NCBI GenBank assembly: GCA_902760865.1
Contig: CACWID010000003.1
Location: forward strand, 1 to 64,000
DNA: 64,000 bases
Origin: an uncultured Bacteroidales bacterium
GTDB taxonomy: Bacteria; Bacteroidota; Bacteroidia; Bacteroidales; Muribaculaceae
Direction of reading: 5' to 3'
The translations under genes were made by a program, and so were the position numbers. Each line of letters opens with the position of its first letter. Position 1 is the stretch's first letter. Positions 1 through 64,000 of the stretch are shown here, one piece after another. The notes under the pieces are model-generated. The model saw only the letters and a program-made list of their open reading frames with translations. It made no database searches and was not told the DNA's origin.

Positions 1-85
1 TAAAAGGAAAGAGCCCGGTGCAATACCGAACTCTTTACTCTTAAATCAATAATGTTTAACCCGTCCAACTTTTTGGGGTCACTTC

Positions 86-230
86 AGATTAGAGGGGGTT
101 GGGGGGCGTTGATGCCCCAAAAGTTAATGCTTTGAGGGAAATCATACTCCTCCGGCGCTATGCGCCACCTCCCCTATCTTAGGGGAGGAATTGAGTATCA
201 GTACTTTATTATCGACGAACTCACGCTACC
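86..230 (+). repeat. Dispersed hairpin-rich intergenic repeat, copy 1
   Basis: This stretch matches 24302-24447 almost along its whole length and is matched in inverted, truncated form at 51425-51510. It carries three short hairpins in a row: GGGGC/GCCCC at 103-118, GGCG..CGCC at 154-166, and CCTCCCCT/AGGGGAGG at 168-188. It lies beyond the 3' end of the FGE-like gene. The rest of the first 361 bases holds an imperfect hairpin at 8-36, which may be the terminator of a gene to the left, and a short GC-rich hairpin at 299-319. I see no gene in it. Confidence 0.75.
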
Positions 231-240
231 TGTTCACTGT

Positions 241-259
241 TAACTGTTCTCTGTTAACT
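241..259. repeat. Short dispersed motif, also found at 3826-3844
   Basis: This 19-base motif differs at two positions from 3826-3844 and contains GTTAAC-type palindromic halves. Both copies lie in non-coding DNA just past the 3' end of a minus-strand gene. I infer a simple intergenic repeat; no function is visible. Confidence 0.4.
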
Positions 260-361
260 AAACAAAGTATTTGGTGGACATCATCTAGTGATTGGCATGG
301 GTGGGCTAAAGCACCGCCCGAACCAAACCACTAAATTACGTTAAATTGACGAGGAATAAGA

Positions 362-1183
362 CTAAAGAGCGAGTCGCAATCCCAGGTTGTCGCCGGTGTT
401 CGTAGGGGGAAGGAAGCGGCGGTTCAACACGTTGCAGTACTTGGCCTCGTAGTACCAGCAGCCACCACGGAGCACGCGGCCAGGGCCCGAAGTGGGACCA
501 GTGGGATTGGTCTGCGCATCACTGCTGTAACTTTGTGCCCAGTAGTCCTGGCACCACTCCCACACGTTGCCGCTCATATCATACAGGCCCAATTCGTTAG
601 GGGCTTTTGTGGCAACTGTTTGTGTGCCATATCCTACATTACCGCTTGTTTGTGAGGGAACACTATACCACGCCACATCATCAGGGTAGTTGCTACCCGA
701 GTATTTGTAACCATGGCTCTGGTTGCCGCCACGGGCTGCAAACTCCCATTGAGCCTCGGTAGGCAGGCGGAACTTCTTACCTGTCAATTGGTTCAACTTG
801 GTGATAAACGTCTGGCAATCGTTCCATGAGACGCACTCTACAGGACGCTGCAGGTTAGTGGTGTAATCGTTACGACTGCTAAAGTGGCTTGGGTTGCTTC
901 CCATCACGGCCTGCCACAAAGCCTGCGTCACCTCGGTCTGGCCGATGAAGTAACTCGAGAGCGTCACCTCATGGGCAGGCGGTACCCAGTAGAAGTCATC
1001 GCCAGCCTGCTCGGCTGTCAGGCCCATGGAGAATGTGCCACCCTCGACTTCCACCATTGTGAACGTCACGCCGTTCACAGTGAAGGTTTTGTCGGGATTC
1101 ACGGGCTCATCCTTTCCGCATGACGTGGAAATTACTGTCATCAGAATCAACACAAATAGAATTGAACTAATTTTTTTCATCAT
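362..1183 (-). CDS. SUMF1/FGE-domain lipoprotein, probably non-catalytic
   Basis: An exported protein of about 273 residues with a lipoprotein signal (hydrophobic stretch ending VISTSC, Cys near residue 22), followed by a formylglycine-generating-enzyme-like fold from about residue 40 to the end. The family signatures are GGTFSMG, GQTEVTQALWQAVMG, RLPTEAQWEFAARGG, GLYDMSGNVWEWCQDYW and RVLRGGCW. In true FGE enzymes two cysteines lie after the GGS motif; here the first position is Tyr and only the second (KYC) is Cys, so formylglycine formation looks unlikely. Such proteins are common Bacteroidota surface lipoproteins of unknown role. I chose the ATG at 1183; a TTG directly upstream is less likely. 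Confidence 0.85.
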   Translation of the reverse strand: MMKKISSILFVLILMTVISTSCGKDEPVNPDKTFTVNGVTFTMVEVEGGTFSMGLTAEQAGDDFYWVPPAHEVTLSSYFIGQTEVTQALWQAVMGSNPSHFSSRNDYTTNLQRPVECVSWNDCQTFITKLNQLTGKKFRLPTEAQWEFAARGGNQSHGYKYSGSNYPDDVAWYSVPSQTSGNVGYGTQTVATKAPNELGLYDMSGNVWEWCQDYWAQSYSSDAQTNPTGPTSGPGRVLRGGCWYYEAKYCNVLNRRFLPPTNTGDNLGLRLAL

Positions 1184-1204
1184 CAATTCATTTTACCTCT
1201 TATC

Positions 1205-1858
1205 TTATACCAAATATTCCGTGGGATCGTCGATGCCTGCTTCCTTGAGGGCTTGGCGGCGCTCGGTGCAGGTGCCGCAGGTGCCGCAGTGCTTCTCGCC
1301 GCCCTTGTAGCAGGAGTAGGTCTCGCTATAGTCCAGCCCCAGGGCTGCGCCATGGCGGGCGATATCGGCCTTGCTCAGGTCGGTATAGGGGGCATAGACC
1401 TTGACACCCTCGTAGGTGCCTGTCATCATCGCCGTGCTCATGGCCTCGATGAAGGGCGAGCGGCAGTCAGGGTAGATGCTGTGGTCGCCGGCGTGGTTGG
1501 CAATCATGACGCGCTTGAGGCCGTTGCTCTCGGCAATGCCACAGGCGATGGCGAGCATGATGCCGTTGCGGAACGGAACGACGGTCGCCTTCATGTTCTC
1601 GTCATCATAGTTGCCGTCGGGAATAGCATCGGCACTCTCGAGCAAGGCGCTCTTGAAATACTTGTGCATGAAATCCAATGGTATGATCAGGTGCTTGATG
1701 CCCAGGCGCTGGCAGTGCATGATGGCACAGCGACGCTCACGGCCGTTCTGCGTGCTGCCGTAGTCAAAGGTGATGGCCAGGGCAATCTCGTCCTTGTACT
1801 CATAGAGCATGGTTGTCGAGTCCATGCCGCCCGAAGTAATGATAACTGCGTCTTTCAT
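1205..1858 (-). CDS. queC: 7-cyano-7-deazaguanine synthase QueC
   Basis: This converts 7-carboxy-7-deazaguanine to preQ0 with ATP and ammonia in the queuosine pathway (cytoplasm). The 217-residue product starts MKDAVIITSGGMDS, with the PP-loop SGGMDS at residues 9-14, and ends with the zinc-binding cysteine cluster CYKGGEKHCGTCGTC. I start it at the ATG at 1858, one base after the queF stop, because residues encoded further upstream only read through queF in another frame. It forms a queF-queC operon, so the reductase is made first and the synthase second. No queD or queE is in the window. Confidence 0.95.
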   Translation of the reverse strand: MKDAVIITSGGMDSTTMLYEYKDEIALAITFDYGSTQNGRERRCAIMHCQRLGIKHLIIPLDFMHKYFKSALLESADAIPDGNYDDENMKATVVPFRNGIMLAIACGIAESNGLKRVMIANHAGDHSIYPDCRSPFIEAMSTAMMTGTYEGVKVYAPYTDLSKADIARHGAALGLDYSETYSCYKGGEKHCGTCGTCTERRQALKEAGIDDPTEYLV

Positions 1859-1859
1859 A

Positions 1860-2330
1860 TTAATCGTTGTGGAAATTGCTGATGAGACGGGCACGCACCA
1901 TGTCCTGATGCTCGTCGTCACCATAGTTGGCAAACGGCTTGATGCTGATGCCGCCACGCGGGTTGAACAGGCCGATGACCTCCAGGTATTTGGGGTCCAT
2001 CAGCTTGACCAGGTCCTTCATGATGATGTTGACGCAATCCTCGTGAAAGTCGCCATGGTTGCGGAAGCTGAACAAGTACAATTTCAGGCTCTTGCTCTCG
2101 ACCATGCGCACGCGCGGGATGTAGTTGATGATGATGTGGCCGAAGTCGGGCTGGCCCGTCTTGGGACACAACGAGGTGAACTCGGGGCAATCGAGCGTCA
2201 CCACATATTCGTTCTCGGGATGCTTGTTCTCAAAGGTCTCGAGCACGTCGGGACGGTAGTCAAACTCATAGGTCGTGCCCTGGTTGCCCAGCAACGTCAC
2301 GCCCTCGAGTTCCTTTTCATTTCTAGACAT
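1860..2330 (-). CDS. queF: NADPH-dependent 7-cyano-7-deazaguanine reductase QueF
   Basis: This reduces preQ0 to preQ1, the step after QueC. The short (type I) form of about 156 residues carries the catalytic cysteine motif [15 protein letters not shown] and the family block [16 protein letters not shown]. Start: ATG at 2330 ([10 protein letters not shown]); a TTG three codons upstream would add MVI. A consensus -7 box (TAATTTTG, minus strand) lies at 2360-2367, so queF-queC and possibly the lipoprotein downstream form one transcription unit separate from the amidotransferase gene. I see no preQ1 riboswitch in the short leader. Confidence 0.95.
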
Positions 2331-2359
2331 AATAACCAATAATTTTTGATTTCGGGCTG

Positions 2360-2367
2360 CAAAATTA
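2360..2367 (-). promoter_or_regulatory. Promoter -7 box for queF
   Basis: TAATTTTG on the minus strand fits the Bacteroidota TAnnTTTG element, 29 bases upstream of the queF ATG. No clear TTTG -33 box is seen. Confidence 0.55.
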
Positions 2368-2406
2368 GTAAAAATATTTCAGCCGTGGGCCATAACGCCC
2401 GTGCAA

Positions 2407-3117
2407 TCATCTATCAAGCAACAGGTCAAGGGCATATCGGGCCGCTTCGAGGCCTTGCGGGGTCAGGCGTTCAAGGCTCTGTAGCGCAGCAAGTCTGACA
2501 GGCTCGTCAACGTCATCGCAGCAGTTGGTGAGCAGGTGGCGGCTGTAGGCGACCGTGAACTCGGGATGGCCCTGGAAAGTGACGACCTGATGCCCGATTC
2601 TGAACGACTCGTTCTTGCAGAAATCGCTCGTGGCACACAATACGGCATCCTGTGGCAACGATACCACCTGGTCGTGGTGGCTGTAGAGTAAACGCATCTC
2701 CTGTCCCGGGAAATAGGGCGCCATGCGCTCATCAATCACTTGCGAAGCCCGAATACCGGCACCAAAACCGCCATCGTAGCGCCTCACTTCACCGCCCAGA
2801 GCCCTGGCAATCACCTGATGGCCGAAGCACACGCCCATCAACTTGGCTCCACGACAATAGGCATGTTCAATCCACTTGACCAGTGCGACAATCCACGGTT
2901 TGTCGTCATAGGCCGAATCCAGGCTGCCAGGCACCAGATATATCTCGTCGGTATTGACCGACGGGGGTAATTCGCCCTGCCACGTCTGGAATATCTTGTA
3001 TGAAACCTGTTCACCGATAGCGGCAAACAGGTCCATAAACAGTGACTCGTAGTTGGGGATGAAATCAGGCAGCCTTCCAGGGAAGGTGTCACACAGCAGG
3101 ATGTTGACACGAATCAT
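2407..3117 (-). CDS. Class I glutamine amidotransferase-like protein (GMP synthase glutaminase type)
   Basis: A stand-alone class I glutaminase domain of 236 residues. The nucleophile elbow is MGVCFGHQ (Cys97) and the His-Glu pair is FQGHPEF (His184, Glu186), so the triad looks intact. The family includes free amidotransferases of uncertain substrate and gamma-glutamyl-peptide hydrolases; no synthetase domain is attached. Its start overlaps the stop of the HD-domain gene by four bases (ATGA), so the two are translationally coupled. The substrate cannot be told from sequence. Confidence 0.85.
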   Translation of the reverse strand: MIRVNILLCDTFPGRLPDFIPNYESLFMDLFAAIGEQVSYKIFQTWQGELPPSVNTDEIYLVPGSLDSAYDDKPWIVALVKWIEHAYCRGAKLMGVCFGHQVIARALGGEVRRYDGGFGAGIRASQVIDERMAPYFPGQEMRLLYSHHDQVVSLPQDAVLCATSDFCKNESFRIGHQVVTFQGHPEFTVAYSRHLLTNCCDDVDEPVRLAALQSLERLTPQGLEAARYALDLLLDR

Positions 3118-3746
3118 AACTCGTCAATCTCCTCTCCCGTGCGTTCCATGATACTTGCTGCCAGCCCGTCGGCCGTCTGGATGATAGAAACCAGCGGATA
3201 GAGCTTGCGGGCCGCGTCATAGTTGCGCACATCCTCATAGCTGTTCTGGTTGACGCCCCAGGCCCCCATGTGCCAACGGATGGCCAGCATCTCGTCGTCA
3301 TTCAGTGGCAGGCCGCTACACAGCAGCAGGGTCAATGATTTCTCGCCATGACCCATCGGGAAACTCTTGTAAGTGATTTTATAGCCCTCGGCATCTTCCC
3401 AAATGCCCAGCGCATTCTTGCGCTTCTTGATCGACCTCTTGTAGATGTCACACTTGCAGACGTCGTGCAGGATGCTGGCAAGGATGATGCTGTCGCGTTT
3501 CACCTCATGCTCAAGACCGGGCTCCAGGTCCTTCATCGCCTCCCAAACGGCAAGCGCAGCCTTGCAGGTGTTGAGCGAATGCTTAGCGAGGCCGCCCTCG
3601 GTATTCAGGTGATGACCAGCCGACGCCGGAGCAGTGAAAAAGCCCCAAGCCTCCAGGTCCCCGATCACATCCTCGATACCCTCACGCCCGGTCGAGCGCA
3701 ACAACTCGAGGATTTCTTCTTTACAATTCTTATCGCTGTTTTTCAT
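3114..3746 (-). CDS. HD-domain hydrolase-like protein
   Basis: A soluble 210-residue protein. It shows a His at HSLNTC (His56) and the diagnostic HD pair in ILASILHDVCKCD (His94-Asp95), as in metal-dependent phosphohydrolases, and a later conserved region around residues 135-165 (MGHGEKS, IRWHMGAWG). Proteins with this arrangement are annotated as HD family hydrolases, possibly acting on nucleotides. It is the first gene of a pair with the glutamine amidotransferase, with ATGA overlap. I infer shared function but cannot name the pathway. Confidence 0.8.
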   Translation of the reverse strand: MKNSDKNCKEEILELLRSTGREGIEDVIGDLEAWGFFTAPASAGHHLNTEGGLAKHSLNTCKAALAVWEAMKDLEPGLEHEVKRDSIILASILHDVCKCDIYKRSIKKRKNALGIWEDAEGYKITYKSFPMGHGEKSLTLLLCSGLPLNDDEMLAIRWHMGAWGVNQNSYEDVRNYDAARKLYPLVSIIQTADGLAASIMERTGEEIDEL

Positions 3747-3852
3747 TATTAAATCTTATTAGTGTTTTTGTTGTCGTGCACGCGCGGACGAAACGGACAA
3801 AACGGACAAAACGGATGCCAACTCTTAACTGTTCATTGTTAACTATTAACTA
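3747..3852. repeat. Intergenic short tandem repeat and dispersed motif
   Basis: Between the mlaF stop and the HD gene start lies a short tandem array of a 9-base unit (GGACAAAAC, two clean copies at 3795-3812 and a degenerate one before them), then the 19-base motif at 3826-3844 shared with 241-259. No gene or clear promoter is visible here. Confidence 0.5.
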
Positions 3853-4647
3853 TTACCTCTTCGTCGGCTTATACCCGTGTTCGCGGCGATACTTGCGAAC
3901 GTCACGGAACAGGTCGGTCGCATAGACGAAGTTATTCAGGTCGTCGTTGTCCACATCGTAGATCTCGTCTTTGGTACCGATCCACCCGACATGGCCCTTG
4001 TTGATGAACACGATGTTCTCGCCGATGCCCATCACCGAGTTCATGTCATGGGTGTTGATGATGGTCGTGATGCCAAACTCATGGGTAATGTCGCTCAGCA
4101 GTTCGTCAATCACGATGGACGTTTTGGGATCCAGGCCCGAGTTGGGCTCGTCGCAGAAGAGGTATTTGGGATTCAATGCGATAGCACGTGCAATGGCACA
4201 ACGCTTCTGCATGCCGCCCGAGAGTTCGCTGGGGAACTTGTTCTCACTGCCGGTGAGGTTGACGCGGTCGATGCAGAACTGGGCGCGCTCACGTATCTCC
4301 TCGTTAGACTTCTTGCTGAACATCACCAGCGGGAACATCACGTTGCCCAGCACGGTCTCGCTATCAAACAGAGCCGAGCCTTGGAAGAGCATGCCGATCT
4401 CCTTGCGCAACTCCTTGCGTTGCTTGCGGTCCATCTTGGTGATATCACGGCCGTCATACAGGATTTCGCCTTGATCAGGGTCAAAGAGGCCTACAATATT
4501 CTTGATGAGCACGGTCTTGCCCGATCCCGATTGGCCGATAATCAGATTGGTCTTGCCGTCATAGAGCTTGCAGCTCACGTCATACAACACCTGACGGACG
4601 CCCCCTTCTTCCTTAAATGACTTGGATATGTTCTTGACTTCAATCAT
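3853..4647 (-). CDS. mlaF: Phospholipid ABC transporter ATPase, MlaF type
   Basis: The ATPase subunit of an Mla-type lipid transporter at the inner membrane (264 residues). Walker A is GQSGSGKT (38-45), the signature is LSGGMQKR (142-149) and Walker B is CDEPNSGLDP (165-174). The order permease then ATPase, with a four-base gap, is the usual MlaE-MlaF pair. No substrate-binding MCE protein (MlaD) follows in this window, so it must be encoded elsewhere if it exists. The C-terminus ends in a basic tail (RKYRREHGYKPTKR). Confidence 0.9.
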   Translation of the reverse strand: MIEVKNISKSFKEEGGVRQVLYDVSCKLYDGKTNLIIGQSGSGKTVLIKNIVGLFDPDQGEILYDGRDITKMDRKQRKELRKEIGMLFQGSALFDSETVLGNVMFPLVMFSKKSNEEIRERAQFCIDRVNLTGSENKFPSELSGGMQKRCAIARAIALNPKYLFCDEPNSGLDPKTSIVIDELLSDITHEFGITTIINTHDMNSVMGIGENIVFINKGHVGWIGTKDEIYDVDNDDLNNFVYATDLFRDVRKYRREHGYKPTKR

Positions 4648-4651
4648 GAGT

Positions 4652-5398
4652 TTACAGTAATAAGAGGGTTAAAATAACGTCTGCCACAAGGATCATGATG
4701 TTGCTCATCACCACGGTATCGGTACTGGCCTGTCCCACCTCGACTGAACCGCCCTTCACGGTGTAGCCATAGTAGCAGGCAATCGTGGACATCAAGTAGG
4801 CAAAGAACAGCGACTTGATCAACGCGAACCACACATACCACGGGATGAACAGCGACTGGATGCCGAAGATGAACGTGTCTGGCGCCACGATGTCAGTGAT
4901 GATGCAGATAAGCCATCCGCCGAACAGGCTGGTCGCCATACAGATGATAACCAGGAACGGCAGGATGGAGAGCAGCGCCAGAATCTTGGGACCTGCTAGC
5001 AGGTTGGCACTGTTGATGCCCATGATGTCGAGCGCGTCAATCTGTTCGGTAGCTCGCATGGTGCCGATTTCGCTGGCAATGTTGGACCCGATTTTGCCCG
5101 ACAGAATCAGGCACAAGATGGTCGAGGAGAACTCCAGCAGGATGATCTCACGAGTCGTCAGCCCGACGGTGTATCGCGGCAACAGCGGATTGGAAATGTT
5201 GAGCTTGATCAGGATGGTACACAACGAGCCGATGAACAGCGACACGATGATAATCAGCGGAATCGAGTCGATGCCCAGTTTATAGATCTCGTTGAGGTAG
5301 CGTTTGAAGAACACTTTCCACTTGTCGGGAATAGCCAAGACCCGCCACATGAACATGCAGTAGTCTCCAAACTTATCGAGCATTTTAGTAATCAGCAT
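4652..5398 (-). CDS. mlaE: Phospholipid ABC transporter permease, MlaE type
   Basis: An integral membrane permease of 248 residues with about five hydrophobic segments. It carries the MlaE core, including the conserved ALDIMGINSANLLAGPKI region near residues 123-140 preceded by EIGTMRATEQID. It works with the adjacent ATPase in retrograde or anterograde lipid traffic between membranes. A near-consensus -7 box (TAATTTCG on the minus strand) lies at 5423-5430. Confidence 0.9.
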   Translation of the reverse strand: MLITKMLDKFGDYCMFMWRVLAIPDKWKVFFKRYLNEIYKLGIDSIPLIIIVSLFIGSLCTILIKLNISNPLLPRYTVGLTTREIILLEFSSTILCLILSGKIGSNIASEIGTMRATEQIDALDIMGINSANLLAGPKILALLSILPFLVIICMATSLFGGWLICIITDIVAPDTFIFGIQSLFIPWYVWFALIKSLFFAYLMSTIACYYGYTVKGGSVEVGQASTDTVVMSNIMILVADVILTLLLL

Positions 5399-5476
5399 AT
5401 CTAAACGTCTTGTTTTAAACTGCGAAATTAATGCAAAGTGGGCGAAGTGCCAAATTTTGCGTTTAAATTAAAAGTG

Positions 5477-6046
5477 TTACAACAGGGAGCTCTCGTCGAT
5501 GAGGTTGTTGAGCATCGCATAGACGGTGAGACCAGCCACACTCTTGATGCCCGTCTTGTGGGTGATGTTCTTGCGGTGGCTGATGACGGTATGGATACTC
5601 ACGTTGAGGGCGTCGGCAATCTCCTTGTTGGTTTTGCCTTGGGCGAGCTCGATGAGAACGGCTGTCTCACGGTTGGTGAGCTCATAGTTGGTCACGCTCT
5701 GCCCCGTTTCGCCGGGTGAGGCCTGGGCCAGCGTCTCGATGATGACTGCCCGGCTGTCGCGAATGTCAACCATGCTGTCATAGCCCTTGAGCACATCGCG
5801 CTCGACATACTGATAGACCAGCGCCACCAGTGCAATGGGCCTGTCGCCTCGCAGCTTGGCCGGATTGGTGATCATCGTGGGGTTGATGAGCACGATGTCG
5901 GGACGAGAAGCCAGGATGCGCTCTTCCAGATGCTCGGGATTCATCTCGGGCTCCAGCACCTTGAAGCGTATTTGTCCCTCGAGGATGGATTTCAGTCCCT
6001 CGATGATGAGTTCCGAGGGTTCTACGATGAGGAGTCGCTGTTTCAT
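5477..6046 (-). CDS. LuxR-family response-regulator-like transcription factor
   Basis: A 189-residue protein with an N-terminal receiver-like region (MKQRLLIVEPSELIIEGLKS, then PDIVLINPTM near residue 50) and a C-terminal LuxR/GerE helix-turn-helix (LTNRETAVLIELAQGKTNKE, then IADALNVSIHTVISHRKN, about 125-175). The receiver is degenerate: where a phosphorylatable Asp is expected I see DIVLINP, with Asn in that strand. Its start overlaps the hemerythrin gene stop (ATGA), so the two are coupled, which suggests that the regulator acts with the di-iron sensor or nitrosative-stress protein. Confidence 0.85.
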   Translation of the reverse strand: MKQRLLIVEPSELIIEGLKSILEGQIRFKVLEPEMNPEHLEERILASRPDIVLINPTMITNPAKLRGDRPIALVALVYQYVERDVLKGYDSMVDIRDSRAVIIETLAQASPGETGQSVTNYELTNRETAVLIELAQGKTNKEIADALNVSIHTVISHRKNITHKTGIKSVAGLTVYAMLNNLIDESSLL

Positions 6047-6741
6047 GACAGGATGGCGTTTTCGAGATGCTGTACCATCGGTACCATGATTTTCTCCTCG
6101 ATGAGCGTGTGTTTCTTGAGGTCGCCACTTAGCCTCAAGATGTCATCGACCACATCAAGCACATTGTCATCATCGTCCTGCGGCGGCAAGTACTTGAAAA
6201 TGATGTTGAGCAGGTCGTCGAGTTTGCCCTCGATGTCGCTGTGGTTCTGCAGGAAGTCGCGGATGCTGTAGCTCGTGTCGATCTTGCCCTGCATGAGCAT
6301 GCGGATGTGAGGAAATACGTCTTTTTCCTCATGCAGGAAGTGAGCCTCTACATCCCGCTTATATTCCTTGAAAAAACTGATGAATACCTGCCCGATGCGA
6401 CCACCCAGTTTGGCTGCGATTGCATCGAGGTGGCACTCGATGTGCGGCAAGCGCTTGCCTGCATAATACTTGTGGGAACGCTCCAGGTAAGGCACGAGTC
6501 CCGTCATGTCAGTTCCCAGGATGGTCGCCGTGGACGGCACATAGCCCGTGAAGGTATAGACATTGCAGATGAGCAGGAAGAAAGCCGTGTCCACGCCGCT
6601 TGTCTCGCACACGTCGGCAATGGAGCGGTCGCCGAACCCCAGCGGCACCCCCAGCCTCGTGATGATCGACAACAAGGAGGGATGAGCAGTGATGAGGTCG
6701 CTCAAGCGGGCTTCGCCGGTAAATAATCGTTTATTGTTCAT
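6043..6741 (-). CDS. Hemerythrin-domain protein with RIC/ScdA-like N-terminus
   Basis: A 232-residue cytoplasmic protein. Residues 10-60 resemble the ScdA/RIC N-terminal region (LITAHPSLLSIITRLGVPLG, then a DVCE segment). The remainder is a hemerythrin HHE fold with likely iron ligands at H100, H104, H134 and HEE 137-139, plus a later KKHTLIEEKIMVP. Relatives repair iron-sulfur clusters or sense oxygen or nitric oxide. It is the upstream partner of the LuxR-type gene. The usual ScdA cysteine is not in the canonical place, so I do not call it ytfE. Confidence 0.85.
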   Translation of the reverse strand: MNNKRLFTGEARLSDLITAHPSLLSIITRLGVPLGFGDRSIADVCETSGVDTAFFLLICNVYTFTGYVPSTATILGTDMTGLVPYLERSHKYYAGKRLPHIECHLDAIAAKLGGRIGQVFISFFKEYKRDVEAHFLHEEKDVFPHIRMLMQGKIDTSYSIRDFLQNHSDIEGKLDDLLNIIFKYLPPQDDDDNVLDVVDDILRLSGDLKKHTLIEEKIMVPMVQHLENAILS

Positions 6742-6786
6742 TTCTATTATCTGTTTTCGGTTATTTTCATTTTAATTGCCTTGACG

Positions 6787-8541
6787 TCAGTTCTTGATGC
6801 CGCCATCAAAAATGATGAGGCTGCTGATATCCCAGATGGCTTGCTGATGCGGCAACAGGCTGCTGGTCTTGTCGCCGATGACTGACATGTTGCGCGGCTG
6901 GATGGCGCTCGTGACCGGGTATCGCAGGATGCTGTGACCCAGGCCTTTCCACGGATAAGCATTGGCTCCCATCACGTCGAGCAGTGTCGGGTACACGTCA
7001 ATCTGCCCGATGACCGGGTCATAGCGCAGCGTCGTGTCACAACCGGCAACAATCAGTGGTATGCCCCACTCGTCATCGGTCCACTCATAATCTGACCGGC
7101 CCTGAATGCGGTTCAGGTAGATTTGGGTATGGTCACTGACGATGGCCACCACGGTGTGGTCCATCATGTTCAGGCAGCGCAGTTCTTCGATGAAGGCGCC
7201 GATGCAGCTGTCAGTGATATTGACGCAGTTGAGGTAATCGCGGGCCTCGGCATTGAGGACCTTGCTGGCAGTAATCCACGAGGGCCTCCGCTGGCTTGTG
7301 GAGAACGGAACGTGCATCGTCATCGTCACCATCTCGAGGAAGAAGGGCTGACGCAGTTCCGGAAGCAGGCCGGCAGCAAACTCGGTGAGCGCGGCATCGT
7401 CAATGTCGTTGTGGCGTGAGAGGCACCCGGCCGCCGTCAGGTTGTCACGAGTGTAGAGCGGGTCAAAGCCGTAAGTTCGCGCCGTCACCGTCTGGTTCCA
7501 GTTCATGCCTGGCGTACAGATGATTTCGCGGCAATCATAGCCGTCGAGGGCGGCAGCAATCGTCGGGTAATTACCGTCACCCCAATCCACAGCCACCACG
7601 CCGTCGCGCAGGGGAGCCAGGCCCGTGTTGTAGATGAAGTGGGCATCGCTGGAGTGACCGTGGCTGGTCTGGAACAGCACGTGGGGTGCATAGATGACGC
7701 TATCGCCCGCCACAAGACGGTTGAGCACCGGTGTCACCTCGCGCCCGTCCACCTCCATGCCGATAGGCCATGTGTGGAGCGACTCCACGATGATGAGTAC
7801 AAGGTTGCGCCCCGGTCGTGAGCAATAAGGGTTATCGGTATATTGCGGACACTGTTCTGCCAGAAAACGCTGGACTGTGGCACGCTCATCGTCGGTCAAC
7901 GAATGGCTCATGAACATCGACTGCCAGAGGCCATAGATGCAATAGGGCACGAGTCCGTTCTGGGCATAGTAGTCACGGTTGCTGAACTTGTGCAGGAAGC
8001 GTTTCTCGTAGTTGTCGGTCCCGTCAAGATAGCCCAGTGCCCCCAAGAGGAGGGACGCCAGCAACGTGTAGAGGAAGGGGCGTAAACGCTGGCCTTTTTC
8101 GCGGGTCTTGCGGCCCGTCAGGCACATCACGACCAGCAGCAGGAACGGCACGACGATGAGCAGGTCCTGCCATCGCAGGAGCGAGGCCGTGCTCGACATG
8201 AGGGTCGGATTGACATTCTCGGTCAGCGTCAGGCTCTTCCAGGGCATCAAGTCATCATAGGCACGGCAATAGCACGTCTGCATAACGCACCACACGGTCA
8301 GCAACACCAGCGGAATCCACACCAGCGAACGGTGGCGGCGTTTTAATAACCAGTAGGGTGACAAGATCAGCAGTGCGCCTGACAGCGAAATGGCAACCAG
8401 ATGCCACTCATGCAACAAGCGCCCCACCCCGCCCAAATGGGTGTCCAGCGCCACGACAAAGCACTGCCAAGCAACAACGACGACACATGCGCAGAAAAAC
8501 AGCGCCCCATATCGTTCATTGTATCGTGCAATGCCTTTCAT
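6787..8541 (-). CDS. Membrane sulfatase-fold phosphoglycerol/phosphoethanolamine transferase (LtaS-like)
   Basis: A 584-residue inner-membrane protein with about five N-terminal transmembrane segments (roughly 12-31, 48-66, 74-91, 127-142, 156-170) and an extracytoplasmic alkaline-phosphatase-fold domain. Metal-site motifs are LVLIIVESLHTW (Glu253) and AIVSDHTQIY. The segment QTSHGHSSDAHF (291-302) aligns with the nucleophile loop of LtaS-type enzymes, with Ser297 where Thr is usual. Family members transfer phospho-head groups to glycans or lipids. It follows the UmuD-like gene by 18 bases on the same strand. Confidence 0.8.
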   Translation of the reverse strand: MKGIARYNERYGALFFCACVVVVAWQCFVVALDTHLGGVGRLLHEWHLVAISLSGALLILSPYWLLKRRHRSLVWIPLVLLTVWCVMQTCYCRAYDDLMPWKSLTLTENVNPTLMSSTASLLRWQDLLIVVPFLLLVVMCLTGRKTREKGQRLRPFLYTLLASLLLGALGYLDGTDNYEKRFLHKFSNRDYYAQNGLVPYCIYGLWQSMFMSHSLTDDERATVQRFLAEQCPQYTDNPYCSRPGRNLVLIIVESLHTWPIGMEVDGREVTPVLNRLVAGDSVIYAPHVLFQTSHGHSSDAHFIYNTGLAPLRDGVVAVDWGDGNYPTIAAALDGYDCREIICTPGMNWNQTVTARTYGFDPLYTRDNLTAAGCLSRHNDIDDAALTEFAAGLLPELRQPFFLEMVTMTMHVPFSTSQRRPSWITASKVLNAEARDYLNCVNITDSCIGAFIEELRCLNMMDHTVVAIVSDHTQIYLNRIQGRSDYEWTDDEWGIPLIVAGCDTTLRYDPVIGQIDVYPTLLDVMGANAYPWKGLGHSILRYPVTSAIQPRNMSVIGDKTSSLLPHQQAIWDISSLIIFDGGIKN

Positions 8542-8559
8542 ACCACGGCTGTAAAATGT

Positions 8560-8988
8560 TTATACTTTCTTGATGATGTGTGAGACGACGCCCCACACGA
8601 CGAAGTTACTCTCCTCTTCTACCCGCAATTCAGGGAACTTAGCATTGGCCGGCGTGAGGTAGATGCCGTCGTCACGCACGGTCAGGCGCTTGACGGTGAA
8701 GTCCCCGTCGATAAAGCACACGGCGATGTTGCCGTCTTGGGGCGTGAGCGAGCGGTCAATGATGAGCAGGTCACCCTCGTTGATGCCCGCATCAACCATC
8801 GAATTGCCGATCACCCGGGCGCAGAAAGTGGCTGCAGGATTGGTGATGAGGGCGCGGTTCAGGTCGATGCTGTCGGCATATTCGCCCTGGGCAGGACTGG
8901 GGAAACCGGCCTGCACGCGACTCTCAAAAAACTGTAATCCCGACGTTTTCTCGTCAGCCTTTACTTCTGATATCTTGATTTCGTCCAT
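8560..8988 (-). CDS. umuD: UmuD-like S24 autoproteolytic protein (orphan)
   Basis: A 142-residue S24 peptidase that closely follows E. coli UmuD in layout. It has a cleavage site Ala27-Gly28 in RVQAGFPSPAQG, catalytic Ser63 in GNSMVDAG and Lys100 in FTVKRL. UmuD cleaves itself on RecA filaments and then forms polymerase V with UmuC. No umuC (Y-family polymerase) lies next to it: the flanking genes are a PhnP-like hydrolase (two-base gap) and the LtaS-like sulfatase. It may serve a distant UmuC or have another role. Confidence 0.88.
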   Translation of the reverse strand: MDEIKISEVKADEKTSGLQFFESRVQAGFPSPAQGEYADSIDLNRALITNPAATFCARVIGNSMVDAGINEGDLLIIDRSLTPQDGNIAVCFIDGDFTVKRLTVRDDGIYLTPANAKFPELRVEEESNFVVWGVVSHIIKKV

Positions 8989-8990
8989 CG

Positions 8991-9764
8991 CTACACTTTC
9001 ACAATCAGGCCGTCATAGGCCAGTTCGACATTAGGCGGCAGCAACCGTGGCGAATCGACATGCAATCCCATGCGGTCACTCATGTGGATCAGATAGGCTT
9101 TGCCGGGCTTGATGCGCTCAATTGCATGGAGCGTCTCGTCCAGGCACATGTGCGAGAGGTGCTCGCCTGTTGCTCGCAACGAATTGATGACCAGCAAGGG
9201 AACGCCGCTCAGGCGGTCCAGGACACTGTCATCGATGGTCTTGGCATCGGTGATATAGGCCAGCGGGCCGATGCGATAGCCCACGATGGGCAACTTGTAG
9301 TGCATCACGGGTATCGGCTCGACCTTGACTCCCTCAACGAGGAAAGGCTCATCGCCGATCTCATGCTCCTCAAACTGGGCCACACCTGGATAGGGGTTGC
9401 TCGAGAAGCAGTAAGGGATGCGCTGATGCAGGTCGTCCAGCACATCCTTGCGGGCATAGATCGGGAACGGGCGCTCAAAGCAATAAGCGCGCAGGTCGTC
9501 CAGTCCCGCCACATGGTCAAAGTGGATGTGGGTGAGCAGCACGGCATCGAGGTTGTCGTCGCTGGCTCGCAGCATCTGGGTGCGGAAGTCAGGCCCGCAA
9601 TCGATGAGCAGGCGTGCACCCTGATAGCGAACGATGGCCGAAGTGCGCAGCCGCTTGTCGCGAGGGTCTGCACTCAGGCAGACGGGGCACTGGCAGCGCA
9701 GCATGGGAACACCGGTCGAGGTGCCTGTCCCGAGAAATTCTATTTCTAGTGTCGTCAGCTTCAT
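8991..9764 (-). CDS. PhnP-like MBL-fold metallo-hydrolase
   Basis: A 257-residue metallo-beta-lactamase-fold phosphodiesterase-like protein. It carries the extra structural zinc motif CQCPVC (24-29) typical of PhnP, the active-site motif THIHFDH (78-84) followed by AGLDD, and later metal ligands in LSHMCLDE and LIHMSDR. PhnP hydrolyses cyclic phosphodiesters, but this stand-alone relative lies outside any phn operon, so its substrate is unknown. Its start overlaps the upstream lipoprotein stop by four bases and its stop is two bases before umuD. Confidence 0.88.
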   Translation of the reverse strand: MKLTTLEIEFLGTGTSTGVPMLRCQCPVCLSADPRDKRLRTSAIVRYQGARLLIDCGPDFRTQMLRASDDNLDAVLLTHIHFDHVAGLDDLRAYCFERPFPIYARKDVLDDLHQRIPYCFSSNPYPGVAQFEEHEIGDEPFLVEGVKVEPIPVMHYKLPIVGYRIGPLAYITDAKTIDDSVLDRLSGVPLLVINSLRATGEHLSHMCLDETLHAIERIKPGKAYLIHMSDRMGLHVDSPRLLPPNVELAYDGLIVKV

Positions 9765-10726
9765 TTTCTGAATTGGCTCAACAGGCCGTCAACAAAATAT
9801 AGATAAGAGCCGCCGTCATAGTACCAGTATTCCCTCATGCCTCCCTGGTCGGGATTCTCGTTGATGCGCTTGGGAGAGCCTATCGACAGGCGGCACTCTT
9901 CCTTGGTCATGCCCTCAGACAACTGGGCACGTGTAATGAGTTGCCACGTGGCATCGGTGATGGCGGGATAAGACAGGTGCGGATCGGTGGCGGCAAACGA
10001 GGCTTCAAAGTCGCGACCGTGCATGGTCGAGGCATTGTCGCTCAGCCATATCATTGCCCGCTCGCCGGTGTCGGCCGTGGTGAACAACACCCGGAGCGGC
10101 AGCACGGAATTGCCGGGCAACACACTGTCGATGTGAACCTTGACAAAATGGCGGCCATCGACCATCTGCTCGCTCTGCCGGTCATACCAGATGCCCGTGA
10201 GGATGTAGTAATCCTTGCCTTCGACCTGGCGGGCTACATGGTCCACCATGTCAAGGTCAATAAGCATGGGAATGGTAAAACCGCGACGATTGGCTTCTGT
10301 CGCTTTGCCCGCACGGCAAGCATAAGTCAGTCCTGTCACGCTGTCATGGAGGTCAACAACGATATACCTGTTGTCGTTCTGGAACAGGCCGCTGGTCTGA
10401 TAGCCCACATAGTCAAGAATGCGTCCGGCCAGATGCAGCGTGTCGGTGTCATAACCTGGCTGAGGAGTAAACAGCAGCTTCACCTGGTCGTCGGTAACCC
10501 AGAAGCGTTTGCCCTGGCGCCAAGCCGGCAACGAGTCCACATAGGCCTCGAGCATCACATCCTGCTGATTGGCATGGGTCTGCTCCATGGCGCGCCTGAC
10601 TTCTTTATCCGTCACATGACTGGTCACCTCGATGCCGGTACCGCATGATGCAACGACGGCACACAATAGCATGCCGACGAGCACATGGACATATCGATAC
10701 CTGATGCAGTGAGAGAACCAGCCCAT
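9761..10726 (-). CDS. Lipoprotein with BamE/SmpA-like C-terminus
   Basis: A 321-residue lipoprotein with an extended N-terminus and the lipobox-like VVASCG (Cys near 29). The body is not recognised. The last 60 residues (LSEGMTKEECRLSIGSPKRI, then GGMREYWYYDGGSYLYF) resemble the SmpA/OmlA/BamE fold, usually an outer-membrane periplasmic module that binds partner proteins. It is coupled by overlap to the PhnP-like gene and sits 13 bases after the small lipoprotein gene. An envelope role is inferred. Confidence 0.7.
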   Translation of the reverse strand: MGWFSHCIRYRYVHVLVGMLLCAVVASCGTGIEVTSHVTDKEVRRAMEQTHANQQDVMLEAYVDSLPAWRQGKRFWVTDDQVKLLFTPQPGYDTDTLHLAGRILDYVGYQTSGLFQNDNRYIVVDLHDSVTGLTYACRAGKATEANRRGFTIPMLIDLDMVDHVARQVEGKDYYILTGIWYDRQSEQMVDGRHFVKVHIDSVLPGNSVLPLRVLFTTADTGERAMIWLSDNASTMHGRDFEASFAATDPHLSYPAITDATWQLITRAQLSEGMTKEECRLSIGSPKRINENPDQGGMREYWYYDGGSYLYFVDGLLSQFRK

Positions 10727-10739
10727 GGAACTATATGGC

Positions 10740-11168
10740 TTATTTCTCCTTCTTGTTGTCCTTTTCCTTATTCTCAGCCGTCAGGACGGCATTGATGGCC
10801 TGGGTGACGGCATGGATGTTGATGTCTTGTTTAAGGGCATCATCCATTAACTGATGGACGGCCTCATCCTTGTCCATTCCGTTGTGGATTTTGGTGACAG
10901 TGAGATAGGCGGCATTGCGGACGCGGGCATCCTTCATCGCGGCACGGAATTGGTTCAATGCTGCAGTGTCGCCAGTGGCAGCGATTCCCTCCTCCATCTT
11001 GCGAATCTGGTCATCAGTACTGAGGGCACTTGCTGAATCCTGCTTTTCTACACTCTCATTGAGCTGCTTGGAGAGCTCTTCGCCTTTTGCCTTGTAATTC
11101 TTGTCACCCTGGCAGCTTGTCAACGACAAGGCTACAGCGACAGACATCATCAATAAAAGTTTCTTCAT
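10740..11168 (-). CDS. Small helical lipoprotein of unknown function
   Basis: A 142-residue lipoprotein with signal and lipobox ending SLTSCQG (Cys19). The mature part is charged and likely helical, with repeated Lys/Glu and Gln/Ala runs (GEELSKQLNESVEKQDSA, then DDQIRKMEEGIAATGDT) and a Lys/Glu-rich tail (AENKEKDNKKEK). I recognise no domain. It lies in a same-strand run downstream of the TSCPD gene (45-base gap) and upstream of the BamE-like lipoprotein gene. Confidence 0.7.
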   Translation of the reverse strand: MKKLLLMMSVAVALSLTSCQGDKNYKAKGEELSKQLNESVEKQDSASALSTDDQIRKMEEGIAATGDTAALNQFRAAMKDARVRNAAYLTVTKIHNGMDKDEAVHQLMDDALKQDINIHAVTQAINAVLTAENKEKDNKKEK

Positions 11169-11213
11169 TTTTCTGTGTTTATTTAATGTTATATTTTTTT
11201 CGTTTATTGGGCC

Positions 11214-11468
11214 TTATTGTGCAGCGAGCGCCTCGCGCAGGGCTGTCGCCAGCTGGTCGGGGCACGACGTGTTCTTGTAGCCGCAGCGGATGCCTTGCAT
11301 CTTGCTGATCACATCGCTTGCCTTCATCCCGCGCACCAGTAAGGAAATCCCTTGCAGGTTGCCATGGCAGCCGCCATAGAACTGCACGTCACGCACGATG
11401 CCCGCCTCGTCGATTTCCAGGTCGATCTGGCTCGAGCAAGTGCCGTTGGTATAATAGGTGTACTTCAT
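11214..11468 (-). CDS. TSCPD-domain protein (TIGR03905 type)
   Basis: An 84-residue protein consisting of a TSCPD domain alone. Conserved cysteines occur in TNGTCSSQ, YGGCHGN, IRCGY and the eponymous NTSCPDQL motif. The same fold is found at the C-terminus of some vitamin B12-dependent ribonucleotide reductases, where the cysteines probably bind metal or act in redox. The stand-alone form has no settled function. It is 30 bases after the Crp/Fnr gene on the same strand. Confidence 0.85.
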   Translation of the reverse strand: MKYTYYTNGTCSSQIDLEIDEAGIVRDVQFYGGCHGNLQGISLLVRGMKASDVISKMQGIRCGYKNTSCPDQLATALREALAAQ

Positions 11469-11498
11469 TCTATTTTGATTAGTTAAAACAACAATAGT

Positions 11499-12173
11499 TT
11501 ATTCCGTTGCCGTGAGCAGGCCTGTCAAATCGCTGATCTGCATCCCGTTGGCGTCAAAGTCAAGAATCTCCTGACTCTTCAGCTTATCGAGCGTGGAGAT
11601 GAGCGTGGACCGCTGGACGCCCAGCAGCGCACACATGTCACGTTGCCGATAGCTGAAAGAGATGTCGGTGGCCCCTTGCACGGTGAGCATGTCCACCAGT
11701 GTAGCCAAGCGCTCGATCACCGACCCGTCCTTGATTGACAATGGGTAGGACAGATTGTGCTGCCGTCCCGTGGACAGGTAATTCAAGATATTGAACAGGA
11801 AGACCTTATCGGCGCTGATCATCTTGATGTAGTCGCTCTTGCGCAGCTGCAGGATGCCGCAAGTGCCGTCACTCACGGCGGTGTAGGGATAGACGGTGTG
11901 ACGGCCGAAGAGGTATTCCGGGGCCAGCACATGAGGGCTGGATATCGTCTGACGCATGTTGACCCGCAATTTCGGGAAAACGGTCTCAAGCCTCACCTTA
12001 CCCGACACGATAAACTTGATGTGAGTACAGGCATCACCGGCATCGAATACGTGCTCCCCATTTCGGTACTTCAGGAAATGGAAGGGCAATTTCTCGACCA
12101 GGGCCGTTATCACCTCGGTGCTCACGCCCTGGAAGAGCGGCAACTGCATCAGCTGTTGATACATGCTGTTCAT
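11499..12173 (-). CDS. Crp/Fnr-family transcription regulator
   Basis: A 224-residue regulator with an N-terminal cyclic-nucleotide-binding-like beta-barrel (about 10-125, containing GEHVFDAGDACTHIKFIVSG) and a C-terminal winged helix (about 150-215, with FSYRQRDMCALLGVQRSTLI). No Fnr-type iron-sulfur cysteine cluster is seen in the N-terminus, so its ligand is unknown. It lies 21 bases after hisS and 30 bases before the TSCPD gene. Its regulon cannot be read from the sequence. Confidence 0.88.
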   Translation of the reverse strand: MNSMYQQLMQLPLFQGVSTEVITALVEKLPFHFLKYRNGEHVFDAGDACTHIKFIVSGKVRLETVFPKLRVNMRQTISSPHVLAPEYLFGRHTVYPYTAVSDGTCGILQLRKSDYIKMISADKVFLFNILNYLSTGRQHNLSYPLSIKDGSVIERLATLVDMLTVQGATDISFSYRQRDMCALLGVQRSTLISTLDKLKSQEILDFDANGMQISDLTGLLTATE

Positions 12174-12194
12174 GACACGGGGTTGCTGGGGTTA

Positions 12195-13556
12195 TCAGGC
12201 CAGAGCCGTTATCACCTGCTCGACAGTCAACGTCTGCTGTTCACCGGTAGTCATGTTCTTCAGCGCAATGGTTCCGTTCTGGACCTCATCGGCGCCGACA
12301 ATGGCTACATAAGGTATCTTGCGGTCGTTGGCATAGTTCATCTGCTTCTTCATCTTGGCGCTGTCGGGGTACAGCTCAGCGCTGATACCGGCACGTCTCA
12401 GGGTCATGATGTGACGCAGCGACATCGTGGCCTCCTGCTCGCCGAAGTTGACGAACATCACACGGGCGGTGGCCATGGTGTCGGCAGGATACAGGTCGAG
12501 GGCGTTCAGCACATCATAGATGCGGTCTGCGCCGAAACTGATGCCCACACCGGAGAGGCCCGGCATGCCGAAGACGCCAGTCAGGTTATCATACCTGCCG
12601 CCGCCGGTGATACTGCCGATTGCCACATCCAGGGCCTTGACCTCCAGGATGGTTCCGGTATAGTAGTTCAGGCCGCGGGCCAGCGATACGTCGAGCTCGA
12701 CATGGGCGCGCGTGCCCAGCTGAGCCACGTGGTCCAGCACATAGCGCATCTCCTCGATGCCCTTCATGCCCACTTCGCTGCCGGCCAGCATGCCTGACAG
12801 TGAGTTCAGGCGTTCCTCGTTGCTGCCGTCCAGGGCAAGAAGCGGTTGCAGCGTGGTGATGGCCTCGTCGGTCAGGCCCTTCTCGCGCAACTCGGCATTG
12901 ACACCGTCAAGGCCGATCTTGTCAAGCTTGTCGATGGCGACAGTGATATCTATGATTTTGTCGGCAGCACCGATGACCTCGGCGATGCCGCTCAATATCT
13001 TGCGGTTGTTGAGCTTGATGGCGACATTGATGTTGAAGCGGTTGAACACCTCATCGATCATCGTTACCAGCTCCACTTCATTAAAGAGCGAGTCGCTGCC
13101 CACGATGTCGGCATCACACTGATAGAACTCGCGATAGCGGCCCTTCTGGGGACGATCGGCACGCCACACGGTCTGTATCTGGTAACGCTTGAACGGCATC
13201 TGCACTTCATTGCGGTGCTGCACCACATAGCGTGCAAACGGCACGGTCAGGTCGTAGCGCAGACCCTTCTCGCTGATCTTGGTGGTCAGGTGCAGCGAGT
13301 CATGGGCGGCGAGCAAGTCGTCGGGAGCGTCTTTCAGATAGTCTCCGCTATTCAGGATTTTGAACAGTAACTTGTCGCCCTCCTCGCCATATTTTCCCAT
13401 CAGCGTTGACAGGTTCTCGATGGCGGGGGTCTCTATCTGCTGGAATCCGTAGAGCAGAAAGACGTCCTTGATGGTATTAAAGATATAGTTGCGGCGCGCC
13501 ATCTCAATGGGTGAGAAGTCGCGGGTCCCCTTGGGGATAGAGGGTTTTTGAGCCAT
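12195..13556 (-). CDS. hisS: Histidine--tRNA ligase
   Basis: A class II aminoacyl-tRNA synthetase charging tRNA-His in the cytoplasm (453 residues). It starts [19 protein letters not shown] with motif 1, shows motif 2 around [13 protein letters not shown] and the histidine-A motif [13 protein letters not shown], then [10 protein letters not shown]. The C-terminal anticodon-binding domain occupies about residues 350-450. Length is normal. It heads a long minus-strand run continuing into the Crp/Fnr regulator and the lipoprotein genes. Confidence 0.96.
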
Positions 13557-13608
13557 TTTTCAGTTTAATTGTTTCTTTATATAAATAAGGATGATAATCT
13601 ACTACAGT

Positions 13609-14289
13609 TTATCGCCTGTTGCCGCCAAAGATCAGGGCGATATAATATAATAAGGAGGCAAGCGAACCGATTGCTGCCACGACGTAGGTATAAGCAGCGG
13701 CCTTCAAGGCGTCCTTGGCATATTCCAGTTGCTGGCCACCGGCGATTCCGGAGCGCTCAAGCCAGGCGACAGCACGACGGCTGGCGTCGATCTCGACAGG
13801 CAGCGTCACAAAGCTGAAGGCAACCGTAGTGGCAAACAGGGCTATAGCGACATACAGAGGAATAGGCGTCCACTGGGCAACAACGATTCCGGCAAGAAGC
13901 AGCCACTGGATGGTATTTGACGCGAAGGACACAATGGGAACCATCTTGGTGCGCAGCTCCAGCATGCTGTAGCCCACCTTGTGCTGGATGGCATGGCCAC
14001 ACTCGTGGGCGGCAACGGCTGCCGCAGCGATGCTGTTGGTGCCATAAACAGGTTCGCTCAGGTTGACCGTCCTGTTGGCGGGGTTGAAGTGGTCGGTAAG
14101 CTGTCCGCTGACGCTGGTCACCTGCACGTCGCCACAACCGTTCTGCTGCAACATTGCCGACGCCACGTCCCTGCCGGCCATCGGCACGCCCAGAGGAATC
14201 TTGCTATACTTGGCAAATTTTGTCTTGAGGGAGCTCTGAACAATCATGCTCAGAATAAAAACGCCTCCCATTAAAATCCAAATAAACAT
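13609..14289 (-). CDS. YugP-like membrane zinc metallopeptidase
   Basis: A 226-residue membrane protein of the neutral zinc metallopeptidase family (Zn_peptidase_2 / YugP). The zinc motif is HECGH (His95, Glu96, His99). Hydrophobic segments occur at about 3-20, near 120-170 and at the C-terminal end (AAIGSLASLLYYIALIFGG). The substrate is unknown; an envelope quality-control role is inferred from the family. It has its own likely promoter (TAACTTTG, minus strand, 14392-14399), leaving a leader of about 100 bases. Confidence 0.85.
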   Translation of the reverse strand: MFIWILMGGVFILSMIVQSSLKTKFAKYSKIPLGVPMAGRDVASAMLQQNGCGDVQVTSVSGQLTDHFNPANRTVNLSEPVYGTNSIAAAAVAAHECGHAIQHKVGYSMLELRTKMVPIVSFASNTIQWLLLAGIVVAQWTPIPLYVAIALFATTVAFSFVTLPVEIDASRRAVAWLERSGIAGGQQLEYAKDALKAAAYTYVVAAIGSLASLLYYIALIFGGNRR

Positions 14290-14391
14290 ATCTTCTCAAT
14301 TTTTTATGTGATTAATATTCTTTTTTCTCTTGTCAGTGACACAATTGGCATGGAATTTGCCATCAATAGCGCTGGACAAGATTACAAACTG

Positions 14392-14399
14392 CAAAGTTA
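14392..14399 (-). promoter_or_regulatory. Promoter -7 box for the YugP-like peptidase gene
   Basis: TAACTTTG on the minus strand, about 103 bases upstream of the ATG at 14289. The -33 box is not at ideal spacing. Confidence 0.45.
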
Positions 14400-14471
14400 A
14401 AGAATTTTGACCGCAAATTCACCCAAAAGGGCAATAAAAGTGCTAAAAAATGAAAATTAGGCCGAAAAAAA

Positions 14472-14502
14472 TTTGGTAATTCAAAAATAGCCGTTACTTT
14501 TG
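14472..14502 (+). promoter_or_regulatory. Consensus promoter for the Ala-rich lipoprotein gene
   Basis: TTTG at 14472-14475, a 19-base spacer, then TACTTTTG at 14495-14502. This fits the Bacteroidota sigma-ABfr consensus and lies 56 bases before the start codon, suggesting strong expression. Confidence 0.8.
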
Positions 14503-14558
14503 CGGCGTTGATTCAAACGTTTTATTATTAATCATTTATTTTTAAAAGTTGTTTTATT

Positions 14559-15116
14559 ATGAAGAAGTTTTTATTGATGTTTGCAGCTGTTGCTGCTATC
14601 GCATTTGTTGGTTGCAAGACTGAGACCAAGCCCGTTGAAGAGGCTCCCGTTGAAGAAGCTCCCGTAGCTGAGTACACCGTTGACGGCGTTGCCGCTGACC
14701 TGCTGAACTGCGCTGATGAGGCTGCTGCTGTTAGCCTGCTCGATGGTATCAAGGCTAAGGCTGAGGAGTTGCTGAATGGTGGTGACCAGGCTGGTTACTT
14801 CAACATCATCAACATCCTGAAGACCGTTTGGGAGAACAACAAGGATGCCATCCTGGCTAAGATCCCGACCCTGGCTGAGAAGATGGCCGGCTACATCGAT
14901 GTTCCCGAGAACCTGAAAGCTGGTTTTGCTGATTTCGTAGCAAAGCAGGCTGCCGAGAAGGTTGGTCAGGCTGTTGACGCCGCTACCGATGCTGCTGCCG
15001 AGAAGGTTGACGCTGCTAAGGAGGCCGTACAGGACGCTGCTGGCGACGCTGTTAATGCTGCCAAGGAGAAAGGCGCTGAGGCTGCTCAGGCTGTAGCTGA
15101 CGAGCTGAAGAAGTAA
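14559..15116 (+). CDS. Ala/Glu-rich helical lipoprotein, probably abundant
   Basis: A 185-residue lipoprotein with signal ending IAFVGCKTE (Cys20). A Pro/Glu-rich linker (KPVEEAPVEEAPVAEY) is followed by a mixed middle part and, from about residue 130, Ala-rich heptad-like repeats (AVDAATDAAAEKVDAAKEA and on) like apolipoprotein or LEA-type helices. It has a strong promoter, a restricted codon choice (GCT, AAG, GTT) and its own terminator, all signs of high expression as a single-gene unit. Its function is unknown; a periplasmic structural or coating role is a guess. Confidence 0.82.
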   Translation: MKKFLLMFAAVAAIAFVGCKTETKPVEEAPVEEAPVAEYTVDGVAADLLNCADEAAAVSLLDGIKAKAEELLNGGDQAGYFNIINILKTVWENNKDAILAKIPTLAEKMAGYIDVPENLKAGFADFVAKQAAEKVGQAVDAATDAAAEKVDAAKEAVQDAAGDAVNAAKEKGAEAAQAVADELKK

Positions 15117-15140
15117 TTTCGATTATTCTTAACCCTAATA

Positions 15141-15183
15141 AATTGGGGCTGACTCAACAACGAGCCAGCCCCAATTATTTTAT
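15141..15183 (+). terminator. Terminator between converging genes
   Basis: Arms 15141-15155 and 15162-15176 pair with one mismatch around a six-base loop, followed by a T-rich run. It sits between the Ala-rich lipoprotein gene (plus) and the GNAT gene (minus), so it may act both ways. Confidence 0.75.
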
Positions 15184-15198
15184 GCCATAATAGCTTGG

Positions 15199-15696
15199 CT
15201 ATTGACGCGACTTCTGGTAGGCAAGACGCTCGTCACCGTTGGCAAGGTAGATAATGCCGCAATAGGTAAAGCCGTAGCGGTCGATGACGTGACGCATGAT
15301 GACGTTGTCGCGATGGGTGTCGATGCGCAGGTTGCCCGCCACATCCATGCAGTAGTCCATCACGTCGTTAAAGATGCCGTGACTGGCTGCCTTGCTTGCC
15401 AGGCGGTGTACCACATAATAGGGTTCATCGTCGAGCCATGCGCCCTCATAGATTTTCTGATAAGTAGGCTCGGGGCACGCAATAAACGCAAAGGAAGCCA
15501 CTATCTCCCCACCCTGCTCCACGCACAGGTAACAATGCCCGTTGTTGATGTCGTTGATGATGGTTTCCTCGCTGGGATAGCCGTCGATCCACTGGTTCAC
15601 GTTACCGCAGGAGCGCATGATGCCGCGCGCCTCGTTGATAAGGCGCATGATGACCGGCACGTCCTCCATCCTCGCTTTTCTAAATGTCCTATTCAT
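15199..15696 (-). CDS. GNAT-family N-acetyltransferase
   Basis: A 165-residue GNAT-fold protein. It begins FRKARMEDVPVIMRLINEAR, typical of the first strand and helix, and has a central acetyl-CoA-binding region (VVHRLASKAASHGIFNDVMD, then DTHRDNVIMRHVIDRYGF). The substrate is not predictable. It is 18 bases downstream of the M3 peptidase gene on the same strand and probably co-transcribed with it. Confidence 0.85.
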   Translation of the reverse strand: MNRTFRKARMEDVPVIMRLINEARGIMRSCGNVNQWIDGYPSEETIINDINNGHCYLCVEQGGEIVASFAFIACPEPTYQKIYEGAWLDDEPYYVVHRLASKAASHGIFNDVMDYCMDVAGNLRIDTHRDNVIMRHVIDRYGFTYCGIIYLANGDERLAYQKSRQ

Positions 15697-15714
15697 CTCT
15701 CTGTCCTTTGTTTT

Positions 15715-17763
15715 CTAGTTTTTAGAGGAAATGCCGTCGCGGCGCATCATGGCGTCAATGCGCGGTTCGCGGCCGCGGAAGCGCTTGTAGAGCGTCATCG
15801 GGGCCTCGGTACCGCCACGCGAGAGCACGTTATCGACCCACGAGCGGGCGGTCTCGCGATTGAAGATACCATCCTCCTGAAACTTGGAGAAGGCATCACA
15901 CTCGATCATCTCGGCCCACTTGTAGCCGTAGTAGCCCGCTGCATAGCCGCCCGAGAAGATGTGAGTGAACTGTGGTGACATGATGCAACCCTCGACGGGC
16001 TCAAAAGCCTGAACATCCTTGACGGCATCATACTCAAACCGGAAATCGTCGCCGTCGTAGGGCTCGGTAATGCTGTGCCAGGCCATGTCGATGAATCCGA
16101 AGCCCAGCTGCCGAACGCAGGCATAGGCTGCGCCATACTGAGACGAAGCGATGAGGCGGTCGATCAGCTCCTGGGGAACGGGCTCCCCGGTCTGGTAATG
16201 GCATGCGAAGCTGTCCAGGAACTCTCGCTCATAGACGTAGTTCTCGTTGAACTGCGACGGCACCTCGACAAAGTCTCGATAGACGTTGGTGCCCGACAGC
16301 GACTGGTACTTGCAGCGCGTCAAGAGCTGATGCAGCGCGTGGCCGAACTCATGCATGAACGTCTCCACCTCGCGCACCGTCAGCAATGCCGGCTTGGTCT
16401 CGGTGGGACGGGTAAAGTTCATCGTCAGCGTCACCAGCGGGCGCACGTCGTTGCCGTCACCGTCAATGTACTGCTCCCGGAAACTCGTCATCCACGCTCC
16501 GCTCTGCTTGGTGGGACGCGGGAAGTAGTCCATATAGAGCATGCCCACGGCCTTGCCATCCTCATCGGTGACGTCAAAGACCTCTACCTCGGGATGGAAT
16601 ACCTGGGCATCATGGTTGGGCACGAAGCGCAGGCCATACATCCGCGTCGCAAAACCGAACACGCCACGTGTCACACGGCCCAACTCGAAATACGGCCTCA
16701 ACAACTCGTCGTTGATCTCGAACATCGAGTCTTTCTCTTTGTTGCTGTAGTAACTGAAGTCCCATGGCATGATCTCCACCGGCTTGCCTTCGAGGGTCGA
16801 GGCGAACTCGGCCAGACGCTTCATGTCGCTGCGTTCTACGGGCAAGTAGGCATCACGCAACTGGTTGAGCATGCCATAGACGCTGGCGGGAGCGCCTGCC
16901 ATCGTATGCTGCAGTTTGTAATCAGCAAAGGTGTCGAATCCCATCAACTTGGCCACTTCCAGTCGGGTGTTGGCGATATCGCGCAGGACGTCCAAGTTAC
17001 AGAACTCGCCGCTTGTACACTGGCGGTTATACATCTTGTAGAGCTTTTCACGCAGGTCGCGACGGTCGCTGTATTTCATGAACGGGCCATAACTGGGTGC
17101 ATCCAGCGTGATCAGCCATGCATCTTCACGGCCCTTATCTTTTGCAGCTTGACGGGCAGCGTCCAGGGTGCTCTCGGGCAGTCCTGCAAGATCCTCCTCG
17201 GTGAGCCATAGCTCATATCGGGGTGTCTCCTTGAGGGCGTTCTGGTCAAACTTCAGGGTCAGTTCGGTCAAGCGTTTTGACAGTTCACGATAGCGGTCAC
17301 GGTCAGCTCCTTGCAGGTTGGCGCCACTGCGCACGAAGCCATCATAGGTCTCACGCATCAGCATCTGGTCTTCTGCGTCATGCCCGTCGGCATCAAAGTG
17401 GTCGTGAACATACTTGACTCGTTTCCACAGCGACTCGTTGAGCGTGATGCTGTTGAAGTGCTCGCTCAGCAAGGGTGCCATGCGGTTGCTCACCTCCATC
17501 AACGCGTCATCGGCGTTGGCCGAAAGCATGGGATAGAAAACTCCAAGCACTCGGTTCAGCATCGAGCCGGCACGTTCCAGGGCCACAATGGTGTTTTCAA
17601 ATGTGGGCTCGTCGCTGTTCTCGACGATGGCCTTGACCTCGGCATCATGTAGCTTGATGCCCTGGCGGATTGCCGGTTCATAATCGGCCGTGGTGATACG
17701 GTCAAACGGTATCATGCCGCCGGTGGTCATGAACGGCCTGGAGAATATATTTTTCTCAATCAT
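15715..17763 (-). CDS. dcp: M3-family oligopeptidase (peptidyl-dipeptidase Dcp type)
   Basis: A 682-residue zinc metallopeptidase matching Dcp/OpdA in length. The zinc motif is HEFGHALHQL (His471, Glu472, His475), followed by the substrate region VEVPSQFNENY. It carries the family blocks DYKLQHTMAG and GYAAGYYGYKWAEM near the C-terminus. It has no signal peptide, so it should degrade peptides in the cytoplasm. It lies 40 bases after mutS2 and 18 bases before the GNAT gene on the same strand. The exact specificity (dipeptide release or internal cleavage) is uncertain. Confidence 0.92.
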   Translation of the reverse strand: MIEKNIFSRPFMTTGGMIPFDRITTADYEPAIRQGIKLHDAEVKAIVENSDEPTFENTIVALERAGSMLNRVLGVFYPMLSANADDALMEVSNRMAPLLSEHFNSITLNESLWKRVKYVHDHFDADGHDAEDQMLMRETYDGFVRSGANLQGADRDRYRELSKRLTELTLKFDQNALKETPRYELWLTEEDLAGLPESTLDAARQAAKDKGREDAWLITLDAPSYGPFMKYSDRRDLREKLYKMYNRQCTSGEFCNLDVLRDIANTRLEVAKLMGFDTFADYKLQHTMAGAPASVYGMLNQLRDAYLPVERSDMKRLAEFASTLEGKPVEIMPWDFSYYSNKEKDSMFEINDELLRPYFELGRVTRGVFGFATRMYGLRFVPNHDAQVFHPEVEVFDVTDEDGKAVGMLYMDYFPRPTKQSGAWMTSFREQYIDGDGNDVRPLVTLTMNFTRPTETKPALLTVREVETFMHEFGHALHQLLTRCKYQSLSGTNVYRDFVEVPSQFNENYVYEREFLDSFACHYQTGEPVPQELIDRLIASSQYGAAYACVRQLGFGFIDMAWHSITEPYDGDDFRFEYDAVKDVQAFEPVEGCIMSPQFTHIFSGGYAAGYYGYKWAEMIECDAFSKFQEDGIFNRETARSWVDNVLSRGGTEAPMTLYKRFRGREPRIDAMMRRDGISSKN

Positions 17764-17803
17764 TGTATTTTATTTTTGATAGATATCTGATGGTTAGTGA
17801 TGT

Positions 17804-20263
17804 TTATTCCAGGTCAACGACGGTAATGCCGGCGCCACCGAACTGGACGTGCTCGTCGCGATAGCTTTTCACGCCGTTGATGCTGCCCAAGTAATTGCGG
17901 ATGGCCACCTTGAGGGCCCCGGTGCCGGTGCCGTGCAGAATGCGCACGCGCTGCGCACTGAACTGGATGGCGTCGTCAATGAAATAGGTGATGGCCTGCA
18001 ATGCCTCGTCGGCACGCATTCCCCTCACGTCAATGTCGGGCTTGAAGTTCAGTTGGCGGGCGCGTATCTCGTCGGTCGTCGATCGGCTCAAGGACTCGGC
18101 CTTGGGCGTTTTCTCTTTGCGCATCGTGCGTTCCACTTTGTCGGCTTCGATGCGTGTTTTGATGTTGCCAAAAGCCACCAGTGCATACTTCTCGTCGATG
18201 CTGATGAGTGTGCCGACTGTCGTCGTTCCCTTGAGCACGACGTTATCACCGGCCTGCAGTGGACGTTGCTTATCGGTGGCGGGCTTGGAAACGGCCTTCT
18301 TTTTAGGCTGCTTGCGGTGCGGTTTGTCCTTGGGTGTGAGTTCCTTGAGGCGTTCCGGGGCCTCGGGCTCCTCGGCATTCAGCCGCTTTTTGAACTCGTC
18401 GAGCTGGCGACGCAGCTCCTTGGTGCGTTCCTTCTCTGCCTGCTGGGCGCGTATCTCCTTAATAGTTCGCTCAATCTGGGCGTTGCTTCCCTGCAGGATT
18501 TCCTGTGCTTCGGCACGCGCCTCATGAATAATCTGGCGGTGCTCGGCTCGTATTCCCTCCAGCCGCTCGTCATAGTCGGCGATCATCTGGTCAAGGCGTT
18601 TCTCCTTGGCCCGCACATCCTGGCGCTTGTTCTCCCAGTAGCGGCGGTCCCGCACGATATCAAGCAGGTACTTGTCCATGTTGATGTAGTCACTGCCCAC
18701 AATCTCGCTGGCCTTGTCGATGACCTGCTGCGGCAGCCCCGTCTTGCGGGCTATCTCGATGGCAAACGAACTGCCGGGATAGCCCATCGACAGCTGGAAC
18801 AAGGGCTGCATGTGTTGTCGGTCATAGAGCATCGCTCCGTTGACGACACCGTCGGTCTCGTCGGCGAAGTGCTTCAAGTTCTGGTAGTGGGTCGTCACGA
18901 CTCCCATCACCTGATGCTCATTGAGTTGCTCGAGGATGGACTGGGCGATGGCTCCGCCGATTTGTGGTTCGGTACCGCTGCCCATCTCATCGATGAGGAT
19001 CAGTGTCTCCTTGCCGCCCTTGGACAGGAACAGTTTCATGTTCTGCAGGTGGCTGCTGTAGGTACTCAGGTCGTTCTCGATGCTCTGCTGGTCACCGATG
19101 TCGATAAAGATGTCGCGGAACAGTCCCATGTGGGAATTGTCGCGCAGTGTGGGCAGCAGTCCGCACTGCATCATGTATTGCACGACTCCTACTGTCTTGA
19201 GACATACCGATTTGCCGCCGGCATTGGGACCCGAAATGACAAGAATGCGGTCCTGCTTGTTCAAGGTGATGTTCAGCGGCACGACCTCCTTGCCCTGGGC
19301 ACGAAGTGACAGCATCAGGGCGGGATGGATGGCCATATACCACTCGACAACTGGTTTCCTGTCCACATGGCACATCTGCGCGCCCACATCTTGGGCGAAC
19401 AAGGCCTTGGCACGGATGAAGTCCAGCTGTCCAAGTGTCTCGAGCACACCTGCCAACTCGTCGAGGTGAGGACGTATCTGGTCAGTCACTTCAGTGAGGA
19501 TGCGGATGATCTCGCGGGCAATCTCTGCCTCGGTCTCACGGATGCGGTTATTGGCTTCGACAATGGCATCGGGCTCGATGAACACGGTCTTTCCCGTAGC
19601 GCTCTCGTCATGGACGATGCCGCGCACCTTGCGCTTATTCATGGCACTCACAGGCAGGACCAGACGTCCGTCACGCATCGACGGCTGCACATCGTTGTCA
19701 AGGATGCCGTCCTGCTTTCCCTGGGCGATGATGCGGCGCATGGTACCGTTGATGCTGTTTATCACGCGGGATATGCTGATGCGCAGTTCCTGCAACCGGG
19801 GCGACGCCGTGTCCTTGATATTGCCCGACTTGTCGAGCACATGGCCGATGGCGGCGCTCAGGTCGGGAAATGACTGCATGCCACGGGTCAAGTCCCGCAG
19901 GCGCGGATAGGGCGTGTTGCCGTCCCCGTCGGTGGCAAAGAATCGTTGCACCTGGCTGACGGTCACCAGCAGACGCTGCAGGTCAAAAAGGCGTTCGGCG
20001 GACAGGAACGTGCCCGGAGTGCTCACTTCCTTGAGCACCACGCGCAGGTCAAAGTAGTAACTCAGCGGGAATTCTCGCCCAGTCTGTACAATAGACAGGA
20101 ACTCGTTGGTTTCCTCCAACCAACGGATCACCTCGTCTCGTCGCGTGGAGAAACGCAGCCGCGGCACATTGGCTGCTCCCAGGGCACTCACGCAGTGACG
20201 CTCCAACTCACGTCTCACGGCATCAAAGCCAATCTTTGACTCAAAAGAATCGGGATAAATCAT
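17804..20263 (-). CDS. mutS2: MutS2 ATPase with Smr domain
   Basis: An 819-residue MutS2 (RqcU-type) protein. It has the lever and clamp region, Walker A GPNAGGKS (about 344-352, ending at Ser352), the EMGSGTEPQIG Walker B region, a long coiled coil (about 510-640, rich in KEKRLDQM/EQQAEKE-type charge patterns), a KOW-like middle and a C-terminal Smr nuclease domain (745-819, DVRGMRADEALQ and LHGTGTGALK). The family suppresses recombination or splits collided ribosomes. Its promoter leaves almost no leader, so the mRNA may be leaderless. Confidence 0.95.
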   Translation of the reverse strand: MIYPDSFESKIGFDAVRRELERHCVSALGAANVPRLRFSTRRDEVIRWLEETNEFLSIVQTGREFPLSYYFDLRVVLKEVSTPGTFLSAERLFDLQRLLVTVSQVQRFFATDGDGNTPYPRLRDLTRGMQSFPDLSAAIGHVLDKSGNIKDTASPRLQELRISISRVINSINGTMRRIIAQGKQDGILDNDVQPSMRDGRLVLPVSAMNKRKVRGIVHDESATGKTVFIEPDAIVEANNRIRETEAEIAREIIRILTEVTDQIRPHLDELAGVLETLGQLDFIRAKALFAQDVGAQMCHVDRKPVVEWYMAIHPALMLSLRAQGKEVVPLNITLNKQDRILVISGPNAGGKSVCLKTVGVVQYMMQCGLLPTLRDNSHMGLFRDIFIDIGDQQSIENDLSTYSSHLQNMKLFLSKGGKETLILIDEMGSGTEPQIGGAIAQSILEQLNEHQVMGVVTTHYQNLKHFADETDGVVNGAMLYDRQHMQPLFQLSMGYPGSSFAIEIARKTGLPQQVIDKASEIVGSDYINMDKYLLDIVRDRRYWENKRQDVRAKEKRLDQMIADYDERLEGIRAEHRQIIHEARAEAQEILQGSNAQIERTIKEIRAQQAEKERTKELRRQLDEFKKRLNAEEPEAPERLKELTPKDKPHRKQPKKKAVSKPATDKQRPLQAGDNVVLKGTTTVGTLISIDEKYALVAFGNIKTRIEADKVERTMRKEKTPKAESLSRSTTDEIRARQLNFKPDIDVRGMRADEALQAITYFIDDAIQFSAQRVRILHGTGTGALKVAIRNYLGSINGVKSYRDEHVQFGGAGITVVDLE

Positions 20264-20267
20264 AGCA

Positions 20268-20298
20268 CAAAATTACACATTTTTTGCCATTCAACAAA
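20268..20298 (-). promoter_or_regulatory. Consensus promoter for mutS2, leaderless geometry
   Basis: On the minus strand TTTG (20295-20298), a 19-base spacer and TAATTTTG (20268-20275) match the consensus exactly. Only four bases separate the box from the ATG at 20263, so transcription should start at or near the start codon. It overlaps the oppositely directed promoter at 20283-20312. Confidence 0.8.
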
Positions 20299-20312
20299 TT
20301 TTTGTATTTTTG
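20283..20312 (+). promoter_or_regulatory. Consensus promoter for a short untranslated unit
   Basis: TTTG at 20283-20286, an 18-base spacer and TATTTTTG at 20305-20312. It faces right toward the terminator at 20386-20427, with no open reading frame of note between them. Confidence 0.7.
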
Positions 20313-20316
20313 CAGC

Positions 20317-20427
20317 AATTATCGGGTGTAAACCCATTAATCAATCATCAATCAAATCTTATCTATCTGATTCTGGAAAAACATGGCCCTAACGGTGGTT
20401 CAGCAGACCACCGAAAGGGCTTTTTTA
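20317..20427 (+). ncRNA. Candidate small RNA (about 110 nt)
   Basis: A consensus promoter at 20283-20312 and a strong intrinsic terminator at 20386-20427 bracket about 110 bases with no plausible coding sequence; the pepC-like gene further right has its own -7 box at 20481-20488. I do not recognise it as 6S, SRP or tmRNA from the sequence. It could also be a terminated leader of the peptidase gene (attenuator), though the separate downstream promoter argues against that. The boundaries are estimates. Confidence 0.45.
20386..20427 (+). terminator. Intrinsic terminator
   Basis: GCCC (20386-20389) pairs with GGGC (20417-20420), and CGGTGGT (20393-20399) with ACCACCG (20407-20413), around a seven-base loop, followed by six T residues. 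Confidence 0.85.
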
Positions 20428-20480
20428 TTCGATTCGTCTAATTATTTCTGTAAAAAACCGTCAGGTACAAAAAAAATGAT

Positions 20481-20488
20481 TACATTTG
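20481..20488 (+). promoter_or_regulatory. Promoter -7 box for the C1 peptidase gene
   Basis: TACATTTG fits TAnnTTTG and lies 59 bases before the ATG at 20548. The -33 box is poor. Confidence 0.55.
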
Positions 20489-20547
20489 CAAGTTACAAAT
20501 AGAAATAAGAATTAACCTATACATTAATTAACTAACTCAACACAGTA

Positions 20548-21753
20548 ATGAAGAAATTATTTTTAGCACTGCTCGCATCGGCTATCGCCATCAATGTTAT
20601 GGCCGATGACAAGGTCGTTGTGCCCGACAGCACCGGTTTCAAGTTCACCGACACCAAGGTCATCCGTCACACCCCCGTCAAGGACCAGAACAAGTCCGGT
20701 ACGTGCTGGTGCTACTCGACCAACTCATTCTTTGAGAACGAGATTCTGCGCCTCACCGGCAAGGAGGTTCACCTCAGCGAGGGCTTTGTAGTTAACCACT
20801 GCTACTATGACAAGGCTATCAAGTACATCCGCATGGATGGTGAGACCAACTTTGCCGAGGGTGGCGCTGCCGAGGACGTTCCCTACGTTTGGCGCAACTA
20901 TGGTATGGTGCCCAACGAGGTCTATACCGGCATGACCTATGGTGACAAGAAGTTTGACACCAGCGAGCTTACCGCATTGCTGAGCGGCTATGTTGGCACG
21001 ATCAACAAGCGCAGCCTCAAGAAGCTCACTCCCGCTTGGAAGGACGGCCTGAAAGGCATCCTCGACGGCTACATGGGCAAGATGCCCGAGACCTTCGTCT
21101 ATGAGGGCAAGACCTGGACGCCTCAGACTTGGGCTGCCAGCCTGGGCATTAATATGGACGACTATGTGCCCATCTGCTCGTTCAACCATCACCCCTACTA
21201 CCAGCCGTTCATCCTTGAGGTGGCCGACAACTGGCTGTGGTCCAGCTATCAGAATGTTCCCATCGATGAGCTGATGGAGATCGCTAACTATGCCATCGAC
21301 AACGGTTACAGCATCGCTTGGGGTGCCGACGTGAGCGAGAAGGGCTTCAAGTGGCGCAACGGCTATGCCATCCTGCCCGTCGAGAAGGATGTGCCCGATG
21401 CAGCCGGTACCGACATGGCTCGCTGGGCTCAGCTCAGTGACAAGGACCGTGAGGCCGAACTTTGGGACATCAAGGGCCCGGTTAAGGAGCAGTGGGTGAC
21501 CCAGGAGGAGCGTCAGGAGATGTTCGACAACAAGCAGACCACCGACGACCACGGCATGGTGATCATGGGCAAGGCTGTTGACCAGGAAGGCAACAAGTAC
21601 TTCAAGGTGCAGAACAGCTGGGACACCAACCAGCTGTATGAAGGTTTCTTCTATTGCAGCGAGGCCTTCTTCCGCGCTAAGACGATGAACATCCTCGTTC
21701 ACAAGGATGCCATCCCCGCCAAGATCGCTAAGAAAATGGGTATTAAGAAGTAA
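20548..21753 (+). CDS. Bleomycin-hydrolase/aminopeptidase C-type C1 cysteine peptidase, exported
   Basis: A 401-residue papain-fold peptidase (PepC/bleomycin hydrolase family) with an N-terminal signal peptide (cleavage after MAD near residue 20), so it acts outside the cytoplasm. The active site is Gln47 and Cys53 in VKDQNKSGTCWCY, His335 in DDHGMVI and Asn356 in VQNSWDTN. Family members trim N-terminal amino acids from peptides. It is a single-gene unit, with a candidate small RNA upstream and a long inverted repeat downstream. Confidence 0.92.
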   Translation: MKKLFLALLASAIAINVMADDKVVVPDSTGFKFTDTKVIRHTPVKDQNKSGTCWCYSTNSFFENEILRLTGKEVHLSEGFVVNHCYYDKAIKYIRMDGETNFAEGGAAEDVPYVWRNYGMVPNEVYTGMTYGDKKFDTSELTALLSGYVGTINKRSLKKLTPAWKDGLKGILDGYMGKMPETFVYEGKTWTPQTWAASLGINMDDYVPICSFNHHPYYQPFILEVADNWLWSSYQNVPIDELMEIANYAIDNGYSIAWGADVSEKGFKWRNGYAILPVEKDVPDAAGTDMARWAQLSDKDREAELWDIKGPVKEQWVTQEERQEMFDNKQTTDDHGMVIMGKAVDQEGNKYFKVQNSWDTNQLYEGFFYCSEAFFRAKTMNILVHKDAIPAKIAKKMGIKK

Positions 21754-21764
21754 AAATTTCATTC

Positions 21765-21845
21765 AGTCCCTAGTCGCTAGTCTCTAGTCGCTGGTCCATG
21801 ATTGAGGACATACGACTAGTGACTAGTGACTACAGACTAGTGACT
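21765..21845. repeat. Long imperfect inverted repeat (hairpin) between pepC-like gene and ridA
   Basis: Arms of 32 bases (21765-21796 and 21814-21845) pair with a few mismatches and are built of repeated AGTC/CTAGTC units around a 17-base loop. It may end the upstream transcript, but it has no T tract and looks more like a REP-type intergenic repeat. Confidence 0.7.
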
Positions 21846-21864
21846 AAAAACAACTTTAAATCAA

Positions 21865-22242
21865 ATGAAAGCATTAAACACAGACAAAGCACCCGCCGCC
21901 ATCGGACCTTATAGCCAGGCCATCCGTACCGGCAACCTCGTTTTCGTATCGGGCCAGCTGCCCATCATCCCTGAGACCGGCGCATTCCCCGAGGGAGGCG
22001 TACAGGAGCAGACTCACCAGAGCCTCAAGAACGCCCGTGCCATCCTCCAGAGTGAGGGACTCGATCTCAAGGACGTGGTAAAGACCACCGTTTTCCTCAG
22101 TGACATCGCCAACTTCGGCCCCATGAACGAGGTTTACGCCGAGTACTTCACCGCACCCTACCCTGCACGCTGCGCATTCGCCGTCAAGGACCTCCCCAAG
22201 GGCGCCCTGGTAGAAATCGAACTCATCGTCGAGGCCAAGTAA
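21865..22242 (+). CDS. ridA: RidA-family enamine/imine deaminase
   Basis: A 125-residue RidA protein (YjgF/UK114), which hydrolyses reactive 2-aminoacrylate and related imines from PLP enzymes in the cytoplasm as a trimer. Signatures: AIGPYSQAI near the N-terminus, VFVSGQLP and the conserved Arg102 in PYPARCAFAV followed by LPKGALVEIE. Full length. It ends 20 bases before a clear terminator. Confidence 0.95.
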   Translation: MKALNTDKAPAAIGPYSQAIRTGNLVFVSGQLPIIPETGAFPEGGVQEQTHQSLKNARAILQSEGLDLKDVVKTTVFLSDIANFGPMNEVYAEYFTAPYPARCAFAVKDLPKGALVEIELIVEAK

Positions 22243-22262
22243 GGCATTATCCGGCTTCCCAT

Positions 22263-22293
22263 AAAAGAGACGCATATTTTGCGTCTCTTTTTT
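22263..22293 (+). terminator. Intrinsic terminator of ridA
   Basis: Eleven-base arms (22263-22273 and 22281-22291) pair around a seven-base loop and run into T residues. Confidence 0.88.
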
Positions 22294-22645
22294 CGTACTA
22301 TACCATCACGTAGCCTTTCAGCATGGTGAACCACCATAAGACAACAATACTTTTGCCCCATATAACTAAAATACCAACATGATTACACCCCCATCCGCGA
22401 CACAATTACAGTTTGTTCAGTACGCGGCGTTGTCAACGCCGCCATCCCCCGTCGCCCCAATCATCAATTTTAACACTGTTTTAACACTCCCCCCCCGATT
22501 TTTTTTGCCGCCCTCTCCCCAACTCCCCAACTATAGCCACTATTGTCACTATAGCCACTATCACATCTATTCTCCATCATCTGTTCTTTATTTCATAAAA
22601 AAGTAGTACTTTTGTAGCCCAAAACCAAATAACAAAGTTATAATT
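22294..22645. other. Non-coding stretch before gpmI
   Basis: Pyrimidine-rich DNA with a C run near 22490 and a direct repeat of a 14-base unit around 22530-22543 and 22548-22561 (ACTATAGCCACTAT). A -7 box (TACTTTTG) at 22607-22614 precedes gpmI. No credible gene: a 75-codon reading frame here has a low-complexity Pro/Ser/Tyr product. Confidence 0.6.
22607..22614 (+). promoter_or_regulatory. Promoter -7 box for gpmI
   Basis: TACTTTTG, 31 bases before the gpmI ATG. The -33 region is only T-rich. Confidence 0.6.
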
Positions 22646-24169
22646 ATGGCAAAAAAGGCATTATTAATGATTCTGGACGGTTGGGGCGAGGGTCCCAATG
22701 GCCACAGCAACGCTATCTATAGCACTCCCACTCCCTATCTCGATTTCCTCAAGGCTGCCTACCCCCACAGCACCCTCAAGGCCTGTGGTGAAGATGTGGG
22801 TCTGCCCGACGGACAGATGGGCAACAGTGAAGTCGGTCACTTGAACATCGGCGGTGGCCGCGTCGTCTATCAGGATCTGGTCAAGATCAACAAGAGCATT
22901 GCCGACGGCTCCATCATGAAGAATCCCGAAATCATCAGCGCTTACAGTTATGCACGTGACAACGGCAAGGCCATGCACATCATGGGTCTGACAAGCACTG
23001 GTGGCGTCCACAGTTCTCAAGAGCATCTGATGGCCTTGTGCGACATCGCCAAGGAGTACGGCCTGGAGAAAGTATATGTACACTGCTTTATGGACGGTCG
23101 CGACACCGACCCCGAGAGCGGCAAGGGTTTCGTGAACACTGTAGTTGACCACTGCAAGCAAAGTGCCGGCACTGTCGCTACGGTCATTGGCCGCTACTAT
23201 GCGATGGACCGCAACAACAACTGGGACCGCATCAAGGTGGCCTACGACATGCTGACCCAGGGCGTCGGCAAGCAGAGCGACGACATGGTAAAGGCCATCC
23301 AGGAGTCTTATGACGAGGGCGTTACCGACGAGTTTATCAAGCCCATCGTCAACTCGACCGTGGACGGACGCATCCAGGAGGGCGATGTGGTCATCTTCTT
23401 CAACTTCCGCAACGACCGAGCCAAGCAGATTACCATTGCATTGACCCAGGAGGACAAGCCCGAGGACGGCATGAAGGTCATCCCCGGCCTGCAGTACTAC
23501 TGCATGACCCCCTATGACCCGACGTTCAAGAACATGCACATCCTGTTCCCCAAGGAGAACGTGGACAACACGCTGTCAGAATATCTGTCAAGTCAGGGCA
23601 AGCGCCAGCTGCACATCGCCGAGACCGAGAAATATGCCCATGTGACATTCTTCTTCAGCGGCGGCAGGGAGCAGCCCTTCGAAAACGAGGACCGCATCTT
23701 GGTACCGTCTCCCGATGTGCCTACCTATGACCTGAAGCCCGAGATGAGCGCCTATGAGGTGCGTGACAAACTCGTCGCTGCCATCCGCGAAGACAAGTAT
23801 GACTTTATCGTGGTGAACTATGCCAACGGCGATATGGTTGGCCACACGGGCGTGTATGACGCCATCACCCAGGCCGTCAAGGCCGTCGACCGCTGTGTAC
23901 ACGACACCGTCGAAGCAGCACGTGCCACCGGTTATGAGGTCATCATCATCGCCGACCACGGCAATGCCGACCATGCCATCAACATCGACGGCACCCCCAA
24001 CACGGCTCATTCGCTCAATCCCGTGCCCATCATCTATGTCACTGAGAATCCCGAACTCATCATCAACACGGGACGCCTGGCTGACGTAGCACCCAGCATC
24101 CTGCAGATTATGGAACTGCCCCAGCCCAAGGAGATGACCGGCCACGGCTTGATCGACATCACCAAGTAA
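22646..24169 (+). CDS. gpmI: 2,3-bisphosphoglycerate-independent phosphoglycerate mutase
   Basis: This interconverts 3- and 2-phosphoglycerate in glycolysis, using two Mn ions and a phosphoserine (cytoplasm). The 507-residue product has the N-terminal metal motif MILDGWGEG, catalytic Ser61 in [13 protein letters not shown], the inserted phosphotransferase domain (about 75-310) with GRYYAMDR, and C-terminal metal motifs [13 protein letters not shown] and [10 protein letters not shown]. Length is normal. It is a single-gene unit with its own promoter and terminator. Confidence 0.96.
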
Positions 24170-24191
24170 GTACACCACACCTATCAATATA

Positions 24192-24236
24192 AAATATGAG
24201 ACGGGAGCGCCACGCGTCCCCATCTCATTTGTTTTA
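24192..24236 (+). terminator. Likely terminator of gpmI
   Basis: ATGAGA (24196-24201) pairs with TCTCAT (24223-24228), extended by a GGG/CCC pair after one mismatch, with a GC-rich inner loop and a T-rich tail. Confidence 0.6.
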
Positions 24237-24301
24237 AATACTTACCGTCAGTGTGACGAAATTATTAATTGTCAATCAGTGCGTTAGCAGCTCCCCCTCT
24301 A

Positions 24302-24447
24302 AGATTAGAGGGGGCTGGGGGGCGTTGATGCCCCAATAGTAAGTGCATTGAAGGTGAATCATACTCCTCCGGCGCTATGCGCAACCTCTTCTATCTTAGG
24401 GGTGGAATTGAGTATCAACAACTTGTATTCGTCGAACTCACGTTACC
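24302..24447 (+). repeat. Dispersed hairpin-rich intergenic repeat, copy 2
   Basis: Nearly the same 145-base sequence as 86-230. It lies between the converging gpmI and subtilase genes and is flanked by a 12-base direct repeat (ACCGTCAGTGTG at 24244-24255 and 24449-24460), the second copy of which contains the subtilase stop codon. Confidence 0.75.
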
Positions 24448-24452
24448 CACCG

Positions 24453-26702
24453 TCAGTGTGCCAAAAGCTGGTTTATCAGCAGTGCCAAGTCCGAGATATC
24501 CACACCTCCATTGGCATTGATGTCCGTATTCTCTACGTTGATTCCACTATATTGATGGCTCAACAGGCAACGAATCAAATCCGTGACATCAGTGATATTC
24601 ACCACGCCGTCATCATTGACATCACCCATCAGGGGTTTCTTCATTTTCTTCAGCAACAGTTCCATGCCTGCCCGGGCATTAATCTTGCCGTTAGGACCGA
24701 ACTGGTCATGTTTGGGACCCATCGTGAATCGGTCATGGACGGATGTCTCGGCAATGATTTCCTTGATTTCGGCAACAGACAGATTGGGGTTGGCCTGCAT
24801 CCACAGGGCAATGATTCCCGCCACTGTCGGTGCAGCCATCGACGTTCCGCTCATGACGCCCCAGTAACTGCCGTCATCACTTTTCATGACAGTTTCTGGA
24901 CTGTTGACCAAATAAGAATAACGACTGGCAGCAGCTACCACACATGTGCCGGGAGCACAGACCGTGGGAAGCGCTTCACCAGTGGGGCCGGCACCTGCGG
25001 CCTGATAGCCAGAGAATGACGCGATGTCACCTATGGTATAATTTCTGTCGGTCACCACCTTGTTCTGCGTCAACGAGTAATAGCTGTTGCGGGCAGAATA
25101 GGCACCGACCGAGATGGTCGAGTCGCCGACGGTATAGGTTCCGATACAGCAAGAATCGCTGGGAGCAGCATAGAAACTGTCGTGTACCGTTCCGTCGATG
25201 TCAATCACCGGATTGCGATAAACACCGAACCGAGAGTTGGAATTACAGGTCCATGCATCAATCTCACAATAGGTGTCTCTGCGGGGATAAACGGTCACGC
25301 CCAGAGCATAACGGGCGACTCTCACACCATTCTTCATGGAGTACTCCCGGCAAAGCAGGTTATACAGGCTCACTTCCAGTCGATATTTCCTGCCATGCGA
25401 AACAAAGCTGGTCTCTGTCGAAATATAGCCTACGGTATCGGTCGATGAATAATAGGTGAAATACGGTTCCAACACAGATGAGTCAATCTTTGTCTTGGAA
25501 GATAATGCATCCGACTCCCAAACGATATTACCTGATTTCTTGTCAAGCACATGGAACTTGTAATAGAAATTAGTATTCATTGTCCGCATCCAGATGTCTG
25601 TCGCCACTCCACGATAATAATAGGTCGAATCTCCACCCAGAGTGTTCCGGCAAGTAAACATCAGATTCAATGGCGATGTGGGCGAAGCATTGTGGTGGGT
25701 CCAGGGAGCGGTACCATTATTGTTGCCGGCAGCGATGACAAAGGCTCGTCCCGGGCCCATGATCTGATTGATTGCCTTGGACAGGTAATCCTGCCCATCA
25801 TGTTGGCCATTGGGAGTATTCACGCTCAGACTCATCACACACGGCTGGCCGACACTGTCGGCATAGGCATCAACATATCGCACGCAATTGGCCACCTCAA
25901 CCGACGATACCGAGCCCTCGATAACACTGATGGCGCATAAAACTATATCTGCTCCGGGTGCCATACCGCCATAGCCATTCACATGAGAACCGGCAGCAAT
26001 GCTGGCAGTATGGGTACCGTGCGTGTTGCCGCTCCTATCGGTTGTCAAAGCATAGATCTCGTCAAACATGAATACCGAACCAGGCAAAACGGCATTCTTA
26101 TTATACTTGGCTCTGTGTCCAGTAGTGACCTGGGTATTGTAAAGCCTGACAATACGCGTCTTAGACGGGTCGTCGTTAGACCTGAACGCACGATGCTGAA
26201 TATCAAAGCCCTGATCGATAACAGCGACAATCACGCCTGAGCCGTCATAGTTGGCCGGCAGACCATGTGACACACCTTCTAACAGATAATCAACACCCGT
26301 GGCGTGCATTGTGCTGTCGGTGCACAGGGAGAGCCTCGTAGCGATTTCCACGTCCTTTACACCTGGCATGACCGAAACGGCCTCCAGCTGATCCAATGGA
26401 ATCCTGGCTGTGACAAAGCCGTCAAATATACTGTTAATGATAACGCCCGCATTGTGCAAGCGATTGATGACATCTTCATCATCAAATGCGATGAACGCTT
26501 CTATGACCTCTACTCCATCCTCAAAACGTGAAGGCATATAGCGAGAATAATCGCCTTCGGCTGCCTGCATCTTCCTGTACTGCTGGCTATACTGCCGTTC
26601 ATTCAAGAACTGCTGAACTGATGAGGGCAACAGACTCTGGGAGTGAATGCTGAATGTTATCATCAACATTGACAGCAAACCGAAAAATACTTTCATTTTC
26701 AT
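24453..26702 (-). CDS. Secreted S8 subtilisin-like peptidase with C-terminal dockerin-like repeats
   Basis: A 749-residue exported serine protease. A signal peptide (to about residue 22) and an I9-like prodomain (about 60-120) precede the peptidase domain with Asp163 in AVIDQGFD, His228 in NTHGTHTASIA and Ser621 in MSGTSMAAPT. Residues 692-749 hold two dockerin-like calcium loops (GDVNDDGVVNITDVTDLI and TDINANGGVDISDLALLI). It is a paralogue of the next gene upstream. I see no cohesin partner in the window. It has a -7 box (TAATTTTG, minus strand) at 26725-26732. Confidence 0.92.
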   Translation of the reverse strand: MKMKVFFGLLSMLMITFSIHSQSLLPSSVQQFLNERQYSQQYRKMQAAEGDYSRYMPSRFEDGVEVIEAFIAFDDEDVINRLHNAGVIINSIFDGFVTARIPLDQLEAVSVMPGVKDVEIATRLSLCTDSTMHATGVDYLLEGVSHGLPANYDGSGVIVAVIDQGFDIQHRAFRSNDDPSKTRIVRLYNTQVTTGHRAKYNKNAVLPGSVFMFDEIYALTTDRSGNTHGTHTASIAAGSHVNGYGGMAPGADIVLCAISVIEGSVSSVEVANCVRYVDAYADSVGQPCVMSLSVNTPNGQHDGQDYLSKAINQIMGPGRAFVIAAGNNNGTAPWTHHNASPTSPLNLMFTCRNTLGGDSTYYYRGVATDIWMRTMNTNFYYKFHVLDKKSGNIVWESDALSSKTKIDSSVLEPYFTYYSSTDTVGYISTETSFVSHGRKYRLEVSLYNLLCREYSMKNGVRVARYALGVTVYPRRDTYCEIDAWTCNSNSRFGVYRNPVIDIDGTVHDSFYAAPSDSCCIGTYTVGDSTISVGAYSARNSYYSLTQNKVVTDRNYTIGDIASFSGYQAAGAGPTGEALPTVCAPGTCVVAAASRYSYLVNSPETVMKSDDGSYWGVMSGTSMAAPTVAGIIALWMQANPNLSVAEIKEIIAETSVHDRFTMGPKHDQFGPNGKINARAGMELLLKKMKKPLMGDVNDDGVVNITDVTDLIRCLLSHQYSGINVENTDINANGGVDISDLALLINQLLAH

Positions 26703-26724
26703 GTTGATTTTGAGAAATAATCTA

Positions 26725-26732
26725 CAAAATTA
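26725..26732 (-). promoter_or_regulatory. Promoter -7 box for the first subtilase gene
   Basis: TAATTTTG on the minus strand, 23 bases upstream of the ATG at 26702, so the two subtilase genes probably have separate promoters. Confidence 0.5.
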
Positions 26733-26839
26733 AACTATAAATATAATAATCAAGTAATTGTCAGTGCGAATTATATTTTTTTATCAAAACGTCTGTGCTT
26801 TTTATAAATTACTCACAGATGTGTAGCTTCAAATCAGAA

Positions 26840-26896
26840 CAGAATGGCTGATGACATTAAGATGAAAAAACACATCCAATTCCAGCAGCCATTCTG
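26840..26896 (-). repeat. Inverted repeat between the two subtilase genes
   Basis: Perfect 11-base arms (26840-26850 and 26886-26896) separated by 35 bases. It sits just past the stop of the upstream subtilase gene (26916) and could form a long-looped hairpin that ends or protects its transcript. Confidence 0.55.
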
Positions 26897-26915
26897 TTAG
26901 TTCTGTAAGATAGCA

Positions 26916-29252
26916 TCACTCGGGTTCCTCTCCTGATTCTACAGGTTCTCCTGATTGAAGAAGCATCAGAATCAGTTTGGTGACATCTTTGATCGTGATG
27001 AACCCGTCTTCATTCAAATCCGCATTGGGAATGTTTATTTCCTGATAATCACCATCGGTGAGCAAATAAGAGATGAGAATAGTCAAGTCCTTGATTGAAA
27101 CGATTCCGTCATCATTGACGTCACCGGGGATAATATCGTCCTCGTGAAGGCTGAGCAAATACTGTACACCAGCCATCGCATCAATCTTTCCATTGGGTCC
27201 AAAACGCCTGCCGTAAGATGGATCATAGAATGCATTGTCCTTGATGGCTGTCCTTGATATAATGTCTTTGATCTGTCCAGGAGATAAAGTGGGGTCAATT
27301 TGCAACCATTCAGCGATAATACCTGCCACAGTCGGAGCTGCCATCGAGGTTCCACTCATAGCGCCCCACAAGTAACCCTCGGGTGTGCGCATCACTAGTT
27401 CGCTAGTGATGCCATTGAAGTAAGAGTACCTGCTGCCGGCTGCAATCACATTAAAGCCGGGGGCCATAACCGTGGGCAGATGTTTACCCGATGGGCCTCT
27501 GTCCGGATACTCATAAGCGGATACAAAATAGAGGCCACCGACACTGGCGTTGGGATCACCCATCATTTGGTCCTGGTTCAAGGAATAATAGGTCGTACGG
27601 GCTACATAAGCGCCAGCCGAAATGGTTGAATCGCCGACAGCATAGGTATTGATGCTGCAATAGTCAACTGGATTGGTATAGAAATTCTGAACTGCCTCGG
27701 TGATAGTGTCACCGCTCTCAGTGACCTTGTCAACGTAGACTACATCATAGTAGTTCCCACGCGCTCCGGAGCAAATCCAGGAATCGATGTAGCAGCTGTC
27801 TGGCTGAGTCGAATACTTAAGCGACGGAGCATACAATGTCACACCTATCTGGTAACGGCTGTTGATCAAACCAGTTTGGTCAATGTAGTAATTTTTACAT
27901 TTTAGATTATAGATATAACACTGTAATTCAAATTTGTTATTTGATGACTGAGAAATAACGGATGTCAAGTAGCCCACGCTATCTGTCTCTGGATCTGGGG
28001 CATAATATTGACTGATTTCCGATGCGTCAACTCTCAAATATGGCGATTCCATGGCTGACTCCCAAGCAATGCGCTTGGTGTACTTGTCAAAAATGTGGAA
28101 CCTGACAAGGAGACGTGTTCTAGGTGCTCTCACCCAAGTATCAAACCACATGCTTTTGTAGAAAAACGTTCTGTCTGAATACAATTTGGGCGCATCAAAG
28201 CAGAAGCACATGTTTAAGGGCTTCTGTTTTGTGACAGGACCATGCACATACCAGTACCTGTTGCCTCCATTACCTGCTGCGATGACAAAAATGCGGCCTG
28301 GACCCGTAAGTTGATTAACTGCCTGAGAAATACGGTCTAAGCCGTCATGAGATCCTTGATTGGTGCTGATGCTCAAACTGATGACGCAAGGCTTTCCCAC
28401 GCTGTCGGCATAGGAATAGATATACTTAATGGCATTAATCACTTTAACCTCATCGACAATCAATTGCAGATTCCTTACCGAACACAGGACGATGTCGGCG
28501 CCAGGAGCCATGCCGCTATATCCACCTACGTTAATACCAGCAGCAATACTGGTCGTGTGGGTACCATGAGCGCTATGGGTGTCATAAGTCATCGTGTCAA
28601 GTTGTTCGCCCATGAAAACCGATCCAGGCAAATAGCTATTGCCAACCTTGACACGGTGACCGGTATCGTTCAACTGGTCATAGACACGGGCTATGCGCGT
28701 GCGACTTGTGTCATTGGCACACCTGAAAGCGAGATGGCGGTAATCAAAGCCCTCGTCAATCACGCCAATAATCACACCGCTTCCGTCATATGCCTGAGGC
28801 AGTCCATAATCGGGACCGTTCAGCACTTGTCCTGCATGGGTGGCCAGGAGTGTGGAATCAGTACACAAGTCGACAACACGACTGATCTCGACATTTGCGA
28901 CACCAGGTATATTAGTCAGTTTACTCAGTTGACTGACCGGCACCTGAGCGGTAACAAAGCCGTCAAACTCACAGTTGACCCTTACACCATAATTGCGCAA
29001 AACAGGAATTGCCGTTACATTGTCAATATCAATGAAGGCGTTCACCATCTCTACGCCATCAATCACTTCAGGTTGAGCAAACATGGGTTTGAATACAGAT
29101 TCATCACCGTGAGGGTTGATTTTCTGTCGACGTTCATAGTTGGCGCGCTCGTCCATAAAGAGCCGAACGGAGCTGGGCAACACATGCTGCAGTTGTGCAT
29201 AACCCATTGCCAACGCAAAGAATGAGATAATTGCAAAGACTGTTCTTTTCAT
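26916..29252 (-). CDS. Secreted S8 subtilisin-like peptidase with C-terminal dockerin-like repeats (paralogue)
   Basis: A 778-residue exported serine protease of the same build as its neighbour: signal peptide to about 19, prodomain about 65-125, Asp166 in GVIDEGFD, His229 in SAHGTHTTSIA, Ser636 in MSGTSMAAPT. Residues about 709-768 carry two dockerin-like loops (GDVNDDGIVSIKDLTILI and ADLNEDGFITIKDVTKLI), followed by a short acidic tail (SGEPVESGEEPE). A -7 box (TATCTTTG, minus strand) lies at 29277-29284. The insert between His and Ser is large, as in the paralogue. Confidence 0.92.
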   Translation of the reverse strand: MKRTVFAIISFFALAMGYAQLQHVLPSSVRLFMDERANYERRQKINPHGDESVFKPMFAQPEVIDGVEMVNAFIDIDNVTAIPVLRNYGVRVNCEFDGFVTAQVPVSQLSKLTNIPGVANVEISRVVDLCTDSTLLATHAGQVLNGPDYGLPQAYDGSGVIIGVIDEGFDYRHLAFRCANDTSRTRIARVYDQLNDTGHRVKVGNSYLPGSVFMGEQLDTMTYDTHSAHGTHTTSIAAGINVGGYSGMAPGADIVLCSVRNLQLIVDEVKVINAIKYIYSYADSVGKPCVISLSISTNQGSHDGLDRISQAVNQLTGPGRIFVIAAGNGGNRYWYVHGPVTKQKPLNMCFCFDAPKLYSDRTFFYKSMWFDTWVRAPRTRLLVRFHIFDKYTKRIAWESAMESPYLRVDASEISQYYAPDPETDSVGYLTSVISQSSNNKFELQCYIYNLKCKNYYIDQTGLINSRYQIGVTLYAPSLKYSTQPDSCYIDSWICSGARGNYYDVVYVDKVTESGDTITEAVQNFYTNPVDYCSINTYAVGDSTISAGAYVARTTYYSLNQDQMMGDPNASVGGLYFVSAYEYPDRGPSGKHLPTVMAPGFNVIAAGSRYSYFNGITSELVMRTPEGYLWGAMSGTSMAAPTVAGIIAEWLQIDPTLSPGQIKDIISRTAIKDNAFYDPSYGRRFGPNGKIDAMAGVQYLLSLHEDDIIPGDVNDDGIVSIKDLTILISYLLTDGDYQEINIPNADLNEDGFITIKDVTKLILMLLQSGEPVESGEEPE

Positions 29253-29276
29253 CTTTATATCGGATTATATTTTTCG

Positions 29277-29284
29277 CAAAGATA
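29277..29284 (-). promoter_or_regulatory. Promoter -7 box for the second subtilase gene
   Basis: TATCTTTG on the minus strand, 25 bases upstream of the ATG at 29252. Confidence 0.55.
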
Positions 29285-29355
29285 TATCTTTTTCGTTATA
29301 TTACAAAATGAAACAAATCCTGTATCATCTGCCACCGCTTGAGCAATTATGGTAA

Positions 29356-31038
29356 TTAATGGGATAAGATACGGTTGATGAGATTGGTAACGTCGCTGAT
29401 GCTGATATTTTCATCTTGATTGACATCGGCATTAGCCGTGTTGATGACACTGGTGTGCCCGTTCAGCAAGTAATTGATGAGTGCAGTGACATCGGCAATG
29501 CTGAGCACATGGTCACCGTTCACGTCACCAAGCATGACTTCTGGTTCATCTTGAATGACCTCGAGGCTGAAGGTAAGGTTGTCAATGTCAAATGTGAAGA
29601 GATATCGACTACCGTCACCAGTGAAGTAGTAGGAATAATTGTTATTGCGTTTTGCCGTTGTGTACTCGACGCCCGTAGTGATGGTCGTCGTGGATGCGGG
29701 ACCATAGCGATAAGTGCTGTTGAATGCGTCCCAGTCGTCGTTCCACGCCTCGGGACCACCATCAGCAAACACAAAGTAGATCGGCGCACTGACGGTCAGT
29801 GTGTCCACATACTTGCCGTTACCCAGGTTGGTCATCTTGCCCATAGGCTCGGTGAGGCTCCAAGAGCCCTCACCACCCACTATGTAGATGCTGGTGCTGT
29901 CGGTCGGTTCCTCAGGGTCGTCACTGCTGCCGATCATGAAATCCTTCATCTCGAACAAGGCATCCATGACCTGTCCGTTGGCATTGTCCCACCAGCCGCA
30001 GTTATACCAGTCGGTGGTCACGCAGTTTGTATAGTGGATGCCATTCTCGTTGGCCTCGGGGAACCACCAGTAAAGGCCATTGACGCCACTGTGTGCATTG
30101 AGTGTGGATACCAGGGCTGCTGTAAATGCCTTCTGCCCTGCCTCGGTCGCAGGCCATGTGGACTGTAGGTCATAGGAGGCTCCACTTGGATAATAGGCAT
30201 GGGGATAACCCGTCTCAACAATCTGGATTTTCTTGTTGGGGTAGCTTGCTTCAAGCGACGTCAGCAAATCGTCCAGAACGCTCAAGCCTCCGTGCCAATA
30301 AGGATAGTAGCTGAGGCCGATGATATCAAAGTCGGTGGTATAGTCCTTCAAGACATTGTAGAACGATGTCACATTGCTCGCGCGTCCCATCTCGGTGTGT
30401 ACCACAATCTTGGCAGCCGGGCAAATCTCACGGCATGCCCTGATGCCTTGCTTCAGGTAATTGGCGAATGTTGCAAATGAGCCGTTGCCATAGCCGGCAC
30501 CACTGGGATAGCAGTGCCCCGTGGGCCACAACATGCCATAGGTTACCTCGTTGCCCACTTGGATGAAGTCGGGGGTCGCACCGGCAGCAATCATTGATAT
30601 CAAGACACGCTTGGTGTAGAAATACACGCTGTCGGCCAGCGCACTGGGAACTGTCCACGAGGACGGAGAGGAATGCTGTCCCGGGTCGGTCCAGGTATCG
30701 CTGTAGTGGATGTCGAGCAGAAGTTTAAAGCCTTCTGCCTTGATGCGCTGCCCGAGAGCCATGACATAGGGCAGGTCCTGGCAAACGCCCTCGCCCTGAT
30801 CCTCGGCATTGGCCTTGGACGGATCGACGAACAGGCGTACGCGCATGGCATTCAGGCCCTGACTCTTGAGATAACCGAGCATGTCGGTAATTCTTGCACC
30901 ATTCTCGTCATAATAGATGGCGCCATGTTCCTCATACTTGGTAAGAAGCGAAATATCACCGCCCACCCACTTGGGCCCGGCGTTGCTGAACAGACATGTT
31001 GATAACAAGCAGATCCACAGTAAATAGATTCGATTCAT
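29356..31038 (-). CDS. GH53 arabinogalactan endo-beta-1,4-galactanase with dockerin-like repeats
   Basis: A secreted endo-galactanase of 560 residues. A signal peptide (to about 20) precedes a GH53 TIM barrel (about 22-365) with acid/base Glu164 in QVGNEVTYG and nucleophile Glu275 in IQIVETGYPH. A SusE/F-like carbohydrate-binding module (about 380-500, starting STSIYIVGGEGSWS) and two dockerin-like loops (GDVNGDHVLSIADVTALI, ADVNQDENISISDVTNLI) follow. I start it at the ATG at 31038 (MNRIYLL); an ATG seven codons upstream is possible. It closely follows holA. Confidence 0.92.
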   Translation of the reverse strand: MNRIYLLWICLLSTCLFSNAGPKWVGGDISLLTKYEEHGAIYYDENGARITDMLGYLKSQGLNAMRVRLFVDPSKANAEDQGEGVCQDLPYVMALGQRIKAEGFKLLLDIHYSDTWTDPGQHSSPSSWTVPSALADSVYFYTKRVLISMIAAGATPDFIQVGNEVTYGMLWPTGHCYPSGAGYGNGSFATFANYLKQGIRACREICPAAKIVVHTEMGRASNVTSFYNVLKDYTTDFDIIGLSYYPYWHGGLSVLDDLLTSLEASYPNKKIQIVETGYPHAYYPSGASYDLQSTWPATEAGQKAFTAALVSTLNAHSGVNGLYWWFPEANENGIHYTNCVTTDWYNCGWWDNANGQVMDALFEMKDFMIGSSDDPEEPTDSTSIYIVGGEGSWSLTEPMGKMTNLGNGKYVDTLTVSAPIYFVFADGGPEAWNDDWDAFNSTYRYGPASTTTITTGVEYTTAKRNNNYSYYFTGDGSRYLFTFDIDNLTFSLEVIQDEPEVMLGDVNGDHVLSIADVTALINYLLNGHTSVINTANADVNQDENISISDVTNLINRILSH

Positions 31039-31064
31039 AATATCATTTTGTTTAATCATTGTTT

Positions 31065-32111
31065 TTATGCATGTAGGATTTTGTACACCAGTTCCTTGAG
31101 CAGCGCATACTGGTCTTGGCGCGAGCCGATGCCTTTGCTGCGGGTGTCACACTCGCGCAGGAAACCGATAATATTCACCAACGAACGCGTGTTATACATG
31201 CGTGTAGCATCGATAAACTTGCGCGCACGCCACTGGCTACGGGTGCCCACAATGGCCATGATTCCGTCTATCGACTTGTCGCGTGCCGTCGCAACGAGCA
31301 ATACGCTCGAGAAAAACGAGAACAACATCGACACACTCACTACCGACGGATTGTTCTTGGGATTCCGTTCAAAGTAGTCAACGATGCGGTAGGCCTTGGT
31401 GGCGTCCCTGCGGGCAAGGGCTTCCTCTAACTCAAAGTTGTTGAAGTCCTTGCTGATGCCGACTGTCTGTTCGATGAGCAACGGTGTGATGTTCTTGTCT
31501 GTTGCCAACAGCGAGAGTTTGTCCATCTCACTGAACAGGCGGGCGATGTCTGTGCCGATATGATCGGCGAGCATACTCGTCGCCTTGTTGTCGATGTTAC
31601 AACCCAATGAGTTGGCATAGGAAACGATGAGGGTATCCAGGTCGCGACCCTCGCGCACCTTGTTGGATTGGAATATGATACCGCTCTTGGAAGCCTTCAG
31701 CGCTTCGGTCAGGGGCTTGCTCTTGAGGTCACCGCCCTTGTAGCAGATGACAAGTATCGTTGACGGCAGGGGCTTCTCGGCATAGGAGGCGAACAAGTCC
31801 AGGTCATTCTTGTGACCAGGCTGTTTGGCAATCAGTTGAGCCTCTCTCACCACTACGACCTTGTGCTGTGAGAAGGCAGGATACTGCTGGCATGCGCTGA
31901 TGACCTCCCGCACGTTGGCGTTGTTGCCATAGTACAGGGACAAATTGAAGTCGCGCTCATCCTCGCTCAGCGCAGTGTCAATAATCAGCTGCTGCAGGCG
32001 GTCGATATAATACGGTTCCTCACCCTGCAGGATATAGATGTTCCTGAAGGAGCCGCGCTTGATCTCCTCGGTCAATGCGGTAAAGGTCACCGATTCACGT
32101 TTTACGGCCAT
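31065..32111 (-). CDS. holA: DNA polymerase III delta subunit
   Basis: The clamp-loader delta subunit that opens the sliding clamp during replication (348 residues, normal length). The N-terminal AAA-like domain shows RNIYILQGEEPYYIDRL with no working Walker A, as expected, then KVVVVREAQLI and the ICYKGGDLKSKPLTEALKAS block. The C-terminal collar domain ends with IGSRQDQYALLKELVYKI. It sits between the GH53 gene and the M64 peptidase gene, an unusual setting for a replication gene. Confidence 0.92.
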   Translation of the reverse strand: MAVKRESVTFTALTEEIKRGSFRNIYILQGEEPYYIDRLQQLIIDTALSEDERDFNLSLYYGNNANVREVISACQQYPAFSQHKVVVVREAQLIAKQPGHKNDLDLFASYAEKPLPSTILVICYKGGDLKSKPLTEALKASKSGIIFQSNKVREGRDLDTLIVSYANSLGCNIDNKATSMLADHIGTDIARLFSEMDKLSLLATDKNITPLLIEQTVGISKDFNNFELEEALARRDATKAYRIVDYFERNPKNNPSVVSVSMLFSFFSSVLLVATARDKSIDGIMAIVGTRSQWRARKFIDATRMYNTRSLVNIIGFLRECDTRSKGIGSRQDQYALLKELVYKILHA

Positions 32112-32143
32112 TTCTTATCTGATTTATTGTCAATTCAACGTTA

Positions 32144-33556
32144 CTAGTGGCTGGTGTAAAAGTCGGTAATGCGCTGGATGGCTCGGGAGCACACGGGGCA
32201 GAAGTTCTGCACCTCATTGATCTTCATGCGGCACTCCTGCGCGGGACGATAGACACCCTTGCTCTGGTATCCCCCACCCTCGAACACGCCGACGCGCTGT
32301 GTCGCGGCATCGAGCATGCGCTGCTCCTTCTCATTGGTGATCTTGCGGTAGTTGGGCACCTTGGGGTCAGGAGGCGTGGGGATAGTAGTACCCTTGGGCA
32401 CCATGTCGGCCCACTTGCTCTGGAAATCGACCAGCGTGGTGAGGTTGGGCTCCCACGGCTCGGTATCGGATGGATACATGCTCTCGTAGGCGTCGTCATA
32501 GAAGTATTCGTCACCCAGGCCGGCATAGGCATGGCCAAACTCATGGACCATCACCTGGTGAAAGGTGGGATGGTCGCTAGTGGTGACGGTCAACTGGTTA
32601 TAGATGCCACCGCCGCCATAGGTGTCGCTGTTGACCAGCACGATAATGTGCTCAAAGGGAACACCCGACAGCACGTCATACAAGCGATGAATGTCCTGTG
32701 TCATTAGGTAGCGGTCACTATAGAAGGTGTCGTAGTGGGTTCCGACGGGTGTCGAGCTCCAACGACCCAGGTGAGGCACGCTGGGGCCACTGGTCAGCGA
32801 CTCGGCAGCCACAGCCACTACATTGAAGCGGTCCTTGAGCGATGTGAACGGCTCGTGGGCAAACAGGGCATCGACCACTCGCTGGCAGTCGCCGTAGAAC
32901 TTGCCCATCTGCTCACGTGTATAGCCCTCGGCAACGATGGCCAGGTCAATGCACTCAGTGATGTCGGGCTCGCCGCCGAGGGGGCCCTCGGTGGGCATAT
33001 AGTCACGCCTGCCAGGCTGGTCGGCAGCCTTTTCATTGGCGGGCAGGGTCTTGCCTTTCCAGATGTAGTGATAAGGGATGCCGTTGTCGCCGATATGGCG
33101 GATGAGGATGTCAGTCGGATCAACCGTATGGGTGAGACTTGTAACGACCTTACCGTGGAAATCAAGCAGCGAGACGTTGACATCAACGGGTTGCTTGGGC
33201 ATGGGCACGTTATAACTTGTGGCAAAAGCTTTGCTGACCTTGGTAGCTTCCTCGGTTGCCAGCCACTCCTGGAACAGAGTGGAAAAAGTGTGGACGAACA
33301 GTACCTGTCCCGTGGCATGATCTTTCACCTGGATCTGGCCATTGCCCTTGAGGGGAACGTCAGCGAGACGGCTTCTGCGACCAGCCCACTGCGGGGTGAC
33401 ATACATCTGCTCAAGATAAATCTGCTGGGCGTCATGATTCCCCGCAAATACATAGTCCAGCCGCAAGGTACGACCATCAAAGAAATCGTCAAACGACTGG
33501 GCCACAGCCGCCATCGATACAAGCAAAGCGGCGATTATTAAAATCTTCTGTTTCAT
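32144..33556 (-). CDS. Secreted M64 (IgA-type) zinc metallopeptidase
   Basis: A 470-residue exported peptidase of the M64 family, which includes gut bacterial IgA-cleaving enzymes. It has a signal peptide (to about 19), an N-terminal beta domain (about 20-150), and a catalytic domain with IAEGYTREQMGKFYGDCQRV-type start and zinc motif HEFGHAYAGLGDEY (His338, His342, Asp348). The C-terminus has CPVCSRAI. I start it at the ATG at 33556 (MKQKILIIAALL). Its own -7 box (TAAATTTG, minus strand) is at 33581-33588. Cleavage of IgA is not shown by the sequence. Confidence 0.9.
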   Translation of the reverse strand: MKQKILIIAALLVSMAAVAQSFDDFFDGRTLRLDYVFAGNHDAQQIYLEQMYVTPQWAGRRSRLADVPLKGNGQIQVKDHATGQVLFVHTFSTLFQEWLATEEATKVSKAFATSYNVPMPKQPVDVNVSLLDFHGKVVTSLTHTVDPTDILIRHIGDNGIPYHYIWKGKTLPANEKAADQPGRRDYMPTEGPLGGEPDITECIDLAIVAEGYTREQMGKFYGDCQRVVDALFAHEPFTSLKDRFNVVAVAAESLTSGPSVPHLGRWSSTPVGTHYDTFYSDRYLMTQDIHRLYDVLSGVPFEHIIVLVNSDTYGGGGIYNQLTVTTSDHPTFHQVMVHEFGHAYAGLGDEYFYDDAYESMYPSDTEPWEPNLTTLVDFQSKWADMVPKGTTIPTPPDPKVPNYRKITNEKEQRMLDAATQRVGVFEGGGYQSKGVYRPAQECRMKINEVQNFCPVCSRAIQRITDFYTSH

Positions 33557-33580
33557 TACTATCGCTAAAATTTTAAACCA

Positions 33581-33588
33581 CAAATTTA
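33581..33588 (-). promoter_or_regulatory. Promoter -7 box for the M64 peptidase gene
   Basis: TAAATTTG on the minus strand, 25 bases upstream of the ATG at 33556. holA, 32 bases downstream of this gene, may share the transcript. Confidence 0.5.
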
Positions 33589-33647
33589 CATCTTTTTTTC
33601 ATGCTGACATCGACATCTTGAGGAGAAAACAGTTTTCTTTATCCCGT

Positions 33648-34943
33648 TCATTTCAAAATATATGAGAAATATTTGCCGAGCAAATGGTTTAGCGGCAAGT
33701 CGCCTCGTCCATACCGTTCGGCATCAAGTCTCAAGATGCGTTCTTTGACAGGCTCGCCCTCATAAGTCGCCGTGATATAATACTCCTGATTCTCTTGCTC
33801 TATCTTAACATCAGTAAATAACTTGGAAAAGTCTGTTGCGTCAGCAAAAGAACAGATGGAATAACTGGGGCGCTTGGCACCTGGAATGTCTTCTTGAAGA
33901 ACACCTTTCTGTACCAAATCCTGGATGTCACGAATAGCAGTGTCCCGTGAACACTTGTTCAGTTCGGCCCAACTTTTGGATGTAATCTTGGCCTCATGGC
34001 CATCAAGGAACAGATTGAGTGTTCTGGTCTGTCGTTCCGACATAGGGATGCTGGCAGCATGTACCCAGAAAAAACTCTTGTTGAGCACCGTGGTCACAAT
34101 TGAACCGGCATCCTTGAGAGCTTGCAAAAGCGCTTTCAGGTACCACACCAGCCATTCGGTAATGTCGCCATCACCATGTTGCGTCCGTTCCAGTGTCCCA
34201 TAATAATGATTCTTGTCACGGTTGATGGCTGAGGAGATATTATAAAAGCGGAATCGGCTCCTGTCGCCTCGCGCCAAGTACATATCTGCTAAAATACGCG
34301 CCAAACGACCATTACCGTCCTCAAATGGGTGAATGGAGACAAACCACAGGTGCAGAATAGCTGAACGTATCACAGGTGACAATGGCACGTCGGCATTGAA
34401 CCAATTAAGAAAACAAGCCATTTCTTCTTCGACACGACTTGGTGAAGGAGCAATATAATGAATGCGTTCTCGACCGAGGTAACCAGAAACGATATGTTCT
34501 TCGTGGGTGCGATATTTTCCTACCTCAATCGTCGACCCCTCGCTATTTCCCGTCGGGAAAAATGCAGACTGCCAAGCACACAGTTTCTCTTTGGTCATCG
34601 TCTGGTCATAATGCTCCATGGCGTCAATCATAACAGCAACGACTCCATCAATATAATGTGACGGAGCTGACTGCTTCACGCTTTCAATGCCCAAGCGACG
34701 AGCTATAGATGACCGAACCTGATCGGCATTAAGGCTTATTCCCTCAATCTCGGAAGAAAAAACCACATCACGCGTGAGATTTTCGGCCATTGCATGAAGT
34801 TTGTCCTCAAATCCAAGTCCAATTAAGCGCCCGAACAGTTTGCCCTGTTCACGTGTCACCTCGTCAAGCAACAAGGCTACAGCCTTCTCGTCCCAACGGA
34901 ACTCAGTCCAATTCTTATGCTCATGTATATACATATTCTTCAT
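33648..34943 (-). CDS. Fic-family AMPylase-like protein with N-terminal DUF4172 and C-terminal winged helix
   Basis: A 431-residue Fic protein. The N-terminal DUF4172-type region contains the inhibitory motif SSEIEG (63-68, fitting S/TxxxE-G/N), so this is a self-inhibited class II Fic. The Fic core is HPFEDGNGRLAR (205-216), intact for transferring AMP or another nucleotide to a protein hydroxyl. After about residue 300 comes a winged-helix-like region (RQTRTLNLFLDGHEAKITSK, then SRDTAIRDIQDLVQKGVL) suited to DNA binding. A 15-base inverted repeat brackets its promoter, suggesting autoregulation. Confidence 0.92.
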   Translation of the reverse strand: MKNMYIHEHKNWTEFRWDEKAVALLLDEVTREQGKLFGRLIGLGFEDKLHAMAENLTRDVVFSSEIEGISLNADQVRSSIARRLGIESVKQSAPSHYIDGVVAVMIDAMEHYDQTMTKEKLCAWQSAFFPTGNSEGSTIEVGKYRTHEEHIVSGYLGRERIHYIAPSPSRVEEEMACFLNWFNADVPLSPVIRSAILHLWFVSIHPFEDGNGRLARILADMYLARGDRSRFRFYNISSAINRDKNHYYGTLERTQHGDGDITEWLVWYLKALLQALKDAGSIVTTVLNKSFFWVHAASIPMSERQTRTLNLFLDGHEAKITSKSWAELNKCSRDTAIRDIQDLVQKGVLQEDIPGAKRPSYSICSFADATDFSKLFTDVKIEQENQEYYITATYEGEPVKERILRLDAERYGRGDLPLNHLLGKYFSYILK

Positions 34944-34945
34944 GC

Positions 34946-35014
34946 TTTTGCGACATTATTAAAGCAAAAACGACGCAAATTCTGCGGCAAAATTAAAGAA
35001 ATAATGTCGCAAAA
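34946..35014. promoter_or_regulatory. fic promoter bracketed by a perfect 15-bp inverted repeat
   Basis: The arms TTTTGCGACATTATT (34946-34960) and its exact complement (35000-35014) are 39 bases apart. Between them on the minus strand lies TAATTTTG (34988-34995). The right arm covers the expected -33 region, and the left arm lies in the leader just before the ATG at 34943. Such spacing suits a repressor bound on both sides of the promoter. The remaining bases to 35158 show no gene. Confidence 0.6.
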
Positions 35015-35158
35015 ACAAGAAAACCATCAAAAAAATGGCATTGCAATCCACCCCTCATGGGGCGACTACTCTGGTAAGCCTTCTGTTTTCACCCCACAAC
35101 GAAAAAGGTGCACACACAGGCGGCGCAATCCGAATTGCTTTCTTCCGGGGAAAAGGAG

Positions 35159-36004
35159 CTAATCCTGTGGGACAAGCACAGCGCGAACTGGATACCCGTA
35201 CCAACGTTCGTCGCAGTTCCAGTACATGCTGCTCGAAGAGACAAACAAGTAGTCGGAGGACATGGCGCCATCAACTGTGCGCGACCAATAGCGGCCGCTC
35301 GCCCCGACGCCCAGAAACATCTCGCGATAGCGGATACCCGTGGCGGGCAAGAAGATAGTGTTACCGTTCGGGCCGGTTACCAACATGCCATTCACGTCAT
35401 TCCTCTGAGTCCATTGCCTTGTACAAGAATTGATCAGCTCCTGGATTTGCTCAGACGACGGCGTACGTGCACCCGAACCCCAGTTGACCGTGGCGGCATC
35501 GTCTTCGGGGTCCAACTCGGTTCTGTCGTCAGGGATGCCCATGTAGGCTTGACTGCTATAGCAGTATTTCGAGTAGCCCCAATGAGTCCAACCGGATTCA
35601 TCCCAGGATTCCCACCACTTGTAAGTGTACAAATCGTAGAAATCCTTGGGCTCCGTCTCGCCCCAAGCAAAGTAGTCGCCGTAGTCCTCGGGGCTGCTGG
35701 CGCCGATGTTGCGCGTCGCCCAGAGCGTGCCGCTGGGCAACCCTAAGTCAACCCAGTCGCCCTCTTCAGAACCGCCCAGGATGATGTCGATAATAGCGTT
35801 GATGTCGGCAATGTTGATTTCATGGTCGCCATTCACGTCGGCAGCTGTGATAAAGTCGGTCCCATCCAAGATGATGTCGATGACAGCGTTGATGTCGGCG
35901 ATGTTAATTTCATGGTCACCATTGACGTCACCGGTTTGCTGTGCATAGCCATTGAAGGTCAAGGTCAATAATAGTGATAAGGTTAGAATAATCGTTTTTT
36001 TCAT
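35159..36004 (-). CDS. Secreted FISUMP-domain protein with N-terminal dockerin-like repeats
   Basis: A 281-residue exported protein: signal peptide (to about 21), two nearly identical dockerin-like loops (DVNGDHEINIADINA at 26-40 and 56-70), then a FISUMP domain (Fibrobacter succinogenes major paralogous domain) starting WVDLGLPSGTLWATRNIG and ending GYPVRAVLVPQD. FISUMP domains resemble the FGE-type C-lectin fold and are common on Bacteroidota surface proteins. Having dockerin-like loops at the N-terminus is the reverse of the three other genes here. A -7 box (TACCTTTG, minus strand) is at 36027-36034. Confidence 0.85.
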   Translation of the reverse strand: MKKTIILTLSLLLTLTFNGYAQQTGDVNGDHEINIADINAVIDIILDGTDFITAADVNGDHEINIADINAIIDIILGGSEEGDWVDLGLPSGTLWATRNIGASSPEDYGDYFAWGETEPKDFYDLYTYKWWESWDESGWTHWGYSKYCYSSQAYMGIPDDRTELDPEDDAATVNWGSGARTPSSEQIQELINSCTRQWTQRNDVNGMLVTGPNGNTIFLPATGIRYREMFLGVGASGRYWSRTVDGAMSSDYLFVSSSSMYWNCDERWYGYPVRAVLVPQD

Positions 36005-36026
36005 TTCAGCTGAAAATTTATTTTTG

Positions 36027-36075
36027 CAAAGGTAGTGTTTTTCTTGGGATAAACAAGAGAAATGTAGTATCTTTG
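36027..36075. promoter_or_regulatory. Divergent promoters for the FISUMP and HsdR-N genes
   Basis: The minus-strand -7 box TACCTTTG (36027-36034) serves the FISUMP gene. The plus-strand TATCTTTG (36068-36075), with CTTG at 36043-36046 as a poor -33, serves the HsdR-N gene at 36097. A 12-base palindrome (36004-36015) straddles the FISUMP start. Confidence 0.55.
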
Positions 36076-36096
36076 TGCATATAAATTGAGATAGCG

Positions 36097-36561
36097 ATGG
36101 TGGAACTTAATTTACCCGAATACAGCTTTAAGGTGAAAAAGACCGAGGGCGGCTCCTGGGCTATCTGGGACCGGCTGAGGGACCGCTGGGTGGCGCTGAC
36201 GCCCGAGGAATGGGTGCGTCAGCACTTTGTCGAATGGCTCATCACCGAAAAGCATTTTCCCGCTGCACTCATGGGCAACGAGGTGTCGCTGACGCAGAAC
36301 GGTATCGCCCGCCGTTGCGACACCGTTGTCGCCGACCGCACGGGTAACCCGCTGGTCATCATCGAATACAAAGCACCACACATCAATGTCACGCAGAAGG
36401 TATTTGACCAGATCGTGCGCTATAACATGGTGCTGCGCGCCCGCTACCTGATGGTGAGCAACGGCCTGGAGCACTACTGCTGCCAGATCGACTACGAAAA
36501 CAGCAGCTATCGATTTCTGGAAGAGATTCCGTGTTATGAGTCGCTAGTCGATATTCTCTAG
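36097..36561 (+). CDS. Solo HsdR N-terminal-type nuclease domain protein
   Basis: A 154-residue protein consisting only of the type I restriction HsdR N-terminal nuclease fold. The PD-(D/E)xK site reads ARRCDTVVAD (Asp75) and LVIIEYKAP (Glu90, Lys92), with Gln105 in FDQIVRYN, so it looks catalytically complete. No helicase, HsdM or HsdS follows. Such solo forms are widespread in Bacteroidales and, from memory of Bacteroides gene order, often adjoin holA; here three accessory genes separate the two. Function unknown; a repair or nuclease role is inferred. Confidence 0.85.
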   Translation: MVELNLPEYSFKVKKTEGGSWAIWDRLRDRWVALTPEEWVRQHFVEWLITEKHFPAALMGNEVSLTQNGIARRCDTVVADRTGNPLVIIEYKAPHINVTQKVFDQIVRYNMVLRARYLMVSNGLEHYCCQIDYENSSYRFLEEIPCYESLVDIL

Positions 36562-36583
36562 ACAACATTTTTAGACAAAAATG

Positions 36584-36614
36584 TTGAATATTCCGTAGAT
36601 TTACTATAACTTTG
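36584..36614 (+). promoter_or_regulatory. Promoter for the five-gene secreted cassette
   Basis: TAACTTTG at 36607-36614 with a GTTG -33-like box about 20 bases upstream (36583-36586). It lies 25 bases before the ATG at 36639. No further good -7 box is seen until pcrA, so the five genes are likely one transcript. Confidence 0.55.
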
Positions 36615-36638
36615 CGAATAGATAAACATTTTAGGCTT

Positions 36639-37184
36639 ATGAAAAATTTACTTTTAAGAATCACTATTGCAGCAAGTGTTGCGATGGTACTGTGTTTCAA
36701 TGCAATTAACGCTCATGCTGCAGTCCCCAGTGGTTACAAGACCATTGATTATCCTGGATTCACAGTAAGTATTCCTGATGAATTTGAGAAGTCTGAGGGT
36801 TGGAGCAGTGAAAGTCAAATGAGCTTTAACTCCAATGCCGTTAACGTGCGTGACGATGGTGAAGAGTACCTTTCCAGCGCCACCATCAGCGTGTATGAAA
36901 CGGAGACTGACATGGAGGACCTGAACCTGAACGAGGCAGCCCAGAACATGATGTGGTCGGCCAAGGCCATGGACGAGGCCTGTGACGAGCCCATCATCGA
37001 AGGCAATACTGTTATCATGCGCTCGACTATCGATACCGGTTACGGCCTCTTGGTCAGCTGGCGCTTCATTGTCATCAACGAGGACGGCCGGACTGCCGGC
37101 GGCACCATTTCCTACCATGAAGGGGATACCAAGGTCTATAAAGGTATCGTGATGCCGATTATCCAATCCATCCAGTTCAAGTGA
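36639..37184 (+). CDS. Exported PsbP/DcrB-like protein, first gene of an unknown cassette
   Basis: A 181-residue exported protein with signal peptide (cleavage near AHA-AVPSG, about residue 28). The mature part begins YKTIDYPGFTVSIPDEFEKS, a pattern of PsbP/DcrB/DUF1795-type folds, and ends with an IVMPIIQSIQFK strand as those do. I start at the ATG at 36639 (MKNLLLRI) 25 bases downstream of the -7 box; a TTG nine codons upstream is unlikely. The next gene begins one base after its stop. Function unknown; fold assignment is moderate. Confidence 0.72.
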   Translation: MKNLLLRITIAASVAMVLCFNAINAHAAVPSGYKTIDYPGFTVSIPDEFEKSEGWSSESQMSFNSNAVNVRDDGEEYLSSATISVYETETDMEDLNLNEAAQNMMWSAKAMDEACDEPIIEGNTVIMRSTIDTGYGLLVSWRFIVINEDGRTAGGTISYHEGDTKVYKGIVMPIIQSIQFK

Positions 37185-37185
37185 C

Positions 37186-38022
37186 ATGAAAGGACTATTG
37201 GCCATATTGGCGTTATGCTGCTGCCTGCAACTGAATGCCCAGGACATCAAGTTAGGCGACAGGTTTCTTGACAAAGAGACTGGCGTGACTTACACCGTGC
37301 GCGATGTGCGCATGGCTAAATACGTCTATATGACCGATGACACCGAGGACAACCTGTTGAGCCTGACTAAGGTTGATGGCAGCGAGGGCGAATACACCCT
37401 GGAACCCAGTCGCCAAGCCGATGACCCGCCCATTGCCGGTACAGAGTTCGGATGGCCAGTCAAGTACGCTGCCGATAAGGGCACACTCGACTTCTACACC
37501 CCGCAAGGCCGACTGATCTACACCTTGGAGGCAGTCAAGGTTGCCGAGCGTGAGGACTACCGCTTTGACGTGTCGTTCGGCACCGACAGCGAGGGCTACA
37601 TCGGGCGGATATTTGTCAAGGCCTACACACCTCAAAGCGACGAACCCGTTATGGAATATGAACGCGATCTTGTGGAGATGCTTGCCGAAGCGCCCAGCCC
37701 TGACGAAGCATCCGGTTGGGTGGACAATAAGACGGACATCAACTTTGACGGCATCCCCGACCTGATGGTTTTCATCGGCCGCAATTGTGTGGGGCGCGTT
37801 TCGGAGTACTATGCCGGCTTTGTGTGGAATGGCGAGGACAAATGCTTCGACATGGTTCTGGACTTTGACGAAATCAGCAATCCCGTCGTGCATCCCGAGA
37901 CAAAGACCATCACCAGTACCGCCCGCACCGATGCGGTGGAAATCACCACATGGACATATGCGTGGGTGGACGGACACCTTGAAATAATTGACGAAACAAC
38001 AGAAACCTTTGGCGATGACTAA
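37186..38022 (+). CDS. Exported protein with FG-GAP/XAC2610-like motif, second gene of the cassette
   Basis: A 278-residue exported protein with a short signal peptide (CCCLQLNAQ, cut near residue 19). The first half is unassigned beta-rich sequence. Around residues 180-225 the block DINFDGIPDLMVFIG followed by YYAGFVWNGEDKCFD resembles the calcium-loop motif of XAC2610-related and FG-GAP proteins, some of which inhibit lysozyme-like or peptidoglycan enzymes. Its stop overlaps the next gene's start by eight bases, so translation is coupled. Confidence 0.72.
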   Translation: MKGLLAILALCCCLQLNAQDIKLGDRFLDKETGVTYTVRDVRMAKYVYMTDDTEDNLLSLTKVDGSEGEYTLEPSRQADDPPIAGTEFGWPVKYAADKGTLDFYTPQGRLIYTLEAVKVAEREDYRFDVSFGTDSEGYIGRIFVKAYTPQSDEPVMEYERDLVEMLAEAPSPDEASGWVDNKTDINFDGIPDLMVFIGRNCVGRVSEYYAGFVWNGEDKCFDMVLDFDEISNPVVHPETKTITSTARTDAVEITTWTYAWVDGHLEIIDETTETFGDD

Positions 38023-39463
38023 AAAACTATTACTTACCTTAATTTGTGCCTGCAGTATTCTTCCTATGACGGCAGGCAGCGGCCCCGACAAGAACGACGG
38101 GTCCACTCTCCCACCCATGTTTCTGCTCGGCAACAATGGCGGCATGAAGCAGATGGTTTATTGGTGCTACATTGAAGAGCCCCAGCTGGACGAAGAATAT
38201 CCCGAATACTATAAAGAAGCGCATCAGGCATGGGAAATTCAGGAACAGTTTCGCCGCAATGCATCCAAGTACACCAAACTGATAGTTGACGGTACCCAGA
38301 CACGAGATGTGAAATATGTGGATGAGATTATGCTCAACCCTGACGGCGAGCAGATATTCCCGGGCGAATTGCACAGCAGGCCCCAAATCCCATCGGCCGG
38401 TGCCCGATTCGCCCTCCAGGGCGAGCCCAAAATGAATATGGACGAAGTGCCTGGCAGCGTTGTCGTTACCGACAGCTATCTCGCCAGCCACAAACTGCTC
38501 AAGATTCAACCTGCATCGACCGATGAGGAAGTGCCGCTACCAGCTGCCGTCATCAAGAAGATGGAAGAAAAATACGGCATGCAGGCCACGCAGTCCAAGA
38601 AAGTCTATATCATCGGTGACCGATACACCTATGGCGTGATGCAATTTGAGGGCGAATACAAGAACAGTACAAGAAAGAGGTATAATCAAGACGAGAAGTC
38701 GGCATTGGCGCTGGAAATCATCATCGATGGCGATAAAGTCTATTCCTATCCTGTCGAAGGGTGGTATGATCCCGAATTTGGCTGCACCTGGAATGCCGAT
38801 GACGGCGGCGAATACTTCCCCAGCAACATCGTGGCTGCATTTGAAGGTCCTCAAGGAGTAGAGTTTTGCTATCTCCATTGGGCTCCCGAGAGTGCCACCA
38901 CCGGCATCATGACCCTCAGTAACGGCAAACTCGACCGCCAGGAATATGCCGTTTACCATTCCCTGATCGACGAGCAGATTCCCGTGTGGAAGAAGGACAT
39001 CGAGGAGATGAAAAGGATCTATCTTGACGACGACCCCGGCGAACATGAGTTCGTGAATCTTACCAAGTGGGCCCATGTATTTATCGACTATGAGGGTGAG
39101 CAGATCTGGATTAGCGACGAGGCAGAGGAAAACGGCGCATTCTTCAGCCGCGAGGACGGCAAACTCAAGCTCGTCGGCACCGTGAGAGCCAGTCTCAAGC
39201 CCTCGTTCCCCCAAAGCAGTGACGGCAACAACTACCTAGTGATTTCAGGTCCTGCCGGAGGACCGTCCTATTATACCGAAATCTTCAAGTTCAAGGGCGG
39301 CAAGTTGATTGAAAGTTTCAATTGCCTGGAGGTTTACGGAGAACTTGACGGAGGCGCCCTTAATGGCAAGGAAATCAACACTGAGCAAGCAAAGGCTTAC
39401 ATGAAGGCAGTTCCTGAAACCTATGAGCCCTTCATCTACTGGAATGAAATCAACAACGAATAA
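38015..39463 (+). CDS. Large exported protein of unknown function, third gene of the cassette
   Basis: A 482-residue exported protein starting MTKKLLLTLICACSIL. No family is recognised. It has an acidic, mixed alpha/beta composition, with a Tyr-rich early region (MVYWCYIEEPQLDEEYPEYY) and several DG/GG turns (DADGG-like NADDGGEYFP; SGPAGGPSYYTEIFKFKGGK). I choose the ATG at 38015 because the predicted signal peptide begins there. It overlaps the gene before it and lies ten bases ahead of the next one. Its size and position make it the likely core component. Confidence 0.7.
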   Translation: MTKKLLLTLICACSILPMTAGSGPDKNDGSTLPPMFLLGNNGGMKQMVYWCYIEEPQLDEEYPEYYKEAHQAWEIQEQFRRNASKYTKLIVDGTQTRDVKYVDEIMLNPDGEQIFPGELHSRPQIPSAGARFALQGEPKMNMDEVPGSVVVTDSYLASHKLLKIQPASTDEEVPLPAAVIKKMEEKYGMQATQSKKVYIIGDRYTYGVMQFEGEYKNSTRKRYNQDEKSALALEIIIDGDKVYSYPVEGWYDPEFGCTWNADDGGEYFPSNIVAAFEGPQGVEFCYLHWAPESATTGIMTLSNGKLDRQEYAVYHSLIDEQIPVWKKDIEEMKRIYLDDDPGEHEFVNLTKWAHVFIDYEGEQIWISDEAEENGAFFSREDGKLKLVGTVRASLKPSFPQSSDGNNYLVISGPAGGPSYYTEIFKFKGGKLIESFNCLEVYGELDGGALNGKEINTEQAKAYMKAVPETYEPFIYWNEINNE

Positions 39464-39473
39464 TCATCAAGCG

Positions 39474-40676
39474 ATGAGAAAGGCAATCACATTATTGATA
39501 TCATGTTGGGTGCTGGCATTCAGTGCCAATTGCATGGGGGCCGACGTCCTGCCGCTCAAGGCCATCGATGGCAAATGGATGAGCAAGCCCATCCCCGTAA
39601 ACAGTAGCGGTGGAACGGTCGACGTGATGACGCTGATGAAGGCATTTCACGCCGTTTGGCCCACCGCAAGCGTTCAGGCGATTATCGATGCGGCAGGCAA
39701 CAACAGCTATTATCAGCATGATGAATCGACCATGCCACCCGGTTGCCATGGTATTGTGTTTGTGGACTGTGAGGACTTCGGCTGGGCCTATTTCCATCAC
39801 ATGGAAGGAGCGACCCAGGACGTAGAGGCGCGCGTCTATCTCTGCGATAACGGGTGTGCATACTTCGTCATTAGTTTCGCTGAAGCCGGCGGCGAGGTCC
39901 AGCCTTTTTGCTGCTTCTACTACTACGACCCCGCGAGTCAGGTCATGAGGCCTGAAGACACCCCCTTCCATAACCTTCCGCGCAAATGGGCAAATTCCAC
40001 ATTACACTATTATCTAGGATTTGAATATGACCAGACCATCATCGTGGAAGAAACGTCACCTGCCGGAGAAAACTGGTACCACAAATATGTATTTACCGGC
40101 ATGGCCCATGTGTATGACCACTCCAGCGCAGAGGCCTATGAAGACATGGACGAGACGGATATCGAGGTCAGACTGCCCGACGATGCCGAGTTGAAAGACC
40201 AGGACGATAACAGAGAACTGTTTGTAAACGTCGACGGCGTGGGCTCAGAGAACGGCCAGTGGTCGGTGTGGCTGCGTGACAAGGGCACGGGCCTCGTGAC
40301 CTACCTCTTTGCCACCGAGAATACCGCCGAACCACGCTGGGAGCAGATGCAAGACGGCAACGGCATCAAGGTCTCGATTGACCAGATTGCCGCCGGTGAC
40401 TGCAACACCGCCAACTTCATTCCATGGGATGCCGACAAAATCTTTGTCGAGGGTTGTCCCGACGGGCGCAACGTCTGGTCCTATATCATTGACATCAAGA
40501 CCAGAGAAGCCATCCAGCTGCCCACTAATGAAGGGCTGGTTGCCATGGATACCGGGAAACAGGAAATCCACATGAGCAACTACCTTTATCATTCCGAAGG
40601 AGGCCGATACTCGGTAGAGCGCGTCTACACCATCGACGGCCGATATACCGGCAAGGAATACCGAATTGCTGATTAA
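39474..40676 (+). CDS. Exported Cys-containing protein of unknown function, fourth gene of the cassette
   Basis: A 400-residue exported protein with signal peptide (ISCWVLAFSANCMGAD, cut near residue 23). The mature part has several cysteines (PPGCHGIVFVDCEDFGWA, CFYYYDPASQ) that could form disulfides, and an acidic centre (MDETDIEVRLPDDAELKDQD). No family recognised. The C-terminus (VYTIDGRYTGKEYRIAD) is strand-rich. Start: ATG at 39474, ten bases after the preceding stop. Same strand and likely the same transcript as its neighbours. Confidence 0.7.
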   Translation: MRKAITLLISCWVLAFSANCMGADVLPLKAIDGKWMSKPIPVNSSGGTVDVMTLMKAFHAVWPTASVQAIIDAAGNNSYYQHDESTMPPGCHGIVFVDCEDFGWAYFHHMEGATQDVEARVYLCDNGCAYFVISFAEAGGEVQPFCCFYYYDPASQVMRPEDTPFHNLPRKWANSTLHYYLGFEYDQTIIVEETSPAGENWYHKYVFTGMAHVYDHSSAEAYEDMDETDIEVRLPDDAELKDQDDNRELFVNVDGVGSENGQWSVWLRDKGTGLVTYLFATENTAEPRWEQMQDGNGIKVSIDQIAAGDCNTANFIPWDADKIFVEGCPDGRNVWSYIIDIKTREAIQLPTNEGLVAMDTGKQEIHMSNYLYHSEGGRYSVERVYTIDGRYTGKEYRIAD

Positions 40677-40707
40677 CAAAGAATTAACACAACATAATCA
40701 TCATCTC

Positions 40708-41649
40708 ATGAGAAGAATTGCAATCATCATACTGATGCTCAGCGCCTTCATCGCAAGGGCACAGTTCATCGAGAACGGCAGCATGTGGTACAACGGCGCA
40801 CTCGTTTATACTGCCACCCTGCATCAAGGGGGAAATGTGATCCTAGGCTCTACAGTAGAGGGCGAGGAACTCGAATTCATGCTGGTTCCTGTAAAAGGCG
40901 AACCCGGCACTTACACCATCGCCCAGGGGCCCAACGACGCGATGATGGTGGAAGAGGTAGGACACACCGTCCGCGTTATCCAGCAAGAGGATCTGAATAT
41001 TCTCTGCTTCTATGACGCAAAAGACGCCCTGTACAAATTGATGACCTGCACCAGGGAAGAGGACAACCAGAAACTCAATGTAGAGACCTGGATGACGCTT
41101 ATCAGGGGCGACTACACCATGGACGACGGCACCCGTGTGTCCATCGACTGGAACAAGGCCCTCGTGGGTGGGACCTATGTGCCTATCGAGGCCATGACCT
41201 TTAACGGCCACACGACAGGCATCCTCAACATCGACGGTGACGGCACTCCTTTAAACGGTCCTATGGAAGTGCAGCTCATCACGGACGGCCTGTGCCTGTA
41301 TCCGGTGGGGTTTGATGAGTACGAATTTCCGCACCGATTGCTTATTGACAGCATCACCCTCACCAGTTCCAAATCCAACTACGGCTGCTATGACTTCGTG
41401 TGCAACACCTTGCTCCACGGCAGCGAACTGAACTACTACGACAAGCCGACGCTGCGCCTGATGCGCAATTTCATCCTTGCTCGTCGCGGCTATGTATTCC
41501 AGTCCAAGGACCTGAAGGAATACTTCAGCAAGGAGCCGTGGTACAAGCCTGCCGACAGCAATGACGATATCAAGCTCTCACTGCTCGAGCAGCTGAACAT
41601 CGAGTTAATCAAATACAGGGAAGCCACTATCGATGATATAGCTTTTTAG
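40708..41649 (+). CDS. Exported YARHG-domain protein, fifth gene of the cassette
   Basis: A 313-residue exported protein with signal peptide (MLSAFIARA-QF, cut near residue 18). The C-terminal 60 residues form a YARHG domain (LRLMRNFILARRGYVFQSKD, then LKEYFSKEPWYKP), an extracellular domain of unknown role found in secreted bacterial proteins, possibly peptidoglycan-linked. The N-terminal half is beta-rich and unassigned. Start: ATG at 40708, 31 bases after the previous stop. It ends the cassette, before pcrA's own promoter. Confidence 0.78.
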   Translation: MRRIAIIILMLSAFIARAQFIENGSMWYNGALVYTATLHQGGNVILGSTVEGEELEFMLVPVKGEPGTYTIAQGPNDAMMVEEVGHTVRVIQQEDLNILCFYDAKDALYKLMTCTREEDNQKLNVETWMTLIRGDYTMDDGTRVSIDWNKALVGGTYVPIEAMTFNGHTTGILNIDGDGTPLNGPMEVQLITDGLCLYPVGFDEYEFPHRLLIDSITLTSSKSNYGCYDFVCNTLLHGSELNYYDKPTLRLMRNFILARRGYVFQSKDLKEYFSKEPWYKPADSNDDIKLSLLEQLNIELIKYREATIDDIAF

Positions 41650-41693
41650 ATCATTCTGCACCCAGTAACCATAAAACACACCGAAAAAATTAG

Positions 41694-41701
41694 TATATTT
41701 G
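41694..41701 (+). promoter_or_regulatory. Promoter -7 box for pcrA, leaderless geometry
   Basis: TATATTTG ends five bases before the ATG at 41707, so transcription probably starts at the start codon. The -33 box is weak. Confidence 0.6.
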
Positions 41702-41706
41702 CATCC

Positions 41707-44079
41707 ATGAATGAAGATTATCTGGAAAAGCTGAATGAGCAGCAGCGCGCCGCAGTCGAGTATTGTGACGGACCTCAACTGGTGATTGCCGGTGCAGGGT
41801 CGGGCAAGACGCGTGTGCTGACCTATAAAATCGTCCACCTGCTGCGACAGGGTTACGAGCCGTGGCGCATCATGGCGCTGACGTTCACCAACAAGGCTGC
41901 ACGTGAGATGCGTGAACGCATTGAGCCGCTGGCGGGACCCGAGGTGGCCGCCCAGCTGTGGATGGGTACGTTCCACTCCATCTTCTCACGCCTGCTGCGC
42001 CGCAACGCCGAACTCATCGGCTTCAAGCCTGACTTCACTATCTATGACCAGAGCGACTCACGCTCGCTCATCAAGCTCATTGTCAAGGATATGGGACTTG
42101 ATGACAAGGTCTATAAGCCCGCAACCATCCAGAACCAGATCAGCAATGCCAAGAATGCGCTGATTACCCCTGAGGACTACGCCCGCAACCAGGCCCTCAT
42201 CGATGCCGACCGCGATGCACAGCGCCCCGAGACCATCAACATCTACCGCGCCTACTGGAATCGTTGCCGCATCGCCGGAGCTATGGACTTTGACGACCTG
42301 TTGCTCTATACCAACATCCTGCTGCGTGACCACGAGGACGTGCTGGAGCGTTACCAGGAATTTTTCCGCTACATCCTTGTCGACGAGTATCAGGACACCA
42401 ACTTCTCGCAGCACCTCATCGTGCACCAGCTGAGCAAGAAGTACAACCGGCTGTGTGTCGTGGGCGATGATGCCCAGAGCATCTACAGCTTCCGTGGCGC
42501 CAACATCGACAACATCCTTAGGCTGCAACGGTTCTACCCCGACATCAAGACCTTCAAGCTGGAACGCAACTACCGCTCCACCCAGACCATCACCGATGCG
42601 GCGAACAGCCTCATCGAGAAAAACAAGGGACAGATTGCCAAGCACCTGTTCAGCAAGAATCAGGTGGGTGAACGCATCCCCGTGATACAGTGCTTCAGCG
42701 ACTACGAGGAGGCCTATGTCGTCGCCAATCAGATAGCAGCGCTCAAGGCACGTCAGGGCGACAGCTACGAGGACTATGCCGTTCTCTACCGCACCAACGC
42801 CCAGTCACGTGTGCTCGAAGAGGCCCTGAGCAACGGCGGTCGGCGAGACAAGCATGGCAATATGCGCAGCGCTATCCCCTACCGCATCTACGGCGGCCTG
42901 TCGTTCTATCAGCGCAAGGAAGTGAAGGATGCCATCTGCTACTTCAGGCTTGTCATCAACCCCGATGACGACGAGGCCTTGAGACGCGTGATCAATTACC
43001 CGACGCGCGGCATTGGCGACACCACGGTGGGCAAAATCAACCACTGCGCCAGCGAGAACGGGGTCAGCATGTGGCAAGTGATGAACGATGCCCAGCGATA
43101 CGGGCTGAATGTAAACCGCGGAACTCTGGCCAAGCTGGAAGGCTTTACGACCTTGATGAGCGGCTTGATAGAGCTCAATCAAGAAGGCAAAGACGCGCTG
43201 ACCGTTGCCCAGGAGACCATCCGCCGCACACACATCAAGAGCGTCCTCATGGGAGACAACACGCCCGAGAACATCAGCCGCATCGAGAACCTCGATGAGC
43301 TGATGAATGCCGTGAGCGACTTCCAGCAACTCAAGGAGGAGAGCGGCGACGAACATTACCAGATCGGCGATTTCCTGGCCGAGACCTCGCTACTGACTGA
43401 TCAGGACATGAATGACCCAGACGGGGAAAAAGTGACCCTAATGACGGTCCATGCCGCCAAGGGATTGGAGTTCCGCAACGTCATCATCGTCGGTGTGGAA
43501 GAGGATTTGTTCCCCAGTGCCATGAGCATGGACTCCATGTACCAGATTGAGGAAGAACGGCGACTGCTGTATGTTGCCATCACACGCGCCGAGGTGAACT
43601 GCATCATCACCTATGCCAAGTCGCGTTATCACAACGGCCAGACCAAAACCTGTGTGATGAGTCGGTTCTTGCGCGACATCGCTCCTGAGTACCTGCTGAT
43701 GGGCAGCACCAATTCGGCCCCGATGCCTCAGCGCAAGCGTTCCGTGAGCCGATGGGACGATGACCTGGACGAGCCGACTGAATGGAATAAGACGGCACCA
43801 CGCTCCGTCGGGGCAAAGCCGCGGTCCACCTCAAGGCCCACACCGCCCGCACGTCCCGTCTCTCCCACTCCGCCGCCACCAGCAGCCAGCAGCGGAAACT
43901 TCGCCATCCACACGGCTGACGAGTTGAGCGAGGGCTGTCAGATCCTGCATCAGCGCTTCGGCCGTGGCACGGTGACCCACATCGACACCAGCGGCAGCGA
44001 CGCCAAAATCGATGTCATGTTTACTGACGGCAATTCGCGCAAACTGCTATTGAAATTCGCTAAATTTGAAATATTGTAA
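41707..44079 (+). CDS. pcrA: UvrD/PcrA-type DNA helicase
   Basis: A superfamily 1 3'-5' helicase for repair and replication (790 residues). Q-motif LNEQQRAAVEY (9-19), Walker A GAGSGKT (29-35), motif II VDEYQDTNFSQ, motif III VVGDDAQSIYSFRGA, motif V VHAAKGLEF and motif VI RRLLYVAITRAE are all present. A Pro-rich linker (PPARPVSPTPPPPA) leads to a C-terminal Tudor-like segment (FGRGTVTHIDTS) as in PcrA. nspC starts six bases after it. Confidence 0.94.
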   Translation: MNEDYLEKLNEQQRAAVEYCDGPQLVIAGAGSGKTRVLTYKIVHLLRQGYEPWRIMALTFTNKAAREMRERIEPLAGPEVAAQLWMGTFHSIFSRLLRRNAELIGFKPDFTIYDQSDSRSLIKLIVKDMGLDDKVYKPATIQNQISNAKNALITPEDYARNQALIDADRDAQRPETINIYRAYWNRCRIAGAMDFDDLLLYTNILLRDHEDVLERYQEFFRYILVDEYQDTNFSQHLIVHQLSKKYNRLCVVGDDAQSIYSFRGANIDNILRLQRFYPDIKTFKLERNYRSTQTITDAANSLIEKNKGQIAKHLFSKNQVGERIPVIQCFSDYEEAYVVANQIAALKARQGDSYEDYAVLYRTNAQSRVLEEALSNGGRRDKHGNMRSAIPYRIYGGLSFYQRKEVKDAICYFRLVINPDDDEALRRVINYPTRGIGDTTVGKINHCASENGVSMWQVMNDAQRYGLNVNRGTLAKLEGFTTLMSGLIELNQEGKDALTVAQETIRRTHIKSVLMGDNTPENISRIENLDELMNAVSDFQQLKEESGDEHYQIGDFLAETSLLTDQDMNDPDGEKVTLMTVHAAKGLEFRNVIIVGVEEDLFPSAMSMDSMYQIEEERRLLYVAITRAEVNCIITYAKSRYHNGQTKTCVMSRFLRDIAPEYLLMGSTNSAPMPQRKRSVSRWDDDLDEPTEWNKTAPRSVGAKPRSTSRPTPPARPVSPTPPPPAASSGNFAIHTADELSEGCQILHQRFGRGTVTHIDTSGSDAKIDVMFTDGNSRKLLLKFAKFEIL

Positions 44080-44084
44080 GTGAT

Positions 44085-45227
44085 ATGGAATACAAGACGC
44101 CTTACTATATCGTGTATGAGGAAAAGTTGCGCCGCAACATCGAGTTGATTACCGGTGTCGCCCAGCGCACGGGTGTGGACATCATCATGGCCTTCAAGGC
44201 CAACGCGTTGTGGCGCACCTTCGACGTGTTCCGCGAGTACGGCATCGAGTCCACTGCCAGCTCGGTCAACGAGATGCTGCTGGCCATCGACGAACTCAAG
44301 TGCCGCACCCACACTTATTGCCCGGCCTATACCGACGAGACCATCGACGCCTATATCGCCGGCAGTTCTCACATCACGTTTAACTCCATAGAGCAGTATG
44401 AACGGTTTGCCGATCGCGTGAACCGTCACAATGCCGACTGGCCGGGAGAGCGGGTGAGCTGCGGCCTCAGGGTCAATCCCATGTGCTCAGTCATCGAGAC
44501 CGACATCTACAATCCATGCTGCCCGGGGTCACGTTTCGGCGTGCTGGCCAGTGACCTCAAGGAGTTGCCCGAGGGTATCGAGGGGTTCCATTTCCACGCT
44601 TTGTGCGAGAGCACGAGTTTTGATCTGGAGAAGGTACTGCTAGCCTTGAAGGAGCAGTTCGGGAAATACCTGCCGCGACTCAAGTGGCTCAACATGGGCG
44701 GCGGACACCTGATGACCCGTGAGGGCTATAACATCCGCCACCTGGAGCAGGTGCTGGGCGCGTTCCAGGGTGCCTACCCCAACCTGCAGCTCATTCTGGA
44801 GCCAGGAAGCGCCTGGTGCTGGCAGACGGGCGATCTCGAGGCCACGGTGGTCGATGTCGTGACCAACAGCGGCATCACGACAGCAATTACCGATGTGTCG
44901 TTTGCCTGCCACATGCCCGATTGCTTGGAGATGCCTTACAAACCCCGCATCACCCAAGCCCTCGATGAAGTGGACCCGTCAAAGCCCACCTACCGTATGG
45001 GCGGCAATTCGTGCCTGAGTGGGGACTATGTGGGAGACTGGAGCTTTGAGAAACCGTTGAAGCGCGGTGACCGGATTACCTTCGAGGACATGAACCACTA
45101 CACAACGGTGAAAACCAACATGTTTAATGGCATCCAGCATCCGGCAATCCTGTTCAAGCGGTTAGACGGCAGCATCGAGGTCCTGCGTGAATTTGACTAC
45201 ATCGACTACAAGACGAGAATGAGCTGA
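44085..45227 (+). CDS. nspC: Carboxynorspermidine decarboxylase NspC
   Basis: A PLP-dependent decarboxylase (380 residues) that makes norspermidine or spermidine from the carboxy precursor in the cytoplasm. The cofactor lysine is Lys38 in IIMAFKANALW. Other signatures: RVNPMCSVIETDIYNPCCPG, FHFHALCES and MGGGHL for the phosphate-binding region, and GGNSCLSGDYVGDW with the active-site Cys near the C-terminus. Length is normal. It starts six bases after pcrA, so the two probably share a transcript. The partner dehydrogenase (Lys1-like) is not in the window. Confidence 0.94.
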   Translation: MEYKTPYYIVYEEKLRRNIELITGVAQRTGVDIIMAFKANALWRTFDVFREYGIESTASSVNEMLLAIDELKCRTHTYCPAYTDETIDAYIAGSSHITFNSIEQYERFADRVNRHNADWPGERVSCGLRVNPMCSVIETDIYNPCCPGSRFGVLASDLKELPEGIEGFHFHALCESTSFDLEKVLLALKEQFGKYLPRLKWLNMGGGHLMTREGYNIRHLEQVLGAFQGAYPNLQLILEPGSAWCWQTGDLEATVVDVVTNSGITTAITDVSFACHMPDCLEMPYKPRITQALDEVDPSKPTYRMGGNSCLSGDYVGDWSFEKPLKRGDRITFEDMNHYTTVKTNMFNGIQHPAILFKRLDGSIEVLREFDYIDYKTRMS

Positions 45228-45250
45228 AGCTTAATGCCCATCAATATTAA

Positions 45251-45280
45251 TAAACACGAATGACCATGAATGATCATAAA
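45251..45280 (+). repeat. Left arm of 30-bp inverted repeat flanking the GxxExxY gene
   Basis: This arm pairs with 45759-45788 at 28 of 30 positions. The arms enclose exactly one gene and very little else. A further degraded relative of the arm lies around 45800-45835. Confidence 0.8.
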
Positions 45281-45293
45281 TAATTTATTATGA

Positions 45294-45737
45294 CTATTTC
45301 TCTTCAGCGACATGTACAATATTCATGTCCTTGTCCAAGAGGTAACATTCATTGGTTACTGCGTCTAAGCCGTATCGTTCGCCTTGAAGCCTTGGCTGGC
45401 CAAAGTTGATCAGAATGCCAATAGGCTTTCTTGTTATTCTCATGTAATTAAACAGCTGGGCGCGATGTGCTGGAATCAGACTGCTCACTGACTTCAATTC
45501 GACGATGACATCATTGCCAACCACAATATCCATTTGATAGTGTTTTTCCATCTTGTGGTTCTTGTAGTAACAGGGGACAGACTTGAGCGTCTCATGTTGG
45601 ATGTCCTGATCTTGTAATTCAAGATGCATTGCTTCATTATAAACGGGTTCCAGTAATCCCCAATTAAGTTCACTGTGAACTTCCATCGCAGCACCAATAG
45701 TTTTATAAACTATTAATTTATATTTCTTAAAGTCCAT
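45294..45737 (-). CDS. GxxExxY protein (PD-(D/E)xK nuclease-like)
   Basis: A 147-residue protein of the GxxExxY family (TIGR04256). The motif is GLLEPVY (Gly27, Glu30, Tyr33). A PD-(D/E)xK-like core follows: Asp70 in YQMDIVVG and Glu80-Leu-Lys82 in VIVELKSV. Family function is unknown; a nuclease is inferred. I start at the ATG at 45737 (MDFKKYKL); an upstream ATG at 45779 would translate part of the flanking inverted repeat. The gene is enclosed between 30-base inverted repeats, a layout suggesting a mobile or palindrome-associated cassette. Confidence 0.85.
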   Translation of the reverse strand: MDFKKYKLIVYKTIGAAMEVHSELNWGLLEPVYNEAMHLELQDQDIQHETLKSVPCYYKNHKMEKHYQMDIVVGNDVIVELKSVSSLIPAHRAQLFNYMRITRKPIGILINFGQPRLQGERYGLDAVTNECYLLDKDMNIVHVAEEK

Positions 45738-45758
45738 AATAATGCGCCCATTTTTATA

Positions 45759-45788
45759 TTTATGATCATTCATGAACATTCGTGTTTA
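45759..45788 (-). repeat. Right arm of 30-bp inverted repeat flanking the GxxExxY gene
   Basis: Complement of 45251-45280 with two mismatches. It lies just upstream of the chosen GxxExxY start codon, so it may also affect that gene's expression. Confidence 0.8.
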
Positions 45789-45838
45789 TAACAGTTGCAG
45801 GCTATTATAAACATCCATGAAAATTAATGATGATTTTA

Positions 45839-47116
45839 TTACTTGCCGGAGTAGACGGTGCCGTAGCCGACGAGGCGGTCATAGCGCTCGCCCATGGGAC
45901 GGTCATAGACCATGACGAGGTACTCGTTGACCGTCTCGTAGTGGTCGCCCTCGATGCGACCTGTCTGGCCGACGGAGGTGCCGTCGGGTACCCAGAGGTA
46001 CATATAGTTATAGGCGCCCTGTTTGAGCAGGAGTTCCGTAGTGTATAAGCCGCTGGAAGCATCATACTTCATCATGGCCTGCGTTGCCGGGTAACCATTG
46101 AGGAACTCACCGTAGAGCCACACATTGCCGCCATTCAATTTGCCTCCAGTGTCTAGCGTGAAGTGGGTAATCATGTAGTCTGCCTCCAGGAAGTTCTCGC
46201 CGTAGGCCTCGGCATTGCGGATGGTAAACCGCCCGAATTGGGTCTTGTCATAGAGATACTGGATTTCATTGCGAGGTTCATCGGTCATCAGCACGGCATG
46301 GTACATCGGCTCATAGTAGCGGATAGCCTTCACACCCATGTTGATGTTGTGCGCATTGACGGTCTCAAAACGGCGGAACTCATTGCCGGCCGGGAAAATG
46401 AGGTCGCGGTTATGGTCGTAGGTCACATAGTCCACACCTACCATCATGGGGCGCTTAACGACGACCGCATTGTCCATACGGGAATTCTGATAGACGATGC
46501 AAGTAAATTCGCTATAGGGGTCCTTGATCTGATTGGGCTTGTAGCGTACGTCGAACGACACTTGCTGGAAGCGGTTGTTGTATTCAACATCCGTCCTGGA
46601 AGTCACCCTCGGAAAAACGTTCACCTTGCCTTCACAGACCGAAAACCGTGTCTGAAACAATATCTTATCGGGGTCGTCCTGCTCATAGACGCTGAGCAGG
46701 TAATTGCCGCTCACCAGCAGTTCCATGTCCTGATTGGGAAGCACGAACTGGTAATTGTAGTAATGGACATAGGTGGCCTCGCTCTGAGCATAGTCGTCAA
46801 TGTCGGCATAGTTGAAGCCGCTGACGTACTCGCTCTCGACCAGTTGGGACGGTTGCCAGTCGGCGTTGCAATGGGTGACGCTGTAGCGCAGGTAGTGCAC
46901 GTCGTAGCCCAGGTAGTCAAAATTGACGATGAGCCGGTCTTCGCCATCCAGCATTATCACCGGAGGAATGTACATATTGTTCTCGAGGGACACCTTGAGG
47001 GAACGCACGTTGTTGTCGAACACGTGCGGACGGGTGTCCACCACACCCTGAGCCATGGCCGTCATCACCATCAGGCAGCAAGGCACTATCACTGCATTTC
47101 TAATCCATTTATTCAT
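45839..47116 (-). CDS. DUF5103 protein, type IX secretion plug-like
   Basis: A 425-residue exported beta-rich protein with a signal peptide (CCLMVMTAMAQG, cut near residue 22). It matches DUF5103, whose Flavobacterium member was seen plugging the SprA translocon of type IX secretion; that link is knowledge of the family, not visible here. Typical blocks are NVRSLKVSLENN, VNFDYLGYDVHYLRYSVTHCNADW and GAYNYMYLWVPDG. I use the ATG at 47116 (MNKWIRNAV); one four codons upstream is also possible. No other secretion gene is adjacent. Confidence 0.85.
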   Translation of the reverse strand: MNKWIRNAVIVPCCLMVMTAMAQGVVDTRPHVFDNNVRSLKVSLENNMYIPPVIMLDGEDRLIVNFDYLGYDVHYLRYSVTHCNADWQPSQLVESEYVSGFNYADIDDYAQSEATYVHYYNYQFVLPNQDMELLVSGNYLLSVYEQDDPDKILFQTRFSVCEGKVNVFPRVTSRTDVEYNNRFQQVSFDVRYKPNQIKDPYSEFTCIVYQNSRMDNAVVVKRPMMVGVDYVTYDHNRDLIFPAGNEFRRFETVNAHNINMGVKAIRYYEPMYHAVLMTDEPRNEIQYLYDKTQFGRFTIRNAEAYGENFLEADYMITHFTLDTGGKLNGGNVWLYGEFLNGYPATQAMMKYDASSGLYTTELLLKQGAYNYMYLWVPDGTSVGQTGRIEGDHYETVNEYLVMVYDRPMGERYDRLVGYGTVYSGK

Positions 47117-47178
47117 AGTGAGTAGCATTTATTCCCTTCTTTGACAATTATTTGACCCGATGGTTTAACCCGACTGGT

Positions 47179-48150
47179 TTATCTCAGGAGCAGATAGACA
47201 GTGTAGGCCACATAGGCGGCCAAAAAGATAAAGCCCTCAATGCGGTCGAACTTGTTTTTCTTGAACGTGAAGATCACGACAAACAACATCAATGTCGCCA
47301 ACAGCATCACCGAATAGTCCCAGATGATGATGTCAACAAGGGCCAGAGACTTTACGGTGGAAGCCGTACCAAGAATGAACATCAGGTTGAACAGGTTGCT
47401 GCCGATGACATTACCCAACGCCAATTGGGGATTATTCTTGCTGGCAGCGATGATAGCCGTCACCAACTCGGGCAATGAGGTGCCCACGGCGACGATGGTG
47501 ATGGCGATAACCGCCTCGCTCATGCCCCATGCGCGCGCCAGGTTCTTGGCACTGTCCAGGAAGAGGTTGCCGCCGAAGATCAATGCCACCAGCGAGACGA
47601 CGGCGATAGTCCAGAGGAGCCACGGGCTCTTTCCCGCGAGCGAGGATTTGGCCTCCTCATCAGCATCTTCGAGAGCCTTCTTGGGGTCCTTGCCCTTCTG
47701 GACAATCACCCAACACATATACCCGACAAAGATGACAAGCAGCAGGATGCCGTCTATGGTGCTGAGCATGTTCTTATTGCCAGGGAATATTGCATCATTG
47801 GCCAATAGCATGACCAGAATCGTGGCAACGATCAAAAACGGGATGTCGCGATAACGCTGCAGCCGTTCGATGGGGAACGGGCAGATAGCAGCCGTGACAC
47901 CCAGTATCAGAAAGATATTGGCGATATTAGATCCAATGACATTTCCCATGGCAATGTCTCCGCTGTTGCTTAAGGCCGAAGAGATGGAGACAAACAACTC
48001 AGGGGCACTCGTGCCGATGCCCACAATAGTCAAGCCGATGATGAAATTAGAGATTTTGGCACGCTGGGCAATGGCGACAGACGAATCCACAAGATAATTA
48101 GCGGCCAGCAGCAGCACGCCCAACCCGACGACAAGCAATAAATAATCCAT
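47179..48150 (-). CDS. Calcium/sodium antiporter, YrbG-like (CaCA family)
   Basis: A 323-residue inner-membrane exchanger with about ten transmembrane segments in two inverted halves. The two signature alpha repeats are IVGIGTSAPELFVSISSA and VAVGTSLPELVTAIIAAS, each with the ion-binding Glu. A charged cytoplasmic loop (KGKDPKKALEDADEEAKSS) separates the halves. I start at the ATG at 48150 (MDYLLLVVG), because a longer start would run into the alaS terminator stem. Confidence 0.93.
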   Translation of the reverse strand: MDYLLLVVGLGVLLLAANYLVDSSVAIAQRAKISNFIIGLTIVGIGTSAPELFVSISSALSNSGDIAMGNVIGSNIANIFLILGVTAAICPFPIERLQRYRDIPFLIVATILVMLLANDAIFPGNKNMLSTIDGILLLVIFVGYMCWVIVQKGKDPKKALEDADEEAKSSLAGKSPWLLWTIAVVSLVALIFGGNLFLDSAKNLARAWGMSEAVIAITIVAVGTSLPELVTAIIAASKNNPQLALGNVIGSNLFNLMFILGTASTVKSLALVDIIIWDYSVMLLATLMLFVVIFTFKKNKFDRIEGFIFLAAYVAYTVYLLLR

Positions 48151-48167
48151 TACAAGTAATGATATTG

Positions 48168-48202
48168 ATAAAAACACCGCACCCCGGCAACCCGAGGTGC
48201 GG
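48168..48202 (-). terminator. Intrinsic terminator of alaS
   Basis: On the minus strand a GC-rich 11-base stem with a short loop (48177-48202) is followed by a T run (A run on plus at 48169-48174). It falls between the alaS stop and the antiporter start, so the antiporter gene needs its own promoter or read-through. Confidence 0.88.
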
Positions 48203-48217
48203 CAGAATCTTCTATAA

Positions 48218-50836
48218 TTATGACTTCAAAGCATCACGCATCGCAATCAAGGCATCCTCAAGGCCCTGGGGATTGCGACCTCCGGCCTGGGCAAAATGGG
48301 GCTGTCCGCCACCACCGCCCTGGATGCACTTGGCTGCACCACGCACGATGTTGCCGGCGTTCTTGCCAGCCTTGACAAGGTCCTCGCTCAGCATCACGGT
48401 TAGCATCGGCTTTCCTTCATACTCGGTAGCAGCGAGGAAAGCGGTAGCCGTGGGACAGTCGGCCTTGATAGCCAGAGCCACACCCTTGACCACATCTGGC
48501 AGTCGGTTGCCCGTGAGCATGATGACGTTAATGCCGTTCATTTCCTTGCCCTCATTCATGAGCTGCTTGGCAAGGATGGCGATGCGCTGCTTCATGAAGT
48601 CATCGACCTGTTTCTTGAGGTCGGCGTTCTCGGCGAGCGAGCGCTGCAGGGCAGCGATGGCATCGGGAGCATTGTTGAGCATCTCCTTGATGTGACCCAA
48701 GGTGTCCTGGATGTTATCGAGCATCTCCTCAACATTGGCACCGGTCACAGCCTCGATGCGGCGGATGCCGGCGGCAATACTGCTCTCGCTGACGATACGC
48801 ACCATACCGATGTTACCCGTATTGGGCACGTGGGTACCACCACACAACTCTACCGAATCGCCGTACTTGATGACACGAACGCGGTCACCGTACTTCTCGC
48901 CGAACAGAGCCATGGCTCCCATCTGGCGGGCCTCATCGATAGGCATCTCACGATGCTCCTCACGCGGAATGGCAGTGCGGATCATCTTGTTGGCGAGGTG
49001 CTCGACTTGACGAATCTCCTCGGGAGTCACCTTGCGGAAGTGCGAGAAGTCGAAACGCAACGAGACGGGATCGACATAGGAGCCCTTCTGCTCAACATGC
49101 GTGCCCAGCACTTGACGCAGGGCGGCATGCAGCAGGTGGGTCGCCGTGTGGTTGCACTCGGTAGCATGGCGGGCGTTCAGGTCGATAGCGGCATGCAAGG
49201 TGGCATTGACATCACTCGGCAACTTGGCCGTGATGTGAACGGGCAGGTTGTTCTCGCGCTTGGTATCGGTCACCTCGACGACCTCGTCACCCAGCGTGAG
49301 GGAACCGCGGTCGCCCACCTGGCCACCCATCTCGGCATAGAACGGAGTGCGGTCAAGCACGATCTGGTAGAAGGATTTGTTCTTCTGGGTCACCTTGCGG
49401 TAACGCAGGATGTTCACGTCACACTCGGTAAGGTCATAACCCACAAACTCGGTCACGCCGTCCTTGAGTTCAACCCAATCGGTAGCCTCGACTGCAGCGG
49501 CATTGCGGGCGCGCTGTTTCTGCTTCTGCATCTCGACATTGAATTCCTCCTCGTTGACGGTCATGCCGTTCTCACGCAGGATGAGTTCCGTCAGGTCAAG
49601 CGGGAAACCGAAGGTGTCATAGAGCGTGAACGCCTCCTTGCCATCGACAACGGTCTTGCCGGCAGCCTTGGTGTCGGCAATGACTTTCTCGATGAGCTTC
49701 ATACCCGTATCAAGTGTGCGCAGGAAGGCATCTTCTTCCTCCTTGGTCACATGCTTGATCAGGTCGGCCTGAGCCTTAATTTCGGGATAAGCATCGCCCA
49801 TGTTGTCGATGAGCGTGTCGATGAGCCGATACATGAAGGCTTCCTTGAAGCCCAGGAAGGTGTAGCCGTAGCGAACGGCACGGCGCAGGATGCGGCGGAT
49901 CACGTAACCGGCCTTGGCATTGCTGGGCAGCTGACCGTCGGCCACCGAGAATGCGATGGTCCTCACATGGTCGGCCACAACGCGCATGGCGATGTCCACG
50001 TCCTTGTTGTCACCATATTTCTTGCCGCACATCTCGCCCAGCTTGCCGATAAGGGGCTGGAAGACGTCGGTGTCATAGTTGGATTTCTTACCCTGCAGGG
50101 CCATGCACAGGCGCTCCAGTCCCATGCCGGTGTCAATGACCTTGTTGGGCAGCGGTTCGAGCGAACCGTCCACTTTTCGGTTATACTGCATGAACACGAG
50201 GTTCCAGATCTCAATCACCAGCGGGTTGTCCTTGTTGACCAGCGAGGCACCGGGCACGGTAGCCTTCTCCTCCTCGCTGCGCAGGTCGATATGAATCTCG
50301 CTGCAGGGGCCGCAGGGGCCGGTATCGCCCATTTCCCAGAAGTTGTCATGGGCATTGCCATTGAGGATGTGGTCCTTGGGCAGATGGGCCTCCCAAAATG
50401 TAGCGGCCTCATCATCGCGGCTCACGCCGATGCTGTCGTCACCCTCAAAGACGGTGGCATAAAGATTCTTGGGATCCAGACCATAGACATTGACCAGCAA
50501 GTCCCATGCCCAGTCGATGGCCTCATGCTTGAAATAGTCGCCGAACGACCAGTTGCCCAGCATCTCGAACATCGTGTGATGGTAGGTGTCATGACCGACC
50601 TCCTCGAGGTCGTTGTGCTTGCCGCTCACACGGAGGCACTTCTGGGAATCGGCGACACGGCGCCACTGAGCATCTTTATTGCCAAGGATGATGTCCTTGA
50701 ACTGGTTCATACCGGCATTGGTGAACATGAGGGTGGGATCGTCCTTGATGACCATCGGAGCCGAGGGCACAATGTGGTGGCCACGCTCCTCAAAGTAACG
50801 CTTGAACGTCTCTCGAATTTCTTTTGCAGTAAGCAT
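48218..50836 (-). CDS. alaS: Alanine--tRNA ligase
   Basis: Charges tRNA-Ala and edits mischarged Ser/Gly (872 residues, normal length). The class II catalytic core starts [20 protein letters not shown], with [13 protein letters not shown] and the [10 protein letters not shown] block. The editing domain has the metal-binding HxxxH in [11 protein letters not shown] and the [10 protein letters not shown] motif. The C-terminal C-Ala domain ends with the Gly-rich block [14 protein letters not shown]. Its promoter is part of a palindrome shared with the MerR-type gene. Confidence 0.96.
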
Positions 50837-50898
50837 ACTTTCTTTATCTTAATTTATTATAAATGTTCCTGTTCTGTTGCAGAGTCTAAACTTTTTGT

Positions 50899-50935
50899 TT
50901 ACCTTTGCAGTGTTGTTATTAACCTGCAAAGGTAA
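50899..50935. promoter_or_regulatory. Face-to-face promoters in a 12-bp inverted repeat between alaS and merR-type gene
   Basis: Perfect arms (50899-50910 and 50924-50935) each contain TACCTTTG: plus strand at 50900-50907 for the MerR-type gene, minus strand at 50927-50934 for alaS. Poor -33 boxes (GTTG 50876-50879; CTTG on minus 50955-50958) sit 20 bases away. The transcripts would overlap by about ten bases at their 5' ends, and the palindrome is a plausible MerR-type operator. Confidence 0.65.
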
Positions 50936-50961
50936 TTATTTCTGTTAATTTGTGCAAGACC

Positions 50962-51318
50962 ATGCGAGAACTGGACAAAAAATTCTATAAAATCGGAGAC
51001 GTTTCAGAGATTCTGGGCATCCCCGAATCGACCCTTCGTTACTGGGAATCACAGTTCACGATTATACGCCCCAAGCGCAATAAGAAGAACATCCGTTTCT
51101 ACACCCCCAATGACATCGAGATCATCAGCAAGGTCTATTACCTGGTGAAGGAGAAGGGGTTGAAGCTGGATGCCGCTCAAGCACAGATTCGTCACAATCG
51201 CGACGGCGTGGACAAGCGCTTTGACGCCATCGAACAACTCAAAGACATCAAGGAACAGCTCATCGCCTTCCAAAACGCACTCGATCAGCTGTTCCCCGAC
51301 GCTCCCGCTTCCAAGTAA
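50962..51318 (+). CDS. MerR-family transcription regulator
   Basis: A 118-residue regulator with an N-terminal MerR winged helix (FYKIGDVSEILGIPESTLRY, then WESQF and NIRFYTPNDIEII) and a helical dimerisation segment (about 75-112). No metal-binding cysteines and no large effector domain, so its signal is unknown. I start at the ATG at 50962 (MRELDKKFYK). It faces away from alaS and shares the palindromic promoter region, so it may regulate itself and alaS. Confidence 0.9.
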   Translation: MRELDKKFYKIGDVSEILGIPESTLRYWESQFTIIRPKRNKKNIRFYTPNDIEIISKVYYLVKEKGLKLDAAQAQIRHNRDGVDKRFDAIEQLKDIKEQLIAFQNALDQLFPDAPASK

Positions 51319-51338
51319 GCCGGAGTATTACCATACAA

Positions 51339-51385
51339 CAAATGAGGGCTGCCACCCGTTGCTGGGCCAGCCCTCATTTGTTTTT
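51339..51385 (+). terminator. Intrinsic terminator of the MerR-type gene
   Basis: Thirteen-base perfect arms (51339-51351 and 51368-51380) are followed by five T residues. Confidence 0.88.
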
Positions 51386-51424
51386 CCGGTATTCACAGCG
51401 TTTATTCAACTAGCACTGAAACAA

Positions 51425-51510
51425 CGTGATTTCGACGAGCCTTTAGTTCGGCGAGGCCAAAATAAGTTACTGATACTCAATTCCTCCCCTAAGATTAGGG
51501 GAGGTGGCGC
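51425..51510 (-). repeat. Dispersed hairpin-rich intergenic repeat, copy 3 (inverted, truncated)
   Basis: Read on the minus strand this matches the second half of copies 1 and 2. The best-kept core is 51467-51510, including CCTCCCCT/AGGGGAGG arms at 51483-51490 and 51497-51504. The match stops abruptly after the GGTGGCGC end. It lies between converging genes. Confidence 0.65.
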
Positions 51511-51530
51511 GTAATTCAACTGCTAGAACT

Positions 51531-51648
51531 ATAACCGCCCTGCGGGCGGGAAATTAATCAAATTAATTATAAAATTTTTATTAATATGATAATATTATCA
51601 ATTTTAATTTAAAAATTTGTTTAATTTCCCGTGCGATAGCACGGTTAT
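51531..51648. repeat. 118-nt imperfect palindrome with AT-rich core (MITE-like)
   Basis: Arms of about 36 bases (51531-51566 and 51613-51648) begin ATAACCG and contain CGGGAAATTAA; each arm has its own small GC hairpin. The core is almost pure A/T. No gene is inside. From here to the porin stop at 51824 I see nothing else. Confidence 0.65.
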
Positions 51649-51823
51649 ATTACCGAGTCGCATTATGACACACTCTGAGCTGCTGACGCTTTCATTTGCT
51701 AAAGCCACTTACAGAAAAACACAACTGGCAACACGCGATCGCCGCGCATTGCCAGCCGTTCAGTTAATGAATTTTATAAACGTAATTTCCGGGTCAGAAT
51801 TTATTACTAAAGCGTGTGTGGCA

Positions 51824-53452
51824 TCAGAACCTCATGCCCAGTGTGAGCGAGACGCGGTTGTTATGGTCCGTCACGTCAGCACTGACGTTGGGTTCGTAAC
51901 CGAAGTCGTCATTGATGGGCGAGAATGCGTTATACACACTCTTACGCATCTTGTGCACATAGGCCAGGTCGGTGTAGAATGACTTGTAGCGATAACCGAT
52001 ACCGCCCGTGATGTTATGCACGGCATTGTCATACTGATAAGTCGGGTTGGTGCCCACAGTGACAATATTGTAGTCATAGTTGTCAACGCCCTTCTCGACC
52101 TGAGTGGTCTTGTAGCTGTAACCTGCACGCAGGCTCCAGTTGGGGTTGATGCGGTACTCGCCGCCGAAGCGGAAGATGTGGGAGGGCTTGAAGTAAGCCT
52201 TCACATTCTCGGTGACATCACGATAGTCGTTGTTACGGTCGTCACCGACGCGCATCGTCTCGTTGGCCACATACTCGTAGTCAAAGCTGAGGATGCCCTT
52301 GGTGCCGATCACGCCGGCCAGACTGCCCATGAAATGCCACGGCGTCTTGATGGTGTAAGTGCTGGAATAGTCATAGTCATCGTTGCTGCCCTTATCGGCG
52401 CGATACAGAAGGTTTTCGTCCTGATAGCCATTGAGCGAAGCACTCACATAGTAGGTGTCACGCATGTCATAGTAGGTGGGCGTGTGGAACGCGGCACCGA
52501 TACGCAACGACTGAACGGGTTTCCAGATCAAGCCTAACTTGAAGTTGACACCGGTACCCTCACTGTGCAGGTAGTTATACAGGCCCCAGTCGGCTCTGGT
52601 ATTGTAGTTGTCGATAGGAGTGTCGAACAGGTCCTCATCATCAATCATGATGTAAGGATTTGTCAACTCCTCTTCATAGCTCTGAAAACTCCTATAGTCC
52701 AGGTCAAGGATACCGAAGTCAAGACCGAAGTACAACTTGTTGGCAATGTTACCGCCGAAGGCGATGTTATACTCATCGGCATGACCACGCTCATCCACCT
52801 CATAGTAGGCGTTACCCTTGGTTCCATTGCCAAAGAGTCCCTGCATGGCACCACCATTATCATTGATGATACCCACGAAGCCACCATTATTGGTCTCCAT
52901 GTCAAAGGTGGTCACAGCAGCCCAGGGAGCATAACCATCGAAGTAGGGATTGAAATCTTCTTCCCAATAGAGATCGTCAGCGCTGAATCCAGCCACATTG
53001 ACAAACTCGTCGGCGATGTAGTTACTCATCGAAGTCGGGATGTTGGCCACGCCACCGACGTAGTGACGGTTAAAGGACTGCAGTCGGTTATAGCTGAAAC
53101 CGAAGTTCAGGTTGGGCACCGACTCGCTATTGAGGCGGATGGCACCGATATAACCCACGTTGTTCACGTTGAACTTGGTCTCGTTGAGCTTGTCCACGCC
53201 TGATTCAGTGCTATTGCAGTCCAGGCTCAATGTGATACCAATATCCGAGTTGCGATAGACTCCGATGCCGGCAGGGTTCTGGGTCAGCGTCGAGATATCG
53301 CCTCCGAGGGCTCCGAAGGCCCCTGCCATCGACTGGAAGCGCGAGGAACCTCGGAGTTCGGTTTGAGACATCTGCAGGACGTCAAAAGCATCCTGAGCGT
53401 TGAGGAACAGAGGGAGTCCGCATAAGAGCAGAGCAAAAACTATCTTCTTCAT
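51824..53452 (-). CDS. OmpP1/FadL-type outer-membrane porin
   Basis: A 542-residue outer-membrane beta-barrel protein with a signal peptide (LPLFLNAQ, cut near residue 19). The N-terminal plug-region motif FQSMAGAFGALGGDISTLTQNPAGIGVY is classic for the OmpP1/FadL/TodX family, which takes up hydrophobic molecules; here only the first part is quoted by key residues G43-G51 and NPAG. Alternating strands and a final Phe (LTLGMRF) fit barrel insertion. It follows the Gly/Ser-rich gene on the same strand by 75 bases. Confidence 0.9.
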   Translation of the reverse strand: MKKIVFALLLCGLPLFLNAQDAFDVLQMSQTELRGSSRFQSMAGAFGALGGDISTLTQNPAGIGVYRNSDIGITLSLDCNSTESGVDKLNETKFNVNNVGYIGAIRLNSESVPNLNFGFSYNRLQSFNRHYVGGVANIPTSMSNYIADEFVNVAGFSADDLYWEEDFNPYFDGYAPWAAVTTFDMETNNGGFVGIINDNGGAMQGLFGNGTKGNAYYEVDERGHADEYNIAFGGNIANKLYFGLDFGILDLDYRSFQSYEEELTNPYIMIDDEDLFDTPIDNYNTRADWGLYNYLHSEGTGVNFKLGLIWKPVQSLRIGAAFHTPTYYDMRDTYYVSASLNGYQDENLLYRADKGSNDDYDYSSTYTIKTPWHFMGSLAGVIGTKGILSFDYEYVANETMRVGDDRNNDYRDVTENVKAYFKPSHIFRFGGEYRINPNWSLRAGYSYKTTQVEKGVDNYDYNIVTVGTNPTYQYDNAVHNITGGIGYRYKSFYTDLAYVHKMRKSVYNAFSPINDDFGYEPNVSADVTDHNNRVSLTLGMRF

Positions 53453-53527
53453 AATTCAATTCAAACTGTTTAGATTTCAATAATTGTTCAAATAAAACCT
53501 ACGGTTGTATAGTTAAAGCCTTGCCGT

Positions 53528-54733
53528 TTAGCGACGACGTCCTCCGCCGCCCGACGATCCGCCATGGCTGCCACCGCCGGACGATCCACCGCGGCTGCCG
53601 CCACTGTAGGAACCGCCTCCGCTCGAGCGACCGCTGCTGGAGCTGCCGCCGCTATAGGAACGGCTGCTGCCACTGGAGCTGCCGCCACTGTAGGAACGGC
53701 TGCCACCGTTGTAGGAACGACCTCCGCCATTAGAAGATGCAGCGCCACGTGATACGCCAGCGTTGCGGGTGGTGACGCCGCTGGAGCTACGACTGCCCAT
53801 ATTGCCGCCACGACCGGTTGCATAGCCGCCGCGACTACCGCCACGATTGTTCGAGGTGCCTACGCCAGTGGGACGGTTGCCGTTAGCGCCACGAGCACCG
53901 ATGCCATTGCGACCGCTGGTCGTTGCATCCACGCGAGAGCGTCCGTTGCGGTTGCTGGCCAAGCCCACACGGTGTCCACCAGAGGAAACACCGGGACGAA
54001 CGTGTCCACCATTGTGATTGTGATGAGGCCTTACGCCGCCATAATCCCAGCCATACCATCCGTTATAATGCCAAGAGGACCAGGGACGTACACCCCAATA
54101 GTTCCAACCCCACAAGCTCGGGCCGTACCACCTGGGACTGTACCAGCCCCAACCCCAATCATAATAGGAGTAATAAGGACGATAGTACCAGGGAGTATAC
54201 CAAGGGCTGTACCAGCCGGTGTACCAGGGATAATAGGAATCCCAGTAGGAGCCATAATTCCAGTAAGAGCCATAGCCCCAGTCACTGCCGATTACCAGAT
54301 TGATGGTAGGCGACTCGTCGTAATACAGCTCTACCAGGTCATCGTCGTCACTGAGGATGACAATGTCCGGATTGTAGAAACGCTCGATACGGCGAGTGTT
54401 GGCAAAAGCCTCTTCGTAGATGGTATCGCCATTGAGGTCCACAGTGTAGATGGTATCACCATTGAGATCAATCTCATAGCCAGGCTCGTAAGCGCCGCGA
54501 CGATTGTACTCGTCCTCGTCACGCTCGATGCGGTAGTTGCTCTGAGCAGCTACCTTGTAGTTGTCGGGCACTTCGCCATAGACAGCAACGGTCTTGGGAT
54601 TGGTAGTGACCTTGGTCGTCGTCGTTTTGGACTTTGAAGCATCGTAGTAGATGTCATCATAATCCTGTGCCTGCAATATCGCCCCAGAAGTGAGCGCCAG
54701 CAGGCCAAACAGTGTGAAAAATCGGTACTTCAT
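53528..54733 (-). CDS. Exported protein with Tyr/Trp-rich centre and Gly/Ser-rich tail
   Basis: A 401-residue exported low-complexity protein. Signal peptide to about residue 22 (ILQAQ); acidic first third with a doubled segment DLNGDTIYTVDLNGDTIYEE; a Tyr/Trp/Pro-rich middle (about 175-240, repeats such as WYSPWYTPWYYRPYYSYYD); then a Gly/Ser/Arg/Asn-rich tail to the end, closing GGGGRRR. No family recognised. Such composition suggests an adhesive or disordered surface protein; this is inference. It precedes the porin gene, a pairing that suggests co-expression. Confidence 0.75.
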   Translation of the reverse strand: MKYRFFTLFGLLALTSGAILQAQDYDDIYYDASKSKTTTTKVTTNPKTVAVYGEVPDNYKVAAQSNYRIERDEDEYNRRGAYEPGYEIDLNGDTIYTVDLNGDTIYEEAFANTRRIERFYNPDIVILSDDDDLVELYYDESPTINLVIGSDWGYGSYWNYGSYWDSYYPWYTGWYSPWYTPWYYRPYYSYYDWGWGWYSPRWYGPSLWGWNYWGVRPWSSWHYNGWYGWDYGGVRPHHNHNGGHVRPGVSSGGHRVGLASNRNGRSRVDATTSGRNGIGARGANGNRPTGVGTSNNRGGSRGGYATGRGGNMGSRSSSGVTTRNAGVSRGAASSNGGGRSYNGGSRSYSGGSSSGSSRSYSGGSSSSGRSSGGGSYSGGSRGGSSGGGSHGGSSGGGGRRR

Positions 54734-54984
54734 AATCTTTTACGTTTTAAAAAATTCATTAATCAGTTTTTCTGTCTTTTAGACCTTATTATTTTAAATA
54801 AGTTTAAAATATGTAATCAAAAAGTGCCGCAATTTACAAAGCAAAACAGTACACACGGCCGTTTTTTATCTTAAAAAAGCTAAATGCACATTATTTTTAC
54901 TTTGACAGTCAGCACACGGCACATTTGCAAGAACCGTGCCAGCCGTTTCAGTCGGCATCCGTGGCCTGCTTGTGAAAAAAGTAT

Positions 54985-54992
54985 TATCTTTG
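54985..54992 (+). promoter_or_regulatory. Promoter -7 box for the TrmN6-like gene
   Basis: TATCTTTG ends nine bases before the ATG at 55002, leaving a leader of only a few bases. This supports the ATG at 55002 over upstream starts. Confidence 0.6.
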
Positions 54993-55001
54993 CAACCGGT
55001 T

Positions 55002-55715
55002 ATGGGAAGGGAGAAGATTTTCCGGTTCAAGCAGTTTGCGGTCATCAACGACCGCACTGCGATGAAGGTGGGCACCGACGGGGTCCTGCTGGGTGCATGG
55101 TGCCCAGTCGAGGGGGCTCGTCGCGTGCTGGATGTGGGCACGGGCTGCGGTGTGATAGCCCTCATGGTCGCACAGCGCAATGCCACCGCACACGTAACGG
55201 GCATCGATATCGACGAGGGCGCCATCGGGGAGGCAACGCTCAACTTCAGCAATTCGCCCTGGGGCGAACGGCTCAATGCACTGCTGACAGACTTTAACGA
55301 CATGGATGCCAACTGCCAATTTGACCTGATTGTCTCTAACCCACCCTACTTCACTAACGGCGTGTTACCGTCAGGAGCGGCCCGAACGACGGCGCGCCAC
55401 ACCGGTTCGCTCACCTATCAGCAGCTGATTGACGGCGCGGCACGGTTGCTGACCGAGGACGGTTCCCTGGCGCTCATCTCGCCCACCGACGCCGAGCAGG
55501 CTATCATCGAGGCGGCAACCATGGCATCCCTGCCTGTACGACTCATGACCCGCGTCATCCCCGTCGAGGGCGCCGCCCCCAAGCGCACGTTGTGGCTGTT
55601 GTCGCGCTGCCGTATTCCCTATTGTGAGAAAACCCTCACCATTGCTCATGGTGAGGACACATTCACCGATGAGTATATTTCTCTCACCGGAGATTTCTAT
55701 CTACATCTGACTTAA
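55002..55715 (+). CDS. trmN6: tRNA1(Val) (adenine(37)-N6)-methyltransferase TrmN6-like
   Basis: A 237-residue SAM-dependent methyltransferase of the YfiC/TrmN6 family, which methylates A37 of tRNA-Val. It starts MGREKIFRFKQFAVINDR. Motif I is VLDVGTGCGVIALM, motif II GIDIDEGAIGEA and the catalytic motif IV is VSNPPYF (Asn-Pro-Pro-Tyr). The start is set by the -7 box at 54985-54992. Its stop is one base from the stop of the converging DUF2284 gene. Confidence 0.9.
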   Translation: MGREKIFRFKQFAVINDRTAMKVGTDGVLLGAWCPVEGARRVLDVGTGCGVIALMVAQRNATAHVTGIDIDEGAIGEATLNFSNSPWGERLNALLTDFNDMDANCQFDLIVSNPPYFTNGVLPSGAARTTARHTGSLTYQQLIDGAARLLTEDGSLALISPTDAEQAIIEAATMASLPVRLMTRVIPVEGAAPKRTLWLLSRCRIPYCEKTLTIAHGEDTFTDEYISLTGDFYLHLT

Positions 55716-55716
55716 A

Positions 55717-56265
55717 TCATTTTTCGAATAAAGCGGTGACGATAGTGATGTGCCGAGGCAGCGAGCCGTCGGTGCTCCACTCGAGGTCGATGCCCAGCAG
55801 ATCATGCATCATAGCGACAAGGTCAAAGCCGACGGATTCCAGCGAATGTCGCATCTGCTCCGGATGACGGCACGGCAAGCCATCGGGACGGGTACAGCCC
55901 TCGGGACACAGGACGCACCTGAAGGTGAAGCAGCGGCTCCCGGGATGCTGGCGTTCCTGCTCATAAAGCTGAGGCAGCAGGTCGCGGCACACCGCATTGA
56001 TAGCCTCACGGCCCACAGCCGATGATTGCTCGGCACTCGTGCATGAGGCCCGTGTCGCCTCGTCAAACTCGATGGTGGTTCCTGTCACCGTCACGGTCTT
56101 GAAGCCGACGGTCACACAAGCAGGGTCGAAGTCAAACGGGGGGCAACTCCATGTCTTGCCATAGCCTGGACACTGACGGCAATAGCCGTCGATGCGCTCC
56201 ACATCACGGTATCGGCTGATGAACTCGTCGGCGCCGACGGTCACCTGTTTGCTGGTCACTTTCAT
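55717..56265 (-). CDS. DUF2284 metal-binding protein
   Basis: A 182-residue protein of the DUF2284 family (predicted metal-binding). Two cysteine clusters are visible: YCRQCPGYGKTWSCPPF (about residues 28-45) and CVLCPEGCTRPDGLPCRHPE (about 117-137), in a ferredoxin-like arrangement that could hold an iron-sulfur cluster. Function unknown. It abuts trmN6 tail to tail and lies after a perfect 19-base inverted repeat that separates it from the S9 peptidase gene. Confidence 0.85.
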   Translation of the reverse strand: MKVTSKQVTVGADEFISRYRDVERIDGYCRQCPGYGKTWSCPPFDFDPACVTVGFKTVTVTGTTIEFDEATRASCTSAEQSSAVGREAINAVCRDLLPQLYEQERQHPGSRCFTFRCVLCPEGCTRPDGLPCRHPEQMRHSLESVGFDLVAMMHDLLGIDLEWSTDGSLPRHITIVTALFEK

Positions 56266-56281
56266 AATACAATTAATAATA

Positions 56282-56343
56282 GAATTACGCGGACTAAACT
56301 GAATGCTCGAGCATGGAACACAATAGTTTAGTCCGCGTAATTC
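56282..56343. repeat. Perfect 19-bp inverted repeat
   Basis: Arms 56282-56300 and 56325-56343 are exact complements; the 24-base loop holds a small palindrome (ATGCTCGAGCAT). It sits between the S9 gene stop and the DUF2284 start on the same strand and may be an S9 terminator read in the minus direction, although the T run is weak. Confidence 0.75.
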
Positions 56344-56366
56344 AATGTATGGAACACTCTAGACGA

Positions 56367-58571
56367 TTAGTTCTGGGGTGTAGCGGGAACGGGATTCACA
56401 GCGGCCTTGGCGGCAGCAATGGAATCCTGCTCGGCCTTATACTGCTTGGCGGCTTCGCTGTCGGGCTTCAGCCAAGTATCGAGCCAGCGGAAGAATTCGC
56501 GCTGCCACATGATGCTGTTCTGGGGCTTGAGAATCCAGTGGTTCTCATCCGGGAAGAGCAGCAAGCGGGCGGGAAGGCCCTTGATCTTGGCGGCATTGAA
56601 TGCCTGGCAAGCCTGGGTGAAGACGATGCGGTAGTCGAGTTCGCCGGCAGTGCACATGATGGGAGTATCCCAGTTCTGGACGTAATTCTTCGGGTTGGCC
56701 TGAGTGTAGGAGCGCTGAGCGGTAGCGTTGCTCTTCTCCCAGAAGGCGCCACCCAGATCCCACTGTACGAACCACATCTCCTCGGTCTCAAGGTACTGTG
56801 CCTCGAGGTTGAAGATACCGGCGTGGGCCAGGAAGCAGGCAAAGCGCTTGTTGTGATTACCGGCCAGGAAGTAAACCGAGTAGCCACCGTAGCTGGCACC
56901 CACAGCGCCGATGTGCTCACCGTCGATGTAGGGCTCCTTCTTCATGTAATCGACTGCAGCGATGTAGTCACGCATGTTCTGGCCACCGTAGTCGCCGCTG
57001 ATCTGGGCATTCCACTCGGTGCCGAAGCCGGGCAGACCACGACGGTTGGGCAGAATGACAATGTAGCCGTTGCTGGCCATGATGCGCATGTTCCAGCGAT
57101 AGCTCCAGAACTGGCTGACGGGAGACTGGGGACCACCCTCGCAGAAGAGGATAGCGGGATACTTCTTGTTGGGGTCGAAGTTGGGCGGGTAGCATACCCA
57201 AGTCGTCATCAGCTTGCCATCGGTGGTGGGCACCATGCGCTTCTCGATGCCGATGGGATCAACCTGGGCCAGCATTTCGTCATTGACATGGGTGAGCTGA
57301 ACGGGTTCCTTGCCCATCTGGATGCTGACGATCTCGTTGGGAGTCTGGTAGCTCTGGCGGCAAGCGATAACGGTCTCGTTGTTGGGGAATGCCATGCTGT
57401 TGAAGTCACACACGCCCATGGCGATGGTGTCCACCTTCTGGGTAGCGACATCCATGCGGAAGATGGGCTGCGTGCCCTGGAACGGGCAGATGAAGTAGAT
57501 GGCCTTCTCGTCGGGCGACCAGGCGATATCGTCCACGCTGTAGTCCCAATTCTCGGTCAGGTCCTTCTTGTTGCCGGCAGCATCCATGAAGAAGATGCGG
57601 TTCTTGTCGGCCTCATAGCCGTCATGCTCCATCGAGAGCCAAGCCATCTCACCCTTGCTGTTGATGATGGGATAGGTGTCATAGCCCATCATGCCCTGGG
57701 TCAGGTTCTCGGTCTTGCCGGTCTCGAGGTTGTAGCGGTACAGGTCGCTGTTGGTCGAGAATGCGTAGTCCTTGCCGGTCTTCTTGCGGCAGACGTAAAC
57801 GAGGCTCTTGCTGTCGGGCGTCCAAGCCAGGGACTCGATGCCGCCCCAAGGCTTCATCGGTGACTCGTAGGGCTCGCCCTCGAGCACGTCCTTGACGTTA
57901 CCGGCCTTGCTGCCGTCAAAGTCGGCAACAAAGGGGTGAGGAATCGTGGTTACCCACTCGTCCCAGTGCTTGTACATCATGTCGTCGTACAGGCGGGCGG
58001 TCGTCTTGTCCAGGTCAGGATAAACGTCTTGAGGCGTCTTGCCATACTTCACCTGAGAAATCATGACCACGTGCTTCTCGTCGGGCGAGAAGACGAAGCC
58101 CTCGATGCCGTCCTTGACGTCGCTCACGCAGTTGCGACCGCCACCGTCGGCATTCATGGTCCACAGCTGCGGCGTCTTGTCTTCGCCCTCGTCGGTGTAG
58201 ATGAAGGCTATCTTCTTGCCACCGTCAATCCACACATAGTTGCTCTCGCTCTTGGGCGTGTTGGTAATCTGGCGGGCATTGCTGCCGTCAATGTCCATCA
58301 CCCACAGGTCACAGTTGCCCTTGTTGGTAGCGATGTCATAATAGGTCACGCCGTAGAGGATTTTCTTGCCGTCGGGCGACACTTGGGGACCGCCAACGCG
58401 ACCCAGCTGGTTGAGGAATTCGGGAGTGAACTCTTTTTTCTCCATCGTTGCAGATGTTTTCTCGGTGGCGGGAGCTTGGCCAGGAGCAGCCGTTTCCTGC
58501 TTGGAGCAGGTCGAGGAACTCAACAGGGCCAACACCGCAACCGACATTGCCGTTAACTTGAATAATTTCAT
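56367..58571 (-). CDS. S9-family prolyl oligopeptidase-type lipoprotein
   Basis: A 734-residue serine peptidase (DPP IV / acylaminoacyl-peptidase type) anchored by a lipoprotein signal (LLSSSTCSKQ, Cys near 23). An N-terminal beta-propeller (about 50-430) has repeated WSPDEK-type blades. The alpha/beta-hydrolase domain has the triad Ser560 in VGASYGGYS, Asp646 in GELDYRIVF and His678 in DENHWI. It probably trims peptides at the cell envelope. A minus-strand -7 box (TATTTTTG) lies at 58686-58693, about 115 bases upstream. Confidence 0.93.
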   Translation of the reverse strand: MKLFKLTAMSVAVLALLSSSTCSKQETAAPGQAPATEKTSATMEKKEFTPEFLNQLGRVGGPQVSPDGKKILYGVTYYDIATNKGNCDLWVMDIDGSNARQITNTPKSESNYVWIDGGKKIAFIYTDEGEDKTPQLWTMNADGGGRNCVSDVKDGIEGFVFSPDEKHVVMISQVKYGKTPQDVYPDLDKTTARLYDDMMYKHWDEWVTTIPHPFVADFDGSKAGNVKDVLEGEPYESPMKPWGGIESLAWTPDSKSLVYVCRKKTGKDYAFSTNSDLYRYNLETGKTENLTQGMMGYDTYPIINSKGEMAWLSMEHDGYEADKNRIFFMDAAGNKKDLTENWDYSVDDIAWSPDEKAIYFICPFQGTQPIFRMDVATQKVDTIAMGVCDFNSMAFPNNETVIACRQSYQTPNEIVSIQMGKEPVQLTHVNDEMLAQVDPIGIEKRMVPTTDGKLMTTWVCYPPNFDPNKKYPAILFCEGGPQSPVSQFWSYRWNMRIMASNGYIVILPNRRGLPGFGTEWNAQISGDYGGQNMRDYIAAVDYMKKEPYIDGEHIGAVGASYGGYSVYFLAGNHNKRFACFLAHAGIFNLEAQYLETEEMWFVQWDLGGAFWEKSNATAQRSYTQANPKNYVQNWDTPIMCTAGELDYRIVFTQACQAFNAAKIKGLPARLLLFPDENHWILKPQNSIMWQREFFRWLDTWLKPDSEAAKQYKAEQDSIAAAKAAVNPVPATPQN

Positions 58572-58685
58572 AGTGTTGTACTGTTAATGTATTATGTTAT
58601 TAGTAGTTATTTAGCCTTTGAGGCCGAGGCGGTGGTCTCGGCGCAGATGGACCCTGCACAAAGCAGATGACCATCTTACAACCTG

Positions 58686-58693
58686 CAAAAATA
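58686..58693 (-). promoter_or_regulatory. Promoter -7 box for the S9 peptidase gene
   Basis: TATTTTTG on the minus strand, 114 bases upstream of the ATG at 58571. The -33 box is unclear. Confidence 0.45.
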
Positions 58694-58784
58694 ATCATAA
58701 ATTGTCAATATCTGACGATTATCGGCTCAAAAACGAACGATGACATTGTTTTTTCATCAATAACACCATGGCGATGTTCGAAAG

Positions 58785-58899
58785 CAATCAAAAATGATTG
58801 TTTTGCTAAAAACAACCTAAAACGGTTGCTTTCTATGATTTCTCGCCCGAAAAACAATCAAAATCGGTTGTTTTTGGCAAAAACAATCAAAAATGGTTG
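58785..58899. promoter_or_regulatory. Array of four CAAYC-N6-GRTTG dyads upstream of the SatD-like gene
   Basis: Four 16-base dyads with the same inner spacing lie at 58785-58800, 58813-58828, 58855-58870 and 58884-58899, shifted by 28, 42 and 29 bases. Most extend outward to AACAATC...GGTTGTT. The last one includes the GTTG that serves as -33 box of the SatD-like gene promoter, so a bound protein should block or recruit RNA polymerase. This is a multi-site operator by inference. Confidence 0.75.
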
Positions 58900-58927
58900 T
58901 TTATCTCATTTCTATTTCTTATTTTTG
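58896..58927 (+). promoter_or_regulatory. Promoter of the SatD-like/DUF3307 operon
   Basis: GTTG (58896-58899), a 20-base spacer and TATTTTTG (58920-58927), 30 bases before the ATG at 58958. The -33 part lies inside the fourth dyad. Confidence 0.7.
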
Positions 58928-58957
58928 CAGCAGAAAACAATCAACCACTATAATAAG

Positions 58958-59605
58958 ATGAGAGGAGTTATCACAGGTGACATCGTCGGGTCTTCACAGA
59001 TCAAGACAGAATATCGAGAGCGTCTGCTGAACTGCCTGAACACGATGGAGAAAGAACTGCAGTGCGTATCGCCGTTCAGGATGGAACTGTTTCGCGGGGA
59101 CAGTTTCCAACTGCTGGTCGAGGATCCGGCTGCTGCAGCCAAAGTCGCCATCTTGTTACGGGCCGGACTCATTAATCACACTCCTAACCAAGGCAAGGGA
59201 ATATGGGACGCCAAAATCTCGTTGGGCATCGGCAACGTGGAATTCCTGTCGGACAATATCGTGACGTCCGACGGCGAGGCATTCCAGTACTCCGGCCGCC
59301 AGTTGGACCTGATGGGCAAACATCGCTTGACCATCAAGACGCCATGGCAAGACGTGAACGATGAGCTCGAGGTTTCCACGGCCTTTGTTGACGACATCAT
59401 CACAGGATGGTCCAGTAAACAGGCAGGGATGATTTACCTGTCACTCAAGCAAGACGCCCCCAAGAAGGAGGTGGCTGAGCACATCGGCACCTCGGTCCAG
59501 AACGTGCGCAACGTGCTCTCCTCGGCGCGTGAATCACTGGTTAAAAAGTACCTCACGCGCTATAGCGATATCATTACCGCCCACCAAATCGATCATCAGC
59601 CATGA
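58958..59605 (+). CDS. SatD-like protein with C-terminal helix-turn-helix
   Basis: A 215-residue protein of the SatD family, starting MRGVITGDIVGSSQI with the family's GDIVGSS motif, then FRMELFRGDSFQLLVEDP, reminiscent of nucleotide-cyclase-like folds. Residues about 150-195 (QAGMIYLSLKQDAPKKEVAE, then HIGTSVQNVRNVLSSARESL) form a helix-turn-helix of sigma-region-4 type. Its stop overlaps the DUF3307 gene start (ATGA). The reading frame stays open far upstream through the operator array, but the promoter fixes the start at 58958. It may bind the dyads itself. Confidence 0.85.
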   Translation: MRGVITGDIVGSSQIKTEYRERLLNCLNTMEKELQCVSPFRMELFRGDSFQLLVEDPAAAAKVAILLRAGLINHTPNQGKGIWDAKISLGIGNVEFLSDNIVTSDGEAFQYSGRQLDLMGKHRLTIKTPWQDVNDELEVSTAFVDDIITGWSSKQAGMIYLSLKQDAPKKEVAEHIGTSVQNVRNVLSSARESLVKKYLTRYSDIITAHQIDHQP

Positions 59606-60324
59606 GCATCATCATCCTATTGAAACTCTTATCGGCCCATGTGCTTGCCGACTTCTTCCTGCAGTTTGACAGACTGTGTGAATCCAAGCACGAGAAGAAT
59701 TGGCGCGGCATCACTGCCCAAGCCATCCATGCCCTCATCCATGCCGTGTGTGCCTACGTGTTGCTGGCCGACTGGGGAGGTTGGGTGATTCCACTGGTGA
59801 TATTTGTTACACATTTCATTATTGACATCCTCAAGATCAAGTGGCACGGCAGCAGCACGTTAGGCTTTCTTGCCGACCAGGCTGCCCACATCGGCGTCAT
59901 TCTCGTCTTGTGGTGGAGCATCTATGCCGACCATGGTCAGGTACAGGATTGGTTGACAACGGCCATCAATTCCAAGCGCCTGTGGGCAGTGCTCTTGAGC
60001 TACATGCTCGTCATGAAGCCCGCATCAATTCTCATTGGCATATTCATCAGGCGATGGATTCCTTCCAACAATATGCAGTCCCAAGGTATGCCCTTTGCCG
60101 GAGCGTGGATCGGATATATCGAGCGGGTACTGATATTGACCTTTGTTATCACAGGCAACATCGAGGGCGTGGGATTCCTGTTGGCAGCCAAGTCCATCTT
60201 CCGCTTTGGCGACCTGAACAAGGCTCGTGAAATCAAGATCACCGAGTATGTCCTGTTAGGCACTCTGGCAAGTTTTACGATTGCCCTGATAGTGGCATTC
60301 ACACTTAAATATTACTTGATATAG
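59602..60324 (+). CDS. DUF3307 membrane protein
   Basis: A 240-residue integral membrane protein with about six to seven hydrophobic segments. The N-terminal block LLSAHVLADFFLQFDRLCES and the His/Asp-containing FVTHFIIDILKIKWH and ADQAAHIGVI segments mark DUF3307, which often pairs with SatD. The conserved His and Asp residues in the membrane could bind metal or a lipid head group; function unknown. Coupled to the SatD-like gene by ATGA overlap. Confidence 0.88.
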   Translation: MSIIILLKLLSAHVLADFFLQFDRLCESKHEKNWRGITAQAIHALIHAVCAYVLLADWGGWVIPLVIFVTHFIIDILKIKWHGSSTLGFLADQAAHIGVILVLWWSIYADHGQVQDWLTTAINSKRLWAVLLSYMLVMKPASILIGIFIRRWIPSNNMQSQGMPFAGAWIGYIERVLILTFVITGNIEGVGFLLAAKSIFRFGDLNKAREIKITEYVLLGTLASFTIALIVAFTLKYYLI

Positions 60325-60347
60325 TTGATTTAAACCAAAATAAAGTT

Positions 60348-62531
60348 ATGATGATGAAAAAAACTTTAATGACAGCATTGGCAGCCATTGCGACCATCGG
60401 CTGCATAGCTATCACACCCAGCAACGACAGTTTTACACAATGGGTGAATCCGCGCATCGGCACTGGCGGACACGGACATGTATTTTACGGGGCCAACGTG
60501 CCATTCGGCTATGTGCAGTTGGGACCGACCGAGCCCACCCAGGGATGGGACTGGTGCTCGGGCTACCACGACAGTGACAGTGTGCTCATCGGCTTCGGCC
60601 ATCAGCACCTGAGCGGCACCGGCATCGGCGACCTGGGCGACATCGCATTGCTGCCCGTTACCAGCCGCGACAACCGTAAGGTGATTTTCAGCCACAAAGA
60701 CGAGCAGGCCAAGCTCGGCTATTACAGCATCACCCTGCGTGACCAGGGCAAGCCCTACGTCAAGGTGGAGCTTACCGCGTCACAACGCGCGGGTATGCAC
60801 CGTTACACCTTCACCCGCGATCAGCAGACAATGCAGTTGCTTCTCGACCTGCGCCAAGGCATCGGTTGGGACAGCCCCAAGGAAATGAAGATGCAGCAAG
60901 TATCGCCGCGTGTCATCATGGGCACCCGCAACTCCAGGGGTTGGGCAAATTGGCAAATAGACCACTTTGCTATGGTCTTCTCCCAGGATGTGAAACTCGA
61001 GAAACTGGCGCTTGACTCACTGGGACTCATCACGACAGCCAACACTGGACGCCCGTTGCTGGTTAAGGTGGGCATGTCGGCCGTGAGCAGCCAGAATGCG
61101 ATGATGAACATGATGGCCGAGATGCCCGATTGGGATTTTGATGCCGTTGCACAAGCCGCCGATCAAGCCTGGAATCAGGAACTGAGTAAAGTCAACATCA
61201 CGACTACAGACGATGAGGCCCGCACCGTATTCTATACGGCATTGTACCACACGATGGTGGCTCCGTCGGTCTTCAGTGACGTGAACGGTGAATACCGCGG
61301 CTCGGACGGTAAGGTGCATGAGGGAGATTTCACCAACTACACTACCCTCTCGCTGTGGGACACCTACCGTGCCGCTCATCCGTTACAGACGATTATCCAC
61401 CGCGAGAAGCAGCGCGACATGGCTCAGACCTTCCTGCACATCTTTGAGCAGCAGGGCAAACTGCCCGTGTGGCACCTGATGGGCAATGAGACCGACTGCA
61501 TGGTGGGCAACCCCGGCGCGCCCGTACTGGCCGACCTGGTCCTGAAAGGCTTTGATGTGGACACGGCAGCGGCGCTCAAGGCCATGGTGACAAGTGCCAT
61601 GCTAGACGAGCGTTCCATGAAGTGGTTGAAACAGTATGGCTATATCCCCTATGATATGGAATCAGAGAAGGAGACGGTAGCCAGGGGACTGGAGTATGCC
61701 CTCGCCGACTGGTGCATCGCCCGCATCGCATCACTGGCGGGTGACCAGGAGAACTACAACTACTTCGACAAGCGCAGCAAGTCCTATCGCCACTACTTTG
61801 ACAAAAAGAGCCGCTTCATGCGCGGCAAGGATTCCAAGGGCAACTTCCGTGACCTCAAGGACTTTGACCCCCTGTCGACCAAGCACCGCAACGACGACTA
61901 CTGCGAGGGCAATGCCTGGCAGTACACCTGGCTGGTGCCCCACGACGTGCACGGCCTGGTGGACCTGTTCGGCAGCGAGAAGGCATTCATCAGCAAACTT
62001 GACTCGCTGTTCATCGTCGAGGGAGACATGGGCGAGGAGGCATCGCCCGACGTATCGGGCCTCATCGGCCAGTATGCCCACGGCAACGAGCCCAGCCACC
62101 ATATCATCTATATGTACAACTATGTGGGACAGCCCTACAAGGCCGCACGTCTCATCCGTCAGGTCCTGCGGGAACAATACCGCAATGACGTGGACGGCCT
62201 GAGCGGCAACGAGGACGTGGGCCAGATGTCGGCATGGTATGTCTTGTCGTCCATCGGCCTGTATCAGGAAGAACCCGCTGGCGGCAAGTACATCATCGGC
62301 TCACCGCTGTTCAACGAGGCGACCATCAACGTGGGTGACGGCAAGACATTCACCGTCAAGACCATCAACAACAGCGACAAGAACATCTACGTTCAGAGCG
62401 TCACCCTCAACGGCAAGCGCTACGACAAGAGCTACATCGACTACCGCGACATCATTGCCGGCGGCACGCTGCAACTCGTCATGGGTCCCAAGCCCGGCAA
62501 GTGGGGCACGGCCAAGAAAAACAGGCCGTAG
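60348..62531 (+). CDS. GH92 alpha-mannosidase-like glycosidase
   Basis: A 727-residue exported GH92 enzyme, a calcium-dependent exo-alpha-mannosidase family used by gut Bacteroidota on host or yeast mannans. N-terminal signal (ALAAIATIGC, possibly a lipoprotein). Signatures: NPRIGTGGHGHVFYGANVPFG (key residues G48-H52), GTGIGDLGDIALLP, a (G)NETDCMVGNPG motif, GNEPSHHIIYMYN and LSGNEDVGQMSAWYVLSSIG. Which alpha linkage it cuts is not predictable. It starts 23 bases after the DUF3307 gene. Confidence 0.94.
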   Translation: MMMKKTLMTALAAIATIGCIAITPSNDSFTQWVNPRIGTGGHGHVFYGANVPFGYVQLGPTEPTQGWDWCSGYHDSDSVLIGFGHQHLSGTGIGDLGDIALLPVTSRDNRKVIFSHKDEQAKLGYYSITLRDQGKPYVKVELTASQRAGMHRYTFTRDQQTMQLLLDLRQGIGWDSPKEMKMQQVSPRVIMGTRNSRGWANWQIDHFAMVFSQDVKLEKLALDSLGLITTANTGRPLLVKVGMSAVSSQNAMMNMMAEMPDWDFDAVAQAADQAWNQELSKVNITTTDDEARTVFYTALYHTMVAPSVFSDVNGEYRGSDGKVHEGDFTNYTTLSLWDTYRAAHPLQTIIHREKQRDMAQTFLHIFEQQGKLPVWHLMGNETDCMVGNPGAPVLADLVLKGFDVDTAAALKAMVTSAMLDERSMKWLKQYGYIPYDMESEKETVARGLEYALADWCIARIASLAGDQENYNYFDKRSKSYRHYFDKKSRFMRGKDSKGNFRDLKDFDPLSTKHRNDDYCEGNAWQYTWLVPHDVHGLVDLFGSEKAFISKLDSLFIVEGDMGEEASPDVSGLIGQYAHGNEPSHHIIYMYNYVGQPYKAARLIRQVLREQYRNDVDGLSGNEDVGQMSAWYVLSSIGLYQEEPAGGKYIIGSPLFNEATINVGDGKTFTVKTINNSDKNIYVQSVTLNGKRYDKSYIDYRDIIAGGTLQLVMGPKPGKWGTAKKNRP

Positions 62532-62569
62532 TCACCTATTCTCCAAACAGTCAATAACGTACTACACTT

Positions 62570-62606
62570 GTGGCTATCTTTCAGCGAAAGATAGTCACTT
62601 TTTTTA
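62570..62606 (+). terminator. Intrinsic terminator of the GH92 gene
   Basis: Thirteen-base arms (62570-62582 and 62586-62598) with one G-T wobble, a three-base loop and a run of T residues. Confidence 0.88.
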
Positions 62607-62641
62607 GGCACTCTAATACATTATATAAAATATATTTTTTG

Positions 62642-62649
62642 TAATTTTG
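62642..62649 (+). promoter_or_regulatory. Promoter -7 box for mce
   Basis: TAATTTTG, 59 bases before the mce start codon at 62709. The -33 box is not evident. Confidence 0.5.
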
Positions 62650-62708
62650 TGCGATATTTTGAAATTTCACTTAATTTACTTAAATAAACATCTAATTAAC
62701 AGAAAGTT

Positions 62709-63128
62709 ATGAACATTTCGCACATCGAACACGTGGGAATCGCCGTTACCTCGCTCGAGGAGGCCATTCCTTTCTACGAGAACATGCTGGGCTTCAAGTG
62801 CTTTGCTATTGAAGAAGTTGCTGATCAGAAGGTAAGGACCGCTTTCTTCCAGGTGGGCCAGACCAAGATTGAGCTCCTCGAGGCTACCGCCCCCGAGAGC
62901 GCTATCGCCAAGTTCATCGAGAAGAACGGTGGCCGCGGCGGCATCCAGCACATCGCATTTGCAGTACAGGATGGCGTGCAGAACGCACTGGACGAGGTAC
63001 AGGAGAAGGGTGGCCGCGTCGTTGACGCTCATCCCCGCAAGGGTGCTGAGGGCCTGAATATCGCCTTCCTGCATCCCAAGACTACCTGTGGCGCCCTGTT
63101 GGAACTCTGTGAGAAGCCTGCTGAGTAA
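62709..63128 (+). CDS. mce: Methylmalonyl-CoA epimerase
   Basis: Interconverts the R and S forms of methylmalonyl-CoA in the succinate-propionate pathway (139 residues, vicinal-oxygen-chelate fold). Metal ligands: His8 in ISHIEHVGIAV, His81 in GGIQHIAFAV and Glu132 in ALLELCE. It lies 103 bases ahead of the carboxylase beta subunit gene, the usual partner order in Bacteroidales; an inverted repeat separates them. Confidence 0.95.
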   Translation: MNISHIEHVGIAVTSLEEAIPFYENMLGFKCFAIEEVADQKVRTAFFQVGQTKIELLEATAPESAIAKFIEKNGGRGGIQHIAFAVQDGVQNALDEVQEKGGRVVDAHPRKGAEGLNIAFLHPKTTCGALLELCEKPAE

Positions 63129-63143
63129 GTAAACCGATAGTCA

Positions 63144-63206
63144 TCAGTTTTCAGTTACTTGTTGACGCCGGCAACTGCCAGCGTTCCCCTAATAACTGAA
63201 GACTGA
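63144..63206. repeat. Imperfect inverted repeat between mce and the carboxylase gene
   Basis: Arms 63144-63157 and 63193-63206 match at 13 of 14 positions, made of CAGTTTTCAGTTA-like units. Similar in style (short repeated AGT/CTGA units) to the hairpin at 21765-21845, but not the same sequence. Confidence 0.5.
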
Positions 63207-63231
63207 AAAACTGAAAACTTAATAAAACAAA

Positions 63232-64000
63232 ATGGGAAAACAACTTGATAAGATTCAAGAGCTGATTGAGCGTCGCGAGAAAGCGCGCCTGGGCGGTGGC
63301 GAGAAGGCTATTGCCAAGCAGCACGAGAAGGGCAAATTCACTGCCCGTGAGCGCATCAATATGCTCCTTGACGAGGGCAGCTTCGAGGAACTGGACATGT
63401 TCGTTCAGCACCGCTGCACCAACTTCGGCATGGAGAAGAAGACCTTTGACGGCGACGGCGTTGTGACCGGTTTCGGTACCGTCGGCGGCCGCCTGGTTTA
63501 TGTCTTTGCACAGGATGCTACCGTCATCGGCGGCTCGCTGGGTGAGACCATGGCACTGAAGATGTGTAAGGTGATGGACCTCGCTATGAAGCAGGGTGCT
63601 CCTGTTGTCGGCCTGAATGACTCGGGCGGTGCCCGCATCCAGGAGAGCGTAAACGCTCTGGCCGGTTATGCCGAGATCTTCCAGCGCAACATCAACGCCT
63701 CGGGTGTGATTCCTCAGATCAGCGCCATCCTCGGCCCCTGTGCCGGTGGTGCCGTTTACTCCCCTGCCCTGACCGACTTCATCATCATGGCCAAGGGTAT
63801 CTCCTTCATGTTCCTGACTGGTCCCAAGGTCGTTAAGACCGTGACTGGCGAGAACGTGACCCAGGAGCAGCTGGGTGGCGCCGGTGTTCACGCCAGCAAG
63901 AGCGGTGTGGCACACTTTGCCGCCGAGACCGAGGAAGAGGCCATCGCTATCATCCGTCAGCTGTTGAGCTACATGCCCAGCAACAACATGGAAGAGACTC
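63232..64000 (+). CDS. Acyl-CoA carboxylase beta subunit (methylmalonyl-CoA decarboxylase alpha / propionyl-CoA carboxylase beta), truncated by the window
   Basis: Only the first 256 codons are in the window; no stop is reached. It begins [20 protein letters not shown] and shows [43 protein letters not shown] and [16 protein letters not shown], the carboxyltransferase blocks that bind acyl-CoA. Together with mce this supports propionate production from succinate. In Bacteroidales it is often called mmdA; pccB is an equal naming choice, so I leave the symbol empty. Start: ATG at 63232. Confidence 0.93.

Follow-up and report, generated by a model that had tools for sequence, protein, structure and literature searches.

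A periodic operator array upstream of a satD-like/DUF3307 operon, probably read by the HTH of the SatD-like protein itself

The locus and its four dyads

The window, by which we mean the whole 64,000-nucleotide stretch of DNA analysed here, contains a satD-like gene and a DUF3307 gene arranged as an operon behind a cluster of inverted repeats. The features of the locus, in window positions, are listed below.

58785-58800, no strand: dyad 1, candidate operator, CAATC-AAAAAT-GATTG, exact pattern match
58813-58828, no strand: dyad 2, candidate operator, CAACC-TAAAAC-GGTTG, exact pattern match
58855-58870, no strand: dyad 3, candidate operator, CAATC-AAAATC-GGTTG, exact pattern match
58884-58899, no strand: dyad 4, candidate operator, CAATC-AAAAAT-GGTTG, whose right arm is the presumed -33 box
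58920-58927, plus strand: presumed -7 box TATTTTTG, a sequence match to the consensus TAnnTTTG
58958-59605, plus strand: satD-like gene, 215 aa, with a cyclase-like fold over about residues 1-150, a C-terminal HTH and a presumed recognition helix at residues 180-189
59602-60324, plus strand: gene for a DUF3307 predicted membrane protein, 240 aa, overlapping the satD-like gene by 4 nt

The four copies of CAAYC-N6-GRTTG originally predicted within 115 bases were all confirmed as exact matches (58785-58899), lying ahead of the satD-like gene with start-to-start steps of 28, 42 and 29. Outside the array the pattern occurs once in the 64 kb, as a stray match at 29060; shuffled versions of the 64 kb contained 0.45 matches on average, and none of 100 shuffles reached five. 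The longer form AAACAAYC-N6-GRTTGTTT fits all four dyads with 0-1 mismatch, and a search allowing up to three mismatches revealed no further site of this form anywhere in the window. At the scale of the 3.35-Mb assembly (about 95% complete), CAAYC-N6-GRTTGTTT is confined to the window array, and the 20-bp form AACAAYC-N6-GRTTGTT recovers, at 0-1 mismatch, the four window dyads only. With up to two mismatches the 20-bp form yields 22 sites per strand, versus 38 for a reversed-pattern control. On these genome-wide site counts we rejected the regulon of a global regulator.

GTTG at 58896-58899 ends dyad 4 and stands 20 nt before TATTTTTG. Together the two elements are a good fit to the Bacteroidota -33/-7 consensus, and we presume them to be the promoter; the right arm of dyad 4 would then supply the -33 GTTG, in agreement with the earlier placement of the last dyad over the -33 box.

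The SatD-like gene of the original prediction was retained with two amendments, its start codon being corrected to the ATG at 58958 and its match to Pfam SatD (PF16264) proving to be sub-threshold, at 17.3 bits with a cut-off of 29. We therefore name the protein SatD-like. Its weak SatD similarity spans residues 5-176, and in protein set A1 Pfam SatD matches 4 of the 13 members at E up to 0.1 (best 8.6e-6). The same Pfam search produced matches nowhere in the window's own genome or in 14 control genomes, and is hence uninformative there. Pfam also gave hints of a sigma-region-3/4-type HTH in the satD-like gene. The homologs closest to the window protein (72-79% identity among the best 80 of 93 loci in a genome-contig scan) stem mainly from assemblies of rumen metagenomes that carry the labels Muribaculaceae, Prevotellaceae or Bacteroidales. 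The operon itself is flanked by a GH92 glycosidase gene (60348-62531) and a divergent S9 peptidase gene (56367-58571), with no defence gene on either side.

Operator arrays at homologous loci

The homolog set was drawn from relatives (15 of 101 genomes matching), from the genome-contig scan (93 loci, best 80 kept) and from samples of the order (78 of 393 genomes), the class (63 of 395) and the phylum (129 of 395 matching the SatD-like profile at E up to 0.001); the samples overlap, and the order, phylum and class tallies include short HTH-only matches, a minority in the phylum. Arrays were called with one fixed detector, which demanded at least two matching dyads at a 28- or 29-bp step, no more than 220 nt from the start codon, and were counted over those unique loci for which 120 nt or more of upstream sequence was available (n = 151).

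The search of orthologous upstream regions that the original prediction had proposed did find arrays. They lie directly upstream of satD at 121 of the 151 unique loci, mostly in Bacteroidota, and at 64 loci in a further batch of 100, 45 of which share 60% or more identity with an earlier locus or with another of the batch. Of 755 dinucleotide shuffles the detector called an array in 3, and of 435 control stretches taken at the same loci in 1; its threshold was not passed at 30 of the 151 unique loci and 36 of the 100 further loci.

Spacing is the most regular property of these arrays. The first 100 scored loci contain 210 adjacent dyad distances, of which 174 are 28 or 29, and the period by locus (n = 119) is purely 28 in 53, purely 29 in 59 and mixed in 7. 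Within this same geometry the dyad letters vary by clade, with CAAC, CAAG, TAAG, TAAC, GAAC, TCGT, TCGG, TATG and other types. The sites are also local: exact TATCGT-N8-ACGATA occurs at 24 distinct sites in 9 of 10 other genomes with this operator type that were searched whole, and 21 of the 24 are at satD. Three genomes carry two paralogs, and two of them have a different operator at each copy (AACAACC and TACAAGT in G019, AACAACC and AGTAAGC in G036), a difference which suggests that the paralogs are insulated from one another; the second paralog of the third genome, G037, has no scored array.

Two other ideas about the repeats were set aside. The choice between 28 and 29 bp does not appear to be set by a helix residue; its best column is 147, outside the helix, and probably reflects phylogeny. 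A CRISPR-like or plasmid-iteron nature of the repeats was also discounted, since every unit forms a dyad that matches the helix of the adjacent protein. As separate observations, the half-site orientation in 28-bp arrays such as those of L115 and L170 alternates about every 14 bp and allows a reading from either of two sets of dyad centres; this alternation suggests a continuous protein lattice. At another locus (L022, 1486-2967), the SatD-like protein has a long C-terminal extension (494 aa), and upstream of it there seem to be several palindromes of unlike sequence in place of one repeated dyad.

The place of the array relative to the presumed promoter varies more. A TAnnTTTG box is present in 78 of the 119 upstream regions. 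It follows the array exclusively in 39 of them, precedes it exclusively in 18 and is confined to its interior in 13, and the other 8 have boxes at more than one of these places. Among CAAC-type relatives, the last dyad is centred 26-29 bp ahead of the box start in 20 of 23 loci; in the window its centre lies 28 bp upstream of the -7 box. Most CAAG-type loci (11 of 14) have their first dyad centred 16 bp downstream of the box start, so that the array would cover the transcript start. Array geometry is constant while its position relative to the presumed promoter shifts between clades, a combination that we read as favouring cooperative repression by blocking. SatD dimers would occupy the dyads cooperatively and keep the operon that encodes them repressed, with the array over or beside the promoter.

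The same placements bear on a different mode of action, in which the SatD-like protein reads the array as an activator and sustains positive feedback. The position of the last dyad, about 28 bp upstream of the -7 box, resembles that of a class II activator site, and the 20 of 23 CAAC-type loci are in line with this; the CAAG-type loci with a first dyad beyond the box start argue against it, as does the overlap of the window's last dyad with the presumed -33 box itself. Because the array precedes the presumed -7 box in the CAAC clade and follows it in the CAAG clade, activation instead of repression is possible in the former or in some clades, and overall we regard it as a conceivable but doubtful account.

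The repeats might instead act in RNA, as hairpins of a 5′ leader. Such dyads could fold, and the 18 of 119 loci whose presumed promoter box lies only upstream of the array would suit this reading. We reject it as scarcely credible, since in the window, as in the CAAC clade, the array precedes the -7 box, and both the 28/29-bp spacing and the recognition-helix coupling described below suit the reading of DNA.

Operator letters and the recognition helix

If the protein's own HTH reads the array, operator letters should track the residues of the recognition helix and not general protein relatedness. A coupling scan of 215 protein columns across 181 loci (effective number 106.5) placed the strongest columns for positions 10 and 9 at residue 180, for position 8 at 181, for position 7 at 185, for position 6 at 182 and for position 5 at 185. 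All of these residues (180, 181, 182 and 185) fall inside the presumed recognition helix, 180-189, and are ordered along the half-site. The same residues came out on top in a first scan of 78 loci, in which position 4 paired best, though weakly, with R191. That scan kept 78 of 100 loci; L034, L036, L053, L067, L074, L088 and L101 were dropped by name, along with loci scoring below 18 or lacking a 28/29 step.

A test for co-change along a tree of residues 1-150, with p values uncorrected for the 215 columns, selected the same best column as the coupling scan for position 9 (p 4e-7), position 8 (p 2e-5), position 7 (p 4e-4, a value that would fail correction for 215 columns) and position 6 (p 8e-9). 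The pairing of position 5 with residue 185 was the most pronounced (p 4e-11), 19 of 39 residue changes being shared where 4.1 were expected. Position 10 misses the helix in this test, its best column being K32 (p 3e-3), and columns beyond the helix score as well, for example I159 with position 5 (p 8e-6).

Individual residues show tendencies in a table of 119 loci, 8 of them phase-flipped, that left out L034, L036, loci below the score threshold and loci with HTH gaps. At residue 181, Q goes with C8 (29/29), R with G8 (3/3) and P with T8 (10/10), and S is mixed (51 loci, with T8 in 39 and C8 in 12). At residue 185, Q goes with G5 (29/31), K with C5 (24/27) and E, G or D with C7 (32/33).

Could another cellular regulator read the dyads, with the link to the SatD helix arising by inheritance? 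Related proteins do have operators in common, and the scores of non-helix columns indicate that the coupling is partly phylogenetic. Against this stand the best columns for positions 10 to 5, which all lie at residues 180-185 in helix order, the selection of the same residues for positions 9 to 5 by co-change on the residues 1-150 tree, the confinement of the sites to the locus, and the two two-paralogue genomes with a different operator at each copy. We consider such a regulator very improbable. The coupling peak in the recognition helix strongly supports the earlier guess that the SatD-like HTH reads the dyads, and makes the SatD-like protein itself very probably the reader of the operators. 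The coupling of an HTH to its own operator, as in an autoregulatory one-component transcription factor, is found here with exceptions.

Two prediction tests addressed the single-residue tendencies. For the first, the rules were fixed before new genomes were taken up; of 48 new loci, 46 had a 28/29 step, 39 were under 60% identity and 33 were usable. Residue 181 predicted position 8 in 16 of 20 cases and residue 185 predicted position 5 in 7 of 8; the rule for position 7 failed (16/33). All 4 misses at position 8 were 28-bp arrays that the detector had read in the alternative phase, and after a post hoc phase correction all 20 residue-181 predictions hold.

The second test, likewise declared in advance, used the 55 of 100 loci that were left after the identity cut, 38 of which had arrays. 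Q185 went with G5 in 10 of 12 (baseline 15/38; binomial p 0.0025) and K185 with C5 in 4 of 8 (baseline 8/38, p 0.066). With E, G or D, C7 was found in 4 of 5 and G6 in 4 of 5, and with K, Q or N, position 7 was A or T in 18 of 22. For residue 181, the pairs scored 9/9 (P-T8), 1/1 (Q-C8) and 0/1 (R-G8), and the rule assigning T8 to S, N, A or G held in 22 of 22; the P181-T8 and S/N/A/G-T8 scores say little because T8 prevails (35/38). The two single-residue tests thus succeeded only in part. A simple one-residue code was set aside as holding in part only, given the position-7 rule of the first test and K185-C5 in the second; from the K185-C5 and R181-G8 results, the code depends on context. The coupling is real, and a context-free code is only approximate.

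Collectively, we assign a probability of roughly 0.85 to the reading that the four dyads form an operator array of the satD-like/DUF3307 operon that is read by the SatD-like protein's own HTH. Operator letters that change in step with its own DNA-reading helix strongly suggest that the SatD-like protein controls its own operon, a conclusion drawn from comparative sequence evidence.

The cyclase-like domain, the membrane partner and the spread of the pair

An AlphaFold2 model of the SatD-like protein, built from 66 homologs, reached a pLDDT of 96.9. Its best Foldseek matches are class III adenylyl cyclases (4wp8, probability 1.00, E 3.9e-5, TM 0.48/0.61), with lower matches to GGDEF domains and to a type III CRISPR Csm chain that is presumably Cas10. 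A search of PDB sequences by profile likewise returned Ma1120 and another cyclase at E about 9e-5 (9.3e-5); its top row, 8vd6, covers the HTH stretch only. Both the fold and the profile comparison thus place the N-terminus in the cyclase fold. Two aspartates are nearly invariant among 150 SatD-like sequences (D8 in 149, D48 in 150), and from their motif position we infer that they are the metal-binding pair of class III cyclases. The transition-state Asn and Arg of those enzymes are not conserved: position 110, the place of the Asn, is variable (I, Y, V, Q, R, H and T, the seven commonest residues, make up 138/150), and Arg114 is present in just 74 of 150, both of which make canonical catalysis doubtful. 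The domain appears to be a metal-nucleotide site on a cyclase fold that lacks standard class III catalysis, and the combination of this fold and the metal aspartates with unconserved catalytic Asn/Arg suggests that the N-terminus may be a nucleotide sensor.

The partner protein belongs to DUF3307 (PF11750), with 65.9 bits for the window protein versus a cut-off of 23, and all 66 members of set A3 match PF11750 at E up to 1. DUF3307 directly follows satD in 134 of 154 loci (15 are without it and 5 are cut), with the 4-nt overlap in 67 of the 134 paired loci, and this conserved partner agrees with the membrane part of the self-regulated membrane system first proposed. Residues H13, D17, Q21, H43, H71, D75, D92, Q93, H96, E174, R175, K197, R201 and E215 are invariant among 66 sequences. 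The model is confident (pLDDT 94), and a fold search against the PDB returned no match at E up to 0.001; with the invariant residues, this leads us to guess that DUF3307 is a membrane enzyme. A putative regulatory circuit would then run as follows. The cyclase-fold domain would bind a metal-nucleotide or related small molecule that alters DNA binding, and when this signal appears DUF3307, a membrane protein with many invariant His, Asp and Glu residues, would be made.

The satD-like/DUF3307 unit occurs in many bacteria and some archaea, and also on plasmids. SatD-like matches were found, among others, on E. coli pEC34A (3,770-bp), on Klebsiella plasmids of the same or similar size, and on plasmids of Enterobacter, Vibrio lentus, Pseudoalteromonas, Segatella and Sphingomonas; through DUF3307 matches, two plasmids of Salinivibrio and two of haloarchaea join the list. 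Arrays are present at 7 of the 12 annotated plasmid loci that were inspected, the dyad patterns having been picked after viewing the sequences. Haloplanus and Halorientalis carry GTTCG-N10-CGAAC at four sites in two pairs 29 bp apart; the Vibrio plasmid has TTAGCC-N6-GGCTAA at three sites 28 bp apart, the Enterobacter plasmid TCAACC-N5-GGTTGA at two sites 29 bp apart, the Pseudoalteromonas plasmid GTAAC-N8-GTTAC at two sites 28 bp apart, and pEC34A and one Klebsiella plasmid two related sites 29 bp apart. No clear array was seen at the other 5 (Segatella L184, Sphingomonas L187, Salinivibrio L189 and L190, and Pseudomonas fragi L191), and a Fusobacterium copy has one dyad. By eye, the haloarchaea combine SE with C7/G6, in line with the residue tendencies, Enterobacter has Q and K with C8 and C5, and Vibrio and Pseudoalteromonas have K with C5; in pEC34A one of the two sites is without C8.

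Several of these loci show further features. The tiny E. coli and Klebsiella plasmids (L183, which is pEC34A, 1-3770; L193, 1-4424) have Rop-type replication genes and the pair as their main cargo. In Sphingomonas insulae (L187, 2741-6600) the pair adjoins a Pycsar-annotated effector and a cyclase gene, with TIR and ImmA/IrrE genes on its other side. Upstream of the Segatella copy (L184, 3618-3937) are three near-identical CCATATTTTTC[AG]ATTAA direct repeats, outside the dyad scheme. One IMG/VR viral contig (L134, 3860-4000) holds a relative that has its own AACAGCC-type array in 29-bp steps.

These settings raise the idea of satD-DUF3307 as a defence module, anti-phage or carried by mobile elements, that SatD keeps silent until infection relieves the block. 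In its favour are the 3.8- and 4.4-kb plasmids with the pair as main cargo, the Pycsar-annotated neighbour in Sphingomonas, toxin-antitoxin, nuclease or restriction genes near the pair in two other loci, and fold relatives that include cyclases and the type III CRISPR Csm chain. However, PADLOC has no family matching either window protein at E up to 1, the neighbours in the window are metabolic genes and the Salinivibrio copies sit among ordinary genes. A tblastn search of 50,697 phage records with both window proteins also found nothing, although the IMG/VR contig holds a relative and a DUF3307 protein of a jumbo phage is listed in one paper. A defence role is, on this balance, unlikely.

Extending self-reading by the SatD-like protein further, we offer a speculation that we would sooner doubt than defend as a whole. 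SatD would found a cross-domain nucleotide-sensing family in which a degenerate cyclase domain governs HTH dimers assembled as a polymer-like array with a 28/29-bp lattice. Lineages would rewrite operator and helix together, insulating paralogues and plasmid copies, and the silenced DUF3307 membrane enzyme would counter infection or nucleotide stress.

Both satD-like and DUF3307 genes are of unassigned function yet widespread. Probable self-reading, with residues and bases named, opens immediate assays for the signal and for the job of DUF3307, and the natural pairs of helix and operator are a ready dataset on HTH recognition and on the diversification of regulator specificity. The retrieved portions of the openly licensed literature contained no description of SatD operators or of DNA binding by SatD, the Pfam family under whose cut-off the window protein falls, and openly licensed papers yielded nothing on nucleotidyl cyclase-HTH autoregulation in "Bacteroid-" taxa or on recognition-helix coevolution.

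Among known systems, Pfam SatD is the nearest by sequence, and a Fusobacterium relative has the same order, with a cyclase-like start, an HTH-like end (a weak HTH match) and DUF3307 behind. Class III nucleotidyl cyclases (Ma1120, 4wp8) have the fold and the two conserved aspartates in common with the SatD-like protein; unlike them, the SatD-like domain is fused to an HTH resembling sigma region 3/4, and Asn/Arg are unconserved. The Pycsar and Panoptes defence systems resemble satD-DUF3307 in that each is described as pairing a cyclase- or Cas10-like protein with a membrane protein. Unlike either, SatD has an HTH and operators and is without a PADLOC match. Lambda cI and the C proteins of restriction systems are autoregulated one-component regulators with multi-site operators; like theirs, the satD-like gene lies beside its own dyad operators, which are clade-specific in sequence and have few or no other sites in the genome. 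Unlike these regulators, the SatD-like protein has a nucleotidyl-cyclase-fold domain and a membrane-protein partner, and its array keeps a 28/29-bp period across very distant hosts.
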